Positions 1 through 64,000 of a DNA stretch of 64,000 bases are shown here, in pieces. Numbering within the stretch: position 1 is the first letter of the stretch; each line of letters opens with the position of its first letter. The position numbers and the translations under genes are program-made. The DNA is from Phycisphaeraceae bacterium (lineage in GTDB: Bacteria > Planctomycetota > Phycisphaerae > Phycisphaerales > SM1A02), in contig CP054178.1 of NCBI GenBank assembly GCA_015709595.1, positions 2,857,205-2,921,204 of the forward strand. The letters run 5' to 3'. Below the pieces are notes generated by a model. It ran no database searches. It was not told the origin of the DNA and was given only the letters and a program-made list of their open reading frames with translations.

Positions 1-41
1 AGAATGAAGACACGCATGATTCTCTCACCGCTCTTCCTGGA

Positions 42-1340
42 TCAGGGAACGCACCGGACGATCACCATGGTCCGGTCGTCCGAGGCCGGCGCGCCGCCCG
101 TGAACGCGGCGAGGGCCTCATTGATCGCCCGAACAACGCCTTCCGCGCCCAGCCGGTGAGATGCGCGAATCACATCGCAGGTTCGCTCGATGCCGAAGGG
201 GTGCTCGGTTCCTCCCTCCGCCTCGATGATGCCGTCCGAGATCGCCGCGAAGATGTCTCCGGGTTTGAGCCGGATCGTCGAACCCTCGCACGGACCAAGC
301 TCGCGCCCGATGCCCAGCGGCATGGCGTCCGCGCCGAGAACCTCGACGGAGTCGGCGTGCGCGTGATACCACAGCAGCGGCGCCTGACCCGCGCTGAACG
401 TCCGCAGCGTGGCCTTTGGCGCATCCAGCAGGCCGAACCACGCGGTGACGAACCGACCCACCGGCGTGTCGCTGAGCAGCTGCCGATTCAGATGATCGAT
501 CAGCACCGGCCAGGGCGCCGCCAGCCGCACGCCCATGCGCAGCAGGGCCCGCATTTCCGCCACCATGAGCGATGGGCCCACGCCGTGCCCCGTGGCGTCC
601 GCGAGCACCAGCATGACCTGCTCGACCGGCGTGTGCGGATCGCCGTTGCGACCCGCCCTGGAGAGCGGGATGACGTCGAAGGTGTCGCCGCCAGTCTGGT
701 CGGCCGGTTCGCTCCATACCGCCAGTTCGAAGCCCGGCAGCACCGGCAGGGTGCGCGGGAGCGTGCGCTGCTGAATCTCCCTCGCCAGTTCCAGTTCCCG
801 CTCCAGCCGCCGGCGCTGCAAGGCCTCTTCCACCAGCCGCGCCCGCTTGATGGCTACGGCGGCCTGGGCCGCCAGGGCCTCGGCGAGCAGCACGTCCTCG
901 GCGCCGAACGCGCCGCCTCGCTTGTTGAGCACCTGCGCCACGCCCACCAGCTCCGCGTCGAAACTGTGCAGGGGGATGGAGAGGATGCTGTGCGTACGGT
1001 ACCCGGTCCGGCGATCGACTTCGGCGTTGAAGCGAGGGTCGTCGTACGCCTCTCGCACGTTGATGGTCGTGCCGCTCGTGGCGGCGGCGCCGGCCAGGCC
1101 CTCGCTGATGGGGAATCGCACCGCGCCGCCGCCCGTTGCCAGGCCGTGGGCCACGGTGGCGAACAATTCGCCGCGCACCGCGTCATGCTCGAACACCGTG
1201 GCCCGGTCGGCGTTCAGCAGGTCGCGCATGGCGTCGATGATGAGTGACAGCACTTCTCCCAGATCCGCCGTGACGCCCAACCGGCGGCTGACCTCGAGCA
1301 CGCGGCGCAGGGCGTCGGATGGCAGGGCGGGGTGGGGCAT
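42..1340 (-). CDS. GAF-domain SpoIIE/PP2C-type protein phosphatase
   Basis: Predicted cytoplasmic serine/threonine phosphatase of the SpoIIE/PPM group with an N-terminal GAF sensor, 432 residues. Residues about 22-166 resemble GAF; a helical linker (LERELELAREIQQ, about 179-191) leads into the phosphatase. GGDTFD (217-222), DATGHG (248-253), SDGIIEAEG and a near-terminal DDRTM are the acidic/glycine motifs that bind metals in this family. The frame is open upstream to 1697, but that part translates to low-complexity repeat-like sequence, so I start at MPHPALP. Family members such as RsbU dephosphorylate STAS antagonists; a STAS gene lies at 22593, but no direct link is visible. It is divergent from the ECF sigma gene. 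Confidence 0.85.
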   Translation of the reverse strand: MPHPALPSDALRRVLEVSRRLGVTADLGEVLSLIIDAMRDLLNADRATVFEHDAVRGELFATVAHGLATGGGAVRFPISEGLAGAAATSGTTINVREAYDDPRFNAEVDRRTGYRTHSILSIPLHSFDAELVGVAQVLNKRGGAFGAEDVLLAEALAAQAAVAIKRARLVEEALQRRRLERELELAREIQQRTLPRTLPVLPGFELAVWSEPADQTGGDTFDVIPLSRAGRNGDPHTPVEQVMLVLADATGHGVGPSLMVAEMRALLRMGVRLAAPWPVLIDHLNRQLLSDTPVGRFVTAWFGLLDAPKATLRTFSAGQAPLLWYHAHADSVEVLGADAMPLGIGRELGPCEGSTIRLKPGDIFAAISDGIIEAEGGTEHPFGIERTCDVIRASHRLGAEGVVRAINEALAAFTGGAPASDDRTMVIVRCVP

Positions 1341-1671
1341 GGGTGGCGAAGTGCTGAGTGCCGGGGAATGAATGCTGAGTGACGAAGGGGAGGGGTTTGG
1401 ATTCTCAAATCTTGGTGATCGGCTTGGGACGGTCGGTCTGCCTGTGAGCGGGGATGGGTCGAGTCCGCGAAGCCCATCGACGCGGCAGCCGGCCGTCGCC
1501 AAACTGAGAACCGGGAACCGACAACCCCTCCATCGTACCGCCGCACGCCTCGTGCGACCGATGATGCAAAGAATCTTGGGGGAATCTCGGTTCGACGCTA
1601 AGAACCCCGCGTTTCCCGCGTCTGATCTGGTGACGCCGTGAATGGTACTGGTCCGATCCGCATCGCAGCCA
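1341..1671. other. Divergent intergenic region with repeat fragments
   Basis: This 331-base stretch separates the phosphatase from the ECF sigma gene and should hold both promoters, though I see no convincing -35/-10 pair. It holds degenerate heptamer-repeat copies (AGTGCTGAGTG) at about 1349-1382. At 1505-1525 is a segment reading GAGAACCGGGAACCGACAAC, an inverted near match to the GTTGTCGGTTCTCGG segment upstream of pyruvate kinase (33321-33352). No gene is supported here. Confidence 0.5.
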
Positions 1672-2229
1672 ATGAAGCACGATGACGCGACCGACAATGC
1701 CGGCTGGGTGCGGGGACTGCTCGAATCTCACGAGCAGCCCCTGGTTCGTTACGCCCAGCGGCTGACCGGCGATCTGGATCAGGCCCGAGACGTGGTGCAG
1801 GACGTGTTTCTTCGCCTGATCGCCGCGGATCGGTCCTCGGTGGATGGTCACGCCGTGGAGTGGCTCTACACCGTCTGCCGCAACCGCTGCCTCGACGTGC
1901 GGCGGAAGGAGCGACGCATGACGACCCTGAGCACCGAAGCCGAGCAAGTGCTGGAGAATCGGGGATCAGCCGATCCGTCGCCAGGTGGGGAGGCATTGGA
2001 AGATCGGGCCGCCATGCTGCGGCTCATCGACGCCCTGCCCGAGCGGCAGCAGGAGGTCATCCGTCTCAAGTTCCAGGCGGGGATGAGCTACCGCGAGATC
2101 AGCGGCGTCACGAACCTCACCGTGAGCAACGTGGGGTTTCTCATTCACACCGGGCTGAAGACCATCCGCGAGCGATTGGCGGCCCGGGCGTTGCGCGAGG
2201 AGCAGGCAGGGTTCGGACTGGCGAGGTGA
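1672..2229 (+). CDS. ECF-family RNA polymerase sigma factor
   Basis: Sigma-70 family factor of the extracytoplasmic-function type, 185 residues from the ATG that begins MKHDDAT; an in-frame ATG ten codons upstream (1642) is an alternative, and neither has a strong ribosome site. Region 2 is visible as DLDQARDVVQDVFLRLI and EWLYTVCRNRCLDVRRKERR, and region 4 as LPERQQEVIRLKFQAGMSYR followed by a helix-turn-helix. The stop is five bases before the next gene, so the two are almost certainly co-transcribed. That neighbour begins with an anti-sigma-like segment, which suggests a sigma/anti-sigma pair. Confidence 0.88.
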   Translation: MKHDDATDNAGWVRGLLESHEQPLVRYAQRLTGDLDQARDVVQDVFLRLIAADRSSVDGHAVEWLYTVCRNRCLDVRRKERRMTTLSTEAEQVLENRGSADPSPGGEALEDRAAMLRLIDALPERQQEVIRLKFQAGMSYREISGVTNLTVSNVGFLIHTGLKTIRERLAARALREEQAGFGLAR

Positions 2230-2234
2230 CCACC

Positions 2235-4679
2235 ATGCACGACGACCACAACATGCTGAACGCCGACCCGACCGAGGTCGAGGCCGCGCGCCTCACCGCC
2301 TACGCCCTCGGTGAACTGGACCCCGCGGAGCAGGAGGCGTTGGAGCGACAGCTCATCGCCGACCCGCGCGTCGCCGCCGAGGTCGGGCACATTCGTCGCA
2401 CTGCGGAGGCCGTGGCGCATGGTCTGCGCGCTGAACCAGCCGCCGGACTGACCACCGCGCAGCGCGACGAGATCGAGTTCCGCCTCTCCCGGCGCGCCAT
2501 TCGACCGGCGGTCTGGCATCGGCGATCGACGTGGGTCGGTCTGGCTGGCGCGGCGGTGGCGGCGGGGCTGGCCCTGGCGGTGGGACTGCCGATCCTGTTC
2601 GACACGGCACCGCGCGATGACCGCTCGACGCACGTGTTCGGAGGAGGCGCCGGTGATCCCGCCGCGATCGGCGGTCCGAAGAGCGGCACGTTGGCGACGC
2701 TGAACGACGTTCAGGAGTCCAACCTGCAGGCGGACGGAGAGCGCGAAGTCCTGGCGATCCCTGGCGACGGTCGAGGGAATGCCGCGGCGCCGCTTGGAGA
2801 ATCATCGTCTGGCGGCGTCGAATCAGCCCGGCGTCTGGCCAATGAACCCATGCCGCCCGGCGGAGGGGCGAGCGGCCAAATGACTGAGGCGCGTGATGAA
2901 GGAACACGTGCTCGCCACGTGGTCACCGAATCGCTTGAGCGAGGTGGCTCATCGGCGCCTCGCGGGATGGAGGCGCCCCCGGCTCCACCCTCACCAACCT
3001 CACCCGCCGACACGCGCGGTCCCGCCGGCTCAGGAGGGCTCGGGTTCCCCGGCGGCGTCAGCGGTGGGCTCCCGGGCGGGGGAGGGGGTGGTGGCGCTGT
3101 CGGTGCGCCAGCCGCCCGACCCGCCGCACCGGACGCCGATGGCTTCTCGGGCGGAGCGCCCATGCGACAGGGTGCTCCGCGTGACGCCGATTCCGAGGTC
3201 GGGCAGGAGTCGTTCGGGCGCGACAGGTTCATCCGCGAAGCGCCGAGCAATCCGTTCAAGTCCGCCGTCGGCCAGGAGGACTCCACCTTCTCGATCGACG
3301 TGGACACCGCGTCCTACGCCAACCTGCGACGGATGCTGCTCGCCGGGCAGTGGCCTCGACCCGATCAGGTCCACATTGAGGAGATGCTCAACTATTTCTC
3401 CTACTCGGACCCGGCTCCCGCGCCGGACGCGGAGCACCCCGTCGCCGCGCACGTGGAGTTGGCGACCTGTCCCTGGGCGCCGGATCATCGACTCGCTCGA
3501 ATCACACTCAAGGCGCGCGAGATCGACATGGCCAACCGTGTCGGATCGAACCTCGTCTTTCTGATTGATGTTTCCGGCTCGATGGCGCCGGCGGACCGCC
3601 TGCCCCTGATCAAGGAGTCGCTCACACTGCTGGTGAACACCCTGACGGAGGATGACCGTATCGCCATCGTGACGTATGCGGGTGATACCCGCGTCGCTCT
3701 GCCGCCCACCTACGCCAACCGCAAGCCCGAGATTCTTGACGTAATCGACTCGCTGCGCACAGGCGGCGGGACCAACGGCGCCTCCGGGCTGCAATTGGCG
3801 TACGACACGGCTGCGGCGGGATTCATCGAAGGCGGAATCAACCGTGTCATCCTGGCGACGGATGGCGACTTCAACGTCGGCGTATCCAGCGCTGAGGGGC
3901 TCCGCACGCTCGTGGAGGAGAAACGCCAGTCCGGCGTGTTCCTGAGCGTTCTGGGCGTGGGGCGCATCGGCGACGACCGCATGAAGCAGCTGGCCATGCA
4001 CGGCAACGGCAACTACGCCTTTCTCGACTCGGTCGATGAGGCCCGCCGCGTGCTGGTGAAGGAGATCGGCGGCACCCTGGTCACCGTGGCCGGAGACGTC
4101 AAGGTGCAGGTTGAGTTCAACCCCGCGCTGGTGTCGGAATACCGGCTCATCGGCTACGAGCGGCGCGTGCTGGCGGCGGAGGATTTCGCCGACGATAGCA
4201 AGGACGCGGGCGAGATCGGCGCCGGGCACGCCGTGACCGCGCTCTATGAGATCGTGCCCGTGCGACCCGGCGGCGGAGAGGACGCCGTGACGGAGCAGAC
4301 CGACCGGGACGCTGCTGAAGCGGCGCGGCGAGCCCGCGAGGCCGCCGAAACCTTCGGCGGCGACATGCTGCGCGTCCGCGTTCGATACAAGCGCCCGGAC
4401 GGGGCGGAAAGCGACGAGTTCGCCGTCACCGCGTCGGACACCCGTCAGTCGTTCGAGAGCGCCTCGCGCGACTTCCAGTTCGCCTCGGCGGTGGCGGTGT
4501 TCGGGCTGGTGCTGCGTGAGTCGCCGTTCCGCGGCGCGGCGACGCTTCAACTGGCGCGGGAACTGGCCGCCCCGGCCGCCGAGCACGATGCGACCGGCTA
4601 CCGTCAGGAGTTTCTGCGGCTGGTCGACCGGGCCGTCGAGTTGCGGTCAGCACGAGCCGCGCCGGCGGAAGATCGGTGA
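2235..4679 (+). CDS. Membrane VWA protein, YfbK-like, with anti-sigma-like N-terminus
   Basis: An 814-residue protein. Residues 1-90 (ARLTAYALGELDPAEQEALE) resemble the cytoplasmic segment of planctomycete anti-sigma proteins, without a visible zinc-binding HxxxCxxC. One membrane segment follows at about 100-122, then a long Gly/Pro-rich linker with a run of seven glycines. Next is a YfbK N-terminal-type region (FSIDVDTASYANLRRMLLAG) and a VWA domain whose metal site is DVSGSM (about 444), ending in a C-terminal YfbK-like domain. The topology puts the VWA part outside the cytoplasm. The start at 2235 sits just after the sigma gene (GAGGTGACCACC upstream). I infer that it restrains the sigma factor; the external ligand is unknown. 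Confidence 0.82.
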   Translation: MHDDHNMLNADPTEVEAARLTAYALGELDPAEQEALERQLIADPRVAAEVGHIRRTAEAVAHGLRAEPAAGLTTAQRDEIEFRLSRRAIRPAVWHRRSTWVGLAGAAVAAGLALAVGLPILFDTAPRDDRSTHVFGGGAGDPAAIGGPKSGTLATLNDVQESNLQADGEREVLAIPGDGRGNAAAPLGESSSGGVESARRLANEPMPPGGGASGQMTEARDEGTRARHVVTESLERGGSSAPRGMEAPPAPPSPTSPADTRGPAGSGGLGFPGGVSGGLPGGGGGGGAVGAPAARPAAPDADGFSGGAPMRQGAPRDADSEVGQESFGRDRFIREAPSNPFKSAVGQEDSTFSIDVDTASYANLRRMLLAGQWPRPDQVHIEEMLNYFSYSDPAPAPDAEHPVAAHVELATCPWAPDHRLARITLKAREIDMANRVGSNLVFLIDVSGSMAPADRLPLIKESLTLLVNTLTEDDRIAIVTYAGDTRVALPPTYANRKPEILDVIDSLRTGGGTNGASGLQLAYDTAAAGFIEGGINRVILATDGDFNVGVSSAEGLRTLVEEKRQSGVFLSVLGVGRIGDDRMKQLAMHGNGNYAFLDSVDEARRVLVKEIGGTLVTVAGDVKVQVEFNPALVSEYRLIGYERRVLAAEDFADDSKDAGEIGAGHAVTALYEIVPVRPGGGEDAVTEQTDRDAAEAARRAREAAETFGGDMLRVRVRYKRPDGAESDEFAVTASDTRQSFESASRDFQFASAVAVFGLVLRESPFRGAATLQLARELAAPAAEHDATGYRQEFLRLVDRAVELRSARAAPAEDR

Positions 4680-4689
4680 CCGCGGGGCC

Positions 4690-5430
4690 TCATCGCAGCA
4701 GATAGAGACGCGCCGCGACGATCACCAGCACCAGGGCCACCACGCCGCCGATGACGAGCAGGAGGATCAGCGTGGCCGTCTCGCCCGCGTCGGGCGTGTT
4801 GGATGCTGACGACGCGCCGCGGTCCAGTGAAGCCCACACTGCGTGCGAGAACCCGCCGAAGATGGTCGCATCCAGTCCGTCGCGCGGATCGGCCCGTTCA
4901 CTCGGAACGATGCTCACCTGGACGGGAAACTCCAGCGTCGCGGGCGCGAGGCAGGAGCTGTCGTCGCACGCCTGAAGCCCGACGGTGACCGTGAGCGTCG
5001 CCGGACCAAGCGGCGCGTTGGAGGGCACGGTCACGGGCAGATAGGCGATGGCCCGGCCTGAATACACCTCGAACTGGGCCTTGCGATCAAGCCAGGGCAG
5101 CGAGACCGCGTGGGGGGATGGCCACTGAATATGACTGACATGAGGCAGCAGAGCGCCGGTGGACGCCGCGCGGATCGTGGTCGGGATCAGGTCGCCCGCC
5201 AGATCTTCAAGTCCTGGCGGCATCTTCGGGGCGTTGGTGTTGGTGTGCCACTGCGGGTCGTGATCGAGAATGATCGCCACCGGCAGATCATCGCCCGGTG
5301 CCACGTTGACTCGACCGGGATAGACGTACACCTTGACCTTGGACCGTGAGTCCTCCTGAGCGGCGGCTGATGCGCAGCACACCACCGCCAGGACAACCAG
5401 CAGGCGGCCGAGCTGGATGCGAACGCTCAT
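4690..5430 (-). CDS. Secreted, membrane-anchored DsbD N-terminal-domain-like protein
   Basis: A 246-residue protein with a signal peptide (LLVVLAVVCCASAAAQ), a beta-rich middle and a C-terminal membrane segment (TATLILLLVIGGVVALVLVI). The middle resembles the periplasmic alpha domain of the thiol-disulfide transporter DsbD: PGRVNVAPGDDLPVAIILD at the start and a cysteine pair CDDSSC followed by LAPATLEFPV. In DsbD that pair carries electrons to periplasmic partners. Here the eight-helix electron-importing domain is absent, so its electron source is unknown. It is the last gene of the serine operon, 47 bases after serC, and converges on the VWA gene with a 10-base gap. Confidence 0.68.
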   Translation of the reverse strand: MSVRIQLGRLLVVLAVVCCASAAAQEDSRSKVKVYVYPGRVNVAPGDDLPVAIILDHDPQWHTNTNAPKMPPGLEDLAGDLIPTTIRAASTGALLPHVSHIQWPSPHAVSLPWLDRKAQFEVYSGRAIAYLPVTVPSNAPLGPATLTVTVGLQACDDSSCLAPATLEFPVQVSIVPSERADPRDGLDATIFGGFSHAVWASLDRGASSASNTPDAGETATLILLLVIGGVVALVLVIVAARLYLLR

Positions 5431-5477
5431 GGCGATCCTCCTCGCCTCATCGGTGGGCCAGGGCGTCGCGCGGACGG

Positions 5478-6605
5478 TTACCCGTTCTTCCTGGCGAACT
5501 CGCGCATGAACTGGGCGAGCGTTTCGCACCCCGCGTGCGGGAAGGCGTTGTAGATGGACGCCCGCATGCCGCCCACTGATCGGTAGCCCTTCAGCCCGTC
5601 CATGTCGTGCTTCCTGGCCTCGGCGACGAACCTGTCGTCGAGTTCCGGCGAGGGTGAGCGGAAGGAAACGTTCATCACCGAGCGGCATTCCGGGCGCGAG
5701 ACGCAGGTGTAGAACCCCCCGGACTGGTCGATCGCGTCGTAGATGAGTCTGGCCTTGGCGTTGTTGCGGGCCTCCATCGCCGTCAGTCCGCCCTGGCGGA
5801 GAATCCACTTGAACACCTGGCCCATGAAGTAGATTCCGAACGTGGGGGGGGTGTTGAGGCAGGACTTCTGCTCGGCGATCTTGGCGTAGGAGAACATCGA
5901 CGGCAGCCCCGGCTTGCCCGAGGCGAGAAAGTCCTTGCGGATGATGACCAGCACCACGCCGGAGGGACCGAGGTTCTTCTGCGCTCCCGCGTAGATCATG
6001 GCGTGCGCCTTCACGTCGATGGGGCGGGAATACATTTCCGAACTGGTGTCGGCGATGAGCGGCGCGCTGGTCCGCGGCGGCTGATTGAAGCGCGTGCCGT
6101 AGATGGTGTTGTTGGAGCAGTAGTGCAGGTAGGCGGCGCCGGGCGTCTGGGTGATCTCGGCGTCGGAAGGCGTGTGGTCGTAGTTCGTCCTGCTGCCGTC
6201 GAAGGCGCAGTGCACCTTGCCAAGGATCTTCGCCTCCTTCATGGCCTTGTTGGCCCACACGCCTGTGTCGAGGTAATCGGCCGTCTTGCCCTCGGGCAGG
6301 AAGTTCATGGGAATGTACGCGAACTGCGTGGTCGCCCCGCCTTGCACGAAGACGATCTCGTAATCGTCCGGCACATTGCCCACGGCGCGGCAGTCGGCGA
6401 TGGCCTCGTCCAGCACCCGGTCGAACACCTTGCCCCGGTGGCTGTGCTCCATGATGCCGATGCCGGAGTCGAAGATGTTCCAGATGTCCTGCTGCGCCTG
6501 GTGGAGCACCTCCTCGGGCAGCGTGGCGGGACCAGCGGAGAAGTTGAAGATGCGCTTGGAGGCGGACTTCGTCTCGACGGCGGGTTTGGTCATCATGGTG
6601 GTCAT
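5478..6605 (-). CDS. serC: Phosphoserine aminotransferase
   Basis: Cytoplasmic PLP enzyme of serine biosynthesis that converts 3-phosphohydroxypyruvate and glutamate to phosphoserine and 2-oxoglutarate. It is 375 residues long, close to the family norm. Recognisable blocks are FNFSAGPATLPEEVL near the N-terminus, FVQGGATTQFA, and GAQKNLGPSG, whose lysine at about 210 should bind PLP. The start MTTMMTK is chosen because upstream translation is low-complexity; the second ATG of MTTMM is also possible. It follows serA by 91 bases on the same strand, so two consecutive steps of the pathway are co-expressed. Confidence 0.95.
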   Translation of the reverse strand: MTTMMTKPAVETKSASKRIFNFSAGPATLPEEVLHQAQQDIWNIFDSGIGIMEHSHRGKVFDRVLDEAIADCRAVGNVPDDYEIVFVQGGATTQFAYIPMNFLPEGKTADYLDTGVWANKAMKEAKILGKVHCAFDGSRTNYDHTPSDAEITQTPGAAYLHYCSNNTIYGTRFNQPPRTSAPLIADTSSEMYSRPIDVKAHAMIYAGAQKNLGPSGVVLVIIRKDFLASGKPGLPSMFSYAKIAEQKSCLNTPPTFGIYFMGQVFKWILRQGGLTAMEARNNAKARLIYDAIDQSGGFYTCVSRPECRSVMNVSFRSPSPELDDRFVAEARKHDMDGLKGYRSVGGMRASIYNAFPHAGCETLAQFMREFARKNG

Positions 6606-6696
6606 GGGTGGTCTCGGAATCGACGGGGAGCTGGGTTGTAAGACGCAGGTTCTCGGCTGTCGGCTCTCACCTCCGACGACAGACCTCTGATCCCCC

Positions 6697-7899
6697 TCAC
6701 AACCCCGCAACCGTGACACTCAGCACGCTGGGATTGGCGCGGATGGCGGTGAGCAGTTCAGGGGCGGGGGCTTCATCGACCTGGATGTGGGCGCACGCCG
6801 CGCGGGCGCCGTCGTAGACGATGTTGTCCATCACCTCGATGTTGATTCCCGCCTGCCCGAGGATGTAGAACACGTGGGCCAGCACGCCCGGTCGGTTCTG
6901 CATGCGGACGGTGAGCACGCTGGTGGCGGGCGTGGACTTGGCGATGTTCACGCAGTTGATGACCTGCCCGGTTCGAAGGAAGGTTTCCACGATGCGCACC
7001 GCTTCGGCGGCGATGGCCTCCTGGGCCTGATCGGTCGAGGCGCCCACGTGATGCGTGCCGTACACGCCCGGGGCCTGGGCGATGGGGCTGGCGAAGTCCG
7101 CCGTGCCCCCTGCCGGCTCGTTTTCGAACACATCCAGCCCGGCGCGGACGCCCTTGGCGCGGATGGCCTCAAGCAGGGCGCTCTCGTCCACCACGCTGCC
7201 GCGCGAGGTGTTGATGACGAAGGCGCCCGGCTTGAGCGCGTCGCAGAACGCCTTGTTGACGAGTGTCTTCGTGTCCTCGTTGGCGGCGACGCTGATGGAG
7301 ATGACGTCCGCCTGACGCGCTACGTCGAGCGGCGTGGGGCAGAAGCCGACGTCCTCCAGCGCCGCCCGTTCCGGGGTGAGACTGCGCGACCAGGCGATGA
7401 TCTTCATGCCGAAAGCGCGCCCGCGTCTGGCGATCTCGCGCCCGATCTGTCCCAGCCCGATGACGCCCAGGGTGCGACCGTAGAGTCCGGCGGCCTTGGC
7501 GTACTCCTTCTTGTTCCACTTGCCGGCCCGGAGTTCGGCGACCTGGTCGGGAATGCGCCGATCGCAGGCGAGGATCAGGCCCCACGCCAGTTCGGCGACC
7601 GCAATCGAGTTCTTGCCCGGGCAGTTGGTGACGAAGATGCCCCGCGCCGAGGCCGCCGCCACGTCGATGGTGTCATAGCCGGCCCCGGCGCGGATGACCA
7701 TGCTCAGTCGCCCCGCGGCCTTGAACACCGGCTCCTTCACCTTCTTCCCACGCACGATCAGAATGTCCGGGTCCAGTTGACCAACGAGGGTCGCCAGTGC
7801 GTCTCCCTCCACATCCGCGTTGACAGTCACGTCGCACCCGAGGGATTTGAGCCCCTCGACGCCCGACTTCTCGAACTTGTCGGCCACCAGCACCTTCAT
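6697..7899 (-). CDS. serA: D-3-phosphoglycerate dehydrogenase with C-terminal ACT domain
   Basis: First enzyme of the phosphorylated serine pathway, oxidising 3-phosphoglycerate with NAD. It has 400 residues, the short form with one ACT domain and no intervening ASB domain. The Rossmann glycine motif is GLGQIGREIA (about 149-158). The catalytic region includes INTSRGSVVDE and GTHHVGAST, and the last 80 residues (VRMQNRPGVLAHVFYILGQA) are ACT, which binds serine in feedback-regulated relatives. A strong ribosome site, GAGGAGAGG, precedes the ATG. It sits between DUF1015 and serC. Confidence 0.94.
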   Translation of the reverse strand: MKVLVADKFEKSGVEGLKSLGCDVTVNADVEGDALATLVGQLDPDILIVRGKKVKEPVFKAAGRLSMVIRAGAGYDTIDVAAASARGIFVTNCPGKNSIAVAELAWGLILACDRRIPDQVAELRAGKWNKKEYAKAAGLYGRTLGVIGLGQIGREIARRGRAFGMKIIAWSRSLTPERAALEDVGFCPTPLDVARQADVISISVAANEDTKTLVNKAFCDALKPGAFVINTSRGSVVDESALLEAIRAKGVRAGLDVFENEPAGGTADFASPIAQAPGVYGTHHVGASTDQAQEAIAAEAVRIVETFLRTGQVINCVNIAKSTPATSVLTVRMQNRPGVLAHVFYILGQAGINIEVMDNIVYDGARAACAHIQVDEAPAPELLTAIRANPSVLSVTVAGL

Positions 7900-7974
7900 G
7901 CGACCTCTCCTCGGCCGTCCTGAGACGGGTTGAACAAGTGTAGGAACGGGCGCCGATCGCGGGCGAGGGGCGCA

Positions 7975-9204
7975 TCAGTCGAGCGTGTGGACGACCAGTC
8001 CGCTGCGGAGTTTCGGCTCGAACCAGGTGGACTTGGGCGGCATGACCAGCCCGGCGTCCGCCACGGCCATGAGCTGCTCCATCGTGGTCGGGAACATGGT
8101 GAAGGCGATGGCCGCCTCACCGTGCTGAACGAGTCTTTCCAGGTGCTCGGGTCCGCGGATGCCACCCACGAAGTCGATGCGTTCATCGGTGCGCGGGTCG
8201 CCGATTCCGAAGATGGGGGTCAGCACTCGATCCTGCAGCAGCGATACGTCCAGCGACCCGATGGGATCCGTGTGATCGATGGTTGATTCATCGAGCGTCA
8301 GCCGCCGCCATCGGTCTCCCAGGTAGAAGCCGAAGGTGCCCGCCCGACGGGGCATGGGTTCGACGATCGGCGCCACCTCGCCGAAGGCGCTGAAGCGGCG
8401 AAGCACCTCGTCATGCGATAATCCGTGGAGATCCTTCACGACCCGGTTGTAGGGCAGGATGCGCAGGTGGCTGGCGGGGAAGAGGCAGGAGAGGAACCAG
8501 TTGTACTCCTCCTTGCCGGTGTGGCGCGGGTTGTGCTTGCGCCGCTCCTGCCCGGCCCGCCAGGCGCTGGCGGCGCGGTGGTGGCCGTCCGCGACGTAGG
8601 CGCACGGCACGCCGGCGAACAGTCGCGCGTAGGACTCCCAGTCGTCCACAGGCCAGAGCGAGTGGGTGACGCCGTCCACCGCGGTGAAGTGGTAGAGCGG
8701 GCGTGTGTTGATGTCGCGCTCCATCAGGGCGGTGATGTCGGGCACGTCCCGGTAGGCCAGGAACACCGGTCCGGCGTTGGCGTTGAGCGTGAGGACGTGC
8801 CGGGTCCGATCGTCCTCCTTCACCTTGCGCGTGCGCTCGTGCTTCTTGATGATGTCCTTCTCGTAGTCATCCACGTGGCAGCAGCAGAGCAGCCCGACCT
8901 GCACCGAATGACGCCATGCCTGGCGGTACAGAAAGAATCGCGTCGCGGTGTCCCGCATCAAGACGCCCTCACGCTGGAACCGCTCGAACGTCTCCTTCGC
9001 CTGCAGGTAGACGCGGGCGTCGTAGGGGTTGGTATCGGGGGGGAGGTCGATTTCCGACCGCACCACGTGCAGAAAGCTGTAGGGGTTGTCACGGGCGAGT
9101 TCGCGGGCCTCCTCGGTGGTGACCACGTCGTAGGGGAGCGATGCGACGCGGGCCTCGAAACCGGGCGATGGGCGGATGGCCTTGAACGGATGGATTCTGA
9201 GCAA
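7975..9204 (-). CDS. DUF1015 family protein (start codon TTG)
   Basis: A 409-residue cytoplasmic protein of the DUF1015 family; landmarks are IRPSPGFEARVASLPYDVV at the N-terminus, NPYSFLHVVRSEIDLP, and YVADGHHRAASA in the middle. The biochemical role is not established, but the family often neighbours serA and serC, as here, so a role in serine or phosphoserine metabolism is a reasonable inference. Translation appears to begin at TTG, with GGAGAA five bases upstream and the family-typical N-terminus directly following; no ATG or GTG gives a better fit. It heads the minus-strand operon. Confidence 0.85.
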   Translation of the reverse strand: MLRIHPFKAIRPSPGFEARVASLPYDVVTTEEARELARDNPYSFLHVVRSEIDLPPDTNPYDARVYLQAKETFERFQREGVLMRDTATRFFLYRQAWRHSVQVGLLCCCHVDDYEKDIIKKHERTRKVKEDDRTRHVLTLNANAGPVFLAYRDVPDITALMERDINTRPLYHFTAVDGVTHSLWPVDDWESYARLFAGVPCAYVADGHHRAASAWRAGQERRKHNPRHTGKEEYNWFLSCLFPASHLRILPYNRVVKDLHGLSHDEVLRRFSAFGEVAPIVEPMPRRAGTFGFYLGDRWRRLTLDESTIDHTDPIGSLDVSLLQDRVLTPIFGIGDPRTDERIDFVGGIRGPEHLERLVQHGEAAIAFTMFPTTMEQLMAVADAGLVMPPKSTWFEPKLRSGLVVHTLD

Positions 9205-9290
9205 CTTGATTCTCCGGAGACGCTCGAAGTGGACATCGTAGCGACGTGAATCACGCGCGACATCGATTCAACTGACGTGAGCGCCTCAAG

Positions 9291-9305
9291 TGGCACGCCG
9301 GATGC
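9291..9305 (+). promoter_or_regulatory. Candidate sigma-54 promoter
   Basis: TGGCACGCCGGATGC has the GG and GC doublets at the -24/-12 spacing (12 bases between the first Gs), matching TGGCACG-N4-TTGC except for one T. It lies 53 bases before the PilZ-like gene. This is a motif match only; no sigma-54 gene or activator is in the window. Confidence 0.3.
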
Positions 9306-9357
9306 GCCGACCATGTTCTGGGACATGCCGGAAGAAGCGTCAAGAAGGGAGTGAGCC

Positions 9358-9669
9358 ATGTCGCATCACCAGGTGTTCACCGCGTCGAACGAGCGTCGTC
9401 AATCCGGACGGTGGTCGATCGAAGGCGAGGCGGAGGTCATGGTGATCGCCGGAGAACGGCTCGGCGAGATGACGACGCTGCGACTGACGGACGCCGGTGA
9501 CCACGGGCTGGGCGGATGGTCGCGGCGACCGATGCCTTCCGGGCAGCCGGTGACGGTGGGGTTCGCCGAACGCGGGAAACCCGGACGATGCGGCGTGATC
9601 GCCCGGTGCGTACCGCTGGAGAACGGGTGGCAGCTGGGCATTCGCCTGCAGAGCCGTCTGGCGGCCTGA
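9358..9669 (+). CDS. Small PilZ-like protein
   Basis: A 103-residue soluble protein with a good ribosome site (AAGGGAG, six bases before ATG). The pattern of basic residues near the N-terminus (NERRQSGRW), then a strand with LTDAGDHGLGGW and PSGQPVTVGF, resembles the c-di-GMP-binding PilZ fold, but the RxxxR and D/NxSxxG signatures are degenerate, so ligand binding is uncertain. It lies upstream of the pseudopilin and pilus genes and in the same direction, which suits a pilus regulator. A plain hypothetical protein is the alternative. Confidence 0.5.
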   Translation: MSHHQVFTASNERRQSGRWSIEGEAEVMVIAGERLGEMTTLRLTDAGDHGLGGWSRRPMPSGQPVTVGFAERGKPGRCGVIARCVPLENGWQLGIRLQSRLAA

Positions 9670-9974
9670 AACGACGGAGGGTCGGACCATGCGGCCTGGG
9701 TAAGCCGTGACGTGTTCGACGCCTGCGGGCGGCGATGTTCGATGTCTCGGCTGCACCGGCACTTGCCGACGGTCGATACGAATCGTGAGTTGATGAAGTC
9801 CGGTCCATGCGCCGAGGCGCACGGGTCGGCCAGGACGCGATCGGTCGAGAGGCCGACGGGTCGATTCGGTGGTGACGGGACTGGCGTTGGTTCCGCACCG
9901 AGGAAACCGGAGGGGTGTCCGGACACGAGTCCGCCCCCGTACATGAACCCTGCAGGTTCCAAGGAGTACGCAAC
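9670..9974 (+). other. Leader region of the pseudopilin gene
   Basis: These 305 bases separate the PilZ-like gene from the major pseudopilin and probably hold the pilin promoter and 5' untranslated leader. I looked for a c-di-GMP riboswitch core and a sigma-54 site and saw neither. A short inverted repeat, TGTCCGGACA, lies near 9916. AAGGAG at 9961-9966 is the ribosome site of the pilin. Open frames here have no family resemblance. Confidence 0.45.
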
Positions 9975-10394
9975 ATGATGGCACGTGTTCGGAGCCGCGC
10001 GAAGCGCGCATTCACCCTGGTCGAAATCCTCATCGTGGTCGTGATTCTCGGCATCCTCGCCGCGATCGTCATCCCGCAGTTCACCGACGCGTCGCAGGAA
10101 GCGACGATGTCCAGCGTCAAGAGCATGCTGCAGACCATCCGCAGCCAGATCGAGCTCTACCGCGTCAAGAACAACGGCGTCCTCCCCGACCTCTCGGCGG
10201 ACTGGGATGATCTCGTGGACGGCGATTACCTCCAGGCCGCGCCCGTCAATCCCATCACCGGCGGCAGCGCCGTCGGCGACATGGGGGACGACTGGCACTG
10301 GGATGCCGCCGAAGGCAACATCCAGGCCCGCAATCCCGATGACATCGACTTCGATGGCGATGGCAACGGCGACGGCGACCCGCTGCCCTGGTAA
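9975..10394 (+). CDS. Type II secretion/type IV pilus major pseudopilin (GspG-like)
   Basis: Class III-signal pseudopilin of 139 residues. After a short basic leader the prepilin peptidase site is KRA/FTLVE: F13 would become the methylated first residue and E17 is the conserved Glu5. The hydrophobic helix (ILIVVVILGILAAIVIPQF) follows directly. The C-terminal part has an acidic DFDGDGNGDGD loop like the calcium-binding tail of GspG proteins. AAGGAG sits nine bases before the ATG. A strong terminator follows at once, so this gene can be transcribed alone at high level, as expected for the major subunit. Confidence 0.92.
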   Translation: MMARVRSRAKRAFTLVEILIVVVILGILAAIVIPQFTDASQEATMSSVKSMLQTIRSQIELYRVKNNGVLPDLSADWDDLVDGDYLQAAPVNPITGGSAVGDMGDDWHWDAAEGNIQARNPDDIDFDGDGNGDGDPLPW

Positions 10395-10424
10395 TCCCGG
10401 CGGCAAGCGACTGGCATGACCAAG

Positions 10425-10458
10425 ACGCCGCGGTGGAGACACCGCGGCGTTCTCTTTT
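10425..10458 (+). terminator. Intrinsic terminator after the major pseudopilin
   Basis: A perfect 11-bp GC-rich stem (ACGCCGCGGTG/CACCGCGGCGT) with a GAGA tetraloop, followed by TTCTCTTTT. It separates the abundant pilin transcript from the assembly genes downstream. Confidence 0.9.
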
Positions 10459-10476
10459 GCTCCGGAGTCAGCGATC

Positions 10477-11193
10477 ATGCGCATCACCGATGAGCGACAG
10501 GCCGATCAGGATTCGCCCACGCGGGCGGGTCGAGCTCAACGACGGCGGCGATTCCGGTCCAGGCGAGCCATGGCGGTTCGGCAGACCTTGGCGATGCTCT
10601 GTCTCCTGGGTGGCACGGGAACCGTCGGGTACATGGCGGGGCCGGGACTGGTGGAGGCGTCCGATTCCGTGCGTCAGGAGCGGTCCGCGCGCCGCGCCGC
10701 GCTGGCGATGATGCTCGACGCGGTCGCCGCCAGCATCAATCGAAGCCGGGCCGTCCTCGCCGTGCATCCACGTGCCGAAACCCCGTACGTGGACGTGGTG
10801 CTCTGGATGCACGATGACCGGAATCCGGGGTGCGTCGATGCGGACGAGGTGGCGCTGGTCAGCCACAGCCGGGCCTTGCGCTCCATTCGCCTGTTCATGC
10901 TCGACCCCGGCCGCCCCGCATCGCCGGTCGCGGCGACGGAGCGGCCCGGCGCCATGATGGCGGGGGACGGCTCGACCATGGTCCAGTCGCCCCGGTTCGG
11001 TGACCTCTGGCGGTCCGATCCGCGCGTGGCGTCCGTGATTCTGGCGGACGGTGTATCGGACCTGAGCATCGAGATCATCCGATCCGATGACGGGGGATAC
11101 GGCGCCATGCGAATCGAACTGATATGGGCCTCCGAAAGCGCCGATTGGGCTGAACGGGCGTCGGTGGTCGTTCGGCTGCCGTCGGAATCCTGA
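10477..11193 (+). CDS. Membrane-anchored protein in the pilus locus, possibly a degenerate minor pseudopilin
   Basis: A 238-residue protein with a basic N-terminus, one membrane segment (about 35-58, LAMLCLLGGTGTVGYM) and an external domain. The part after the membrane helix (AALAMMLDAVAASINRSR, DVVLWMHD, EVALVSHSRALRSIRLFML) has the order of elements seen in GspJ/PilW minor pilins. The prepilin signal with glycine then F-T-L-x-E is missing, so it may not be processed. It starts 19 bases after the pilin terminator and leads the assembly operon. The assignment rests mainly on position; no firm family was recognised. Confidence 0.55.
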   Translation: MRITDERQADQDSPTRAGRAQRRRRFRSRRAMAVRQTLAMLCLLGGTGTVGYMAGPGLVEASDSVRQERSARRAALAMMLDAVAASINRSRAVLAVHPRAETPYVDVVLWMHDDRNPGCVDADEVALVSHSRALRSIRLFMLDPGRPASPVAATERPGAMMAGDGSTMVQSPRFGDLWRSDPRVASVILADGVSDLSIEIIRSDDGGYGAMRIELIWASESADWAERASVVVRLPSES

Positions 11194-11209
11194 TCCAAGG
11201 AGATCGCCA

Positions 11210-11500
11210 GTGAAGCGCGTCCGATTTCTGAACATCGTTCTCACGGCTCTGGTCGTGGTGCTGGCCGGCCACCTCTGGGTCCGCGTGGCTGAACGCCCGC
11301 TGCTGGCGACCAGCGCCGCGGCGCAGGATGACGCCGGCGGCACGCTCGGCATCCCCAACGCCGCCAAGCAGCGCCAGGAGATCATCGACGCGCTGAAGCG
11401 GCTGACCGCCGAGCTGGAGAAGACCAACAAGCAGTTGAAGGAAGCCAAGTTCAAGGTGGAGGTCACCAACCTTCCCGAGCCCGCCAAGTCGGGGTCGTGA
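11210..11500 (+). CDS. Small membrane-anchored coiled-coil protein
   Basis: A 96-residue protein starting at GTG, with AAGGAG eight bases upstream. Residues 7-24 form a signal or membrane helix ending in an Ala-rich segment. Residues about 50-85 (QEIIDALKRLTAELEKTNKQ) predict a coiled coil. It lies between a minor-pilin candidate and a GspH-like pilin, 16 bases after the former and 16 before the latter, so it is very probably made with the pilus machine. I do not recognise a family. Confidence 0.65.
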   Translation: MKRVRFLNIVLTALVVVLAGHLWVRVAERPLLATSAAAQDDAGGTLGIPNAAKQRQEIIDALKRLTAELEKTNKQLKEAKFKVEVTNLPEPAKSGS

Positions 11501-11516
11501 AGTCGGAGGTTCTTTG

Positions 11517-12071
11517 ATGTCGCCTCGCCGTCACGGTGTCATCGCGCGTCCGAGCCGACGCGGATACACCCTCATCGAGTTGCTGCTGGTCATCGCCGTG
11601 CTGGGGCTGGCGGGAGCGATCCTGATCCCGTCGATGAGCCAGACGGACACGCTCCGCATTCAGGCGGCGGTCCGCATGATCATCGGCGATCTGGCCTTCG
11701 CCCAGTCTGACGCCCTGGCGCAGCAGGAGTACCGCCGCGTCTTCTTCTTCGAGGACGGCAACGGATACGTGCTGCTGCGTTCGCCGTTCGACCCGGAGTC
11801 GGATGCGATCTACGACCCGCTCTCCCGGACCGGCGCCTACGTCGTGCGGTTCGACCTGGATGAGCGCCTCCGGGGCGTCACGATCGAGTCGGTCGCCATC
11901 GACGGCGAGGAGCGATTCATCTCGTTCGACGAGTTGGGCGGCACGGTGACGGACGGCAACGCGCCTGGCACGGGAGGATCGATCATCGTGCGTTCGCCCA
12001 ACGCCCGCTATGAGATTCTCATCGCGCCGTTCACGGGCAAGATGAGCGTGCGGGAGTTGGCGCTGGAATAA
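11517..12071 (+). CDS. GspH/FimT-like minor pseudopilin
   Basis: A 184-residue prepilin. The peptidase site is RRG/YTLIE with glycine at 16, aromatic +1 and Glu at +5, followed by a hydrophobic helix LLLVIAVLGLAGAILIPSM. The next segment (LRIQAAVRMIIGDLAFAQSDALAQQ) is the GspH/FimT signature region, and the rest is a beta-rich globular domain. GGAGG lies seven bases before the chosen ATG; a TTG directly upstream is in frame but less likely. The protein probably sits at the tip of the pseudopilus. Confidence 0.87.
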   Translation: MSPRRHGVIARPSRRGYTLIELLLVIAVLGLAGAILIPSMSQTDTLRIQAAVRMIIGDLAFAQSDALAQQEYRRVFFFEDGNGYVLLRSPFDPESDAIYDPLSRTGAYVVRFDLDERLRGVTIESVAIDGEERFISFDELGGTVTDGNAPGTGGSIIVRSPNARYEILIAPFTGKMSVRELALE

Positions 12072-12102
12072 CAAGCTGCTCGTCGTGGGTCGAGGCGGGC
12101 CC

Positions 12103-13263
12103 ATGGCGTTCGGCCGGAGGGATGGAGGCGTGCTGGGATCCAGGTTCCTGTCATCCGTGGGCCACATCGGCATTGACTTCGGATCCGGCGGGGTCCGGCT
12201 GCTGCAGATGCGCCATCGCCGCGGGTGCTGGCAGGTGGTGGATCGCGCCCGCATGGAGCCCGAGGGGGAAGGCGTCCCCACGTCGGAGGCGTTCCGTCAC
12301 CTTCTGGGCGAACATCGCTTCGTCGGGCGCCGCTGTGTGGTCGGCGTGCCCCGGAGCGAAACCCTGATTCAATCGGTCCGGATGCCCCGGCTCAAGGACG
12401 CGGAAATGAAGCAGGCCGTGCTCTGGGAGGCGGCGGAGCGATTCAATCGGGGGCGGGACGAGTTGGAGGTGGACTACATCCGTCTGGGCGAGGTGCAGCG
12501 CGGCGCCGAATCCCGCGACGAGGTGCTGGTGATCGCCGCGCCGCGCGAGCGTCTTCAGCAGCGCCTCGACTCCCTGATCGAGGCGGGATTGCGTCCCGTC
12601 GCGGTCGAACTGCCGGTGTGCGCCATCGTTCGGACTCATTCGCTGCGCTGCCGGCGGGACGCGGATCAGCAGCATGTCCGGGCCATCCTGGAGATCGGCG
12701 GCTCCGGCTCGTCATTCATGGTCCTGCGGGGGGATCAGGTCGCCATGTGCAAGCCGATCGAGGTCGGCGGCGCCGACCTGGACAAGGCGGTGGCCGAGCG
12801 GCTCGGTCTGGACCTGCCGCTGAGCCGACAACTGAGGCAGCGTCGTCTGCTCGAACGGGCGAGGTCGATTCAGTCTGGTCATCCGGCTGGAGAACCTGAT
12901 GACAAGGAGCGGGCGATCTTCGAATCGGTCCGCGCCCTGCTCGATCGTCTCATTCGGGAAGTCGGGCTTTGCCTGCGGTACCACGGCGTCACGTTCCGTG
13001 GGCGTCCGCCTGAGCGCATCGTCCTGGCCGGAGCGGATGGGCTGGAGCCGCGACTGGACGCCATGCTCGCGGCCTCCACCAAGATGCCGGTGGCGTTTGA
13101 AGATCCGCTTTCGCCCGTTCAGCCCATGCTCGAGGGGATCGGTCACTCTGACGAGTGGGGACCGGCGCATGGCTGGCTCGCCGCCGCCGGCCTGTCGTTG
13201 CGCGGGTGGCGCGCCGCGACGGTCGCAGCCGGCTCAACGTCGGAACGGAGGGCCGCGGCATGA
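12103..13263 (+). CDS. pilM: PilM-like actin-fold pilus assembly ATPase
   Basis: A cytoplasmic 386-residue protein of the FtsA/MreB/PilM fold. The N-terminal nucleotide-binding block is IGIDFGSGGVRLLQM, and SVRMPRLKDAEMKQAVLWEA is the typical PilM segment after it. ILEIGGSGSSFMVL is the second phosphate loop. In pili, PilM binds the N-terminal peptide of PilN. The ATG at 12103 is chosen; a GTG at 12085 is also in frame. The stop overlaps the start of pilN (ATGA), a sign of translational coupling. Confidence 0.88.
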   Translation: MAFGRRDGGVLGSRFLSSVGHIGIDFGSGGVRLLQMRHRRGCWQVVDRARMEPEGEGVPTSEAFRHLLGEHRFVGRRCVVGVPRSETLIQSVRMPRLKDAEMKQAVLWEAAERFNRGRDELEVDYIRLGEVQRGAESRDEVLVIAAPRERLQQRLDSLIEAGLRPVAVELPVCAIVRTHSLRCRRDADQQHVRAILEIGGSGSSFMVLRGDQVAMCKPIEVGGADLDKAVAERLGLDLPLSRQLRQRRLLERARSIQSGHPAGEPDDKERAIFESVRALLDRLIREVGLCLRYHGVTFRGRPPERIVLAGADGLEPRLDAMLAASTKMPVAFEDPLSPVQPMLEGIGHSDEWGPAHGWLAAAGLSLRGWRAATVAAGSTSERRAAA

Positions 13264-13928
13264 GGCAGCACGAGATCGACCTGCTTCCCGAGGTCATGCG
13301 CATCAAGACGCAGGCCCGGGCCAGCGCCAGCCGGAACGTGACCATGGCCACGCTGACCGTGACGGCGCTGGTCCTTCTCTCCACCCACGCAAAAATGGTG
13401 CGCGGCGCCGCCGAGTCGGAACTGCGTCTGCTGCGTCACGAAGTCAAGGTGCTGGAGCAGAATGAGCGCGAGGCCGACCGCCTGCAGTCCGAACTGGAGC
13501 GGCTGCGGCGGCTCGAGGATCGACAGCGCCGGGTCGAGACTCCATTGCCCATCAGCCGCATCATCGCCGAGCTTGTCGGCGCCATGCCCGACTCGATGAC
13601 GATCGACCGGCTTGATGTGAACGCCGAGCAGGTCAGGCGGCAGCGCTCGACCCCGTCGAAAGGCGGCACGGATCCGGGTCCGCGCGTCCTGGTGGCCGAG
13701 GTGGCGGGCTTCGCGCGCGACGACCTGGACATCACGCGCTTTGTCTCGAATCTGGACGGGCGCGAGCCGTTCGCGGATGTTTCGCTCGACTACAGCCGGC
13801 AGCGGCAGGTTCACGGCGTGCCGGCGCGGGAGTTCCGTCTCAGCTTCACGATCGACTTCGATGCGGCGTGGGCGCTTCGCGAGGTCGATCCGTCCTGGTC
13901 GCAGCGGAAGGTGACCCATGTGGATTGA
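13260..13928 (+). CDS. pilN: PilN-like inner-membrane assembly protein
   Basis: A 222-residue bitopic protein. The first residues (MRQHEIDLLPEV) match the short I-N/D-LLP peptide by which PilN docks onto PilM. A membrane helix spans about 27-43 and a coiled coil about 46-92, followed by a ferredoxin-like periplasmic domain. The start overlaps the pilM stop by four bases, and the end overlaps pilO by 11 bases. An insertion rich in basic residues (VRRQRSTPSKGG, about 126-137) lies within the periplasmic domain. Confidence 0.85.
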   Translation: MRQHEIDLLPEVMRIKTQARASASRNVTMATLTVTALVLLSTHAKMVRGAAESELRLLRHEVKVLEQNEREADRLQSELERLRRLEDRQRRVETPLPISRIIAELVGAMPDSMTIDRLDVNAEQVRRQRSTPSKGGTDPGPRVLVAEVAGFARDDLDITRFVSNLDGREPFADVSLDYSRQRQVHGVPAREFRLSFTIDFDAAWALREVDPSWSQRKVTHVD

Positions 13929-14478
13929 CCGGAAGTTTCTGCTTTCCGCCGCCGTCATGCTCGGCGCGTTCGCGCTGGGCGCGGTGGTGCTGGCGGCGCC
14001 GCAGTACCGGGCGGCTCGCGACGCCGCGGGCACCATTCGCTCCGTGCGGCAGCGGCTCGCCACGGGAAGTGAGAGCGCCGCCGGTCTTCGTGAGATGCAG
14101 GAGCGGCTCGCACGGGAGCGTCAGGCGTTCGAGTCGAGCGCCAGGACCATCCCCGCCAGCGCCGACGTGGCCTCGATCATCCGAGCGCTCAACAGGCCGA
14201 TCGACGGCGTCCAGGTGCTGGACCAGACGTTCAACGCCGGTCGAACGCCGACGCCCGTGCCGCGCGTGGACGACGGCTCGCTTTCATCGTTGCCGCTCAC
14301 CATTGACATGGTGGCGACGTATGACGTGGTTCACGACCTGCTGCGCAGCGTCGAATCGATGCCGCGGCTGATTCGCATCGCCTCGGTGCGCGTCGAACGG
14401 CTCGCGGACTCCGAGCACGTCGTCAAGGCGACCATCCTGCTGGACGTGATCTTCGAGCCCGCCGGCCAGGCGTCGTAA
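13918..14478 (+). CDS. pilO: PilO-like inner-membrane assembly protein
   Basis: A 186-residue protein with a membrane helix at about 8-28 (LSAAVMLGAFALGAVVLA), a coiled-coil stretch to about 80 and a small alpha/beta domain with FDVIFEP-like ending. Size, topology and the position directly after pilN identify it as the PilO partner that dimerises with PilN in the periplasm. The sequence alone gives only weak similarity, as is common for PilO. It overlaps pilN by 11 bases. Confidence 0.78.
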   Translation: MWIDRKFLLSAAVMLGAFALGAVVLAAPQYRAARDAAGTIRSVRQRLATGSESAAGLREMQERLARERQAFESSARTIPASADVASIIRALNRPIDGVQVLDQTFNAGRTPTPVPRVDDGSLSSLPLTIDMVATYDVVHDLLRSVESMPRLIRIASVRVERLADSEHVVKATILLDVIFEPAGQAS

Positions 14479-14526
14479 GGCGGAAGGCCGCGTCAGGCGC
14501 CTGGTTGCCTTCGTGGAGCCCTGAAC

Positions 14527-15156
14527 ATGCCCCAGTCGTTGCAGCGAATCTGGATCCGATTGACCGCCGACCGCCGGCGATTCGGCATTCTGGTCGCCAT
14601 GGTGCTGGTGGGGCTGCTGTTGTGGGGACGGGTGATCATCGTGTCCAGCCCGCCCCGTCGCGCCGTGGCGGGAAGCGGGGAGCGACTGACCCAGAAGCCG
14701 GCGGAGACGCCCCGAGGCGGGTCAGCGTCGTCCGAGAATCCCCCCGCGCCGCCGCGTGAGGTGGCGCTTGCGTCCGAGATGACGCGCGACCCCTTCCGGA
14801 TCAACCCGCAGCACTTCCCCAGACCGACTCCCCCGGCGAAAGAGGCAAGGGATGAGGGCAAGTCGGGTTCATCCCCGGCCGATGATGAGGCGCGCGATGA
14901 GGCGCTTCGAGTCGGGCGGATCGAGGCCGCCGCGAGGAACCTCACGCTGGAGGCGGTCATGAAAGGAGCTTCGCTCGCCGTGATTGATGGGCGCACCCTC
15001 CGGGTCGGAGACAGCGTTTCCAGCCCGAAGCATCCGGGATTCGACTTCACGCTGATCGAGGTGGGCGACCGCTCGGCAGTGCTGGAGTGCGAGGGCATCC
15101 GGGTGGAACTGCGCCTCTCAGCGGCGGCGGACCGGACCCCGTCCCGACCCCGATGA
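14527..15156 (+). CDS. GspC/PilP-like periplasmic linker protein
   Basis: A 209-residue protein with a membrane segment at about 20-39, a long Pro/Ala-rich linker (45-125) and a small C-terminal beta domain (NLTLEAVMKGASLAVIDGRT, then RVGDSV and VLECEGIRVELRLS). That C-terminal pattern is the HR/PilP-like domain which contacts the secretin N0 region in both secretion and pilus machines. It has no lipobox, which favours a GspC-like over a PilP-like anchoring. It lies 25 bases before the secretin. Confidence 0.72.
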   Translation: MPQSLQRIWIRLTADRRRFGILVAMVLVGLLLWGRVIIVSSPPRRAVAGSGERLTQKPAETPRGGSASSENPPAPPREVALASEMTRDPFRINPQHFPRPTPPAKEARDEGKSGSSPADDEARDEALRVGRIEAAARNLTLEAVMKGASLAVIDGRTLRVGDSVSSPKHPGFDFTLIEVGDRSAVLECEGIRVELRLSAAADRTPSRPR

Positions 15157-15181
15157 TCCAGGACCCGAGGAGCGACTCGAC

Positions 15182-17434
15182 ATGCTTTCGATGAACCACG
15201 GTCTGACGCGGCGTTTTCTCCTGCCCCTGACTTCCGTCTGCGCCCTGTCGGTCGGGCTTGCCGACCCGGCATTCGGGCAGCAGGGGGGTCAGCAGGATCC
15301 GGCCAAGCAGGATGTCAACGTCACCGACTTCGACACCGTCGATCTGTCCGTGCAGGACGCCGACCTGGCCCAGGTTCTGCAGATGCTCTCCATCCAGAGC
15401 CGCAAGAACATCATCTCGAGCAAGAACGTCTCGGCCACGGTGACGGCCAACCTGTACGACGTGACGTTCCACGAGGCGCTGGACGCCATCCTCAAGGTCA
15501 ACGGCTTCACCTGGGAGGAGAAGGGCAACTTCATCTACGTGTACACGCAGGATGAATACAACCGCATTCAGGAAGCCAACCGCAAGACCACCAGCCGCAC
15601 CTTCGAGCTCAACTACCTCTCCGCCCGCGACGGCATCGAGTTCATCACGCCGCTGCTCAGCGACAAGGGCAAGGCCAGCGCCCGGGGCGACGTGAAGGCG
15701 GGCTTCAAGCCCACATCCGACGACGGGGGCGGCGACAGCTACGCCTACAACGTCAAGATCGTCGTCAATGACTATCCCGAGAATCTTGACGCCATCGCGG
15801 CCCTGCTGGGCGAACTGGACACGGCCCCGGACCAGGTGATGGTGGAGGCGACCATTCTCCAGGCCGCGGTGGATGAGGCCAATGCCTTCGGCATCGACTT
15901 CAACATCATCGGCAACATGGACTTCACCAACATCTCCGCGCCGCTGCGGGCCGTGGACAACCTGTTCAACGGCCGCAACCCGGTGAGCGGATTCCAGCCC
16001 GCCGACAACAAGGCCCACGCCGTGGGCACCAGCGTCGGCAACACCGGCGGACCCGGCGGACTCAAGGTCGGCATCATCAGCAATGACATCAGCGTCTTCC
16101 TGCGCGTGCTGGACGAAGTGACCGACAGCACCATCCTGGCGCGGCCCAAGATCATGGCCCTGAACCGGCAGCGTGCGGAAGTGCTCGTGGGCGCCCGCAT
16201 CGGCTACCTGTCCACCACCGCCACCGAGACTACGACCACGCAATCAGTCGAGTTTCTCGACACCGGCATCCAGCTGGTCTTCCGTCCCTTCATCTCGAAG
16301 GACGGGATGATCCGGCTCGAACTGAAGCCCAGCGTCTCCGAGGCCTCGCTGCGCACCGTCACCCAGGCCAACAGCACGCAGGTGACCATCCCCGACGAAC
16401 TGACCAACGAACTGACGACCAACGTGCGCGTGCGCGACGGCCAGACCGTCGTGCTGGGCGGTCTCTTCAAGGAGTCCACCACCATCACGCGGCGCCAGGT
16501 GCCGCTGCTGGGCGACATTCCCATCCTCGGCGCCGCCTTCCGCGGGCAGGACGACAACGTCGAGCGCGACGAAATCATCTTCCTCATCACCCCCTCCATC
16601 GCCCGCGATGAGGTGCTGTGGGAGAACGGCCACCAGATGCTCGCCATGACCGAGCTCGTCCGCATCGGCGCCCGCAACGGCCTGCTGCCCTTCAGCCGCG
16701 AGAAGATGACCACCTCCTACAACCAGAGCGCCATGGACGCCGCCGCCGCAGGCGACACCGAACTGGCCCTCTACCACATTCGCAACTCGCTGCGGCTCAA
16801 CGCCAACCAGCCGGAGATGATCGCCCTTCGTCAGCGGCTCTCGGGCGACGTCGAGAAGGGCTACGAGCGCAGTCTGCTCGAGCGCGTGCTCAAGCGCAAC
16901 ACCGAGCGGCAGAGCGACGCCCGCTCCAACTCAACGCCGACCTTCGATCGCGATCCGCTCCTCGCCCTCAACCGCGTCACCATCAGCGTGAAGGGGCAGC
17001 AGAATCAGAACGAATCGTCCGCCGCGCCGCCCTCCACCAACGCCGCGTCCTCCACGCCCGCCCAGTTCGCGCTCCAGCCCGTCTCCGACCCCGCCGCCGG
17101 GCAGCCCTCGGACGCCACCACGGCCCCCGCTGAGAACTCGTCCGACTTCCACCCCCAGGACGTCGCCTTCGACTTCGACGCCGCCCTTCAGGGCGCCGGG
17201 ACCAGCGACGCCGCCGCCAACTCCGCCAACTCCCGCAACACCACCAGCCACCACGCCGCCCCCACCCCCGGCTTCGAAGGGCTCGATGAAACCTCCACCG
17301 GCTTCACCTTCGCCCCCGTCACCCGCTGGTACCTGCCTCAGTTCTTCCGCTTCGATCCCCACGGACGTTTTCAGACCACCGTCACCGAAGACGCCTCCTT
17401 TTTCGACCGATGGAAGAACGTCGGCGAGGAATGA
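15182..17434 (+). CDS. Type II/IV secretin
   Basis: A 750-residue outer-membrane pore subunit. It has a signal peptide (about 1-32), N-domains (VDLSVQDADLAQVLQMLSIQ is a typical STN/N0-like block; NVKIVVNDYPENLDAIAALL is N1) and the secretin core with the signature VPLLGDIPILGAAFRG at about 440-455, then ERDEIIFLITPSI. After the core comes a long Ser/Thr/Ala/Pro-rich tail of about 250 residues ending in WYLPQFF. Such a tail is longer than in proteobacterial PilQ or GspD. GAGGAG sits upstream of the ATG. Confidence 0.9.
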   Translation: MLSMNHGLTRRFLLPLTSVCALSVGLADPAFGQQGGQQDPAKQDVNVTDFDTVDLSVQDADLAQVLQMLSIQSRKNIISSKNVSATVTANLYDVTFHEALDAILKVNGFTWEEKGNFIYVYTQDEYNRIQEANRKTTSRTFELNYLSARDGIEFITPLLSDKGKASARGDVKAGFKPTSDDGGGDSYAYNVKIVVNDYPENLDAIAALLGELDTAPDQVMVEATILQAAVDEANAFGIDFNIIGNMDFTNISAPLRAVDNLFNGRNPVSGFQPADNKAHAVGTSVGNTGGPGGLKVGIISNDISVFLRVLDEVTDSTILARPKIMALNRQRAEVLVGARIGYLSTTATETTTTQSVEFLDTGIQLVFRPFISKDGMIRLELKPSVSEASLRTVTQANSTQVTIPDELTNELTTNVRVRDGQTVVLGGLFKESTTITRRQVPLLGDIPILGAAFRGQDDNVERDEIIFLITPSIARDEVLWENGHQMLAMTELVRIGARNGLLPFSREKMTTSYNQSAMDAAAAGDTELALYHIRNSLRLNANQPEMIALRQRLSGDVEKGYERSLLERVLKRNTERQSDARSNSTPTFDRDPLLALNRVTISVKGQQNQNESSAAPPSTNAASSTPAQFALQPVSDPAAGQPSDATTAPAENSSDFHPQDVAFDFDAALQGAGTSDAAANSANSRNTTSHHAAPTPGFEGLDETSTGFTFAPVTRWYLPQFFRFDPHGRFQTTVTEDASFFDRWKNVGEE

Positions 17435-17476
17435 TCGGACGACCACCCACCGGTCGCTCAACCACCAGACCCTTCG

Positions 17477-17509
17477 CCGACGCGCCTTCACCACGGGGCG
17501 CGTCGGTCT
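17477..17509 (+). terminator. Possible weak terminator or attenuator after the secretin
   Basis: A 10-bp stem CCGACGCGCC/GGCGCGTCGG with a 10-base loop, followed only by TCTGTTC. The poor T tract suggests partial readthrough into the TPR lipoprotein gene. Confidence 0.4.
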
Positions 17510-17566
17510 GTTCACAGAACACCATCCGCCCCGCGCACGATTCCGTTCTCATCCGGAAACCCACCC

Positions 17567-18898
17567 ATGAAGACCACGACCCGCACCACGCACGCCATCG
17601 CGCCGCTCCTCGCCGCCCTGACGCTGCCCGTCCTGCCCCTGCTCACCGGCTGCGCCTCCACCCCGTACCACAAGGAGGTCCGCAACCAGGCCAACGAACG
17701 ATACGACCTCATCCAGGCCCAGATGGCCTACGACCAGGCCCTCCAGGCCTACGCCACCGGACAGTTCGACAAGGCCATCCGGCTGATCGACGGCGCCCTC
17801 GCACGCTTCCCCGAGCGTCCTGACTACCTCGTCCTCAAGGGACGAATCCACCTCGAAACCCACCGCCTCGAACTGGCCATGTCCCTCTTCGACCAGGCCG
17901 CCGACGCCGACCCCACCCGCGCCGACCCGCACTACTACGCCGGCATCATCCTCCAGCGATGGTCCGACCACCCCCGCGCCGCCGAACGCTACCGACGCGC
18001 CTTCGACCTGGAACCCACCAACCCCCAGTACCTCCTCGCCTCCGCCGAGGCCCTCATCGCCTCCCAGCGATACGACGAGGCCCACCACCTCATCCAGCCC
18101 CGGCTCGCCCAGTTCGAGCACAACGCCGCCCTCCGCCAACTCCTGGGACAGATCGCCCTCCTCCAGAACCGACCCGCCGACGCCGCCCACCTGTTCTCAC
18201 AGGCCAGACGAATCAACCCCGACGACCCCATGCTCCACGAAGAACTCATCCGAGCCGCCTTCGCCGCGGGCGACTACGCCACCTGCCACCACGAACTCCA
18301 ACGATACAAACCCATCGCCTCCAGCCGACACGCAACCACCACCCACCAGCCCGCCGCCTCCAGCGCCACCAGCGCCAGCGGGGGCGGATCGGGGGGCGGG
18401 TGGGGGGGGCGGGTGGACCTGCTTCATCTCGAGGCCCGATGCCTCGTCATGCTCGATCGGCCTGCCGAGGCCAGAACCCTCTACCTCACCCTCGTGGAAC
18501 TCCAACCCACCGACGTCACCGCCTGGGTCGAACTGGGACACGTCTGCGTCGAGGTCGGCGACGACCGCCGACTCGCCCTCGCCGCCGCACGAATCCTCGC
18601 CCTCGACCCCCAACGATTCGAAGGACCACTCCTGAAAGCCATCCTCGAGCGGCGTCAAGGACGCACCAGCCAAGCCATCCAGTCACTCCAGCACAGCATT
18701 CAACTCGCCCCGCCGGACGCCTGCTGGCCTCATGTCCTGTTGGGGCAGATTCTGGAGGAGCAAGGCCGCGCTGATGAAGCCAGACAGTGCTATGTCAGGG
18801 CGCTGGGGGCAGAGCCAGGCAACCGACAGGCACGAGAACGACTCGAACGACTCGAAGGAACGGCTTTCGCAGCCGAGTCGGGAATCCACCAGCCCTGA
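17567..18898 (+). CDS. TPR-repeat outer-membrane lipoprotein
   Basis: A 443-residue lipoprotein with lipobox LLTGC (Cys29) and tetratricopeptide repeats over most of its length (for example YATGQFDKAIRLIDGALARF and GRADEARQCYVRALGAEPGN). Its place after the secretin suggests a pilotin- or PilF/PilW-like role in secretin assembly, an inference from position. A Gly/Ser linker near 265-282 is encoded by G-rich DNA including a G8 run (18402-18409). The gene is strikingly C-rich on the coding strand compared with its neighbours. Confidence 0.82.
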   Translation: MKTTTRTTHAIAPLLAALTLPVLPLLTGCASTPYHKEVRNQANERYDLIQAQMAYDQALQAYATGQFDKAIRLIDGALARFPERPDYLVLKGRIHLETHRLELAMSLFDQAADADPTRADPHYYAGIILQRWSDHPRAAERYRRAFDLEPTNPQYLLASAEALIASQRYDEAHHLIQPRLAQFEHNAALRQLLGQIALLQNRPADAAHLFSQARRINPDDPMLHEELIRAAFAAGDYATCHHELQRYKPIASSRHATTTHQPAASSATSASGGGSGGGWGGRVDLLHLEARCLVMLDRPAEARTLYLTLVELQPTDVTAWVELGHVCVEVGDDRRLALAAARILALDPQRFEGPLLKAILERRQGRTSQAIQSLQHSIQLAPPDACWPHVLLGQILEEQGRADEARQCYVRALGAEPGNRQARERLERLEGTAFAAESGIHQP

Positions 18899-18928
18899 CA
18901 GCCACGGACAGGCACGGAGGCATCCTCG

Positions 18929-20377
18929 ATGGGGCGACGGCTTGCTCTCATCCTGGCGGCGGCAATCGGCCTGGGCGTGGCCGGGCTGTGCTACGCGCTG
19001 CTGCAGATGGGCTGGCTCAACGGTCGTCCGGCGGGGCATGCCTCCATCGCCGCCGGTGGGGCCGCGTTCCTGACGGCTGGCGTGCTGCTGTTGACGCTCT
19101 CATTGCTGTACAACTCGACCCTTTCCCGGCTTGGCCGCGCGCTCCGGGAGTGCGCCGACAAGCCCGATGCGCCACGGATGGATTCCTCCGCCTGGATGGC
19201 GCCGGTGGTGCGCGAGTTCAACGCGGCGCTGGAGATCTTTCACCAGCACCGGGCGCGCATGGACGAGATGCTCAACGATCTGCGCGTGCGTCAGCGCATC
19301 GTGGACGGTGAGCGCGATCAACTCCGCTGCGTGCTTCATACGCTGAGCGACGGCGTCATCGTGTCCGATGCGTTCGACGAGATCGTCACGCTGAACCGGG
19401 CGGCGGCTGACATCCTTGGACGCCAGGTCGAATCGGAAGAACGGGTGTCCGTGGAGCGCGTCATCGGCGATCGACGGCTCTGCCAGTTGATCCGAGAGAT
19501 GCGCGAGTCCGGCGTGGTTGACGAGCCGCGGACCCTGGAGATGGATCTTCAATCCAACGGCCAGTCGTCGGGCTACCAGGTGACCGTCTCCTGCCTGCCC
19601 AACCGCAAGGGCGAACCGGGCGCGGTGGTGACCATTCTCCACGACCTGACGCGCGAACGGGAAATCGCGCAGATGAAGTCGGACTTCGTATCCAAGGCCA
19701 GTCACGAACTGCGCACTCCGCTGTCGTCGATCCGCGCCTATGTGGAGATGCTGGTGGATGGGGAGGCCGCGGACGAGGCGTCGCGCCGCGAGTTCTACAC
19801 CATCATCCAGAACGAGACGGAGCGCCTGAGCCGGTTGATCGACAACATGCTCAACATCAGCCGCATCGAGGCCGGCATCGTGCAGATCGAGCGCGAACCG
19901 GTGGACATCCGCGCGCTGATCCGGCGCGCCGCCGATTCCCTGTCTCCCCAGGCGGCGGAGAAGGACATTTCCATTTCCGTGCGAGCGGCGCCGGTGGACC
20001 TGACGGCCGAGGGCGACCCCGACATGCTCTATCAGGTGGTCCTCAACCTGGTCTCCAACGCCGTCAAGTACACGCCCAACGGCGGGCGGATCTCGGTATC
20101 CGCCGATACGGACAACCTCACTCGCACCGTGGTGGTCAGCGTCAGCGACACCGGACTGGGAATTCCTCCGGACGCCCTGCCTCGACTGTTCGAGAAGTTC
20201 TACCGAATCGAGAATTTCAAGCGCGTGGCCAAGGGAACAGGGCTGGGGCTCAACCTCTGCAAGCACATCGTGGAGACGGTCCACCACGGCTCGATCGGCG
20301 TGGAGTCGAAACTTGGCATGGGGTCGAAGTTCTGGTTCTCGATCCCCATGCGCTACGCCGGCGCGAAGGCGGCGTGA
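18929..20377 (+). CDS. Membrane sensor histidine kinase with PAS domain
   Basis: A 482-residue kinase. Two membrane helices (about 5-26 and 40-61) are followed by a helical linker, a PAS domain (about 130-245, LSDGVIVSDAFDEIVTLNRA) and the kinase core. The H-box is SKASHELRTPLSS, phospho-acceptor His259; the N-box is NLVSNAVKYTP, with DTGLGIPP and GTGLGLNLCK as G-boxes. This is the PhoR/ResE-like class. It is 21 bases from the receiver gene and embedded in the pilus locus, so it may control the machine or its genes; the signal is unknown. Confidence 0.9.
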   Translation: MGRRLALILAAAIGLGVAGLCYALLQMGWLNGRPAGHASIAAGGAAFLTAGVLLLTLSLLYNSTLSRLGRALRECADKPDAPRMDSSAWMAPVVREFNAALEIFHQHRARMDEMLNDLRVRQRIVDGERDQLRCVLHTLSDGVIVSDAFDEIVTLNRAAADILGRQVESEERVSVERVIGDRRLCQLIREMRESGVVDEPRTLEMDLQSNGQSSGYQVTVSCLPNRKGEPGAVVTILHDLTREREIAQMKSDFVSKASHELRTPLSSIRAYVEMLVDGEAADEASRREFYTIIQNETERLSRLIDNMLNISRIEAGIVQIEREPVDIRALIRRAADSLSPQAAEKDISISVRAAPVDLTAEGDPDMLYQVVLNLVSNAVKYTPNGGRISVSADTDNLTRTVVVSVSDTGLGIPPDALPRLFEKFYRIENFKRVAKGTGLGLNLCKHIVETVHHGSIGVESKLGMGSKFWFSIPMRYAGAKAA

Positions 20378-20398
20378 TCGTAAAGAGGAGCAGCGACC

Positions 20399-20803
20399 AT
20401 GGCTCGTGGACGCATTCTGGTGATTGATGATGAGCCGCACATCGTGCAGGTGGTGTCGCTCAAACTCCGGAACGCCGGATTCGAGGTGATTGTCGCGTCC
20501 GATGGTGAGGAGGGGTTCGAACTTGCCTGCGAGCACCGGCCCGATCTCATCATCACCGACTTCCAGATGCCCTACATGACGGGGCTGGAACTCTGTCGGG
20601 CACTGGCGTCGCGACAGGACACCCGGTCAATTCCCGTCATCATCCTGACAGCCAGGGGGTACGCGCTGGATGAGCAAGATCTGGCCGTCGGCAACATCCG
20701 CGACGTGGTGAGCAAGCCCTTCAGTCCTCGCGCCATCCTGGGCCAGATCGACCACTGTCTTCAGTCCCGATCCGGTGTCGACTCATCCGCGGAGGCGGCG
20801 TGA
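20399..20803 (+). CDS. Stand-alone response-regulator receiver
   Basis: A 134-residue CheY-like receiver without an output domain. IDDEP gives the acidic pocket, TDFQMP the phosphorylation site (Asp54), ILTARG the Thr switch and VSKPF the conserved lysine. It follows the histidine kinase and its stop overlaps the HD-GYP start (GTGA), so kinase, receiver and HD-GYP are likely one pathway. With no DNA-binding domain it must act through protein contacts, plausibly with the HD-GYP protein. Confidence 0.9.
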   Translation: MARGRILVIDDEPHIVQVVSLKLRNAGFEVIVASDGEEGFELACEHRPDLIITDFQMPYMTGLELCRALASRQDTRSIPVIILTARGYALDEQDLAVGNIRDVVSKPFSPRAILGQIDHCLQSRSGVDSSAEAA

Positions 20804-22596
20804 GAGAAACCGGCGTTCCATCCCGACCGACTCTCCACCTCGGCGGCGACAGCCACGTCGTGGACACGACGACGGCGGCTCAGCTTGCAGCCCTCGGCGT
20901 GGTGTCGGCGTCAACCGACGCAAACGGCGGATCGATCCTGTTCGACCCCCTGATCGCCTCACGCCCGAACGATTCCGACACGAGGCCATCCACCACCACC
21001 ACCACCGCCGATCTCGGCTGGCTCGCGGCGCTGCTGGCGTCGGGCAGGCGACTCATCGGGTCGCACGTGCAGCGCATCATCCAGTCCAGGAGGCAGCAGT
21101 GCAGCGACGCCCGATCCCAATCGCTCCCGCCCGCCGAGATCGCGCCATCCTGCTGGGCCGCGGGCATCCCCATCGTCCAACGTCGACGACACGTGGGCTG
21201 GCGACTCGCCATCGTCCCAACCACCAGCTTCCTGAACTCGGAACTGTTCCTCGCCTTGTCCGGCGCGGCGGGGCTCGACGCCCGGGCGCTGGCAGGCCGG
21301 GCCCGGGACGCCCTGACACGATCCGACGATGAGGCCATCCGGGCATGCCGACTGGGCCTGCTGGTGATCGGCCAGCAGCTTCGTCAGGCAGAACTCACCC
21401 GCACGGTGGAGTCGCTGGGGCAGCAACTGGCGGAGTCGTACGAGGAACTCTCGCTGCTCTACACCATCAGCCAGCGGATGACGGTGGTGCAGCAGCCCCG
21501 TCGATTCGTGCAGTCCTCGTGCGAGGGGCTGCTGGAAACCCTGCCCTACCGGTGGGTGGGGGTGCGGTTCGCGGGCGGAGCAGGCGAGACAGCGGGGGGG
21601 GCGGGGTCGGTGGGGGGGTCGGGGGTTCCGGGTTCGCTTCGTGGACGGCTGATTGTGGCGGGTTCGCCTGGGGCGTCGTTGGAGACGATGCGGTCGCTGA
21701 CGGGTCGTCTGCTGGCGGAGGCGTCGATGGATGGCCCGTCGGTGCTGGAGCCGGGGGAGAAGGTGGAGGATGGGTGGTGTGCGGCGCTGGGCTCGCCGGT
21801 GCTGGCGCATCCGATCTGCCGCGAGGGTCATGTGCTGGGTGTGATGCTCGCGGGTGGGAAGCAGGGGGATGATCGGGCGGCGTCGTCGTCGGACATGAAA
21901 CTGCTGGGAGCGACCGCGTCGCACACGGGCATCTTCCTGGAAAACGCGTCGCTGTACGAGGACATGGACGCCATGTTCCTGGGGACGCTGGAGGCGATCA
22001 CGTCGTCGATCGACGCCAAGGATCGGTACACGTGCGGGCACTCGAGGCGGGTGGCGCAGTTGTCGCAGCAGCTGGCGAGCGCGGTGGGTCTGGACGAGGA
22101 GACGGTGCGTCGGGTGCACGTGGCGGGGCTGGTGCATGACGTGGGGAAGATCGGGGTGCCGGAGTCGGTGCTGTGCAAGCCGGGGCGTCTGACGGATGAG
22201 GAGTTCGCGCTGGTGAAGCAGCATCCGGAGATCGGGCACCGGATTCTCAAGGACATCCCGCAGCTGCGCGACGTGCTGCCGGGGGTGCTGCACCATCACG
22301 AGCGATGGGACGGCGAGGGCTACCCGTCGGGGCTGGCGGGGGAGTCGATTCCGCTGTTCGCGCGGCTGATCGCGCTGGCGGACAGCTTCGACGCGATGAG
22401 CTCGACGAGGACGTATCGGTCGGCGCGGGATCGATCGTGGGTGCTGAGCGAGATCGTGCGCTGCTCGGGCAAGCAGTTCGACCCCTCGCTGGTGTCGGCG
22501 TTCATCCACATGGATTTCAGCGAGTACGACCGGCTGGTGGCGGAGCACCGGGCGGCGGAGGGTCTTTCGCCCGCGCGGCTGGAGGAGGCGGCATGA
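20800..22596 (+). CDS. HD-GYP phosphodiesterase with GAF-like region
   Basis: A 598-residue protein, start GTG overlapping the receiver stop. Residues 1-200 are of unknown fold. About 205-390 resembles GAF but is broken by a Gly/Ser/Val linker (GGAGSVGGSG) encoded by G-runs. The C-terminal HD-GYP domain is complete in motif: HSRRVAQLS, VHDVGKIG, LHHHERWDGEGYPSG and LADSFDAM. Such domains hydrolyse c-di-GMP or related dinucleotides. Together with the PilZ-like protein at 9358 this hints at dinucleotide control of the pilus. The GAF/HD-GYP half is G-rich and uses G-ending codons heavily. Confidence 0.88.
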   Translation: MRETGVPSRPTLHLGGDSHVVDTTTAAQLAALGVVSASTDANGGSILFDPLIASRPNDSDTRPSTTTTTADLGWLAALLASGRRLIGSHVQRIIQSRRQQCSDARSQSLPPAEIAPSCWAAGIPIVQRRRHVGWRLAIVPTTSFLNSELFLALSGAAGLDARALAGRARDALTRSDDEAIRACRLGLLVIGQQLRQAELTRTVESLGQQLAESYEELSLLYTISQRMTVVQQPRRFVQSSCEGLLETLPYRWVGVRFAGGAGETAGGAGSVGGSGVPGSLRGRLIVAGSPGASLETMRSLTGRLLAEASMDGPSVLEPGEKVEDGWCAALGSPVLAHPICREGHVLGVMLAGGKQGDDRAASSSDMKLLGATASHTGIFLENASLYEDMDAMFLGTLEAITSSIDAKDRYTCGHSRRVAQLSQQLASAVGLDEETVRRVHVAGLVHDVGKIGVPESVLCKPGRLTDEEFALVKQHPEIGHRILKDIPQLRDVLPGVLHHHERWDGEGYPSGLAGESIPLFARLIALADSFDAMSSTRTYRSARDRSWVLSEIVRCSGKQFDPSLVSAFIHMDFSEYDRLVAEHRAAEGLSPARLEEAA

Positions 22597-22928
22597 AGTA
22601 CAGCTTCGAGGATCACGGGCCCACCACGGTGCTGACGTTGAGCGGGGAGCTGACGTCCGATCAGGCGGACACGTTCCGCCGGTCGTGCCTGGAGCGGCTG
22701 GGACGGGGCGTGCGCAACGTGGTGCTGGTGCTGGAGCACCTGCGGATGATCGACTCGGCGGGGCTGGAGATGCTGCTGTGGCTGCGGGAGGAGTCGGCGC
22801 AGCATCGAGGCCACCTGCGGCTGGTCAACCCCGACCCCACCATCCGCAAGGTGCTGGAGGTGACGCGGCTGGATCGTCGGTTCGAGGTGCATCAGTCGAT
22901 CGAATCGGCGGCGAAGTCGCTGCGATAA
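22593..22928 (+). CDS. STAS-domain anti-sigma factor antagonist-like protein
   Basis: A 111-residue STAS protein starting at an ATG that overlaps the HD-GYP stop (ATGA). The conserved phosphorylatable motif is MIDSAGLEML, with Ser55 as the likely site. In partner switching, an anti-sigma kinase phosphorylates this serine and a PP2C enzyme removes it. No such kinase is encoded nearby, but a PP2C gene is at 42-1340. It is the last gene of the signalling block and precedes the pilus ATPase by 10 bases. Confidence 0.87.
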   Translation: MKYSFEDHGPTTVLTLSGELTSDQADTFRRSCLERLGRGVRNVVLVLEHLRMIDSAGLEMLLWLREESAQHRGHLRLVNPDPTIRKVLEVTRLDRRFEVHQSIESAAKSLR

Positions 22929-22938
22929 GGAGCCAGGC

Positions 22939-24672
22939 ATGACGACCGCCGCGCGACAACAGCCGACCACGGAGGCGACGCCTCGTATTCGCCTCGGCGA
23001 ACTGCTCGTGGAGCGCGGGCTGCTGACGCCCGCGCAGCTGGAGCAGGCGCTGGAGCACCAGGCGGCGCGGGGGCACAAGAAGCTGCTGGGCGAGGTGATC
23101 GTCGAGTTGAATTTCCTGCCCGAGCAGAAGGTGATCGAAGCGCTGGCGGAATGCTACGGCGTGCCGTTCCTGAGCGACCCGGCGCGCATCGCCGATCCCA
23201 AGGTCGTGGAGATGCTGCCGCGCGAGTTCATCGAGCAGCACGGCATCCTGCCGCTCTTTTCGGTTCGCAACGAGCTGACCGTGGCGGTGTCGGAGCCGGC
23301 CAACCTGTACCTGATCGACGAGATCGAGCGACTGACGCACCAGGCGGTGCAGATCGTGGCGGCGACGGCGGCGGAAATCGAGGCCGCCATCCGCGCCTAT
23401 CTGCCCGAGGCCAACGTTTTCGTCATCGACGACATCTACGAGGACATCGACGAGACGGACTTCAGCGTCATCCAGAAGCAGGTGACCGAGCTGGCGGACC
23501 TGGAGGAGGCCGCCGGCCACAGCCCGGTGGTCAAGCTGGTCAACTTCCTCATCTACTCGGCGGTGCAGGACGGCGCGTCGGACATTCACGTCGAGCCCGA
23601 TGATCGACGCCTGCGCGTGCGCTACCGCGTGGATGGCCGGTTGTTCGAGAAGATCGCGCCGCCCTACCAGATGCACCCGGCCATCGTCAGCCGCATCAAG
23701 ATCATGTCGAATCTCGACATCTCCGAGCGGCGCATGCCGCAGGACGGCGACATCCACGTGATGATGGACGGCCGCCCCATCGACCTGCGCGTCTCGACCA
23801 TGCCGGGCAAGTTCGGGGAGAAGGTGGTGATCCGGATCATCGACACCCGCAACGCGCTGGTGTCGATGGACAAGCTCGGCTTCGCGCCGGGCACGCTCGC
23901 CGCCTGGCGCAACGTGGTCAGCCAGCCCAACGGGGTGGCGCTGGTCACCGGCCCCACCGGGTCAGGCAAGTCCACCACGCTGTATTCCGCCCTGTCGAAA
24001 CTGAATCGTGACGACATCAACATTTCGACGGTGGAAGACCCGATCGAGGCCAACATTCCCAACATCAACCAGTTTCAGGTCAACGAGAAGGCGGGGTTCA
24101 ACTTCGCCAACGCCCTGCGATCCCTGCTCAGGCAGGATCCCGACATCCTGATGGTGGGCGAGATCCGCGACGAAGAAACGGCGTCCATCGTCGTCCAGGC
24201 GGCCCTGACCGGGCACCTGGTGCTCACCACCCTGCACACCAACGACGCGCCCAGCGCCGTCACCCGACTGGTGAATCTCGGCGTCGAACCATACCTGGTC
24301 GCCGCCGTGCTGCGCGGCGTGCTGGCCCAGCGACTGGTGCGCAAGATCTGCCCGCACTGCAAGGAGTCGTACACCCCCGACCCCGTGCTGCGCGACGGGC
24401 TGGAGTCCGACGGTCGCCACGTGGAGTTGCTCTATCGCGGACAGGGGTGCAGCCGTTGCCGCTCCACCGGCTTCGCGGGTCGGATCGGCATCTTCGAACT
24501 GCTGGTGCCGGATGAGGATCTGCTCGCCCTGATCGCCCAGGGAGCCAACCTGCAGTCCATTCGTGAGTTCCTGGCCCGCACCGGGTTCGCCACCCTGCGC
24601 CAGGACGGCCTGGAGAAGGCCAAGCAGGGGCTGACCACGGTCGAGGAAGTGTTCTTCGCCACGAGCATCTGA
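22939..24672 (+). CDS. PilB/GspE-type assembly ATPase
   Basis: A 577-residue hexameric ATPase that powers pilus or pseudopilus extension. It has an N-terminal MshEN-type domain (LGELLVERGLLTPAQLEQAL), Walker A GPTGSGKS (about 337-344), an Asp box around 363, a Walker B region DILMVGEIRDEETA (about 402-415), His box LTTLHTNDAPSAVTRL and a tetra-cysteine zinc site CPHC...CSRC (about 471-507). MshEN domains bind c-di-GMP in some relatives, which fits the HD-GYP gene upstream. AAGGAG precedes the ATG. No PilT-like retraction ATPase is present in the window. Confidence 0.94.
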   Translation: MTTAARQQPTTEATPRIRLGELLVERGLLTPAQLEQALEHQAARGHKKLLGEVIVELNFLPEQKVIEALAECYGVPFLSDPARIADPKVVEMLPREFIEQHGILPLFSVRNELTVAVSEPANLYLIDEIERLTHQAVQIVAATAAEIEAAIRAYLPEANVFVIDDIYEDIDETDFSVIQKQVTELADLEEAAGHSPVVKLVNFLIYSAVQDGASDIHVEPDDRRLRVRYRVDGRLFEKIAPPYQMHPAIVSRIKIMSNLDISERRMPQDGDIHVMMDGRPIDLRVSTMPGKFGEKVVIRIIDTRNALVSMDKLGFAPGTLAAWRNVVSQPNGVALVTGPTGSGKSTTLYSALSKLNRDDINISTVEDPIEANIPNINQFQVNEKAGFNFANALRSLLRQDPDILMVGEIRDEETASIVVQAALTGHLVLTTLHTNDAPSAVTRLVNLGVEPYLVAAVLRGVLAQRLVRKICPHCKESYTPDPVLRDGLESDGRHVELLYRGQGCSRCRSTGFAGRIGIFELLVPDEDLLALIAQGANLQSIREFLARTGFATLRQDGLEKAKQGLTTVEEVFFATSI

Positions 24673-24690
24673 CGGGCGCGAGGATGAGGC

Positions 24691-25944
24691 ATGGGTCTTC
24701 AACGCACATTCGGCTACCGGGCACGCGACGCCGCCGGTCAACTGGTGACGGGTACGCTCGTCGCCGCCTCGCCGGACGAGGTAGGGTCGCGTCTGCGGAG
24801 CGAGGGCAAGTACGTCCTGAGCGTGGATGAGCACGCCCTGACCTCGACGACGGCGCCGCAGCTGGACGTGGAGGCGATTCGCAGCAGCGAGGCAGCCAAG
24901 CGCATCCGCCGCGACGACGTAATCGCGTTCGCGCAGCAGCTGGGGGTGATGCTCGAGACCGGCGTGCCTCTGGGCGAGGCGCTGGACGCCTTCAGGCGTC
25001 AGTCGCGCAGTCCTGAGTTCAGGCAGGTGCTCGAGGGCGTCACCAACGCGGTGCAGGCGGGCGAGCCGCTCAGCGTGGCGCTTTCACGGTGGCCTCGGGT
25101 CTTTCCCGGCATCATGGTGAGTCTGCTCAAGGCCGCCGAGGCGTCCGGCACCATGGCGACCATGCTGTCACGAATCGGGCATTACCTGGCCAAGGAACGC
25201 CGCACGGCGCGGCAGATCAAGGGGGCGCTCTCCTACCCGCTGTTCATGCTGATCATCGGACTTGGAATCTCCGTCTTCCTGGTGGCGGTGGTGCTTCCGC
25301 GGTTCGCCACCATCTACAAGCAGCGATCAGCGTCGCTTCCGCTGCCCACCAAGATCCTGATGGGCATCAGTGACGCGCTGATCCACCACGTGGCTCTCTA
25401 CGGGCCGGTGGTGGCGGTTCTCGCCATCGCTCTGGTGATCTGGCTGCGGCGTCCGTCGGGTCGCAAGGCCATTGACTGGGTGCGTCTGAATCTGCCCATC
25501 CTTCGCACGCTTTACGGCCAGTTGTATCTCACCCGCGCGGCCCGCACCATGTCCACCCTGCTGGCGGCGGGAGTCAGTCTTCTGGACATCATCGACATCT
25601 GCCGCGGAGTGACCGCCAACCACTACTGGAGCCGGCTCTGGGACAAGGTGGACAGGCAGGTGCGCAACGGCCAGCAGGTTTCCGAGGCCATCGCCGACAG
25701 CGGGCTGATTCCCGGCAACGTAGTGTCCATGATCGCCGCCGGCGAGCGGGCCGGACGGCTGGATGAGGTCATGGAGCGGATCGCCACGTTCAGCGAGGAT
25801 GAACTGGACACGGCGGTCAAGCAGACGACGACGTTCATCGAGCCGTTGATGATCTGCATCATGGGCGTCGTGGTGGGCGGTGTGGCCATCGCCCTGCTGC
25901 TCCCCATCTTCACCGTGGGTCGGGTGATGTCGGGTCAGGGATAG
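24691..25944 (+). CDS. PilC/GspF-type inner-membrane platform protein
   Basis: A 417-residue polytopic protein with two T2SSF repeats. The N-terminal FGYRARDAAGQLVTGTL segment is typical, as are FAQQLGVMLETGVPLGEALD and TRAARTMSTLLAAGVSLLDI in the two halves. Three membrane segments lie at about 185-210, 235-255 and 382-402. It forms the base on which pilins are polymerised, driven by the ATPase encoded 18 bases upstream. Two terminators follow, so this is the last gene of the locus. Confidence 0.94.
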   Translation: MGLQRTFGYRARDAAGQLVTGTLVAASPDEVGSRLRSEGKYVLSVDEHALTSTTAPQLDVEAIRSSEAAKRIRRDDVIAFAQQLGVMLETGVPLGEALDAFRRQSRSPEFRQVLEGVTNAVQAGEPLSVALSRWPRVFPGIMVSLLKAAEASGTMATMLSRIGHYLAKERRTARQIKGALSYPLFMLIIGLGISVFLVAVVLPRFATIYKQRSASLPLPTKILMGISDALIHHVALYGPVVAVLAIALVIWLRRPSGRKAIDWVRLNLPILRTLYGQLYLTRAARTMSTLLAAGVSLLDIIDICRGVTANHYWSRLWDKVDRQVRNGQQVSEAIADSGLIPGNVVSMIAAGERAGRLDEVMERIATFSEDELDTAVKQTTTFIEPLMICIMGVVVGGVAIALLLPIFTVGRVMSGQG

Positions 25945-25982
25945 GCCGTTGGCGGGTGGGCCATTGGAAAGTGCAAAAAGTA

Positions 25983-26014
25983 AACAGAAAGCGGTTGCAT
26001 CACCGCTTTCTGTT
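25983..26014 (+). terminator. Intrinsic terminator 1 at the end of the pilus locus
   Basis: A perfect 13-bp stem AACAGAAAGCGGT/ACCGCTTTCTGTT with a 6-base loop; the stem itself ends in TT and is followed by CTTCAT. Confidence 0.75.
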
Positions 26015-26073
26015 CTTCATAGTTGAAGATGTCTGACCGTCTCGTGACGGGCGCCTCAACCGCCATCCACCCG

Positions 26074-26108
26074 CCGCCGTTCAGGATTTCATCCTGACGG
26101 CGGTTTTT
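26074..26108 (+). terminator. Intrinsic terminator 2 at the end of the pilus locus
   Basis: A 13-bp stem with one bulged T (CCGCCGTTCAGGAT/ATCCTGACGGCGG), a TTC loop and a T5 tail. Together with the hairpin 60 bases upstream it insulates the pilus locus from the convergent lipoprotein gene. Confidence 0.85.
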
Positions 26109-26137
26109 GTTGGCGTTTGAGAGGAACCGCTCCTGAC

Positions 26138-26344
26138 TCACCCGTCGATGGGCATGCCCTGGTTGCCAGCCGCGCCGCTGCCCGAGGGAGTAATGGGCTG
26201 ACCTTCCGGGTTCTTGGGCTGCTCGGCCTCGGACACGCCCTGTCCGCCCGAGTTGCCAGTGCTGCGCTTGCAGCCCACCAGCGTCAAGCCCCCAGCCACC
26301 AAGGCCGCGGTCGCCAGAGTTGTCAGAATCGCACGATTCTTCAT
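26138..26344 (-). CDS. Small lipoprotein, hypothetical
   Basis: A 68-residue predicted lipoprotein: a basic start MKNR, a hydrophobic stretch and lipobox LTLVGC (Cys25), followed by 43 Ser/Gly/Pro/Gln-rich residues with no fold. AAGGAAG lies upstream of the ATG. Longer in-frame starts exist but lack a ribosome site. It converges on the pilus locus, and two terminators lie between. The function is unknown; such tails often serve as surface linkers. Confidence 0.65.
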   Translation of the reverse strand: MKNRAILTTLATAALVAGGLTLVGCKRSTGNSGGQGVSEAEQPKNPEGQPITPSGSGAAGNQGMPIDG

Positions 26345-26510
26345 GAGTTCTTCCTTGCCACTGCGGCAGCCGAATCCGAGCCCGACGCCGGGCTCTCCCC
26401 GCCTGCCAGAGAATCCGGAACCGGAAAACACCCCGTCTTCCGGTCATTCCGGGAACATTGGACAATCTTTCGGCTGATCCGTCAAGCCAAGCCCAGTCAA
26501 ACCCCTCGAT

Positions 26511-28385
26511 TCAGCGAAGCCACGCAGACAGGCCGACAGGCGCAAGCCAGCGCCACTGCGTGTGGTACGAATCATCGTTGTCGGCGATACCGATGTTGAT
26601 ACGAATCGCTTCCCCGCCCGGTTCTCGAATGAGCACCTCGGACGGGAGTCGGATGGTCAAGGCCCAACCGGAACCATCGCCTTCCCAATTTGCCCATTCT
26701 GCCTGAACTGACGAGGGTTGGGCCGCTTCCGGTCGGATCTCGACCACCTCCAGCCCCATCTGAGGTTCGATGTAGAAACGTCGCTGCGTGGTTCCTTCTC
26801 CGATCAGGATCACGACCGCGTCAGACGGAGGATCAGTGGATCGCTCGATGACGCCTCTGGGATGTGCCTCGAACCCTGAAAGCCGGTCATCCGGCACCTT
26901 CAGATGCAGAACCAAGCCATTCCCGTTTTGCTGGAATCGAACGGATGGGTTTCGTTCGAGCGTTTCGTAAACGCTGAAATCCCAGGCGCATAAAGGCCAC
27001 TCCGTCATCGGATTACCGGAGTCGATGACCCGTCGAAGGGGCAGCCGCCGCCGAATGAGAGCGGGTGTCTCGCGACCGTGGGAATCGCGGAAGAACGCCC
27101 GAAATTCAAACTCCGGCGGGTTGCGGGGGGCCTCCACCGCCGGGCTGGCCAGGTCGATGACAATATGCTTTCGCTGGCCGGGCTCCAGCCGGACGCGCGA
27201 CAACGCGCCCGTGGTTCGAAACGACGTTTCCGCATCGGTGGTATATGGGTTGAACCGGTCCTGCTCCATCCGCGACAACCAGGTGGACGCAAGCCATGAC
27301 TCACCTTCGGGCTTCGCCGTCACCACACGCCCGGTGATTTCGACGGGCACGTCGATCGGATTGAACATCTCCGCGGTGACGGTTGCGGCAACAGGCCCGC
27401 GGAAGGGATCGTTCGCCGCGTCGCGGATGCGAACGACCCGGTCATCCGTCTTCAGCCGATTGACGCGATCCTGGTCAATCCCCAGCACGAAGTCATCAGG
27501 CAGGGTCGTCCCGACCGGCTGGTGGTAGATCGAAACGTCGCCGTTCACCCGCACCCGGATGAAACTGAGATGCTGCAGTTGCCCGGCCAAGGGAAGCTGA
27601 TCGATCATTCCGCCGCATGTGCCGAGGATGTGATACTGGATTCCATCCCAGTCGGGGTCGCGCTGCAGCGAGTGAAAGTGGCCGCCGATGACGGCGTGGA
27701 CGCGATGCCTCACCAGCACCGGATGCACCCGTTCCGCCCAGCCGGAGCCCCGGCTGCGCCACAGCGGTCGATGCAGCAGCACGAAGATCGGCTTGTCGCG
27801 GGCCGCCAGACGTTCGAGGCATGTTCCCAGCCAGGCCAACTGCGCCTCGCCGATCCCGAATCCGCTCCCGAACGTGGGATCATCGCTGTAGAGAACGACC
27901 ACCGACGCCAGGTCGAACTCGACCGCATAATAGAGCGGCGCGAACGTCTGCTGGTACCGCTCCTGAAAGGTCAGGTCCTGCCGATTTCGCGTGCCGGACA
28001 CCACTTCATGGTTGCCCGCCAGGGGATAGAACGGCATCGTCAGCCGGTCGGTGATCGCGCGGTACTCCGCGACTTCCCGGTCCCACTGCTCCACCGACCG
28101 GGTGTACCCCTGGATCATGTCGCCAATCGACAGCACGGCGTCCGGGCGGATTCGGTTCAGATCCTCGACCGCCATCTCGATGTACCGGAGCCCCCAGTCT
28201 CGTCCTGTCGTCCGATCCGGAAGCACGGCGAGCACCAGCGATCGCTCCGGGTCTGGCGGCGGGGGCAGGTCGCGCCCCGCCGTGCCCGGGATGATCCCCG
28301 GCGGCGGTTCGGCTGCCCCGGCATGAACCACGCTCAGCGGCGCGGCGAGAAGCGACAACACCAGGATGCGGGTCAACCGATGCAT
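26511..28385 (-). CDS. Secreted calcineurin-like metallophosphoesterase
   Basis: A 624-residue exported protein. A signal peptide (1-24) precedes a metallophosphoesterase domain (about 48-300) with LSIGDMIQGY, LAGNHEV, LLHRPLW and IGGHFHS, the GD, GNH, H and GHxH motifs that bind two metals. The first motif, usually DxH, reads PDRTTG, so one metal-coordinating His is missing. Residues 320-624 look like beta-sandwich domains. The start is 30 bases after a small leader ORF on the same strand. Substrate not predictable. Confidence 0.82.
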   Translation of the reverse strand: MHRLTRILVLSLLAAPLSVVHAGAAEPPPGIIPGTAGRDLPPPPDPERSLVLAVLPDRTTGRDWGLRYIEMAVEDLNRIRPDAVLSIGDMIQGYTRSVEQWDREVAEYRAITDRLTMPFYPLAGNHEVVSGTRNRQDLTFQERYQQTFAPLYYAVEFDLASVVVLYSDDPTFGSGFGIGEAQLAWLGTCLERLAARDKPIFVLLHRPLWRSRGSGWAERVHPVLVRHRVHAVIGGHFHSLQRDPDWDGIQYHILGTCGGMIDQLPLAGQLQHLSFIRVRVNGDVSIYHQPVGTTLPDDFVLGIDQDRVNRLKTDDRVVRIRDAANDPFRGPVAATVTAEMFNPIDVPVEITGRVVTAKPEGESWLASTWLSRMEQDRFNPYTTDAETSFRTTGALSRVRLEPGQRKHIVIDLASPAVEAPRNPPEFEFRAFFRDSHGRETPALIRRRLPLRRVIDSGNPMTEWPLCAWDFSVYETLERNPSVRFQQNGNGLVLHLKVPDDRLSGFEAHPRGVIERSTDPPSDAVVILIGEGTTQRRFYIEPQMGLEVVEIRPEAAQPSSVQAEWANWEGDGSGWALTIRLPSEVLIREPGGEAIRINIGIADNDDSYHTQWRWLAPVGLSAWLR

Positions 28386-28415
28386 GGAGAACGATTCGAC
28401 GCTCTCACGTTCCGG

Positions 28416-28559
28416 TCAAACGCGGATGCTCCGGACCCGCCAGAGAACGAAAAACCCCGTTGCAGCACGGTGTGCAGGCAACGGGGCGGAGGGGAGAAAG
28501 ATGCAATCCAAGTACATGGGCCATCGACCGGGACGCGAATCGTCGATGACTTTTTTCAT
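28416..28559 (-). CDS. Possible 47-residue leader ORF overlapping an intrinsic terminator
   Basis: On the minus strand, GAGGAAACTC precedes an ATG opening a 47-codon frame (MKKVIDDSRPGRWPMYLDCI, then PSAPLPAHRAATGFFVLWR and a short tail) that stops 30 bases before the metallophosphoesterase. The stem-loop at 28450-28486 and its T tract lie within this frame. Translation across the hairpin would block its folding, so this could be a leader that couples its own translation to downstream transcription. No homologue is recognised, and chance coding is possible. Confidence 0.4.
   Translation of the reverse strand: MKKVIDDSRPGRWPMYLDCIFLPSAPLPAHRAATGFFVLWRVRSIRV
28450..28486 (-). terminator. Intrinsic terminator between glycosyltransferase and metallophosphoesterase genes
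   Basis: Read on the minus strand: CCCCGTTGC, an inner GCAC/GTGC stem, GCAACGGGG, then TTTTT. The outer stem is a perfect 9 bp. It ends 65 bases before the metallophosphoesterase start. Confidence 0.82.
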
Positions 28560-28613
28560 GAGTTTCCTCGCCTCGCCGTGGCGCTGCACCTGGCTTGAAC
28601 ACCCCGACCATCT

Positions 28614-29708
28614 TCACGCCGGTTCCCGTCGGAATGGAATCGCGTCGCCCGTGATGGACCGCGTGAGCAGCCCGGCGAGCTGCTCCGCCTGCCGACTGAC
28701 GCGGTGCCGCTGCTCCGCCAGACGCCTTCCATTCGATGTAAGTGATTGAATAACAGTTGGTTGCGTGACAAGGCGACGCAATGACTCAAGCCAGGTTTCC
28801 TGCGACGGCTTGGCAATGACCATCGCCGTCTCCCCACCCTTCAGGAAATCCAGGCAGTTGTCCTCGGCGGCGATAACCGGGACGCCGTTGGCCAGCGCCT
28901 CCAGGAAGACCGATCGAACCATGCCCGTCGCTTCCGGGGCGATGACCGCATCGCATTGGGTCAGCAGCGTCCGATGAGCGCTGGCGCGGCTGATGATGGA
29001 GACTCGCTCAAGCAGCCGCTGATCACGCAGCAGACGCCAGACGTCGTGGGATCGACGTCCATCCAGCTCACAGGTCGCCAGCGCGTCGGTGGTCTCGCGA
29101 AGGAAACGAGCCAGGGCGGGCACGAACGCGCGATACGGCCGCGTGGAATCGCCCGGGCCGATCACGGCCAGCGCCAGCGAGTCGCCTCGACGCGCGGGCG
29201 CCGAGGTCGGCTCGTCGGGGAACGGCACGCCCCAGGGCACCACCTCGACCGGGATGGACTTCAGCCGCCTGCGGATTCGCTGCGCGAGCGCGTCGGCGGG
29301 AGTGATGACCGTCAACCCGGCCGGCGGCGCCAGTCGGGCTGACAGGCGTCTGGCGGTCCGCCACGACCACGTCTCCACGATGAGCGGGCGCTGCAGGGCC
29401 GCGGCCAGGTCGCGGGCCAGCCGCCACGTCGCCTCGCCGAGCGCCAGGAGCACGTCGGGCGGCGCCTTGCCGAAGCGGTCGGCGAGTTTCCGCACCCGGT
29501 CGCCGTGGGCCCACCAGACGGCGCGGCCGGGATAACCCGCTCGACCCGCGAGCGCCACGGCGTCATCCTCATGGGCTTCATCAGCGACCTCGTCCGGCAC
29601 GATCCGGGTCACCTGCACGCCTTCGCCGATCAACGCGATGCACAGCCGGTTGAGCATGGCGCGCTCATGCATCAGTCGTTCGGCATCGAAGAGAATGGCG
29701 ACGTGCAT
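28614..29708 (-). CDS. GT4-type glycosyltransferase
   Basis: A 364-residue protein with two Rossmann halves. The C-terminal half carries the family signature in the form APEATGMVRSVFLEALANGV, PVIAAEDNCLDFL and GGETAMVI, the nucleotide-sugar binding region. The N-terminal half (GEGVQVTRIVPDEV) is the acceptor side, and VPWGVPFPDEP is the hinge. No membrane segment is seen, so it probably works at the cytoplasmic face. Acceptor and sugar cannot be told. It follows the thioesterase on the same strand by 18 bases. Confidence 0.8.
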   Translation of the reverse strand: MHVAILFDAERLMHERAMLNRLCIALIGEGVQVTRIVPDEVADEAHEDDAVALAGRAGYPGRAVWWAHGDRVRKLADRFGKAPPDVLLALGEATWRLARDLAAALQRPLIVETWSWRTARRLSARLAPPAGLTVITPADALAQRIRRRLKSIPVEVVPWGVPFPDEPTSAPARRGDSLALAVIGPGDSTRPYRAFVPALARFLRETTDALATCELDGRRSHDVWRLLRDQRLLERVSIISRASAHRTLLTQCDAVIAPEATGMVRSVFLEALANGVPVIAAEDNCLDFLKGGETAMVIAKPSQETWLESLRRLVTQPTVIQSLTSNGRRLAEQRHRVSRQAEQLAGLLTRSITGDAIPFRREPA

Positions 29709-29726
29709 GGCTTCCGCTCGGCAGGT

Positions 29727-30194
29727 TCAGGAGGTTTCATCGGCCAACGGCTCGAAGGATCGCGCCATCTCGTCAGGAATCCGCCTCGGGCGACGGCTTC
29801 CCAGGTCCACCAGGGCCCACATCGTCACGCCCCGGCAGATCAGCCGACCATCCACCGCCCGGTAGATCACCGTCTCCCGCCACGACCGCACCCGTCGCTG
29901 CGAGCGGACCCAGGTGGCGACGACCAGGTCATCTCCCACATGGGCCTCGTCGTGGTAGTCGATCTCGTGCCGCGCCACGAACCACAGCGCGCCCAGTTCG
30001 ATCAGGCGATCCCTCGTCCAGCCCAGCAGGGCGGCATGCCGCTCGGCCACGTGGTCGATCCACCGCACGTACTCCACGTTCCACACGTGTCCCGCGGGGT
30101 TGCCGGCGTGCTCCGTCGTCACTCGGACGGCGAACAGGCACGCCCGTGGGTGCGCCACCAGTCCCGGGTCCGGGACGAGGTTCGGCGCATGCAT
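29727..30194 (-). CDS. Hotdog-fold acyl-CoA/acyl-ACP thioesterase
   Basis: A 155-residue 4HBT-type thioesterase from the chosen start MHAPNLVPD; an ATG six codons earlier (30212) is equally possible and neither has a ribosome site. HVWNVEYVRWIDHVAERHAA is the active-site helix region, followed by LWFVARHEIDYHDEAHVGDD and the strand YRAVDGRLICRGVTMWALVD. Such proteins hydrolyse fatty or aromatic acyl thioesters, with substrate unpredictable from sequence. The upstream 180 bases are repeat-rich. Confidence 0.82.
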   Translation of the reverse strand: MHAPNLVPDPGLVAHPRACLFAVRVTTEHAGNPAGHVWNVEYVRWIDHVAERHAALLGWTRDRLIELGALWFVARHEIDYHDEAHVGDDLVVATWVRSQRRVRSWRETVIYRAVDGRLICRGVTMWALVDLGSRRPRRIPDEMARSFEPLADETS

Positions 30195-30212
30195 GGGAAG
30201 GGGGGGTGACAT

Positions 30213-30368
30213 GCGGGAGTGCTGAGTGAGGAGTAGTGAGGGAGTTTCGAGTTCCGGGTTCCGGGTTCCGCGCAGCGCGGGACGATGCACCGATCAGCAG
30301 GTGAAAGACGCTGGCCCCCGATCCCTCGATGCCTTGATCCCTCGATCCCTCGATGCCTCGATCCCTTC
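30213..30368. repeat. Cluster of three short dispersed repeat families
   Basis: Between the thioesterase and DUF971 genes lie, in order, heptamer copies (AGTGCTGAGTG, from 30218), octamer copies (GAGTTCCGGGTTCCGGGTTC, about 30246-30270) and a run of GATCCCTCGATGCCTTGATC type (30320-30368). The same families recur at 33360-33430, 34965-35036, 36420-36467, 39841-39864 and 60881-60915. Confidence 0.8.
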
Positions 30369-30377
30369 CCCCGGCGC

Positions 30378-30737
30378 CTAGCGCCTCGTACCTGTCGCCT
30401 CCCGGTTCGGATCATCCCGCAACTGCCGCAGGTACTCCCACGAGTAGATGCCTGTTTCGTGCCCGTCGGAGAACCGGATGCGAATGGCGTAGTTGCCGAC
30501 AAGTTCGGCATCCACCGCGGTGAGCGGCCCGCGCGAGGCCGCGCCCGCGGGCAGAACGGTCAGCGGATTCCGAGCCATCTGCTCGCGCAGCTCCCTGGCG
30601 TCCGCCGAGGGCGACATGCGGCGAAGGAACACCAGCGGGTAGAACGTCTCCGAACCGTCCGCCCAGCGGACCGTCAGCCCGGCGTCCTTCTCCAGATCAA
30701 GATGGACAGGTGAGGAGGTCACGATGGCGAAGTTCAA
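30378..30737 (-). CDS. DUF971 / gamma-butyrobetaine hydroxylase N-terminal-like protein
   Basis: A small protein of 119 residues from TTG (or 114 from a GTG at 30722); no ribosome site decides the start. LTVRWADGSETFYPLVFLRR and YAIRIRFSDGHETGIYSWEY are the two halves of the DUF971 fold; the usual zinc-binding cysteine and histidine pattern is reduced. Family members occur alone in bacteria near iron-sulfur genes, and their role is unclear. The 5' end overlaps the first bases of the open frame around pyrF on the other strand. Confidence 0.75.
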   Translation of the reverse strand: MNFAIVTSSPVHLDLEKDAGLTVRWADGSETFYPLVFLRRMSPSADARELREQMARNPLTVLPAGAASRGPLTAVDAELVGNYAIRIRFSDGHETGIYSWEYLRQLRDDPNREATGTRR

Positions 30738-30816
30738 TCACGCCCCACCGGCACGACGCCCATACAGTATCGCCGCGACCACCACGATCCTATCCATGCA
30801 CGCCACGACCGCACCC

Positions 30817-31713
30817 ATGTCCACGCAGGCCGATCCAGCCGTCTCCAGGCCCGCCCACGCGGCGGATCGTCTGCTCGCGGCCATCTCCCGCGTTCGTGCG
30901 CCGACGTGCGTGGGGCTGGACCCGGTGCTGGATCGTCTCCCCGCGCCGCTGCGTCACGGCGGCGACCCTGTCGAAGCCATCGAGCGCTTCAGCCGCGATC
31001 TGCTGACCGCCGTCGCTCCTGTCGTGGCGTGCGTGAAGCTCCAGTCCGCCTGCTACGAGCGGTACGGCTCGCGCGGCGTCGCCGCGCTGGAGCGCGTGTC
31101 GCGTCACGCGGAAGGGCTGGGGCTGGAAGTCATTCTCGACGCCAAGCGGGGCGACATCGGCATCTCCGCCGAGCACTACGCCGCCGCCGCGTTCGACCCC
31201 GGCGCGCCCATGCACGCCGACTGGATCACCATCAACGCCTACCTCGGGCGCGACGGCATCGAGCCCTTCCTCAAGCCCGGCAGGGGCGCCTTCGCCCTCG
31301 TGCGCACGTCGAACCCCGGGGGCGACGCCATCCAGGCCGCGCCGCTCGCCTCGGGCGATTCCGTCGCCATGCACGTCGCCGCCCACGTCGCATCCATCGG
31401 CGAGTCCTCGATCGGCTCACAGGGCTACAGCGCGCTGGGCGCGGTGGTGGGGGCCACCAAGCGCCAGGACGCCGCATCCCTGCGCCGCCTCATGCCGAGG
31501 CAGATCTTCCTCGTCCCCGGCTTCGGCGCGCAGGGGGCGGGCGTGGATGACGTGCTCGCCTGCTTTCACCCCGACGGGCGCGGGGCCGTCATCACCGCCA
31601 GCCGCTCCGTGATCTACGCCTTCAGGCCCGACGACCCCGGCTGGACCCGCGCCGTCGCCGACGCGGCGGCGGCCTTCGCCGAGCAGATCGGCCGCGCCGT
31701 CGGCCTGAGGTGA
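30817..31713 (+). CDS. pyrF: Orotidine 5'-phosphate decarboxylase, type 2
   Basis: Last enzyme of UMP synthesis, decarboxylating OMP. I start at MSTQADPA (298 residues); earlier in-frame ATGs at 30796 and 30724 are possible, none with a clear ribosome site. Type 2 landmarks are TCVGLDPVLDRLP, VACVKLQSACYERYG and LDAKRGDIG, the Asp-Lys-Asp active-site region, followed by NAYLGRDGIEPFL and VPGFGAQGAG. No other pyrimidine genes are near. The next gene begins three bases after the stop. Confidence 0.93.
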   Translation: MSTQADPAVSRPAHAADRLLAAISRVRAPTCVGLDPVLDRLPAPLRHGGDPVEAIERFSRDLLTAVAPVVACVKLQSACYERYGSRGVAALERVSRHAEGLGLEVILDAKRGDIGISAEHYAAAAFDPGAPMHADWITINAYLGRDGIEPFLKPGRGAFALVRTSNPGGDAIQAAPLASGDSVAMHVAAHVASIGESSIGSQGYSALGAVVGATKRQDAASLRRLMPRQIFLVPGFGAQGAGVDDVLACFHPDGRGAVITASRSVIYAFRPDDPGWTRAVADAAAAFAEQIGRAVGLR

Positions 31714-31716
31714 ACC

Positions 31717-33297
31717 GTGCGCGAACCGCGCTGGCTGATCCTGATCGCGTTCCTCGGGCTGCTGGCGGCCCCGTTCCTCTTCCGCCGATCGACCGATCTC
31801 CCGCCGCCCGCCGACGCCCGCCAGATCATCATCCTCACGCCCCACAACGAGCAGATCCGCCACGAGTTCGGCCGCGCGTTCGAGCAGTGGCACGAAACGC
31901 ACTACGGCGAGCGGGTCAGCGTCGTCTGGTCCGTCCCCGGCGGCACCAACGACATCCGGCGCATGCTCGAATCCCAGTTCGCCGCCGCCGCGCGGGATGG
32001 ACGGCCCGTGGGCGGCAACGCCGACCTGCTCTTCGGCGGCGGACAGTACGAGCATGACAAGATCAAACAGGGCGTGACCATCACCATCGACGGCCAGGCC
32101 GTGCGCGTGCCCATCAGCGAGCCGGTCACGTTCCACCCGCGCGACCTGAGGCGGCACTTCGGCGCGGCCACGCTCACCGAGGTGTACGGCGGCGCCGACA
32201 TCGGCGGCAACCCGCTCTTCGACCCCGAGGGCCACTGGCTGGGCGCCGCGCTCTCCGGCTTCGGCATCGTGTACAACCGTCCCGCGCTGACGGAACTGGG
32301 GCTGCCGCCGCCGCGCGGCTGGGTCGATCTGACGCACCCCCGCCTGCTGGGCTGGGTGGCGCTGGGCAACCCCGCCCAGTCCGGCTCCACCGCCAAGAGT
32401 TTCGACACCGTGCTCCAGCGCGCCGGGTGGACGCGCGGCTGGCAGGTGCTGCGCCGCGCCGCCGCCAACGCACGCTACTTCTCCGCCAGCTCCAGCAAGG
32501 TGCCCATCGACGTCAGCCAGGGCGACGCCGCCGCCGGCGTGTGCATCGACTTCTACGGACGCTACCAGTCCCAGGCCATCGCCGATGCCGGCGACCCCGA
32601 CCGGCTGGGCTACATCGATCCCCCCGGCGAAGGGGCCATCGACGCCGATCCCGTCTCCCTGCTGCGCGGGGCGCCGCAGCCCGCGCTCGCCACGCGCTTC
32701 ATGCTGTTCTGCCTGACCGACGAAGCCCAGTCGCTCTGGCAGTTCCGGCACGATGAGCCGCGCGACGACGGGCTCGGACCGGACCGCTACGAACTGCGGC
32801 GGCTGCCCATCATCCGCGGCTTCTACACCCGATACCTGCACCGCTTCGTCGATCGCGTCAACCCCTACGACTTCGCCCAGCCCTTCGACACCTTCGACCC
32901 GGCCTACGGCGCCCTGCTGCCGGTGCTCTTCAGCGCCATGGCCATCGATCAGCACGCCGCCCTGACCCGCGCCTGGCGGGCCATTGTGAGCCATCCCGCC
33001 TATCCGCCCGGCGGCGGCCTGGTCACCGCGGCGGAGGTGACCGACCCCGCCCTGCGGGAGATGCTCGAACGCTTCGACGCCATGCCCACGATTCCCGGTC
33101 CGCAGGGTGCGACGTACTCCCTCGCCGACCCGTCCGTGCTCGCCGCCGTCCGCGACGGCTGGCTCCGCGGCGGGTGGAGCGACGCGGAACTCTGGCCGCG
33201 CGAGCGCGGGCCGGAAGAAACGCTGCGGTCGCTGGCGGCGGCGTTCTTCCGCGGGAACTACGAGTGGGTGGCGGAAGCATCAGGCATTCGGCGCTAG
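31717..33297 (+). CDS. Membrane-anchored ABC-type extracellular solute-binding protein
   Basis: A 526-residue protein starting at GTG. One uncleaved-looking hydrophobic segment (WLILIAFLGLLAAPFLF) is followed by a bilobed periplasmic-binding fold: QIIILTPHNEQIRHEFGRAF and GFGIVYNRPALTELGLPPP are the landmarks shared with iron(III)- and spermidine-type binding proteins. The C-terminal 130 residues are extra relative to that family. No permease or ATPase gene is adjacent, so the transport partner is elsewhere or absent. It is probably co-transcribed with pyrF. Confidence 0.78.
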   Translation: MREPRWLILIAFLGLLAAPFLFRRSTDLPPPADARQIIILTPHNEQIRHEFGRAFEQWHETHYGERVSVVWSVPGGTNDIRRMLESQFAAAARDGRPVGGNADLLFGGGQYEHDKIKQGVTITIDGQAVRVPISEPVTFHPRDLRRHFGAATLTEVYGGADIGGNPLFDPEGHWLGAALSGFGIVYNRPALTELGLPPPRGWVDLTHPRLLGWVALGNPAQSGSTAKSFDTVLQRAGWTRGWQVLRRAAANARYFSASSSKVPIDVSQGDAAAGVCIDFYGRYQSQAIADAGDPDRLGYIDPPGEGAIDADPVSLLRGAPQPALATRFMLFCLTDEAQSLWQFRHDEPRDDGLGPDRYELRRLPIIRGFYTRYLHRFVDRVNPYDFAQPFDTFDPAYGALLPVLFSAMAIDQHAALTRAWRAIVSHPAYPPGGGLVTAAEVTDPALREMLERFDAMPTIPGPQGATYSLADPSVLAAVRDGWLRGGWSDAELWPRERGPEETLRSLAAAFFRGNYEWVAEASGIRR

Positions 33298-33320
33298 GCA
33301 CTGGGCGCCGGCTCACGCGT

Positions 33321-33430
33321 GGTTGTCGGTTCTCGGTTGATGATTGTCGGTCCGAGCACTCGGAACTCGGCACTCGGATCCCGGAACTCCCTGAGCACTC
33401 AGCACTCAGCACTCAGAACGTGGCACTCAG
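33321..33430. repeat. Repeat cluster upstream of pyruvate kinase
   Basis: Holds GTTGTCGGTTCTCGG (33322-33336) with a second partial copy GATTGTCGG, then octamer-type copies (GGAACTCGGCACTCGG) and three exact head-to-tail GCACTCA heptamers (33398-33418), plus another at 33422. The orientation is opposite to the copies after pyruvate kinase, so the gene is bracketed by inverted repeat clusters. Confidence 0.85.
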
Positions 33431-33453
33431 CACCTCCCCCCGTACCATCCCCC

Positions 33454-34971
33454 ATGCCGATGCGCCACACGCCGCCGCTCACCAAGATCATCGCCACCAT
33501 CGGTCCCGCCTCACGCGGCCGCGATGTCCTCACGCGGCTCATCGATGCGGGCGTGTCGGTCTTCCGCCTCAACTTCAGCCACGGCTCGCTCGAAGCCCAC
33601 GCGGACGTGCTCACGGCCATCCGCTCGCTCGCCGCCGAGGCGGGCCGCCGCGTCGCCGTGCTGGGCGATCTGCAGGGCCCGAAGATCCGCATCGGCAAAG
33701 TGGCCGATCCGGGCGTGGAACTGGCGCCCGGCGACACGGTGCTCCTGCGGCGCGGCACGTTCATCGCCTCGCCCGCCGCCCGGCCCGCGTGCTTCGGCAG
33801 CACGTACGAGCGGCTGGTGGATGATGTCGAGCCGGGCCAGCGCGCGCTCATCGCCGACGGCGCCATCCGCATGCTGGTCGTCGCCAAGCGCGCCGATGAA
33901 CTGGAGTGCAGCGTGACGGTGGGGGGGGTGGTCACCTCGGGCAAGGGCATCAACCTGCCCGACACGCACGTCTCCGCCGAGGCCCTCTCCGATCACGACC
34001 TTACGTGCGTGAAATGGGCCGTGGAGCAGGGGCTGGACTTCCTCGCCCTCTCCTTCGTGCGCAGCGCGGCCGAAGTGGTCCGCCTGCGCGAGTTGATCGC
34101 CGCGCACGCCGCATCGCGTGAGCCGGGGTTTCATGTGCCGATCATCGCCAAGATCGAGCAGCCCTCGGCGGTCGAGCGCGTGGATGAGATCCTCGAGCAG
34201 GCCGACGGCATCATGGTGGCCCGCGGCGACCTGGGCGTGGAACTGGAACTGGCCCGCGTGCCCGTGATCCAGAAGCGCATCGTGCTGGCCGCGGCGGACC
34301 ACGGCAAGCCCTGCATCGTCGCCACCCAGATGCTCGAGTCCATGATCCAGTCGCCCATGCCCACCCGCGCCGAGGCCAGCGACGTGGCCAACGCGATCCT
34401 CGACGGGGCCGACGCCGTCATGCTCTCCGGCGAGACGGCGGTGGGCCGGTACCCGGTGCTCGCCGTCGATCACATGCGCCTCATCGCCCAGCACACCGAG
34501 GCGTACCTGTCGCAGCAGCCGCAGAGCGCCTCGCCGCCGCTGCGGCTGGTGGCGTCGCGGTACCGTACCGCCGCCCTGGCCCACGGGGCGTGGACGATCG
34601 CACGCGACTACGGCGCGAAACTCATCGTGGTCTGGTCGCAGCGGGGCGGCGGGGCGCGGCTGCTGAGTCAGAACAACTTCCAGATTCCCATCATCGCCCT
34701 CTCCGGCGACGAACGGGCCCTGCGCCAGATGCAACTGCTCCGCGGCGTGACGCCGATCCACATGGAGCCGCCGCACTCGCTGGCCGACTTCACACGCCGG
34801 GTCGATGACCTGCTGCTGAAGGACGGCTGGGCCGCACTGGGCGACCGCTGCATCCTCATGGCCGGCAGCCCGCTGGGCGTCGCCCGCAACACCAACACCC
34901 TGGCGCTCCACGAGGTGGGCAACCCCGACACGGGGTACGCACGAGTGGATGGGGGGGCTGAGAAGTGCTGA
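33454..34971 (+). CDS. pyk: Pyruvate kinase
   Basis: Glycolytic enzyme making pyruvate and ATP from phosphoenolpyruvate, 505 residues from MPMRHTPP. Landmarks: KIIATIGPASRG, FRLNFSHGS, DLQGPKIRIG, IIAKIEQPSAVERVDEILEQ, MVARGDLGVE (magnesium and substrate site) and MLSGETAVGRYP. The C-terminal effector domain is complete. Frame is open upstream, but the translation there comes from repeats. The stop codon lies inside a heptamer repeat (AAGTGCTGAGTG), so the last Cys and the TGA are supplied by repeat sequence. Confidence 0.96.
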   Translation: MPMRHTPPLTKIIATIGPASRGRDVLTRLIDAGVSVFRLNFSHGSLEAHADVLTAIRSLAAEAGRRVAVLGDLQGPKIRIGKVADPGVELAPGDTVLLRRGTFIASPAARPACFGSTYERLVDDVEPGQRALIADGAIRMLVVAKRADELECSVTVGGVVTSGKGINLPDTHVSAEALSDHDLTCVKWAVEQGLDFLALSFVRSAAEVVRLRELIAAHAASREPGFHVPIIAKIEQPSAVERVDEILEQADGIMVARGDLGVELELARVPVIQKRIVLAAADHGKPCIVATQMLESMIQSPMPTRAEASDVANAILDGADAVMLSGETAVGRYPVLAVDHMRLIAQHTEAYLSQQPQSASPPLRLVASRYRTAALAHGAWTIARDYGAKLIVVWSQRGGGARLLSQNNFQIPIIALSGDERALRQMQLLRGVTPIHMEPPHSLADFTRRVDDLLLKDGWAALGDRCILMAGSPLGVARNTNTLALHEVGNPDTGYARVDGGAEKC

Positions 34972-35036
34972 GTGCTGGGTGCTGAGTGCTGAGTGCGGCG
35001 TGAACTGCGGGTTCCGAGTTCCGGGTTCCGAGTCGT
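34965..35036. repeat. Heptamer and octamer repeats after pyruvate kinase
   Basis: Heptamers GTGCTGA in near-perfect series (34965-34997, with one GTGCTGG variant) overlap the pyk stop. Octamer-type GGGTTCCGAGTTCCGGG follows at 35009-35031. Both families match those upstream of pyk in reverse orientation. Confidence 0.85.
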
Positions 35037-35203
35037 GGCAGCCCCGTCCGCGAAACCCGCCACGCCCGGGGGACCAGCACCCGGCCGACCCCGCCGCGCG
35101 AACCAGATGCCCGCACAACCCGCACCATCCGGCGGCGGCGCAGTCCGTGCGCCCGAACAACCCGCACAATCCCCACGGGCCGCGCATCCGCCCACCGCTG
35201 ATC

Positions 35204-35455
35204 TTGCAAAGTCCCGCTCTCCCCTTGCAAAGTCCCTGGCTCCCTTTGCAAAGTCCTTCGTTCCCTTTGCAAAGTCCCGCGTTCCCTTTGCAAAGTCCCG
35301 CGTTCCCTTTGCAAAGTCCCGCGTTCCCTTTGCAAAGTCCCCGCGCGCCACGTTCAAGTCCCTCCTTCCCTTTGCAAAGTCCCGCTCTCCCTCGTTCAAG
35401 GGAAGCGTTCCCTTGTTCAAGGCGCGCGTTCCCTTGTCAATTGCGCGCGGGGACT
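35204..35455. repeat. Strict 21-bp tandem array with palindromic core
   Basis: Twelve units spaced exactly 21 bases apart (starts 35204, 35225, 35246 ... 35435). The best units read TTGCAAAGTCCCGCGTTCCC plus one base, and CTTTGCAAAG is a perfect 10-bp palindrome. Units 8, 10, 11 and 12 are diverged (TTCAAG, CAATTG cores) but keep phase. Just after the array, GGACTTTGCAAG is an inverted partial copy. On the plus strand the unit would encode a P-F-A-K-S-R-V heptad, on the minus strand D-F-A-K-G-T-R. Confidence 0.9.
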
Positions 35456-35466
35456 TTGCAAGATGG

Positions 35467-36262
35467 CGGCCCCCCCACGCCACGGCGCGGCCCCCCCACG
35501 CCACGGCGCGGCCCCCCACCTGGCGGCGCGGGGCCGACCGCTCCCTCACGGTCGCGGCTCGCTCACGGATGGTCGCGGCTCACGCACGGGTGGTCGCGGC
35601 TCGCTCAGGGAGCCGCCCCTCTCACGCCACGGCGCGGGCCGACCGCTCCTCACGGTCGCGGCTCGCCCAGGAGCGCCCCTCTCACGCCACGGCGCGCCGG
35701 GCGACCGCCCCTCACGGTCGCGGCTCGCTCAGGAAGCGCCCCTCTCACGCCACGGCGCGGGCCGACCGCTCCCTCACGGTCGCGGCTCGCTCACGGATGG
35801 TCGCGGCTCGCTCAGGGAGCGCCCCCTCTCACGCCACGGCGCGGGCCGACCGCTCCCTCACGGTCGCGGCTCGCTCAGGGATGGTCGCGGCTCGCTCAGG
35901 GAGCGCCCCCTCTCACGCCACGGCGCGGGCCGACCGCTCCCTCACGGTCGCGGCTCGCTCACGGATGGTCGCGGCTCGCTCACGGATGGTCGCGGCTCAC
36001 GCACGGATAGTCGCGGCTCGCTCAGGGATGGTCGCGGCTCGCTCAGGGAGCGCCCCCTCTCACGCCACGGCGCGGCCCCCCCACCTGGCGGCGCGGGCCG
36101 ACCGCTCCCTCACGGTCGCGGCTCGCTCAGGGAGCGCCCCCTCTCACGCCACGGCGCGGGCCGACCGCTCCCTCACGGTCGCGGCTCGCTCAGGGATGGT
36201 CGCGGCTCACGCACGGATGGTCGCGGCTCGCTCAGGGAGCGACCCCTCCCACGCCACGGCGT
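35467..36262. repeat. Composite tandem array of two interleaved modules
   Basis: About ten copies of CACGCCACGGCG (often followed by CGGGCCGACCGCTCC) alternate with about eighteen copies of GGTCGCGGCTC, which occur singly or as two to five successive units of about 20-22 bases (CTCACGGATGGTCGCGGCTC). Each block tends to be bounded by CGCTCCCT and AGGGAGCG, which are complementary and could close an 8-bp stem around the GGTCGCGGCTC module. Single copies occur at cinA and folK. Confidence 0.88.
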
Positions 36263-36282
36263 GTCCGGAAACCGGGGGGAGT

Positions 36283-36365
36283 CCACCGATGAACACCGAT
36301 GAACGGAGATTCAGAGCATGATCTCTGAGTTCTGACCATCCGTGCTCATCCGTGTTCATCGGTGG
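36283..36365. repeat. Inverted repeat with 12-bp perfect arms
   Basis: CCACCGATGAAC (36283-36294) pairs with GTTCATCGGTGG (36354-36365). Inside, TCAGAG and CTCTGA form a second, smaller stem. The arms contain a partial direct repeat of CACCGATGAAC. No transposase remnant is seen within the 83 bases. Confidence 0.8.
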
Positions 36366-36419
36366 ATCGAGTGCCTGTTCTCCGGCGCTCCGGTTCCGCC
36401 GTTCGGTGTGCCCGTTGCT

Positions 36420-36467
36420 TCGATCCCTCGGCGTCTGGATGCCTTGATGCCTTGATCCCTCGTACCC
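36420..36467. repeat. GATGCCTTGATCCCTCG-type repeat upstream of cinA
   Basis: Degenerate series TCGATCCCTCG, GGATGCCTTGATGCCTTGAT and CCCTCG ending eight bases before the cinA ATG. It matches the run at 30320-30368 and shorter copies at 60881-60915. Confidence 0.75.
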
Positions 36468-36474
36468 TGTCCCG

Positions 36475-37794
36475 ATGAACGCCGCGATTCTCTCCATCGG
36501 CGATGAACTGGTCACCGGGCTGACGGTGGACACGAACTCGTCGTGGCTGGCGGGGCGGCTCATCGCCCGCGGGCTGACGGTTGTAGAGACGCGGTCCGTT
36601 CCCGACGATCGAGCCCGCATCGCTCAGGCGATCCGCGAGCTGGGCGTGCGCGTCGGTGCGCTGGTCATCACGGGCGGGCTGGGTCCGACGCCGGATGATC
36701 TGACGCGGGAAGCGCTGGGCGATGTGCTCACCCCCGGCGAGCCGCTGGAGCGGGACGAGGCGGCGGAGCGGCTCATCGAGCGCTGGTTCGCCCGCACGGG
36801 GCGGGCCATGCCGGAGTCGAACCGTCGGCAGGCGCAGCGGCCGCGCGGGGCGGTGATGATTCCCAACGCGCACGGCACCGCCCCCGGCATCGCCGCCGCA
36901 TGGGGCGAGGGGGGCTGCCGCATCCTCGTGATGCCCGGCGTGCCCCGCGAGATGAAGCCGATGTTCGAGGAGAACGCGGATGCCTGTCTGCCACGGGATG
37001 ACCGGCAGGTGACGGTGATCCGCAGCATTCACACCTGCGGCCTCGGCGAGTCCGACCTGGCGCAGCGGCTGGGTTCGATCCTGTCGCGCGACCGGCAGCC
37101 GCAGGTCGGCACCGCGGCGGGGGGGTCGATGGTGAGCGTGCGCATCTACGCCCGCGGCCCGGCGGCGCAGGCGGCAAGGGACGCGGAGCAGACCCGGCGC
37201 GAGGTGGAGCCGATTCTGTCGCCGTACGCGTACGGGTGCGATGGTGAGTCGCTGCCCGCCGCGCTGCTGCGGGAACTGGCGCAGCGGGGGCTGACCATCG
37301 CCACGGCGGAATCCTGCACCGGCGGCCTGGCGGGGCAGCTCATCACGTCGGCGCCCGGCTCCAGCGCGTGGTACCGGGGCGGGTGGGTGACGTACTCCAA
37401 CGACCTGAAGGTCGCGTGCCTGGATGTTCCGATGGCGATGATCCGGGCGCATGGGGCGGTGTCGGAGCCGGTCGCGTGCGCGATGGCCGGGGGCGCGCTG
37501 CGCCGGGCCCAGAGCAACCTGGCGGTGTCCATCACGGGTGTGGCGGGACCGGACGGCGGGACGGAGGCCAAGCCGGTGGGGACGGTGTGGATCGGCTGCG
37601 GGCGGACGTCGGGCGACGCGGTGGAGACATGGGCGCGTCACTTCCGCTTCGGGGGCGACCGCGAGGCCATCCGCGAGCGGGCCGCGCGCACGGCGCTGCA
37701 GATGGCGCGCTGGGCGGCCCTCGGCGTGGACCGGCGCACGCCGCTGCTGGGCGAGGTGGTGAGTACGATGGCGGAAAGCGAGCCGCGACCGTGA
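36475..37794 (+). CDS. cinA: CinA: NMN deamidase / competence-damage protein
   Basis: A two-domain protein of 439 residues. The N-terminal MoCF-like domain (ILSIGDELVTGLTVDTNSSW, ITGGLGPTPDDLTREAL) has ADP-ribose pyrophosphatase activity in characterised members. The C-terminal domain holds TAESCTGGL with Ser280 as the nicotinamide mononucleotide deamidase nucleophile, and SITGVAGPDGGTEAKPVGTV. It would recycle pyridine nucleotides. The final residues and stop codon (ESEPRP-stop) come from an inverted copy of the GGTCGCGGCTC repeat, so the true family C-terminus probably ends just before. Confidence 0.93.
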   Translation: MNAAILSIGDELVTGLTVDTNSSWLAGRLIARGLTVVETRSVPDDRARIAQAIRELGVRVGALVITGGLGPTPDDLTREALGDVLTPGEPLERDEAAERLIERWFARTGRAMPESNRRQAQRPRGAVMIPNAHGTAPGIAAAWGEGGCRILVMPGVPREMKPMFEENADACLPRDDRQVTVIRSIHTCGLGESDLAQRLGSILSRDRQPQVGTAAGGSMVSVRIYARGPAAQAARDAEQTRREVEPILSPYAYGCDGESLPAALLRELAQRGLTIATAESCTGGLAGQLITSAPGSSAWYRGGWVTYSNDLKVACLDVPMAMIRAHGAVSEPVACAMAGGALRRAQSNLAVSITGVAGPDGGTEAKPVGTVWIGCGRTSGDAVETWARHFRFGGDREAIRERAARTALQMARWAALGVDRRTPLLGEVVSTMAESEPRP

Positions 37795-37802
37795 GGGAGC
37801 GG
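37778..37802 (-). repeat. Inverted single copy of the GGTCGCGGCTC repeat over the cinA stop
   Basis: On the minus strand these 25 bases read CCGCTCCCTCACGGTCGCGG then CTCGC, identical to the commonest unit of the 35.5-36.2 kb array. The cinA TGA lies inside it. Confidence 0.88.
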
Positions 37803-37816
37803 TGGGTTTGGTCGGG

Positions 37817-38455
37817 ATGAGAGCGAGCAACCGCCAGGTGAACGTTGAACAATCGAATGAGGGCTCGGAAGAATCGGCGCACCAACCGCTTCCTCACGGT
37901 CGCGGCTCGCTGAAGGCGGCGCCTCACCCGCTCCCTGACGGTCGCGGCTCGCTGAAGGCGGGAGTCGAGCGGAGCGCCTTCATCGCGCTGGGCTCGAACC
38001 TGGGCGATCGCGCCGGGCATCTGCGGCGGGCGCTGGCGCTGCTGGGTGGGACGCCGGGGGTCCGCGTCGTCGCGGTCAGTTCGTTTCACGAGACTGACCC
38101 GGTGGGTGATGCGGATCAGCCGAGGTTTCTCAACGCCGCGGCGCATCTGGCGACGTCGCGTTCGCCGCGCGACCTGCTGGAGGTGCTGCTGGGCGTCGAG
38201 CGTGAACTGGGGCGCGTGCGGCGTCCTGCGGAGCGGTGGGGGCCGCGCACGATCGACCTGGACCTGCTGCTGATGGGCGACCTGGTCGTGGAGGAGCCGG
38301 GTCTGACGCTGCCGCATCCGCGGATGCACGAGCGGGCGTTCGTGCTGGAGCCGCTGGCGGAGATCGCGGCGGGCGTGGTCCACCCGGTGCTGAAGCGGTC
38401 CATCGGCGTTCTGCGGGACGAGGCGCGGCGGCGCGGCTGCTGTTCGCAGCCGTGA
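37817..38455 (+). CDS. folK: 2-amino-4-hydroxy-6-hydroxymethyldihydropteridine pyrophosphokinase
   Basis: HPPK of folate synthesis, transferring pyrophosphate from ATP to the pterin. The catalytic domain begins at AFIALGSNLGDR and includes SSFHETDPVG, NAAAHLAT and RWGPRTIDLDLLLMGD, the ATP- and magnesium-binding end. The preceding 52 residues are not part of the family; they contain two repeat-encoded copies of PLPHGRGSLKA / PLPDGRGSLKA. No ATG, GTG or TTG lies between the repeats and the catalytic domain, so translation must cross them unless CTG is used. ATG 37817 is chosen; GTG 37802 and 37838 are alternatives. Confidence 0.88.
   Translation: MRASNRQVNVEQSNEGSEESAHQPLPHGRGSLKAAPHPLPDGRGSLKAGVERSAFIALGSNLGDRAGHLRRALALLGGTPGVRVVAVSSFHETDPVGDADQPRFLNAAAHLATSRSPRDLLEVLLGVERELGRVRRPAERWGPRTIDLDLLLMGDLVVEEPGLTLPHPRMHERAFVLEPLAEIAAGVVHPVLKRSIGVLRDEARRRGCCSQP
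37886..37961 (+). repeat. Two direct copies of the GGTCGCGGCTC repeat within the folK N-terminus
   Basis: Units at 37886-37919 and 37927-37961 share CACGGTCGCGGCTCGCTGAA-type sequence (second copy GACGG) and continue into GGCGG. Spacing is 41 bases, and each copy is in the frame that avoids a stop (H-G-R-G-S-L). Confidence 0.88.
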
Positions 38456-38517
38456 TCGGCGCGCGGCGGATCGCCGTATGATGGTGGGGCCGCCGCGCCC
38501 CCCGGGAGGGATCCACC

Positions 38518-39816
38518 ATGCGAAGACGGAATGGAGCCGCAGCGTCGTTCGTGCTGGCGTGCCTGGCGGCGTGCGGCGCGGTGACCGCTGCGGCCGCGCC
38601 GCCCGATGCGACGGCGCTGCGCACCTTCGCGGAGATGGTGAAGCGGCACCGCGAGACGCCCAGCGTGACGGTGAAGTGCGAGATCGAGATGCTGACGCCC
38701 AAACCGGGTCAGCCGCTGGAGCGGACCAGCCGCACGGCGGAAATCGTGTTCAGCAAGGGGGGCCGCGGGCGCCTCACCTACGACGACTACACCGTGTACG
38801 TGGGCGATGGAAGAATCCGGCTGATCCACAAGTCCAATGATGCGCAGTTCTTCGAGGTGGAGGCGACCGAGTTCATCAACAGTTTCATCGTGTACGACTG
38901 CTTCGGGCGGTTCGACCGCATTCCGCTGCCGCACCTGGCGGTGTTCTGGGGCGGCGACGACACGGAGGAGCTGCTGATGGAGATCTTCGCCGACACGCCC
39001 GATCTGCTGCCGCGGTCGGTGAGCGACCGCACGGTGGACGGTCAGCCGGTGCGCACGATCGAACTGAAGGGCGACGAGTCGTCGATGTCGATCAACCTCG
39101 ACCCGCGCACGATGTTCATCCGCTCGATCACGCATCGCTCGCCCGCGCCGTTCGTGCCGGAGGGTGAGCAGACGCACGCGTACCTGTTCACGTACACGGT
39201 GCATGATCCGCCGCTGGAGCCGGGTTCGTTCGCCTTCCAGCCCGGCGCGCGGACGAAGATTGACGACGTGACCCTGCTCGTTCCCAGGCCGGAGCCGCCG
39301 GAAGGCGAGGCGCGGGAGATGGAGGCGCCGGCGCCGCGCCCGGCGGGGCAGTGGGTGGGCAAGGTCGCGCCGGCCTTCACGCTGACGGGCGGGGACGGGC
39401 GCACCGTGGCGCTGGGCGACCTGCGCGGCAAGGTGGTGGTCATCGACTTCTGGGCGGTCTGGTGTCCGCCGTGCCGGGCCGCGTTGCCGGAGCTGCACCG
39501 CGTCGCGGCGTGGGCGAAGGAGAAGGGGCTGGCGGTGGAGGTGTACGCGATCAACACGTTCGAGGCCGGCGCCGGCCCCGCCGACAAGCGCACCGGGGCG
39601 ATGAAGTACTGGCGGGAGCAGGGGCTGACGCTGCCGGTGCTGTTCGACCTCGACAACGCGGTGGCGGGTCTGTACGGCGTGACGGGCATTCCCGCGACGT
39701 TCGTGATCGGGCCGGATGGCGTGGTCGTGTCGCAGCACGCCGGGTTCCCCAGCGACTACGCCGAGTCCCTCAAGCGGGCGATCGAGAAGGCGGCGGGGGG
39801 CGGCGGGAAGGACTGA
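38518..39816 (+). CDS. Secreted two-domain protein: DUF2092-like domain plus TlpA-type thioredoxin
   Basis: A 432-residue exported protein with a signal peptide to about residue 27. Residues 30-260 form a lipid-carrier-like beta domain of the DUF2092/LolA type (GRGRLTYDDYTVYVGDGRIR). Residues about 280-430 are a TlpA/ResA-like thioredoxin: KVVVIDFWAVWCPPCRAALP with active site Cys316-Pro-Pro-Cys319 and the cis-proline loop TGIPATFVI. It may reduce envelope disulfides or serve cytochrome maturation. This fusion is frequent in planctomycetes as far as I know; its partner is unknown. Confidence 0.83.
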   Translation: MRRRNGAAASFVLACLAACGAVTAAAAPPDATALRTFAEMVKRHRETPSVTVKCEIEMLTPKPGQPLERTSRTAEIVFSKGGRGRLTYDDYTVYVGDGRIRLIHKSNDAQFFEVEATEFINSFIVYDCFGRFDRIPLPHLAVFWGGDDTEELLMEIFADTPDLLPRSVSDRTVDGQPVRTIELKGDESSMSINLDPRTMFIRSITHRSPAPFVPEGEQTHAYLFTYTVHDPPLEPGSFAFQPGARTKIDDVTLLVPRPEPPEGEAREMEAPAPRPAGQWVGKVAPAFTLTGGDGRTVALGDLRGKVVVIDFWAVWCPPCRAALPELHRVAAWAKEKGLAVEVYAINTFEAGAGPADKRTGAMKYWREQGLTLPVLFDLDNAVAGLYGVTGIPATFVIGPDGVVVSQHAGFPSDYAESLKRAIEKAAGGGGKD

Positions 39817-39840
39817 GGAGCGGGGAGCGCCGGGTTGCAG

Positions 39841-39864
39841 GGTTCGAGTTCCGGGTTCCGAGTG
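39841..39864. repeat. Octamer-type repeat before the oxidoreductase gene
   Basis: GGTTCGAGTTCCGGGTTCCG plus AGTG, the same family as at 30246-30270 and 35009-35036. Confidence 0.75.
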
Positions 39865-39951
39865 TCACTGAATCGCCCATCAACGGCCGAATATCGAGGA
39901 CCGACGACCGGGTCCCCGTCCGCCGCCTCGCGCGTGCCGCCATCTTCACCC

Positions 39952-42900
39952 ATGTCCGACCTGCACCTCGCCGTCCTGCCCGCTTCCGCTGACATTGGCG
40001 ATCCGCACGACCGCGCGCTGGCGGCGGCGCTTCGCGCCCGCATCGAGGGCGAGGTTCGTTTCGGGCGGCACGATCGGCTGCTCTACGCCACCGACGCGAG
40101 CATCTTCCAGGTCGAGCCGATGGGCGTGGTGCTGCCGCGCTCGCTGGATGATCTGCGGGCCGTGGTGCGGTTCGCCGCGGAGCGGGGGCTGGTGATTCTG
40201 CCGCGCGGCGGGGGCACGTCGCTCGCGGGGCAGGCGGTCAACCGCGCGCTGGTGATCGACTGCTCGAAGTTCCTGCGGAGCGTGACGCGGATTGATGCGG
40301 AGGCGCGCCGCGTCACGGTCGAGCCGGGCGCGGTGCTGGATGATCTCAACCGCGCGCTGGCGCCGCACGGACTGGTGTTCGGGCCGGATGTCGCCACGTC
40401 CGGCCACGCCACGCTGGGCGGGATGATCGGCAACAACTCGGCGGGGGCGCGATCGATTCTGTACGGCCGCACCGTGGAGCACGTGATCGCCCTGCGGGCC
40501 ATGCTGGCCGACGGCTCGGAGCACGTGTTCGAGGAAGGCGCGGGCGAGCGCGACCCGATCATCCGCGACCTGACGGCGCGCGTGGCGGCGATCGTGCAGC
40601 GCGTGCGCGAGCCGGTCCGCGCCCGGTACCCGAAGATCGTCCGCCGCGTCAACGGCTACAACCTCGACCTGATCCTCGATCAGATCGAGCGCTCGACGCC
40701 GGGCACGCTGGATCGCGTGAACCTGGCGCACCTGCTGTGCGGGTCGGAAGGCACGCTGGCGGTGACGATGGAGGCCACGCTCAACGCCGTGCCGCTGCCG
40801 GCCAGGCGCGGGCTGGCGATCGTGGCGTTCGACAGCGTGGACGCCGCGCTGGCGATGCTCGCGCCGGTGCTGGCGACGAAGCCCTCGGCCGTGGAACTGC
40901 TCGATGATGTGGTGATCGAGATGGCGCGGGCCAACACCGGGTGCCGCGGGTACGTGGACCTGCTGCCAAGGGCCGCCGCGGGCCGCACGGACGCGGTGCT
41001 GTACGTGGAGTATTCCGTCGATGCGGACGCCGCGCTGAGCGAGCGCTTCGCCGCCCTGCGCGCCGGCGTGGGCGATGCGGGAATGCAGGTCTACACCGAC
41101 CCCGCCGCGATGATGGATGCGTGGACCCTGCGCCGGAGCGGCGAGCCGCTGCTGCACGCGATTCCCGGGAATCGCAAGCCGGTGAGTTTCATCGAGGACA
41201 CCGCGGTCGATCCCGCGCGGCTGGCGGCGTTCGTGCACGAGTTCCGCGCCATCGTGGCCCGGCACGGCACGCGGGCGGCGTACTACGCCCACGCCTCGGT
41301 CGGGTGTCTGCACATCCGCCCCCTCATCGACCTGCACGAGGCGGACGACCTCGACCGGATGGAGGCGATCGCGCGCGAGGTGACGGACCTTGTCGTGCGC
41401 TTCGGCGGCGCGCTCTCGGGCGAGCACGGCGACGGGCGGGCCAGGTCGCACCTGCTGGAGCGCTTCTACGGCCCCGAGATCATCGCCGCCTTCCGCGACA
41501 TCAAGCGGCTCTTCGACCCCGGCAACCGTCTCAACCCGGGCAACATCGTCGATCCCTCGCCGCACGCCCTGCGGGAGCATCTGCGCGTCAGCCCGCTGGG
41601 CGGGGCGCTGCGCGTGCCGGACGGCCCGACGTTTTTCCACTACGAACACGGGCTGCGCGAGGCCGTGGAGCAGTGCAACGGCGCGGGGCTGTGCCGGCGA
41701 ACGCGGGGAGGGACCATGTGCCCCTCGTACCGGGCGTCGCTGGATGAGCGGCATTCCACGCGCGGCCGCGGCAACGCCCTGCGGCTGGCGATCACGGGGC
41801 AGGCGGGGAAGCGTGAAACACAGAGGGCCGCGGAGGGCCACGGAGAGGAAAAGGAGAGAGGTCAGAAAGCGGAAGTCCGCGGTCAGCGGTCAGATATCCG
41901 AAGACCTGCTCCTCGGTCTGCTGATGGCTCATTCCTCGATCCTCAGCCCTCTCCTTCGCTCGGCGCCTCGGCGGCTGTGTCGCCCGTCTCGGCCTGGGAC
42001 GACGCTGAAACGCTGGCCACGCTCGATCTCTGTCTCTCATGCAAGGCGTGCAAGCACGAGTGTCCGAGCAACGTGGACATCGCCAAGCTGAAGGCGGAGT
42101 ACCTCGGCCAGCGATTCGCCGCGGGGGCGCGGGTGCCGCTGGCCACGCGACTGATCGGGCGGGTGCGCGCGCTCAACCGAATCGGTTCGGCGTTGTATCC
42201 GCTGACGAACCTGCTCACTCGATTCCCGCCGACGGCGTGGCTGATCCGGCGCGCGATGAACATTGATGCGCGGCGGTCGCTGCCGAGGTTCGGACCGTCG
42301 CTGCTGACGTGGCGGACGAAGCGGGAGAGAGCCATTGCTCCAGACCTCTCCGGGGGGGAGAAGGTGAAGGAGGCGCCGGCGTTGGTGCTGCTGCCCGACT
42401 GCTTCACCTGTTTCAACGAGCCGCACATCGGCCGGGCGGCGATCCGCGTGCTGGAGCACCTGGGCTACCGCGTGATGCTGCCGAACTTCGGAGGCGGCCC
42501 AGCCGGCTGCTGCGGACGATCGCTCATGTCGGTCGGCATGATGCGGGAAGCCGTCGATGCCTGCCGCGCCACGGCGGCGGCGATGCTTGATCTCGTTCAG
42601 CGCGAGCGGCCCGTCGCCATCGTCGCCGTCGAGCCGAGCTGCCTCTCCGCGATCAAGGATGACTGGCTCGATCTGACGCTCGGGCTGGCCCGCGATCGTC
42701 TGCGCGAGCTGGCCGACCGCGCCTGGCTGGTGGAGGAGTTCATCGCCGCCCGGTGGGATGAACATCCGCGGGACCGGCGTTCGGACATCTCACATCCCCG
42801 GGGTGAGGACGCCGCGCGCGCCGTCGTCGCGATGCATCAGCACTGCCATCACAAGGCCGTCCTCGGCCCAAGCGCCCTGCCGTCGCTGCTCCGCCGCCTG

Positions 42901-43161
42901 CTGGGGCCGGAGCGTGTGCGGGTGCTCGATTCGGGCTGCTGCGGCCTGGCCGGCGGCTTCGGCTATGCCCCGCATCGCTTCGACCTGTCGATGGCGATCG
43001 GGGAGCAGTCGCTGCTGCCAGCTGTGCGCGAGGCGGGTGAAGAGTCCGCCGTCATCCTGGCCAATGGCACGAGCTGCCGCCATCAGATCCGCGACGGCGC
43101 GGGAATGCACCCGGAGCATCCAATCGAGTGGCTGGCCCGCCTGCTGAACGTGGGAACGTGA
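39952..43161 (+). CDS. FAD-linked oxidase fused to Fe-S and CCG domains (D-2-hydroxyacid dehydrogenase-like)
   Basis: A 1069-residue oxidoreductase. The N-terminal FAD domain (RGGGTSLAGQAV, GHATLGGMIGNNSAGARSIL) is of the GlcD/VAO type. The middle holds C-x6-C-x8-CP near residue 575 and then CLSCKACKHECPSNVD near 694-709, the ferredoxin-like site. Two cysteine-rich CCG motifs (CCGRSLMSVG, CCGLAGGFGY) end it. Characterised YdiJ-like relatives oxidise D-2-hydroxyacids such as D-2-hydroxyglutarate. Residues about 617-680 are an in-frame insert with low-complexity, repeat-like coding sequence. The ATG at 39952 follows a repeat-rich leader. Confidence 0.87.
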   Translation: MSDLHLAVLPASADIGDPHDRALAAALRARIEGEVRFGRHDRLLYATDASIFQVEPMGVVLPRSLDDLRAVVRFAAERGLVILPRGGGTSLAGQAVNRALVIDCSKFLRSVTRIDAEARRVTVEPGAVLDDLNRALAPHGLVFGPDVATSGHATLGGMIGNNSAGARSILYGRTVEHVIALRAMLADGSEHVFEEGAGERDPIIRDLTARVAAIVQRVREPVRARYPKIVRRVNGYNLDLILDQIERSTPGTLDRVNLAHLLCGSEGTLAVTMEATLNAVPLPARRGLAIVAFDSVDAALAMLAPVLATKPSAVELLDDVVIEMARANTGCRGYVDLLPRAAAGRTDAVLYVEYSVDADAALSERFAALRAGVGDAGMQVYTDPAAMMDAWTLRRSGEPLLHAIPGNRKPVSFIEDTAVDPARLAAFVHEFRAIVARHGTRAAYYAHASVGCLHIRPLIDLHEADDLDRMEAIAREVTDLVVRFGGALSGEHGDGRARSHLLERFYGPEIIAAFRDIKRLFDPGNRLNPGNIVDPSPHALREHLRVSPLGGALRVPDGPTFFHYEHGLREAVEQCNGAGLCRRTRGGTMCPSYRASLDERHSTRGRGNALRLAITGQAGKRETQRAAEGHGEEKERGQKAEVRGQRSDIRRPAPRSADGSFLDPQPSPSLGASAAVSPVSAWDDAETLATLDLCLSCKACKHECPSNVDIAKLKAEYLGQRFAAGARVPLATRLIGRVRALNRIGSALYPLTNLLTRFPPTAWLIRRAMNIDARRSLPRFGPSLLTWRTKRERAIAPDLSGGEKVKEAPALVLLPDCFTCFNEPHIGRAAIRVLEHLGYRVMLPNFGGGPAGCCGRSLMSVGMMREAVDACRATAAAMLDLVQRERPVAIVAVEPSCLSAIKDDWLDLTLGLARDRLRELADRAWLVEEFIAARWDEHPRDRRSDISHPRGEDAARAVVAMHQHCHHKAVLGPSALPSLLRRLLGPERVRVLDSGCCGLAGGFGYAPHRFDLSMAIGEQSLLPAVREAGEESAVILANGTSCRHQIRDGAGMHPEHPIEWLARLLNVGT
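41801..41991. repeat. In-frame repeat-derived insert in the FAD/Fe-S oxidoreductase
   Basis: Between the conserved NALRLAITGQ and the ferredoxin site lie about 191 bases whose composition differs from the flanks: purine-rich AACACAGAGGGCCGCGGAGG, then GGTCAGCGGTCAG direct repeats. The encoded KRETQRAAEGHGEEKERGQK has no family counterpart. The frame is preserved. Confidence 0.65.
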
Positions 43162-43289
43162 TCGATCGGGCAGGTCCATCCGTGAGCGGCGCTCCAGCCG
43201 CCTGACGGCGGAACGGACAGGTCGCTCGGGCGCCGGGTGGGAACGACTCGGACGGAAGCCGGTACCATGAGCGTCTCGAAGGAAGGATC

Positions 43290-44840
43290 ATGCTCGGGGC
43301 CTTCATGCATCGACGCCGCGTCTGCTGGCCGCTCATCGCGGCGGCGGTCCTTTGCGGCTGGATCCTGGCCCCATCGCTGCGGGCCGACACCTGGAAGGTC
43401 ATCGAGGAGTCGTGGTACATCGTCGAGATCGACGGTCAGAAGGCCGGCTGGTCCGCCGAGATCGTCGAGGACGACGGCCGCTGCTACCGCACGACGGTCA
43501 ACCAGAAGCTCACCATCTCGCGCGGGCCGAACCAGACCAACACGCTGGAACTGACCACCACGTACGTGGAGACGCATCGCGGCGATCCCGTCTCCGCCTC
43601 GTCTCGTCGCCTGCTCTCCGCCGAGCCGGAGTCCGTCACGTGGACATTCGAGGACGGTCGGGTGCGCGAGCGCAGCGAGCGCGGCGGTCGCGTCGTCGAG
43701 CGCACGCTCCCCCGGCCCGAGGGGTCGTGGCTCATGCCCCGCGCGGCAAGCGTGCTCATCGAGTCGCGGCGGGCCGGCGGCGCGGCATCCATCCGCTGCC
43801 GAACGCTCGACTGCACCGGCGAGCTGCGCGTCGCCGCCATCGACATGACGCGCGGCGGCCAGGCCGCCTTTGATCACGGCGGCAGGTCGCTGGCCGTCAC
43901 CATCTGGACGGTCCGTGAACTCGGCGCGGACGACCGCGTGATGCGCACATACGAGTCGTGGATCGCCGAGGACGGCGTGCTGGTGCGCACGATCGAAACC
44001 GCGGGGTCCATGCGTTTCATCGCGCGGCTCTCGACGCGCGAGGAGGCCCAGCGCGACTGGGGCGGCGGGCCCGAGCTGCTGGCCCGCACCTTCGTGCGCC
44101 CCAGCCAGCGAATCCGCGCTCCGCACCGCACCACCTCGGCTACGTATCGACTGCGCGTGAAGGAAGGCCCGCCGCCCGAGCTGCCCACGATCGCCTCGCA
44201 GCGCGTCACGTCGCAGGAGGACGGCTCGCTGCTTCTCACCATCACGCCCGGCGACCCCGTGCGCCAAGCGCCCGAAGAGGACGCGCCCAACGGCGGTGCA
44301 CCCGATCCGAAGTACCTCGCCGCCACGCCGCTCATCGACTGCGACGACCCCGTCATTACCGACATGGCCGCGCGGCTCATCGGCGCCATCGAGCACGCCG
44401 GTGATCGCGCCGAAGCCCTGCGGCTGGGCGTCCATCGTCACCTGCGCGCCGGCGGGCTGGCGTCGGCCTTCGCGTCGGCTTCCGAGGCGGCGCGCGGGGG
44501 GGCGGGCGACTGCTCCGAGCACGCCGTGCTGCTGGCGGCGCTTCTGCGGGCCCGGGGCGTGCCCGCCCGCGTGGCCATGGGGCTGGTCTACGCCGAGTCC
44601 TTCGCGGGCCAGCGACACATCTTCGCCTGGCACATGTGGACGCAGGCGTGGGTGGACGGGCGGTGGATCGACCTCGACGCCACCATCGACCGCCCGTTCA
44701 GCGCGGCCCATATCCTCGTCGCCACCAGCGCGCTCAACGATGGCGTGCTGGGCGACGAGTTCACACGCCTGCTTGCCCTGATGGGCAATCTGGAGGTCGA
44801 AGTAGTCGAGGTGGGATACGAACGAGCGGATGCGAAGTAA
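43290..44840 (+). CDS. Secreted transglutaminase-like protein
   Basis: A 516-residue exported protein with an N-terminal signal sequence (LIAAAVLCGWILAPSLRA). The first 380 residues are beta-rich with no clear family. The C-terminal transglutaminase/cysteine protease core contains GGAGDCSEHAVLLAALLRAR (Cys408), FAWHMWTQAWV (His448) and RWIDLDAT (Asp461/463), the catalytic triad in the usual order. Such proteins may cross-link or cleave envelope peptides. GAAGGA is present upstream of the ATG. An in-frame ATG five codons in is an alternative start. Confidence 0.83.
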   Translation: MLGAFMHRRRVCWPLIAAAVLCGWILAPSLRADTWKVIEESWYIVEIDGQKAGWSAEIVEDDGRCYRTTVNQKLTISRGPNQTNTLELTTTYVETHRGDPVSASSRRLLSAEPESVTWTFEDGRVRERSERGGRVVERTLPRPEGSWLMPRAASVLIESRRAGGAASIRCRTLDCTGELRVAAIDMTRGGQAAFDHGGRSLAVTIWTVRELGADDRVMRTYESWIAEDGVLVRTIETAGSMRFIARLSTREEAQRDWGGGPELLARTFVRPSQRIRAPHRTTSATYRLRVKEGPPPELPTIASQRVTSQEDGSLLLTITPGDPVRQAPEEDAPNGGAPDPKYLAATPLIDCDDPVITDMAARLIGAIEHAGDRAEALRLGVHRHLRAGGLASAFASASEAARGGAGDCSEHAVLLAALLRARGVPARVAMGLVYAESFAGQRHIFAWHMWTQAWVDGRWIDLDATIDRPFSAAHILVATSALNDGVLGDEFTRLLALMGNLEVEVVEVGYERADAK

Positions 44841-44958
44841 TCAAGTGATGAGATGAGATCAACGAGTGCTGCGTGCTGTGTGCACCAAGCCGAGGACCGA
44901 CAGGCACACCGACCGCCGCCTACTGTCTGATGACCAGTGCCTCCTACGCTTTCGCCCG

Positions 44959-45897
44959 ATGGATGATCCGCTTCCAAAACTACCATCGCGGCCCGTGGAC
45001 GGGCACAAGGGCACCTTCGGCACGGTGGCCGTGCTGGGTGGGCAGGCCGCCATGCCGCGCCTGATGCTGGGCGGCCCGGCGCTGTCGGCCTTGGCCGCCC
45101 TGCGCGGCGGGGCGGGGCTGGCGGTGCTGGCGGTGCCGCAGACGATTCTCGCCGAGGCCCTCACCGTCGCGCCCAGCGCCACGGGTCTGGGTCTGCCCGT
45201 GGATGATCTGGGCCGACTGAAGCCATCATCGGTGGCGTCGCTGCTGGACGAGTATCTGCATTCCTTCGCGTGTCTGGCGGTGGGGCCGGGGCTGGGGGCG
45301 AGTGAGCCGCAGCAGCAGATCGTGATCCGGCTGGCGGCGCAGGAGGATGTGCCGCTGGTGTTGGATGCCGATGCCCTCAACGCACTGGCGGCGACGCCTG
45401 ACTTCCGCGGCGACTTCCGGTGTCAGGCGATCCTGACGCCGCACGTCGGCGAGTTCCGGCGTCTGGCCGCCGCGCTGGGTCTGGAGCGCGACCCGGGAGA
45501 TGCCGCTCAGCGCGCCGACGCCGCCGGCGAACTGGCCCGGCGGCTGGGCTGCGTGGTCGTCCTCAAGGGGCCCGGCACGGTCGTGTCGGACGGCCTTCGC
45601 ACGTGGGTGAACACAACCGGCAACGTGGCGCTGGCCACGGCGGGCACGGGCGATGTCCTCACCGGCCTCGTCGCGTCCTTCGTGGCGCAGTTTCACAAGC
45701 CGCACCTGGGCGTGGGGGCGAGACAGATCACGCCCGAGCATCAGGGCGGGCTGGGACTGTTCGACTGCGCCCGGCTGGCGGTGCACGTCCACGGACTGGC
45801 CGCCGACCGCTGGGCGGCGAAGCACGGCGACGCCGGTCTGCTCGCCGCCGACCTGCTGGAGCATCTGCCGGATGTGCTGCGTGAGATGCGGGCGTGA
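44959..45897 (+). CDS. nnrD: ADP/ATP-dependent NAD(P)H-hydrate dehydratase
   Basis: A repair enzyme of 312 residues that dehydrates damaged NAD(P)HX. HKGTFGTVAVLGGQAAMPRL and LSALAALRGGAGLAVLAVP resemble the carbohydrate-kinase-like fold of this family; AILTPHVGEFRRLAAAL and GNVALATAGTGDVLTGLVAS are the diagnostic blocks, the latter holding the catalytic Asp. It lacks the N-terminal NAD(P)HX epimerase domain found in many bacterial fusions; no separate epimerase is in the window. The start MDDPLPK is chosen over earlier frame that covers repeat-like sequence. Confidence 0.92.
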   Translation: MDDPLPKLPSRPVDGHKGTFGTVAVLGGQAAMPRLMLGGPALSALAALRGGAGLAVLAVPQTILAEALTVAPSATGLGLPVDDLGRLKPSSVASLLDEYLHSFACLAVGPGLGASEPQQQIVIRLAAQEDVPLVLDADALNALAATPDFRGDFRCQAILTPHVGEFRRLAAALGLERDPGDAAQRADAAGELARRLGCVVVLKGPGTVVSDGLRTWVNTTGNVALATAGTGDVLTGLVASFVAQFHKPHLGVGARQITPEHQGGLGLFDCARLAVHVHGLAADRWAAKHGDAGLLAADLLEHLPDVLREMRA

Positions 45898-45926
45898 GCG
45901 GGGGGGAGTGCGGGGGCGTGGGGGGG

Positions 45927-47807
45927 TCAGTCCTTCAGCGGCCAGAAGACGACATCCGTGTCGAAGATGGCCGGATCGACGTTCGTGCTGCGGTCGCCGC
46001 TGTCGGAGCGACGTTTGAGTTCCGCCAGCTCCTCGCGTGACTTCCATTCCGTGAACGCCAGAGGCATGCGCTCCGCATGGAATGTGTAACGCCGTCCGCC
46101 GTCATCCACGCGGTTCACGCCGACGGAATAGAGCAGCGGCGAGCCGTTGACAAGTCGGTACCGCAGCGGTTCGCCCGTGAAGCGGTCGGTGGGCAGTGCC
46201 GCGAGATACTCGGGCACGAGTTGTTCAAGCCGCTCGGGATGCACGCCTCCGTGGTCGCGGCGCCAGCGCTCCAAGGCGATCAGCGTGAGCACGGCGTCGC
46301 ACGCCATCGCGGTGTTCTCCACGGAAATCGTGGAGCGCTCCAACACCGGGGCGAGCAGGATGACCAGCATGTATCGCAGCCCGTCGAGGGGAGACTGTTG
46401 CAGTCGCTCCACGGCGGCGGGAACTCTCGACGGTCCCCGCTCCCAGAGCGGAATGCGGCTTTCGCGCTCCGCCTCGCCGATAATCGACTCATAGGCGTCC
46501 GCAAGGTCGCGGCGACTCGGCGCCAGCAGCCCATACAGGGGCAGCAGCGGTTGTTGAATGAGCGGCATGCGCGCGCTGGACGAGGCATCGTCGATGCCGG
46601 CGAAGAAACGAATCCCATCCGCCGTCAGCCGCCCATCCCCCTGACCGTCATCGGAATAGATCCGCTGGAGCAGGTCGTAGAAGAGCGCCCGCTCACCGGC
46701 GAAGTCGATGGTGAGCGACCCGCCGCCGAACGACGCCAGACGGTGCGCCAGGCGTTCGAGGTGCGCATCCGTGAGCGTCTGCGCATGCTCGTCCAGCGCC
46801 AGGACGATCTCGGTGAGTGCCATGTGCAGGATGGCGATCTTCACCAACTGGTTGATGAGCATCGGCGTTTCATCGGTGTGTTTGGCGAGCGTGAGCATGG
46901 CCTGGAGGTTGGCCGCCGCCCGTTCGCCATCACCGGTTTCCAGCGCCAGCCACAGGTCCGACTTGAGCCACACGCTCGCCTGGCGCAGCACGCTGAGTTG
47001 CGGCAGAAGCACGCCGATGAGTCCGGTCCCGATCGCTGCCGTCTCACCCGGCTGAACTGGGGCGGGCGGCGGGTCGTATGGCACATCGGGGTGGAACACC
47101 GGCCAATCCTCCGCCGCAATCCAGTGTCCGGCCACGTAGCCCAGCCCGGGCGTGTCCTTCACCGAGCGCAGCAGGTCGAGGGCCTTGACATGGGATTCGA
47201 GAATCGGGCGGAGCGCGTCCCACCCTTCCTCGCCGGAGCGAGCGCCGGCGAACTGGTGCTGGGAAGTGCGGCCGGCGTTGATCGCCAGCATCGCCTCGCG
47301 CACCAGGGGCCAGGCGCGCTCGTCCTGCGGCACGGCGATGGCGCGGGCGTTCATCTCCGCCAGGTAATCGCGCGATATCGTCGGCGACACCGACACCATG
47401 CGGATGTACGACCACGTCAACAGCAGCAGCACCAGCCCGAAGAGGGCGGCCGCGCCCTGCCACGCGCGACGCCAAGCCCACCAGATAAGCGGCCGCTGCC
47501 GCTTGCGGGCCCGGCGAATCAGCACCGCCGCCTGCCGCGGGTCGCCGAAGGACGCGATCAGTTCTCCCGGCTCGCGCCCTGCCGCCAGCCCGTCCTCGAA
47601 GTGCGCGATGAGTTCGCGGGCGATCTCGAAACGCTCGCTCCGCCGCAGCCGTGTGCGGCCCACCACCGCGACGATGATGTCCCGCACCACCGCCGGCAGC
47701 GTGCTCTGGTCCACCAGGTCGCGAACCTGCGGTCGCCGTGATCGCGCGGCGGCCCCCGGCGACGGCTTCACGCCGCCCACTTTCGGATTGTCGACCGGCC
47801 CGCTCAC
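45927..47807 (-). CDS. HAAS-domain membrane protein coupled to PadR
   Basis: A 626-residue protein starting at a GTG that overlaps the PadR stop (GTGA). Residues about 30-115 (RSERFEIARELIAHFEDGLA, FGDPRQAAVLIRRAR) are a HAAS-type signalling domain, a frequent companion of PadR regulators. One membrane segment follows (GAAALFGLVLLLLTWSYIRM), and the remaining 460 residues are an external domain of unknown family, with a repeated helical pattern and a C-terminal strand region. It is probably regulated by, or signals to, the PadR protein. The mode of action is not known. Confidence 0.72.
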   Translation of the reverse strand: MSGPVDNPKVGGVKPSPGAAARSRRPQVRDLVDQSTLPAVVRDIIVAVVGRTRLRRSERFEIARELIAHFEDGLAAGREPGELIASFGDPRQAAVLIRRARKRQRPLIWWAWRRAWQGAAALFGLVLLLLTWSYIRMVSVSPTISRDYLAEMNARAIAVPQDERAWPLVREAMLAINAGRTSQHQFAGARSGEEGWDALRPILESHVKALDLLRSVKDTPGLGYVAGHWIAAEDWPVFHPDVPYDPPPAPVQPGETAAIGTGLIGVLLPQLSVLRQASVWLKSDLWLALETGDGERAAANLQAMLTLAKHTDETPMLINQLVKIAILHMALTEIVLALDEHAQTLTDAHLERLAHRLASFGGGSLTIDFAGERALFYDLLQRIYSDDGQGDGRLTADGIRFFAGIDDASSSARMPLIQQPLLPLYGLLAPSRRDLADAYESIIGEAERESRIPLWERGPSRVPAAVERLQQSPLDGLRYMLVILLAPVLERSTISVENTAMACDAVLTLIALERWRRDHGGVHPERLEQLVPEYLAALPTDRFTGEPLRYRLVNGSPLLYSVGVNRVDDGGRRYTFHAERMPLAFTEWKSREELAELKRRSDSGDRSTNVDPAIFDTDVVFWPLKD

Positions 47808-48184
47808 GCTGGCACCGCCGCTGCCGCGGACCGCACCGTGCCGGGCTCCATCGTCCCGGTCAGTACGCCCAGGGATGTCATGGCCTGCGCCACCTGTCGC
47901 CACTGCCGCGTCTCACCCGCCAGGTGTTTCTTTCCCTTGGCGGTCAGGGCGTAGTACTTGCGCGGGCGGCCCGAGTCCGCCTCGCGCCACGAGCCGGCGA
48001 TCAGCCGCTTGGCCTCGAGGTTGTAGAGCAGGGGATACAGCGTGGACTGGCCCATCGCCAGCACGCCCTGCGTCTGCGAATCGAGCTGCTCGATGAGTTC
48101 GTAGCCGTACATGGCCCGCTGCTCCAGCAGCTTGAGCACGGCGACCGGCCCGGCGCCTCGCATCAGTTCCCGTTCGACCCGCAT
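47804..48184 (-). CDS. PadR-family transcriptional regulator
   Basis: A 126-residue winged-helix regulator. VLKLLEQRAMYGYELIEQLD, LAMGQSTLYPLLYNLEAKRL and GRPRKYYALTAKGKKHLAGE are the family's recognition helix and wing. GGGAGG precedes the ATG. A perfect palindrome overlapping the -10 of its own promoter (48212-48232) suggests autorepression of the two-gene operon. The inducing signal is unknown; PadR proteins sense phenolics, antimicrobials or membrane state. Confidence 0.92.
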   Translation of the reverse strand: MRVERELMRGAGPVAVLKLLEQRAMYGYELIEQLDSQTQGVLAMGQSTLYPLLYNLEAKRLIAGSWREADSGRPRKYYALTAKGKKHLAGETRQWRQVAQAMTSLGVLTGTMEPGTVRSAAAAVPA

Positions 48185-48211
48185 GATGGCCTCCCGCCGA
48201 CTCGCGGCAAT

Positions 48212-48232
48212 ATACTATGTCTCGCATAGTAT
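48212..48232. promoter_or_regulatory. Palindromic PadR operator
   Basis: ATACTATG-TCTCG-CATAGTAT: perfect 8-bp arms with a 5-base spacer, 28 bases before the padR start, in otherwise GC-rich DNA. The ATGT...CATA layout resembles known PadR boxes. Confidence 0.72.
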
Positions 48233-48255
48233 GCGGCAGAAAACAGCCCGGTCAA
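48226..48255 (-). promoter_or_regulatory. Promoter of the padR operon
   Basis: Read on the minus strand: -35 TTGACC (48255-48250), an 18-base spacer and -10 TACTAT (48231-48226). The -10 is inside the palindromic operator, so bound PadR would block polymerase. Confidence 0.6.
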
Positions 48256-48311
48256 GCGATTGGCGGGCGGGCTGGGTTGACCGACGCTCGAAGCAGGGAT
48301 GGGGTGCGTGT

Positions 48312-49046
48312 TCAGCGCCGTGGCGCCTCGTCGGTGACGGAGTCGACCTCAAGCCCCGCCTCGCGCAGGGCGATGGCGATGGTGTCTTCATCGAATCCAC
48401 GACGGGCCAGTGCAGCGGCGACCCGGCGCATTCGAGCGAGCGGCGTCAGCCGTGAAAGACCGCGTCGCCTGGCGCGGGCGAACTCGATGGCGGAGTGCCG
48501 CTCCTGTCCGGCGGCGACGGCGTCGCGGACCGCTCGCTCGGCGACTTCCGCGTCGATTCCACGGGCCGCCAGGTGCGCCGACAGGGCGGTCCGCGCCATC
48601 GGTCGGCGCGCGGTGAGCGAGGAGGCGGCGTCGCGGGCGACCTGCTCGTCATCCAGCCAGCCGTGAGCGGTCAGGTCCGCGAGCACCCGTTCGACGATGT
48701 CCGGCGGGAGATTCCGACGAGTCAGCCGAGCCGCCACTTCCGCTCGCGTCAGAGCGCGATGGCTCAGCATCCGAAGCACGCTGCGCCAGGCGTTGTCAAA
48801 GAGTGTTCGCTCGGCGACTCGTGCTCGAAGATCGTTGCTCCAGGGTTGTCCAACCCGCAGATTCAGAACGTCCACCGCGTCCGCCGTGAGCGTGACAACC
48901 ACTCGCCCGCCCGCTCGAACGCGGCGGCGATTGGGGTCGCGGGCGTCGGGCACGATGGCCTCAATGACAGGCGCGTCGGGCCCGGGAGCGGACGGATCGC
49001 GTTTCGTCGATCGCGTGCGTCGCCTGCCTTCAGTGGACCGCGTCAT
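48312..49046 (-). CDS. recX: RecX-family regulator of RecA
   Basis: A 244-residue protein. After a basic, disordered first 40 residues and a strand region, three-helix RecX repeats follow: LSHRALTRAEVAARLTRRNL and PPDIVERVLADLTAHGWLDD, with further repeats to the C-terminus (GFDEDTIAIALRE). RecX caps RecA filaments. recA itself is not in the window. It lies 6 bases after the small TPR gene on the same strand. Confidence 0.85.
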   Translation of the reverse strand: MTRSTEGRRRTRSTKRDPSAPGPDAPVIEAIVPDARDPNRRRVRAGGRVVVTLTADAVDVLNLRVGQPWSNDLRARVAERTLFDNAWRSVLRMLSHRALTRAEVAARLTRRNLPPDIVERVLADLTAHGWLDDEQVARDAASSLTARRPMARTALSAHLAARGIDAEVAERAVRDAVAAGQERHSAIEFARARRRGLSRLTPLARMRRVAAALARRGFDEDTIAIALREAGLEVDSVTDEAPRR

Positions 49047-49052
49047 GGCGTT

Positions 49053-49367
49053 TCACTCCGCCAGTTCATCCAGAAGCGCTTCCAGCTCGCCTGCGGCATG
49101 GGCGTCGCCTGACAGCCGCATCTGCGAAAGCCCGGCGAGAATCGTGTCGCGGGCGCCGCTCACATCGCCGCGGGCCTGCTGACTGCGCGCCTTGTGGTAG
49201 TAGGCGTACCCATGTGCGGGATCGACCTCGATCACCCGGTCGTAGAACGCCACCGCCTGCGGGTAGTCGTGTTGTCTGGCGTGCTCCTGTGCGATCGCGT
49301 AGAGCAGAAACACGTCATCCGGCTCGTCCGCCAGCATGGCTCGGAGTTCGGTGAGTCGATCGACCAC
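49053..49367 (-). CDS. Small TPR protein
   Basis: A 104-residue protein made mainly of TPR repeats (YAIAQEHARQHDYPQAVAFY, DPAHGYAYYHKARSQQARGD). GTG start preceded by GGAGG. It is followed by recX with a 6-base gap, and purC ends the same strand's upstream unit 43 bases away. A generic scaffold; partner unknown. Confidence 0.78.
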   Translation of the reverse strand: MVDRLTELRAMLADEPDDVFLLYAIAQEHARQHDYPQAVAFYDRVIEVDPAHGYAYYHKARSQQARGDVSGARDTILAGLSQMRLSGDAHAAGELEALLDELAE

Positions 49368-49410
49368 AAGATGCCTCCACGGACACGACGCCGCCGAAGC
49401 GCGGCGTGGT

Positions 49411-50355
49411 TCACCCGAAGAGCCGGTCGCGTGCTTCCTCGTATCGCGCCAGCGTGTTGCGCACGATCTCCTCCGGCAGCGGAGGACCGGGCGGCGTCTT
49501 ATCCCACTGGCCCGCCTTCACCAGCCCTTGCAGGTAATCGCGCACGTACTGCTTGTCGAAGGATCGCTGGTTGCGCCCCGGCTGAAACTCAGAGGCGGGC
49601 CAGAAGCGAGACGAGTCGGGCGTCAGCACCTCGTCGATGAGGATCACCTCGTCCGTCGGCTGACCCTTGGCGTCCAGCGCCCAGCCGAACTCGAACTTGG
49701 TGTCGGCCATGATGATGCCGCGCGTGCGGGCGTACGCGGCGGCCTCGGAATAGATGCGAAGCGTGAGGTCGCGCAGTTTCTCCATGAGCGGCCGGCCCAC
49801 GACGCGGGCGGCGGTGTCGAAGTCGATATTCTCGTCGTGGCCCACGTCGGCCTTGGTGGCGGGGGTGAAGATGGGCTGCGGCAACTGCTCGCATTCGCGC
49901 AGGTTCTTCGGCAGCTCGATGCCGCATACCTTGCCCGTCTGCTGGTATTCCGTCCAGCCCGACCCGGTGATGTATCCCCGGGCCACGCACTCGATGGGAA
50001 TGACCTTGGCGGCTCGCCCGATCATCACGCGCCCCTCCAGCAACTCACGATCGACGGGCGACAAGTCGGGCAGATCGGCGGGATCGGTGGAAATGAGGTG
50101 GTCGCCAACCAGCCCCAGTTTCCGGATGAACTCGAACCAGTGCACGCTGATCTCGGTCAGCAGTTTGCCCTTGCCGGGGACGGGCGTGGGCAGCACCACG
50201 TCAAACGCGCTGATGCGGTCGGTGGCGACGATGACCACGCGGCCCGGTTTCCCGCCGGACGGGGGCAGGGCGTAGATGTCGCGAACCTTGCCCTGGCGTC
50301 GGTTGGGCAGGGGGAGATTGGTCTGGTAGACGGCGTTCGCACTGGTCATGAGCAT
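49411..50355 (-). CDS. purC: Phosphoribosylaminoimidazole-succinocarboxamide synthase
   Basis: SAICAR synthetase of purine biosynthesis, joining CAIR and aspartate with ATP, 314 residues (the longer, yeast-like form). RQGKVRDIYALP, VATDRISAFDVVLP, VARGYITGSGWTEYQQTGKV and IMADTKFEFGW are diagnostic. AAGGAG lies ten bases before the first ATG; the third codon is also ATG. It is a single purine gene here. Confidence 0.95.
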   Translation of the reverse strand: MLMTSANAVYQTNLPLPNRRQGKVRDIYALPPSGGKPGRVVIVATDRISAFDVVLPTPVPGKGKLLTEISVHWFEFIRKLGLVGDHLISTDPADLPDLSPVDRELLEGRVMIGRAAKVIPIECVARGYITGSGWTEYQQTGKVCGIELPKNLRECEQLPQPIFTPATKADVGHDENIDFDTAARVVGRPLMEKLRDLTLRIYSEAAAYARTRGIIMADTKFEFGWALDAKGQPTDEVILIDEVLTPDSSRFWPASEFQPGRNQRSFDKQYVRDYLQGLVKAGQWDKTPPGPPLPEEIVRNTLARYEEARDRLFG

Positions 50356-50526
50356 GTCCGGGTCTCCTTGAACCGAGTGTATCGGTTTCAGCCGCGCCGT
50401 CCACCGGATGGGAACCGCCCCTTGTCAGAACGGAAGAATCCGGGAGAATGGGGAGCCCGGCCCGCTCGTTGCGGCTCACGGGCGCCTTGATCGTCGTGAC
50501 CGTCGCCCGTCGCCTTCACTCACGGA

Positions 50527-52047
50527 ATGCTCATGCTCCGCTTCGCCGTGTTCGATGACCAGGGTCCGGCGAAGTCGTGGGCGCTCGTCAACGCGCACCT
50601 GCTGGGACCGGATGACGTGGCGGCGCCCGGCGACATCCGGTTCGAGCGCGGTGAGATCATCTGCCGCAAGCGCGGCACGCAGGCGGTGGCGCTCGCCCTG
50701 CAATACGACGCCGGTCCGGCCGGCGTGCTGGTGCTCCAGACATGCCTGCTGCCGGATTCCGACCGCCCCTACGTGCTTTCGCACGAACTGGCGAGGCATC
50801 GCATCAAGACCTTTCTCGCCAAGTGCGAGGAGTGGCAGATGTTCGACCTGAGCGCTGATCACCCCGCCATGAAGTCGTGGGAGGAAGCGCGGCAGTTGTT
50901 CACGCTCGGCCTGAACGACGCCGACCCCGTGGCGCAGGATCGCTACGGTCGAGAGTCGCTGGCCCGGGCGATCGACGCCACGGAGCGGCTGGCGCTGGCC
51001 CACGCCGAGGTGCTGCTGCACCGGCGCTACGCGACGAAGCCCGCCTCCGCGACGACGCTGGGTGTGCGCATCTCCCCGCGCAAGCCGCCGGAGGCCGCCG
51101 CAGAGCTGCTCGCCAAGGAATTCGACCTGTTGTACGTGCCGCTGATCTGGCGCGACCTGGAGGTCGCCGAAGGCCAGTATGACTGGGCTCCGGTGGATCG
51201 CTGGATGCAGTGGGCGCACAAGAACGGTCGCCCGGTCGTCGCCGGACCGCTGCTGGACTTCTCCGCCCGCGCCCTGCCCAGGTGGATGTACGTGTGGCAG
51301 CACGACTACGACACCTGCCGCGACATGGCCTATGACCACATCGAGAAGGTGGTGAACCGTTATCGCAACGCGGTGTCGATCTGGTCCATCGCCGCGGGAC
51401 TGAACGTGAATGACAACTTCAGGTTCACCCCCGCGCAGATGCTCGACCTGACGCGCATGGCCAATCTTCTCGTCAAGCAGGGGAACTCGATTCCGGCGGT
51501 TCGCCGGGGTCGGACCATGCTGGAGATCGTCCAGCCCTTCGGTGAGCACGTGGCGACCCAGGATGACGCCCTGCCCCCGCTGGCGTACATCGACCGGGCC
51601 ACGCAGGAGGGCATCCGCGTCGATTGCTACGGCATCCGGCTGCCTTTCGGTTCCGGCGCCGGAGCGCTGCGGATGCGCGATCTGATGCAGGTGAGCCACA
51701 TCCTCGATCGCTTCTTCCTGCTCGAACTGCCGCTGCTCATCACCGGCATCTGCGTGCCAAGCCAGCCGTCAGCGTCCGGCGACGGCGGGTATTGGCAGGA
51801 GCCGTGGACGCCTGACGTGCAGACCCGCTGGGTGGGCCGGATTTTCGGCATGGCGCTCTCCAAGCCCCACGTCGAGTCGTTCTTCTGGTCCGATCTTCAC
51901 GATGGCGAACAGAACGACATTCCCCACTCGGGCCTGATCGACGCGAACGGCCAGCCCAAGCCCGCGCTGAAGCGGCTCATCGACATGCGGCGCCGCCTGC
52001 GCAAGCCGCTGGGGCCGCTCAAGCTGCCCGCGCGAAACGGTGCGTGA
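50527..52047 (+). CDS. GH10-like glycosidase-fold protein lacking catalytic glutamates
   Basis: A 506-residue protein without a signal peptide. Residues about 180-495 follow a GH10 xylanase barrel: EFDLLYVPLIWRDLEVAEGQ and YDWAPVDRWMQWAHKNGRPV at the start, FFWSDLHDGEQND and KPALKRLIDM at the end. The acid/base segment, WDVVNE in active enzymes, reads WSIAAGLNVN (about 287-296), and the nucleophile segment, ITELDV, reads ITGICV (about 404-409), so both catalytic Glu appear lost. The first 170 residues look like a carbohydrate-binding-type beta domain. Possibly a binding or structural protein. ATG at 50533 is an alternative start. Confidence 0.75.
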   Translation: MLMLRFAVFDDQGPAKSWALVNAHLLGPDDVAAPGDIRFERGEIICRKRGTQAVALALQYDAGPAGVLVLQTCLLPDSDRPYVLSHELARHRIKTFLAKCEEWQMFDLSADHPAMKSWEEARQLFTLGLNDADPVAQDRYGRESLARAIDATERLALAHAEVLLHRRYATKPASATTLGVRISPRKPPEAAAELLAKEFDLLYVPLIWRDLEVAEGQYDWAPVDRWMQWAHKNGRPVVAGPLLDFSARALPRWMYVWQHDYDTCRDMAYDHIEKVVNRYRNAVSIWSIAAGLNVNDNFRFTPAQMLDLTRMANLLVKQGNSIPAVRRGRTMLEIVQPFGEHVATQDDALPPLAYIDRATQEGIRVDCYGIRLPFGSGAGALRMRDLMQVSHILDRFFLLELPLLITGICVPSQPSASGDGGYWQEPWTPDVQTRWVGRIFGMALSKPHVESFFWSDLHDGEQNDIPHSGLIDANGQPKPALKRLIDMRRRLRKPLGPLKLPARNGA

Positions 52048-52520
52048 TGCCGCCCGAGGTGGACCATGCCGTCGCTCCGTCATCACCGGGCGAATCCGGG
52101 GCGGAAGAGCAACGTCATCAGACGACGGGCAACGCCGCGCCCCACCGGCCGATTGCACCGGCGAAACCCGTGTCATGGGGCATCATCCTGCTGGTCGCGT
52201 TGGCTGCGGCGTACGTCACCATCGAGGCGTGGCGGCGCCCTCACCGTCACACTCCGCCTGGCGGACCGGCCGTGGCCTTTCAGTGGCCTGACAACCGCGT
52301 GGACATCAACCGTGCTCCCGCAGCCGAGTTCACGCTGCTGCCCGGCATCGGCGAGGTCATGGCGATGCGCATTGTCGCCGACCGTGAGCAGCATGGCCCT
52401 TTTTCGTCAGTCGATAACCTGCGGCGCGTTCCCGGCATCGGCGAGCGAACCATCGAGCGAGTGCGTGATTTCGTCGTGTGCGATCCACCCGACGCCGGGA
52501 CGCCGACCCGCCGGGAGTGA
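52047..52520 (+). CDS. ComEA-like membrane helix-hairpin-helix protein
   Basis: A 157-residue protein with a disordered N-terminus, one membrane helix (WGIILLVALAAAYVTIEAW) and a C-terminal double helix-hairpin-helix: VDINRAPAAEFTLLPGIGEV and LRRVPGIGERTIERVRDFV. This is the ComEA arrangement that binds DNA at the cell surface during transformation; in the window the pilus machinery could bring DNA in, but comEC is not present. The start overlaps the previous stop (TGATG), with a GTG directly upstream also usable. Confidence 0.8.
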   Translation: MPPEVDHAVAPSSPGESGAEEQRHQTTGNAAPHRPIAPAKPVSWGIILLVALAAAYVTIEAWRRPHRHTPPGGPAVAFQWPDNRVDINRAPAAEFTLLPGIGEVMAMRIVADREQHGPFSSVDNLRRVPGIGERTIERVRDFVVCDPPDAGTPTRRE

Positions 52521-52633
52521 TCTTCGCTTTCTCGCTCCGCGGCGTACCATCGGACCAGTTCACCCATCCGACTGCCCGCCCCGCCCGTTGCGAGGCGGCG
52601 TGCCCACGCGCGCACACCGAACACACGCCTCGT

Positions 52634-55600
52634 ATGGATGTAATCGAACGACTCCGCGCCGACGACGCCGTGCAGCGGCTGGCGTCCCTCACCCGGAGAG
52701 ACGGGTCGCTCGTCGTCCGGGGCGTCACGGGTTCGGCTTCGGTCCTGATAGCCGCGGCGCTGCAGCGCATCGTCAATCGCCCCGTGCTGCTGGTGACCGC
52801 CCATCTCGACGAGGCGGATGAGGCCGCAGACGAGCTCGCGTCGTTCGGCCTGCCGGCGCGGCGATTCCCCGCTCTTGAAACGGTTCCGGGGGAGTCGAAC
52901 GTCAATCTCGAACTGCTCTCGGAGCGGATGCGCCTGGTGCGGGCGATCGTGGACGGTTCGGCGCCGCCGATCATCGCCGCGCCGGTTCACGCCCTCATGC
53001 AGTCGGTGCCGGATGTCGAGCACGTGGGCCGGCTGGATCGCACGCTGCGCGTGGGCGACACGCTCGATCTGCGGGAGTTCTTCGCCTGGCTGGAGCGGGC
53101 GGGCTACCGCCGCGTCGAAGTGATCGACGCGCCCGGCGACTTCGCGGTGCGCGGCGGCATCATCGACCTGTTCGCCCCCGGCCTCGAAGCGCCGGTGCGC
53201 GTGGACCTGTTCGGCGACACCGTCGAGTCGATGTGGGACATCGACCTGGAGACGATGGGCTCGGATCGGCGCATTGAGCAGGCCGAGATCATCTCCGCCA
53301 CCGCGGAAGGCGTGCAGACCGATGAGGGTACGACTTCGCTGCTCGACCTGCTGCCGACCGAGACGGTGATCGTGCTCGTCGAGCCGGTCGAGGCCGCCGA
53401 GCAGGCGCGGGGATACTTCGAGCGACTCACCGACCCGCGCGGCGTGTTCACGCACCGCGAGGTCTTCGCCGCCATGACGCGTCCCGGGCGCACGCTCATC
53501 GAGATGGCCCGCCTGGCGCCGGGCGGTGACCCCGAGCGCACCGTGGATCTGCCGGTGGAATCGCTGCCGCCCTTCGGCGAGGAAACACGGCAGGGGATCA
53601 CCGATCTGGTCACGCTCGCGCGCGATCACGACGTCATCGTGTTCTGCCAGAATGAAGGCGAAGCCCAGCGCTTCGGCGAGCTCTTGTCTGAACACCGTGG
53701 AAACCGTGAGGCATCCGATGTCATGGATCGCTCCGCACCATCTCACATCGCCGTGCAGGTGCGGTATCTCCACCGCGGCTTCGTGTGGAGGCCCGGTAAT
53801 ACGGGTCATTCGACCGACGCACGCCCCATCGCCCTCGTGCCCTACCACGAGCTGCTGCACCGCTTCCAGGCGCGGCGGCGCGTGCGGCGAATGTCCGTCG
53901 GACGGGCCATCGACACCTTCCTCGATGTGCAGGTCGGCGACTACGTGGTCCACCGCGACCACGGCATCGCGCGGTTCGTGGACTTCGGGCCGCTGGAAGG
54001 AGCGGGGGTGGCGCCGTCCGCCATCAGCACTCAGCACTCAGCACGCAGCACTCCCCAGGAGTATCTCACCCTCGAGTTCGCCTCCGGCGCGCGGTTGCAC
54101 GTGCCCGCCATCGAGATTCATCACGTGCAGCGTTACATCGGGGCCTTCAGGGGCGAGCCGCAGCTTTCCACCCTGGGCGGCAAGCGCTGGAAGCGGCAGA
54201 AGGAGCAGGTCGCCGAGGCGGTGCGCGATCTCGCCGAGGACATGATCCGTATTCAGGCCACGCGCGAGGCGATGCCGGGCATCCGATTCCCCGCCGACAC
54301 CGCGTGGCAGCGTGAGTTCGAGGCCGCGTTCCCCTACCCGGAGACCGAGGACCAGCTCGCCGCCATCGCCGCCATGAAGCGCGACATGGGCGACGAGCGT
54401 CCCATGGACCGCCTGGTATGCGGCGACGTGGGCTTCGGCAAGACCGAGGTCGCCATTCGCGGGGCGTTCAAGGCCGTCGAGTTCGGCAAGCAGGTCGCCG
54501 TGCTCGTGCCCACCACCGTGCTGGCCGAGCAGCACGAGCAGACGTTCCGCGGGCGCTTCGCCGACTATCCCTTCCGCATCGAGTCGCTCAGCCGCTTCAA
54601 GACGAAGAAGGAGCAGGACGCAATCCTCAGGGAAGTCGCCTCGGGTCGCGTGGACATCATCATCGGCACCCACCGCCTGCTGTCCAGAGACGTGCGCTTC
54701 GCCGACCTGGGGCTGGTCATCATCGACGAGGAGCAGCGCTTCGGCGTGGAGCACAAGAATCGCCTGCTGCAGTTCCGCATGACCGCCGATGTGCTCACGC
54801 TCTCCGCCACGCCCATTCCGCGCACGCTGCACATGTCGCTGCTGGGGCTGCGGGACATTTCATCGCTCACCACGCCGCCCGCCGACCGACGCGCCATCGT
54901 CACCGAGGTCATCCCCTACGACGAGCGCCGCGTGAAGCAGGCCCTGGAGCGCGAGCTCGCCCGCGAAGGCCAGGTCTTCTTCGTCCACAACCGCATTTAC
55001 AACATCGAGGAAGTCGCCGAGGCCGTGCAGCGGCTCGTGCCCGACGCCCGCATCGTCATCGGCCACGGCCAGATGGCCCCGCGCCAGCTCGAGTCGGTCA
55101 TGCTGCGGTTCATGCGGCGACAGGCGGACATCCTCGTCTCCACCACCATCATCGAGTCGGGGATCGACATTCCCACCGCCAACACGATGATCATCAACGA
55201 CGCGGACATGTTCGGGCTCAGCGAACTTCACCAGCTGCGCGGCCGCGTGGGGCGATACAAGCACCGCGCCTACTGCTACCTGCTGCTCCCCAACGACCGC
55301 ACGGTGACAGAAACCGCCGTGCGGCGGTTGCGCGCCATCGAGGACTACTCCATGCTCGGCGCGGGCTTCAAGATCGCCATGCGCGACCTGGAGATCCGCG
55401 GCGCGGGCAACCTGCTGGGCGCGGAGCAGTCAGGGCACATCTCCGCCGTGGGCTACGAGATGTACTGCCAGTTGCTGCAGCAGGCCGTCGAGCAGCTCAA
55501 GCAGGGACGCCCGGTGCGCCGCGTTGAGACGCACATCGATCTGGGCGTCACCGGCTCGCTCACCAGGCATTACATCCCGTCCGATCTGCGGCGGCTGGAG

Positions 55601-56089
55601 GCCTATCGACGACTGGCCACCGTCGAGACCGCCGCCGACCTGGCCCGCTTCGAGCACGACCTGACCACCGCCTACGGCGACCCGCCCCGCGCCGCCCGCA
55701 CGCTGATCGACCTGGCCGCCCTGCGCGTGGCGGCGCACGAAATCGGCATCGTCTCCATCCGCCGCCACGAGGGCGACATCATCTTCCGAACCGCGCGGCC
55801 CGGGCTGCTGGAGGAGCGCATGACCGGCATCGCCGGGACGTTGCGCCTGGTGGGCCAGCCCGACGCGAACGGACTGACGGAGGTTTACTTTCGCCCGCCG
55901 CCGGCCTTCCTGGAACCGGGTACGCTTCTCACGCTGCTGCTGCGTCGGCTGAAGGGCGAGGCGGGTTCGGCCACATCATCCGCTCGTGCCGGCGCAGCCG
56001 TCGGCTCCGGGTCGGGCGCCATCGCGCGTCGAGACGTGGCGACGGACCGTCCGCGGAGCGTACCATCACGTCACACGCCCGCCCCGTGA
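52634..56089 (+). CDS. mfd: Transcription-repair coupling factor Mfd
   Basis: Superfamily-2 translocase that removes stalled RNA polymerase and recruits UvrA, 1151 residues. N-terminal UvrB-like domains (ETVPGESNVNLELLSERMRL), the RNA polymerase interaction domain (VGDYVVHRDHGIARFVDFG), Walker A GDVGFGKTEVA (about 597), DEEQRFGVEHK (about 698), TATPIPRTLHMSL, and the C-terminal TRG and D7 regions are all present. In the interaction domain about 15 extra residues (VAPSAISTQHSARSTPQ) are encoded by heptamer repeats. The last 45 residues are Ser/Ala/Gly-rich. Start MDVIERL chosen by homology. Confidence 0.95.
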   Translation: MDVIERLRADDAVQRLASLTRRDGSLVVRGVTGSASVLIAAALQRIVNRPVLLVTAHLDEADEAADELASFGLPARRFPALETVPGESNVNLELLSERMRLVRAIVDGSAPPIIAAPVHALMQSVPDVEHVGRLDRTLRVGDTLDLREFFAWLERAGYRRVEVIDAPGDFAVRGGIIDLFAPGLEAPVRVDLFGDTVESMWDIDLETMGSDRRIEQAEIISATAEGVQTDEGTTSLLDLLPTETVIVLVEPVEAAEQARGYFERLTDPRGVFTHREVFAAMTRPGRTLIEMARLAPGGDPERTVDLPVESLPPFGEETRQGITDLVTLARDHDVIVFCQNEGEAQRFGELLSEHRGNREASDVMDRSAPSHIAVQVRYLHRGFVWRPGNTGHSTDARPIALVPYHELLHRFQARRRVRRMSVGRAIDTFLDVQVGDYVVHRDHGIARFVDFGPLEGAGVAPSAISTQHSARSTPQEYLTLEFASGARLHVPAIEIHHVQRYIGAFRGEPQLSTLGGKRWKRQKEQVAEAVRDLAEDMIRIQATREAMPGIRFPADTAWQREFEAAFPYPETEDQLAAIAAMKRDMGDERPMDRLVCGDVGFGKTEVAIRGAFKAVEFGKQVAVLVPTTVLAEQHEQTFRGRFADYPFRIESLSRFKTKKEQDAILREVASGRVDIIIGTHRLLSRDVRFADLGLVIIDEEQRFGVEHKNRLLQFRMTADVLTLSATPIPRTLHMSLLGLRDISSLTTPPADRRAIVTEVIPYDERRVKQALERELAREGQVFFVHNRIYNIEEVAEAVQRLVPDARIVIGHGQMAPRQLESVMLRFMRRQADILVSTTIIESGIDIPTANTMIINDADMFGLSELHQLRGRVGRYKHRAYCYLLLPNDRTVTETAVRRLRAIEDYSMLGAGFKIAMRDLEIRGAGNLLGAEQSGHISAVGYEMYCQLLQQAVEQLKQGRPVRRVETHIDLGVTGSLTRHYIPSDLRRLEAYRRLATVETAADLARFEHDLTTAYGDPPRAARTLIDLAALRVAAHEIGIVSIRRHEGDIIFRTARPGLLEERMTGIAGTLRLVGQPDANGLTEVYFRPPPAFLEPGTLLTLLLRRLKGEAGSATSSARAGAAVGSGSGAIARRDVATDRPRSVPSRHTPAP
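54023..54053. repeat. Heptamer repeat inside mfd
   Basis: CAGCACTCAGCACTCAGCAC followed by GCAGCACTCC: three to four units of the heptamer family, in the same orientation as those at 33394-33430. They encode ISTQHSARST in the Mfd reading frame. Confidence 0.85.
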
Positions 56090-56143
56090 TCCATCATGCC
56101 ACGGGCTTCACCGTCGCTGTTCCACGCCGCAAGGAACTTCACC

Positions 56144-56542
56144 ATGTCGCCTGCTCTCCGGCCGTTCATCGCCGCTTCCGTTGTCCTCGCGGTCGCTCTG
56201 GCTCTCGTCGGATGCAAGGGCGGCAGCGATGATCACGCCCATCACGATCACGATGGGCACGACCACGGCGGCGCCGCCATCATCGAGGTCGCCGATCACC
56301 TCGCCGAGATCGCCTGCGGTCAGTGCCTCTTCGAGTTGAAGGGGACTGGTTGCGACCTGGCCGTGCGCCTCGACGGCAAGACGTACTTTGTCGATGGCGC
56401 CCACATCGACGACTTTGGCGACGCTCACGCCAAGGACGGGCTGTGCAACATCATCCGCAAGGCCCGCGTGACCGGCAAGGTGCAGAACGGGCGGTTCATC
56501 GCCACCAAGATCGAGCCGGTGGAGAACGCGGCGGGGGGTTGA
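56144..56542 (+). CDS. His-rich lipoprotein with DUF6370-like cysteine domain
   Basis: A 132-residue lipoprotein with lipobox ALVGC (Cys24), a metal-binding-like stretch HAHHDHDGHDHGG, then CGQCLFELKGTGCDLAVRLD and GKTYFVDGAHIDDFGDAH. The Cys spacing (CxxC, then C) matches the DUF6370 pattern as I recall it, a family of unknown role often linked to metals. AAGGA precedes the chosen ATG; the frame is open upstream to 56096. It may bind copper, zinc or nickel. Confidence 0.65.
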   Translation: MSPALRPFIAASVVLAVALALVGCKGGSDDHAHHDHDGHDHGGAAIIEVADHLAEIACGQCLFELKGTGCDLAVRLDGKTYFVDGAHIDDFGDAHAKDGLCNIIRKARVTGKVQNGRFIATKIEPVENAAGG

Positions 56543-56597
56543 TTCGCCTTCGAGCCGTGGTTTTCGGCCAGGCGTCGATGTCTTGATCCCGCGGGTG

Positions 56598-56628
56598 TTG
56601 ACACGAACCGGCATTCCGCCGGTACAGT
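56598..56628 (+). promoter_or_regulatory. Candidate promoter with embedded inverted repeat
   Basis: TTGACA (56598-56603), 19-base spacer, TACAGT (56623-56628). Inside the spacer ACCGGC-ATTCC-GCCGGT (56607-56623) is a perfect 6-bp-arm inverted repeat, placed as an operator would be. It lies 80 bases before the HlyD-like gene. Confidence 0.5.
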
Positions 56629-56707
56629 GGTGTTGTCGCCGCCCTGTGACCCCTTGCCCGTGCGCCTGTTCTGGCCGGGAGTGGGGACGAAGAGTAAGGA
56701 ACCCACC

Positions 56708-58129
56708 ATGCCCGCCGTGTCCCGTCGTGTTTTCACGTTTGCCGCCCTGCCTGTCCTTGCGGCCGCCACGCTGGTTCTGTCCGGCGGCGTGCTGCCGGCG
56801 CAGGACTCTCCGGCGGCTCCCCCCACGCACACCGTGGCGCGAAGCGGACTCAAACTCTCACTGTCCCGCGAGGCGCGGCTGGAATCCGCGGTGCGTCACC
56901 GGCTCCGCGTGGATACCGAAGCGTTTGGGGGGTCGCTTGACGTCACCGAGGTCGCCCTGCGGGGCGGCGCCGTCAAGAAGGGCGACCTGATCCTCCGCTT
57001 CGACCCCGGCAAGATCGATCGCGAGATCGAGTCGGCGACCATCGCGCTCGCCAACGCGCAGCGGGGGCACGAGTTCGCCCAGCAGGAAATGAGCATTCTC
57101 AGCGAAGGCAATGCCGTGCGCGTGGAGCGGGCCACCGCCGCCAAGACTGCGGCGGAGCACGCCTTTGAGATCTTCGACAAATACGAGGGGACAAAGATGG
57201 TCCGCTCCAGCGAGCTGCGCGTGCAGCAGCAGGAGTTCTCGCTTGCGGACCAGAAGGAGGAGCTGGCCCAGCTCGAGAAGATGTACGGCGGGACGAACCT
57301 CGCCTCGGAAACCAAGGAAATCGTGCTGGAGCGCAGCAAGCGGTCGATCCGCATGGCCGAGGAATGGCTGCAGTTCTCGCGACAGGATCTGACGGTGATG
57401 CGCGAGTTCACCTATCCAGACCGCAAGCAGCAGGTCGAGCGCGACCTGCGCTGGGCGTCGATCGAACTGGAGCACACGCTGCTCAACGTCAAGATGGCGG
57501 AGGCCAACAAGCGCGCCCAGGTGGAGCAGTCAGCAGTAGCGCTGCGCGACGCCAGGGAGCGCGTCGAGAAACTCCAGCGCGATCGTGAACGGTTCGACCT
57601 GAAAGCCCCGGTCGACGGCGTGATGACGGCGGTCACGCTTCAGCCGGGCGACTCCATCGGTGCGCGCCAGGTGCTGGCGGAGATCGTCGATCCCGCCAGG
57701 TTGCAGGCGACATTCCACGCCCAGCCGGAGGATCTGCGGGTGCTGACCCTTGGCACGCGCGTGCGCGTGACCCTGCCGGCCTATCCGGAAGTATCGCTGG
57801 AAGGTGAGGTGACGGATATCGCCACGGTCGGCCAGCCCTCCGGAGGCGGAACGGTCTTCCCGGTGACGGTGAAGGTCAGCGGGTCGCACCCTCTGGCCCG
57901 CGTCGGGCTTCACTGCTCTGTCGCGGCGGAGCGAATGGTCGCCGACGCCCTCACGATCCCCGCCAGGAGCGTGCTGACGAAGAACGGCAAGAGCACCTGC
58001 CACGTGCTGGTGAACGGGAAACCCGAGCCGCGTGAGATCGTGCTCGGGGCCAGGCAGGATGACATGGTGCAGGTGGTGTCCGGCCTGCGTGACGGCGACA
58101 AGGTGCTCCTCGAAGCACCGAAGGAATAA
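56708..58129 (+). CDS. Periplasmic adaptor (HlyD/RND membrane-fusion) protein
   Basis: A 473-residue exported protein: signal sequence (about 10-33), a lipoyl-like half (GGAVKKGDLILRFDPGKIDR), a long coiled coil (about 105-300), the second lipoyl half (RFDLKAPVDGVMTAVTLQPG) and a beta-barrel domain (LGTRVRVTLPAYPEVSLEGE). This order is that of membrane-fusion proteins bridging an inner-membrane transporter and an outer-membrane channel. No transporter gene is adjacent. AAGGAA precedes the ATG. The gene downstream begins three bases after its stop. Confidence 0.82.
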   Translation: MPAVSRRVFTFAALPVLAAATLVLSGGVLPAQDSPAAPPTHTVARSGLKLSLSREARLESAVRHRLRVDTEAFGGSLDVTEVALRGGAVKKGDLILRFDPGKIDREIESATIALANAQRGHEFAQQEMSILSEGNAVRVERATAAKTAAEHAFEIFDKYEGTKMVRSSELRVQQQEFSLADQKEELAQLEKMYGGTNLASETKEIVLERSKRSIRMAEEWLQFSRQDLTVMREFTYPDRKQQVERDLRWASIELEHTLLNVKMAEANKRAQVEQSAVALRDARERVEKLQRDRERFDLKAPVDGVMTAVTLQPGDSIGARQVLAEIVDPARLQATFHAQPEDLRVLTLGTRVRVTLPAYPEVSLEGEVTDIATVGQPSGGGTVFPVTVKVSGSHPLARVGLHCSVAAERMVADALTIPARSVLTKNGKSTCHVLVNGKPEPREIVLGARQDDMVQVVSGLRDGDKVLLEAPKE

Positions 58130-58132
58130 CCC

Positions 58133-59506
58133 GTGAGCCGAGCCGCCAGAACAGTCCCGAGCCGCGCTGCTTTCTTCTCCCTCTCCCCCCGGGAGAGGGC
58201 AGGTGTGAGGGCTTCCTCAGGCCCCCTCTCCCCCTGGGAGAGGGTTGGGGTGAGGGTTCTTCTTCTCCCCGCGTTCGCCGCTGCCACCCTCCTCACCGGC
58301 TGCGTCCTCGCGCCATCCCACACCCCCGCCAGTCCCGGCCTGATCGCCCAGGATCCGCCGGCATCCACCACTCCGCCCGCCGCCGCTGCACCGCCGGAGA
58401 AGCCGGCCGAAAAGCCCGCCGCACCGGTTCGCACGCCTGCCCAGTCCTACGCCGCGGGCGTGCAATGGCTTATCTCCAACCAGCAGGCGGATGGATCATG
58501 GGGCACGTTTGAATCGGCCCGCGCCTACGAGGTGTTCCTCGACAACCTTTCTTCGCACCGCGCCTTTCGTGGCGCCACCACCGCCTTGTGCGTGATGGCC
58601 TTGATCGAGCCCAGCCGCACCGATGAAAAGGCCAAGGCCGCGCTCGACAACGGCGTGACCTATCTCCTCACCGCCGAGCAGCCCGGTCGGGCCAGCGGCG
58701 AGACGTTCTACAACACGTGGGCGCACACCTTCACCCTCGAAGCGCTGGCCATGCTGCTCAGGGACGATCGCTTCGCGGAGCGGCATGAGGCCATGCGCCG
58801 CATCGCCCAGCGTGAGATCAACACGCTCGGTTCGTTGCAGTCCGCCGCGGGCGGGTGGGGGTATTACGACTTCGGTCGCTCACTCACCTCGCCGACGGGG
58901 GACTACGACACAAGCTTCAACACGGCGTCCGTGATCATCGCGTTCCTCAAGGCCCGCGACGCGGGGCTCGAGGTCAAGCAGCCGATGATCGACGCCGCCA
59001 CCACGTGTCTGGAACGGCTGCGGCTTCCCAGCGGAGCGTTCATCTACGGCTTCGGTCATCAGTACATGCACGCCGCCCAGTTCAACCAGGTCAAGGGCTC
59101 GCTGGGCCGCAGCCAGCCCTGCAACCTGGCCCTGTGGCGGCTGAAGCGGGAGATCACGCCCGAGCAGCTGCTCGCGGGGGTGAAGAACCTGCGCGAGCTG
59201 CACCACTTCATCGAGATCGGCCGCGGCCGCCCCATGCCCCACGAGGCGTGGTACCAGACCGCCGGGTACTACTACTTCTACGGCCACTTCTACGCCGCAC
59301 AGGTGATCGCCGAACTGGAAGAGCCGCACCGGGCTGATCACGCCACATGGCTGGCGAACGTGATGACCGCCACGCAGGACGCCGAGGGTTCGTGGTTCGA
59401 CTTCCCCCTGTACGGCTACCACAAGTCGTATGGCACGGCCCTGGCGATGATGACGCTGGAGCGATGCCTGGGCCTCGGCGTAGGTGATCCGCCGCGCACG
59501 GACTGA
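58133..59506 (+). CDS. Lipoprotein with prenyltransferase/squalene-cyclase-like alpha barrel
   Basis: A 457-residue predicted lipoprotein starting at GTG, three bases after the previous stop. The lipobox is LLTGC (Cys57), unusually far from the start because two repeat-derived segments (SLSPRERAGVRA and PLSPWERVGVR) are inserted in the signal region. After a Pro/Ala linker, residues about 95-450 contain alpha-toroid repeats (WLISNQQADGSWGTFE, LQSAAGGWGYYDFG, TQDAEGSWFDFPLYG). Such folds occur in terpene cyclases and complement-like proteins; no catalytic DxDD is visible, so enzyme activity is doubtful. Confidence 0.75.
   Translation: MSRAARTVPSRAAFFSLSPRERAGVRASSGPLSPWERVGVRVLLLPAFAAATLLTGCVLAPSHTPASPGLIAQDPPASTTPPAAAAPPEKPAEKPAAPVRTPAQSYAAGVQWLISNQQADGSWGTFESARAYEVFLDNLSSHRAFRGATTALCVMALIEPSRTDEKAKAALDNGVTYLLTAEQPGRASGETFYNTWAHTFTLEALAMLLRDDRFAERHEAMRRIAQREINTLGSLQSAAGGWGYYDFGRSLTSPTGDYDTSFNTASVIIAFLKARDAGLEVKQPMIDAATTCLERLRLPSGAFIYGFGHQYMHAAQFNQVKGSLGRSQPCNLALWRLKREITPEQLLAGVKNLRELHHFIEIGRGRPMPHEAWYQTAGYYYFYGHFYAAQVIAELEEPHRADHATWLANVMTATQDAEGSWFDFPLYGYHKSYGTALAMMTLERCLGLGVGDPPRTD
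58180..58257 (+). repeat. Two REP-like hairpin repeats in a signal-peptide coding region
   Basis: CCTCTCCC-CCC-GGGAGAGG (58180-58198) and CCTCTCCC-CCT-GGGAGAGG (58225-58243) are perfect 8-bp stems. Each is followed by a GGTGTGAGGG or GGGGTGAGGG tail. Spacing is 45 bases, a multiple of three. Confidence 0.88.
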
Positions 59507-59544
59507 TGCGGCACTTCCAAGCATTCCCTCGGTGAGAGCACCCC

Positions 59545-60834
59545 TTACCCCGCCGAACCCGGTCTGAACACCGCCGCGCTCAGCGTGTGCCCGTGCAGAA
59601 ATGATCGGCCGCCGATCGGCCCGATCTCGCCGCCCGCGAAGAAGCCGGCCAACGGGGCGTGGCCCAGCCGGTCGCGCAGGATGGCCGCGTCGTGGTGCGG
59701 CTCGGGGAACAGGCGCGTGCCTCTTCCGTTGCAGGTGAAGCCGAGCACGCCCGCTGGGGCGTCCTTGAGTTGCTGTGCGTCCAGCAGCAGTTGCAGATCC
59801 TCGGTGGCGGTGGCGGCGTCGCGCACGTGCATCTGTACGGTGCGTCCGACCTTCAGCAGTTCGCCCACCGCGATCGCGCCCCTGTTCTGGTCGATGCCCA
59901 GCACGTTGCGGATCAGGAAGTCGCCCCGTCCGAAGCGGCTCTTGTACTCGTCGATCACCAGACCGAAGAACAGCCCCTTGCTGAGCAATTCGCGGTCATG
60001 CTCATCCAGCGATTCGGCGGTTTCGCGCACCACCTCCAGCGCTGGGCGGCCGCCCAATTCGATGAGGATGTTCTGCTCCGCCTTGGTGATCACGTGCGGC
60101 TTGCCGATGGGCTTGCACCCCTGGCTCACCACCCAGTCGATGGCCACCGGGCCGGAGATGCTCACGCCCACCAGCCCCACGTTCTGCGATTGCTCGTTCA
60201 TCACCAGCACGTTCATGCCCGGCTGACTGGAACCGGAGGCCAGCCCGCCACCGATGGGAATGGTCACGCCCGGCACGCACGCGGCCATGAGCGGCAGCAA
60301 CTGCGCGACGGGTGTTGAGAAAGGATCGGCGAAGAGAATGATGGCGCGGGTGTCCTCCCCCGCGCCGGTAAGGGCTCGAATGGAGGCGGCGTCGTTGAGG
60401 TTGACCGATGGGTCGTTGGGCAGCAGGCGGAAGGGGTGGAGCCGCACGCCCGGCATGCGCAGGGCGAGCACCGAAAGCCCGGCGCGGCCTTCGAGCTCCA
60501 CGTCGTTGCCCAGCACCGATTCGGCGGTGACGGCGAGCAGTACGCCGGACCGGGAGGTCGCGTCGGGCTCACCATTTCGCAGCAACGCCCGCCTCAGGAT
60601 GTCCCCCGCGCCGACGCCGCCGCCTCGCGGGCCGGGGATCGCCACCGGCAACGCGGCCCGGTGGTGGTAGCTGGCGAAGGCGAACACGAGGTCGGCCGGA
60701 CCGCCCAGCGATTCGCTGATCGCGTGGGCCACCTCGGTGGCGGCGGTGCGGGTGTCGAGGTGATTGCTCACCGCGCTGGCGGCGGCCAAAGGGGCGGCGG
60801 TGGAGGCGTCGGGTCGAGCAGGCGTGGCGGACAT
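59545..60834 (-). CDS. FIST-domain sensory protein
   Basis: A 429-residue soluble protein with FIST N and FIST C halves. ADLVFAFASYHH and ILFADPFSTPVAQLLPLM, then VTIPIGGGLASGSSQPGMNV lie in the N half; VGVSISGPVAIDWVVSQGCK and GVLGFTCNGRGTRLFPEPHH, with FFAGGEIGPIGGRSFLHGHT, are FIST C. FIST domains bind small ligands, perhaps amino acids, and usually sit in signalling proteins; here it stands alone with no kinase or cyclase attached. The start MSATPARPD is chosen; upstream translation is poor. It is convergent with the previous lipoprotein gene. Confidence 0.85.
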   Translation of the reverse strand: MSATPARPDASTAAPLAAASAVSNHLDTRTAATEVAHAISESLGGPADLVFAFASYHHRAALPVAIPGPRGGGVGAGDILRRALLRNGEPDATSRSGVLLAVTAESVLGNDVELEGRAGLSVLALRMPGVRLHPFRLLPNDPSVNLNDAASIRALTGAGEDTRAIILFADPFSTPVAQLLPLMAACVPGVTIPIGGGLASGSSQPGMNVLVMNEQSQNVGLVGVSISGPVAIDWVVSQGCKPIGKPHVITKAEQNILIELGGRPALEVVRETAESLDEHDRELLSKGLFFGLVIDEYKSRFGRGDFLIRNVLGIDQNRGAIAVGELLKVGRTVQMHVRDAATATEDLQLLLDAQQLKDAPAGVLGFTCNGRGTRLFPEPHHDAAILRDRLGHAPLAGFFAGGEIGPIGGRSFLHGHTLSAAVFRPGSAG

Positions 60835-61335
60835 GCGGAAGGGTATGGGGGCGGGAAGAAGGGGGGAAGGCAATGAGGAACCAAGGCATCAAGGCACGAT
60901 GCCTCGATCCCTTCCCTCCCGCAAAAACAACCCGCCGACCGGCTGCGCGACGGTGTGGGGAGACGTCGCGGAGAACCGATCGGCGGCCTGAGGAGAGAGG
61001 AGAGACCAAGTCACTGAGTTGTCGTCGTTGGCATCGACCTGATTCTTCGATGCCGCCGACACAGGAAAGACACGGTCAACCATCCAGGTATTCGCGGTTT
61101 TCGACGTGGTTTTCCTGCACTTATCCATACGTCAAGCGGCGTACTCCGGTTCCCGGATTCGCGTGCGGGGCGATGAGTCGCCGCCCTTCGGAAACCTCGC
61201 CGCCCGCTTTCCGATTGACATGTCCGAAATGTCCCGCCCCGCGACTGGTCGGACACATTCAGCCCGCCAATGTACACTGTGGCGCCGACGGCCGGCGCCG
61301 AGGCGCCCGCCCATCCGTTCGAGAGGAGATGATTC
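60835..61335. other. Intergenic region upstream of the SPFH gene
   Basis: About 500 bases between divergent genes. A GATGCCTCGATCCCTT-type repeat sits at 60881-60915 beside an inverted part (CCAAGGCATCAAGG). Further on the sequence is ordinary and less GC-rich than coding DNA. A possible promoter for the SPFH gene is CGGACA (61250-61255), 17 bases, TACACT (61273-61278). No gene is supported. Confidence 0.5.
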
Positions 61336-62436
61336 ATGGGACTGCTCGACAAACTTCGCGGCGAACTGGTAGACATCGTCGAATGGATCGACGACACGCA
61401 GCACACGCTGGTGTGGCGTTTTCCGCGATACCACAACCAGATCAAGCAGGGCGCCAAGCTCATCGTTCGCCCGGGCCAGATGGCGATCTTCGTCCATCAG
61501 GGCAAGCTGGCGGACGTCTTTGAGCCGGGCACCTACGAGCTGCGCACCGGCAACCTGCCGATTCTCTCCACGCTGGCGGGCTGGAAGTACGGCTTCGACA
61601 GCCCCATCAAGTGCGAGGTCTACTTCGTCCGCACCACGCAGATCACCGATCTGAAGTGGGGCACACCCAACCCGATCATGCTGCGCGACCCGGACTTCGG
61701 ACCGATCCGGCTTCGCGCTTTCGGCACCTATGCGCTCAAGGCCCGCGACCCTCGCGCCCTGCTGAAGGAGCTGGTCGGCACCGATGGCGTGTTCGAGGCC
61801 GATGAAGTCACCGAACTGATGCGCTCGGTCATCACCAGCACCTTCGCCGAGGTGCTGGGCAAGTCCCAGATCGCGGCGCTCGACCTGGCGGCCAACTACC
61901 GCTCCATGTCGGAGACGCTGCGCAAGGCGGTGTCGGAGCGCATCGACGATGAGTACGGGCTCGACCTGCCCGCGCTGTTCATCGTCAATATCTCACTGCC
62001 CGAGGAAGTGGAGAAGGCGCTCGACACCCGCTCCAGCATGGGCGTGATCGGCGACATGGGCAAGTTCCAGCAGTTCCAGATGGGCAAGGCCATGACGCTG
62101 GCGGCGGAGAACCCGTCCGGCGGCGGGGCCTCCGAGGGCATGGGGCTGGGCATGGGTTTCGCCATGGCCAGCCAGATGATGCACGGCATGGGCCAGGCGG
62201 GCGCGGCGGCGCCGCCTCCAGTTCCGGGCGGTGCGTGGCACGTGGCGGTGAACGGGGCGACGCAGGGGCCGTTCACACCTCAGCAGATCGCCCAGGGCAT
62301 CGCCGCCGGGCAGATCACCCCGGGCACGCTGGTGTGGACCGCGGGCATGGCCTCGTGGGCGCCCGCGGGTCAGACGCCCGCGCTGGCGGGGCACTTCGCT
62401 GGCGCGGCGCCGCCCCCTCCGCCGCCGATGGGATAG
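61336..62436 (+). CDS. SPFH-domain protein with C-terminal GYF_2 domain
   Basis: A 366-residue soluble protein. Residues about 20-215 are the SPFH/virion-core-like domain (RPGQMAIFVHQGKLADVFEP, IRLRAFGTYALKARDPRALL). A Gly/Met-rich linker (GGGASEGMGLGMGFAMASQM) leads to a GYF_2 domain (WHVAVNGATQGPFTPQQIAQ) and a proline-rich end. Such YdjI-like proteins pair with zinc-ribbon proteins; the partner is the next gene, 15 bases away. A role in membrane or stress scaffolding is inferred for the pair. GAGAGGAGATGATTC precedes the ATG. Confidence 0.85.
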   Translation: MGLLDKLRGELVDIVEWIDDTQHTLVWRFPRYHNQIKQGAKLIVRPGQMAIFVHQGKLADVFEPGTYELRTGNLPILSTLAGWKYGFDSPIKCEVYFVRTTQITDLKWGTPNPIMLRDPDFGPIRLRAFGTYALKARDPRALLKELVGTDGVFEADEVTELMRSVITSTFAEVLGKSQIAALDLAANYRSMSETLRKAVSERIDDEYGLDLPALFIVNISLPEEVEKALDTRSSMGVIGDMGKFQQFQMGKAMTLAAENPSGGGASEGMGLGMGFAMASQMMHGMGQAGAAAPPPVPGGAWHVAVNGATQGPFTPQQIAQGIAAGQITPGTLVWTAGMASWAPAGQTPALAGHFAGAAPPPPPPMG

Positions 62437-62451
62437 CGCGACTGCCGAGCC

Positions 62452-63603
62452 ATGCCCGATCGCCCCGTCTTCGATCACGAGGTTCAGGCCACCTCCACCA
62501 CCGTGGGAACCACCACGGACGAGGGGCGCGGCCGCATGTTCCCCTGCGAGGGGTGCGGTGCGGACTTCGAGTTCCACATCGGCCAGCAGAAACTCAAGTG
62601 CCCCTACTGCGGGTTCGAGAAGGCCATCGTGCTCGCCGAGGATGCGGCGATCGTGGAGCGCGACTTCCGGGCCGCGCTCGCCCGACTGGCGGAGCTGCGC
62701 GAGAAGGGGGCGACGACGATCGCCGACCTGAACGAGGTGCGCTGCGGGTCATGCGGGTCGAACGTGGTCTTTCGCGGCACGCTCACGAGCACGGAGTGCG
62801 CCTTCTGCGGCTCGCCCATCCAGCGTGAGAAGGTTCACACCGCCTCGAACCGCATTCCGGTCGATGGGGTTCTGCCCTTCCAGGTCGATCAGCAACGGGC
62901 GAAATCGAACCTGGCCGACTGGGTGCGTTCGCGCTGGTTCGCGCCCAATGAGTTCCGCAAGCGCGGTGTGGAAGGGCGCTTCAACGGCGTCTACCTGCCC
63001 TACTGGACGTTCGACTCGCACACCTTCAACCGTTACCGGGGCGAGCGGGGCGAGCATTACTACGTCACCGTGGGCAGCGGCAAGAACCGGCGCACCGAGC
63101 GCCGCACGCGCTGGTATCCGGCGTCGGGCCAGTTCGAGCGGTTCTTCGATGACGTGCTGGTGGTGGCGGCGGCGGGGCTGCCCCGGAAGATCATGATCAA
63201 CCTCGAACCGTGGCCCCTGCACAAGTGCCTGCCCTTCACGCAGCAGGCCCTGGCGGGCTTCTTCGCCCAGACCTATGACGTGGAGCTCGACAAGGGATTT
63301 GTGGACGGCAAGCAGCGGATCGACGAGGCCATTCACGCGGACGTGCGGCGGCGCATCGGCGGCGACGAACAGCGGGTTCACTCCATTCAGTCCACCTACG
63401 ACCCCATCACGTACAAGCATCTGCTCCTTCCCGTCTGGCTGCTGGCCTATCGGTACAAGGACAAGACCTACCGCGTGGTGGTGAACGCCGGCACCGGCGA
63501 GGTGCAGGGCGAGCGGCCGTACTCGTGGGTGAAGATCATGCTCGCCGTGCTGGGAGGGCTGGTTGCGGCGGGGGTGTTCATCGGCGTGTTCGCGGGACGG
63601 TGA
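62452..63603 (+). CDS. Zinc-ribbon membrane protein, partner of the SPFH protein
   Basis: A 383-residue protein with two CxxC zinc ribbons: CEGCGADFEF/CPYCGFEKAI (about residues 32-59) and CGSCGSNVVF/CAFCGSPIQR (about 100-123). A conserved middle domain (EGRFNGVYLPYWTFDSHTFN, KHLLLPVWLLAYRYKDKTYR) is typical of these proteins, which automatic annotation sometimes calls PriA-like because of the zinc ribbons. A single membrane helix closes it (IMLAVLGGLVAAGVFIGVFA). No helicase motifs are present. It is co-transcribed with the SPFH gene. Confidence 0.82.
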   Translation: MPDRPVFDHEVQATSTTVGTTTDEGRGRMFPCEGCGADFEFHIGQQKLKCPYCGFEKAIVLAEDAAIVERDFRAALARLAELREKGATTIADLNEVRCGSCGSNVVFRGTLTSTECAFCGSPIQREKVHTASNRIPVDGVLPFQVDQQRAKSNLADWVRSRWFAPNEFRKRGVEGRFNGVYLPYWTFDSHTFNRYRGERGEHYYVTVGSGKNRRTERRTRWYPASGQFERFFDDVLVVAAAGLPRKIMINLEPWPLHKCLPFTQQALAGFFAQTYDVELDKGFVDGKQRIDEAIHADVRRRIGGDEQRVHSIQSTYDPITYKHLLLPVWLLAYRYKDKTYRVVVNAGTGEVQGERPYSWVKIMLAVLGGLVAAGVFIGVFAGR

Positions 63604-63880
63604 GGCGGACGCCTCGCTGGGTGCATCGCTCGACTTCAGGAGTCGTGTGCGCCGTCCGACGTGCGAGGCCGGCGCATCAGGCGACCGACAAGTGAGTCCC
63701 CCGACATGGAAGAGCTCCAGCGGATACACCCGCACGCGCCGTCGTCACCGCCGAGATCCATCGACGCCCCCGTTCCATCGCCGCGCCGCGTTCAGTCCTT
63801 GCCCGCATGAGGCGCCTCGTCGCGCGCCCGTTCACGTGCCTGGTCCACGGAAGGGCACTCGCTTCCTATCCTCACGAGTC

Positions 63881-64000
63881 ATGCCTCCACCTCCCTCCGC
63901 CACGCGCTCCCCTCTGCTGGTCATCGGGCTGGTGGCTGTGATTCTGGCCCTTTTCGCGGTCACGGTGTACGTGGGGATCAACCGCCGCGACGCCTATCCG
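63881..64000 (+). CDS. N-terminal fragment of a membrane protein, cut by the window end
   Basis: An open frame begins at ATG 63881 and runs off the window: a proline-rich start (MPPPPSATRSP), then one hydrophobic helix LLVIGLVAVILALFAVTVYV and GINRRDAYP. Only 40 codons are visible, so no family can be assigned. It lies 277 bases after the zinc-ribbon gene; nothing else was recognised in that gap. Confidence 0.5.
   Translation, partial: MPPPPSATRSPLLVIGLVAVILALFAVTVYVGINRRDAYP

Follow-up and report, generated by a model that had tools for sequence, protein, structure and literature searches.

REP elements, imperfect palindromes of 20-40 bases in many dispersed copies, are usually viewed as mostly extragenic, and their transposases (RAYTs) as stand-alone genes. 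A survey of REPs within genes and of Rickettsia palindromic elements (PMC3733652, main text) already describes REPs read in frame, stop codons supplied by REPs, and REPs at N termini whose coding status is doubtful, and in-frame REPs inside subclass 2.4 transposases are described in the accessible sections of PMC6006769. In REPtron and REPIN-RAYT systems, as presented in the accessible sections of PMC8049555 and PMC8266576, one transposase gene accompanies many dispersed REPs and is surrounded by inverted REPs; the RAYT is presented there as a single-copy, housekeeping-like and vertically inherited gene with no evidence of mobility, and the REPIN model assumes that a copy landing in a gene destroys that gene. 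Furthermore, class 3 TnpA-Y1 transposases (Quentin et al. 2018, PMC6006769) are characterised in those sections by NHVH, Y----Q and W-T motifs, occurrence in planctomycetes, flanking hairpins with a CnGA foot and possibly a many-copy state.

The cinA-folK junction described here, from a 64,000-nucleotide window (the whole stretch of DNA analysed) of a Phycisphaeraceae bacterium, belongs to the kind already described, with which it shares in-frame REPs, REP-supplied stops and N-terminal cases. The GTAG or CGTC end tags of the REPs in PMC3733652 are not found in this element, whose 5' side is GYGAG, and a RAYT lies within valS, whereas the accessible sections of that survey describe none inside a host gene. 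With REPtron and REPIN-RAYT systems this genome shares a single transposase gene, a large number of dispersed REPs and inverted REPs around the gene. The motifs, planctomycete occurrence, flanking hairpins and possible multiplicity of class 3 TnpA-Y1 recur as well, while the foot of the flanking hairpins reads GYGA(G) instead of CnGA. What appears new, and is surprising, is the apparent recurrent and alternating in-frame housing of a transposase in loops of ValS and RdgB. A RAYT housed within valS, rdgB or pglX did not appear among the hits listed in the literature searched, mostly freely readable main texts.

REP copies at the cinA-folK junction

The REP core GAGCCGCGACCGTNAGGGAGC has 14 matches in the window at up to 3 mismatches, against 0.07 expected and with 0 of 100 shuffles reaching 14. 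Eleven of them fall in a tandem array (35.5-36.2 kb) and the other three at the junction of cinA and folK (21-base cores at 37780-37800, + strand, 0 mismatches; 37888-37908, - strand, 1 mismatch; 37930-37950, - strand, 0 mismatches). The features are collected in Table 1.

Table 1. Features at and near the cinA-folK junction (window positions)
Feature	Position	Strand	Description
Tandem array, 21-base units	35462-36263		includes 11 core matches of the junction REP; non-coding by the coding model
cinA	36475-37794	+	Pfam CinA, MoCF_biosynth, CinA_KH; last codons and TGA lie in REP copy 1
REP copy 1	37777-37802	+	GYGAG foot and hairpin CCGC-GA-CC-GTGA-GG-GA-GCGG; gives the cinA stop codon
Convergent REP pair	37777-37911		inverted arms; 27-base-pair RNA stem possible, enclosing ATG 37817 and GTG 37838
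folK	37802-38455	+	Pfam HPPK, TIGR01498; HPPK domain from about 37979; putative start GTG 37802 or ATG 37817
REP copy 2	37886-37911	-	in the folK frame PLPHGRGSL
REP copy 3	37928-37953	-	GTCA loop variant; in the folK frame PLPDGRGSL

The initial annotation had placed the end and TGA of cinA within a repeat copy, and the first junction core, which matches without mismatch, indeed gives this 3' end as GAG CCG CGA CCG TGA. Its reading of two copies as PLPHGRGSL-type peptide in the folK frame ahead of the FolK domain is borne out by both translations. Likewise, no ATG, GTG or TTG follows between the repeats and the domain, the last in-frame start (GTG 37838) preceding them. The orientation of the copies needs rewording, however: the cinA copy points one way and both folK copies the other, giving a convergent pair plus one. 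The broader claim that the repeat shapes both gene ends stands for the CinA end and for the in-frame stretch ahead of FolK, but this is not special to the junction, as the repeat is a REP family of 146 copies. The same genome-wide spread rules out spill-over from the nearby array as the source of the junction copies. Clusters of REP copies similar to the array occur at three other loci of this genome (L143, L145, L155).

Comparison with the junctions of relatives had been proposed as a check. Of 61 genomes, 60 (this one included) gave a FolK match, and 30 loci were read, in 16 of which, again including this one, cinA lies upstream of folK. The distance from the cinA stop to the FolK domain is 170 nt here versus 9-69 nt in 13 relatives, with an overlap or fusion in the remaining 2 (n=15). 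The REP core was absent at up to 3 mismatches from all 29 folK loci of relatives, one of which held a single match with 4 mismatches. The absence of such copies from the 15 relatives in which cinA adjoins folK shows the junction REPs to be insertions, and the shorter spacing in the relatives agrees with this. In one relative (G022, locus L043) cinA and folK share one 640-aa open frame, a possible fusion.

Probable translation of the stretch ahead of FolK

In-frame starts of folK are GTG 37802, TTG 37808, ATG 37817 and GTG 37838, the nearest being 46 codons ahead of the AFIALGSN motif. Rarer initiation codons (CTG, ATT, ATC, ATA) are represented in the 25 codons preceding this motif by just two CTG, at 22 and 8 codons. 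Translation of the FolK N-terminal stretch is likely, judging from the open frame and the positions of these starts. As an alternative for folK only, the REPs could be extragenic and translation could begin at one of the two CTG codons. Several observations are in keeping with such a rare start: the main text of the 2013 survey (PMC3733652) cautions that N-terminal REPs may in many cases lie outside the gene, all 29 relatives have a start codon within 22 codons of the FolK domain (42 codons here), and the codon use of the stretch is neutral, with a log-odds of 1.6 for the 49 codons that run from ATG 37817 across the REPs versus 43.8 for the 163 domain codons. Nevertheless, the frame is open without any ATG, GTG or TTG downstream of the REPs, and a rare start cannot account for the REPs deep within other proteins of this genome, so that this alternative is rated as rather unlikely. 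Homoserine dehydrogenase (L170) is likewise without a start between its N-terminal REP and its domain. In trpF and pdxA, by contrast, candidate starts lie downstream of the N-terminal REPs.

The predicted RNA fold of 37760-37970 has a free energy of -105.6 kcal/mol (z -3.52), and none of 200 shuffles was equally stable. An mRNA stem formed by the convergent pair would take in the folK ATG together with its second GTG and may thereby affect folK expression.

The REP family across the genome

Element bounds were taken from an alignment of 76 genome copies (up to 1 mismatch; three array-like stretches set aside), in which conservation runs from about AGY ahead of the core to GG beyond it and little further, giving about 26 bases. 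The element comprises a 5' GYGAG foot and an imperfect hairpin (CCGC-GA-CC-GTNA-GG-GA-GCGG) whose stem has two tandem G-A mismatches and whose loop is GTNA. Across the genome, 146 copies of the core match with 3 mismatches or fewer (52 on the + and 94 on the - strand), while a reversed-pattern control gave 0. With a 26-base block, a hairpin and these dispersed copies, the element has the form expected of a REP; furthermore, matching repeats flank a RAYT at the valS locus.

Five of the six frames of the REP are open and the sixth reads EPRP-stop, which is opened when the loop GTCA replaces GTGA; the repeat may consequently enter reading frames without cutting them. In line with this, the intragenic copies lying in the otherwise-stopping frame (EPRP-TGA) read EPRPSG via the GTCA loop (4 copies). 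The surroundings were surveyed in 58 stretches around the listed copies together with the junction, using a codon model trained on 32 ORFs of the window. Among the copies listed, 21 of the 70 clusters examined fall within predicted genes, with one open frame continuing across the cluster; another 28, including the cinA-folK one, lie between coding flanks in different frames, 17 have one coding flank and 4 have none. Hosts of in-frame REPs include mnmA and homoserine dehydrogenase (two clusters each), carB, miaB, rimO, a class II ribonucleotide reductase, a Dus enzyme, a PLP-dependent enzyme and a P-type ATPase. Among viral contigs, 67 stretches (L272-L338) carry an exact REP core and represent phages or misbinned host DNA.

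A transposase domain within valS

A single Y1 transposase match was found in this genome at E 0.001 (Pfam Y1_Tnp, PF01797), with scores of 28.9 and 24.9 bits that both pass the gathering cut-off of 23. It sits in a 1343-aa open frame (L010:888-4919; G000:C1 3835387-3839418) that also matches valine--tRNA ligase, with a score of 936.5 bits distributed over separate stretches. Relative to Thermus thermophilus ValRS (1GAX), the insert lies between residues 363 and 377, and it is bounded in frame by convergent REPs, + before and - after. The gene valS encodes an essential tRNA-charging enzyme; a second, normal valS was looked for and rejected, the other matches in the genome being under the cut-off. 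By eye, a second and unrelated in-frame repeat insertion (SPAERGPGEG...PHPQGER) is seen further down this ValS.

The domain shows HUH and Y----Q signatures (HVH and YVLHEQ), and its motifs NHVH, WT and YVLHEQ agree with the class 3 table of PMC6006769. It scores 29.6 bits on the NCBIfam RAYT model NF047646, under the cut-off of 80, and the transposase matches of the A2 profile among solved structures are weak (best E 0.019). The ValS-housed transposase probably moves the REP. Carriage of a close RAYT on plasmids was considered and no match was found. An assembly chimera or a misread frame is a practically negligible explanation: the genome is one contig, the same arrangement recurs in families f1, f2, f4, f5 and f6, and no support for such an error was found.

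Housed RAYTs in related genomes

The order was sampled with 301 genomes, at cuts of E 1e-30 for class-3-like RAYTs (type A) and E 1e-45 for NP-type RAYTs (type B); counts of housed cases are lower bounds set by these cuts and by the loci read. Class-3-like RAYTs gave 80 matches in 56 of the 301 genomes, and at least 16 genomes, accounting for 16 of the 17 best matches, hold one in the same ValS loop. NP-type RAYTs occupy that loop in at least 22 genomes and RdgB in at least 8 (30 genomes with a match), and both types together in ValS were seen in 0 of the genomes counted. By Pfam, the five of eight RdgB cases scanned show Ham1 in two stretches with Y1_Tnp in between, and one RdgB-housed NP-type copy (L246) reaches 93.6 bits on NF047646, above the cut-off of 80.

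Among the 16 class-3-like ValS cases, both histidines and the tyrosine are present in all and the terminal Q in 15. REP cores (up to 2 mismatches) lie on both sides of the RAYT, + before and - after, in 15 of the 16, and the case in G043 has no such REP at its flanks. NP-type inserts are flanked by peptides of other repeats, for example GTGVSPV and GRDARAT; the REP core was found at none of the 14 of 30 NP-type loci scanned. Two ValS-housed RAYTs (L211 in G115, L215 in G251) hold an in-frame REP (RAATVRERS and RAATVRERT, respectively) between the HUH and tyrosine motifs. These class-3-like copies resemble the subclass 2.4 transposases in which PMC6006769 describes an internal in-frame REP.

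In occupying the same site of conserved genes again and again, the housed RAYTs resemble another group of passengers. Inteins and homing endonuclease genes repeatedly occupy one site of a conserved gene, with filled and empty alleles, and inteins and introns often lie in conserved essential genes. The position of the insert in a conserved, presumably essential gene could accordingly suggest that it is removed before the enzyme matures, in an intein-like or intron-like manner. This is highly improbable, given that Pfam shows no Hint or splicing domain in this ValS, in two further ones or in five RdgB cases, that no intron family of Rfam (group I or II) matches at E 1 in five loci, and that an open frame runs across the insert in each of the 38 ValS cases, within the limits of the contigs. 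The length of the loop in ValS without a RAYT, which ranges from 57 to 155 aa across 37 genomes, argues in the same direction; in contrast to an intein, the passenger apparently stays in the protein. Two of these RAYT-free loops are long (155 aa at L129 in G031 and 134 aa at L133 in G049) and are possibly remnants or other inserts.

REP-rich genomes, defined by at least 10 copies at up to 1 mismatch, make up 11 of the 16 genomes with a class-3-like RAYT in ValS versus 20 of the 285 others (Fisher p 7e-9, not corrected for relatedness), while NP-type housing shows no clear link with REP richness (5 of 22; p 0.06). No class-3-like RAYT was found at E 1e-30 in 14 of the 31 REP-rich genomes, which makes the link between REP and RAYT an incomplete one.

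Gain, loss and exchange of the housed domain

The ValS tree, obtained by a quick search, has 72 rows; it and the distances leave aside three rows of less than 500 aa (G072, G036, G123), and two further genomes (G019, G054) were not parsed. All 37 insert-free rows come from the set of 61 relatives, so that family f1 is over-represented in the tree. Filled versus empty loops require 11 changes, and on this tree the A label clusters barely beyond chance (45 of 500 shuffles equally low). G251 (A) and G203 (B) are sisters.

One alternative is that the RAYT in ValS and RdgB is no mobile passenger but an old domestic domain, inherited vertically and serving the host. RAYTs are indeed portrayed as domesticated and vertically inherited transposases in the accessible sections of PMC8049555, and the ValS-housed class-3-like copies cluster: on the poorly supported class-3-like RAYT tree (16 housed copies and 13 of the 64 others), housing takes 2 changes against a shuffled mean of 9.7. 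There are also signs of purifying selection. The 46 housed RAYTs (16 A and 22 B in ValS, 8 in RdgB) contain no stops and keep both HUH histidines in 46 and the tyrosine in 45, the copy in G212 having lost it, while stops occur in 12 of the 64 other class-3-like matches. The pN/pS of housed RAYTs is 0.18-0.28 in 5 pairs, with synonymous sites near saturation in three; alternatively, such low values could reflect only the need to leave the folding of ValS or RdgB undisturbed.

Against a domestic domain stand the two RAYT types found at one site and swapping between close relatives: genus g89 has A in two genomes and B in three, and genus g40 has A in two, B in one and none in one (G055). Furthermore, the three states (A, B, none) take 19 changes on the ValS tree, and RAYT distances do not track those of ValS in type A (Mantel 0.12, reached by 475 of 2000 permutations) and track them weakly in type B (Mantel 0.32, reached by 17 of 2000). 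A domestic domain is regarded as unlikely. Since the ValS-housed class-3-like RAYTs cluster while their distances are unlike those of ValS, the pattern would fit either a site-specialised RAYT lineage moving among hosts or the recombination of valS alleles.

Proposed explanation and its implications

The REP family, together with its RAYT housed in frame, quite probably accounts for both the junction and the genome-wide pattern. A convergent REP pair and a third copy entered a short cinA-folK junction, an insertion to which the relatives testify; one REP supplied the CinA stop, and the others lie in the FolK frame, where they would form an N-terminal linker. The RAYT domain occupies a ValS loop of naturally variable length, between convergent REPs. 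As its synthesis would be bound to the valS message and frame, it may be kept for as long as ValS is kept. As their distribution and the trees show, the loops of ValS and RdgB are recurrent RAYT sites, reached by a putative insertion route.

As the best reading of the sequences, REPs would colonise protein loops in frame and a predicted transposase would be translated within housekeeping enzymes; the open frames of the housed RAYTs and their almost fully retained catalytic residues count in favour of this reading. A fuller joint reading stands evenly balanced in our judgement: RAYTs would be in-frame passengers whose lineages enter, and replace each other at, docking loops of ValS and RdgB; the host gene would give promoter, ribosome site and protection from frame loss; the chimeric ValS would still charge tRNA; and the passenger would mobilise REPs into FolK, CarB, MnmA and more. 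With respect to the usual view, the RAYT reads here as part of an enzyme and the repeats as parts of proteins. Such housing would explain the persistence of a single-copy transposase without visible spread, and it makes it possible to test directly whether REP systems persist through benefit to the host or through being locked into an indispensable reading frame.

Housing beyond ValS and RdgB

Among the loci read in a search of the phylum (392 genomes), at least one more host gene came up, a BREX-2 PglX gene (G583) that houses a class-3-like RAYT. Outside the counts are NP-type matches of 443 and 415 aa (G270, G292), long frames of the phylum search (for example, 831 aa in G643) and the majority of the 64 other class-3-like matches, some of which lie within long frames. 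The class 3 survey discarded "a few unexpectedly long proteins" as fusions or annotation errors, as stated in the accessible sections of PMC6006769, whereas the domain lies here within ValS or PglX; a warning for annotation follows for surveys that filter out such proteins. In G259 (L223), a class-3-like RAYT, placed among the 13 other copies in the class-3-like RAYT tree, lies in frame after what appears by eye to be a nucleotidyltransferase, in a 465-aa frame, and may point to a further host gene.
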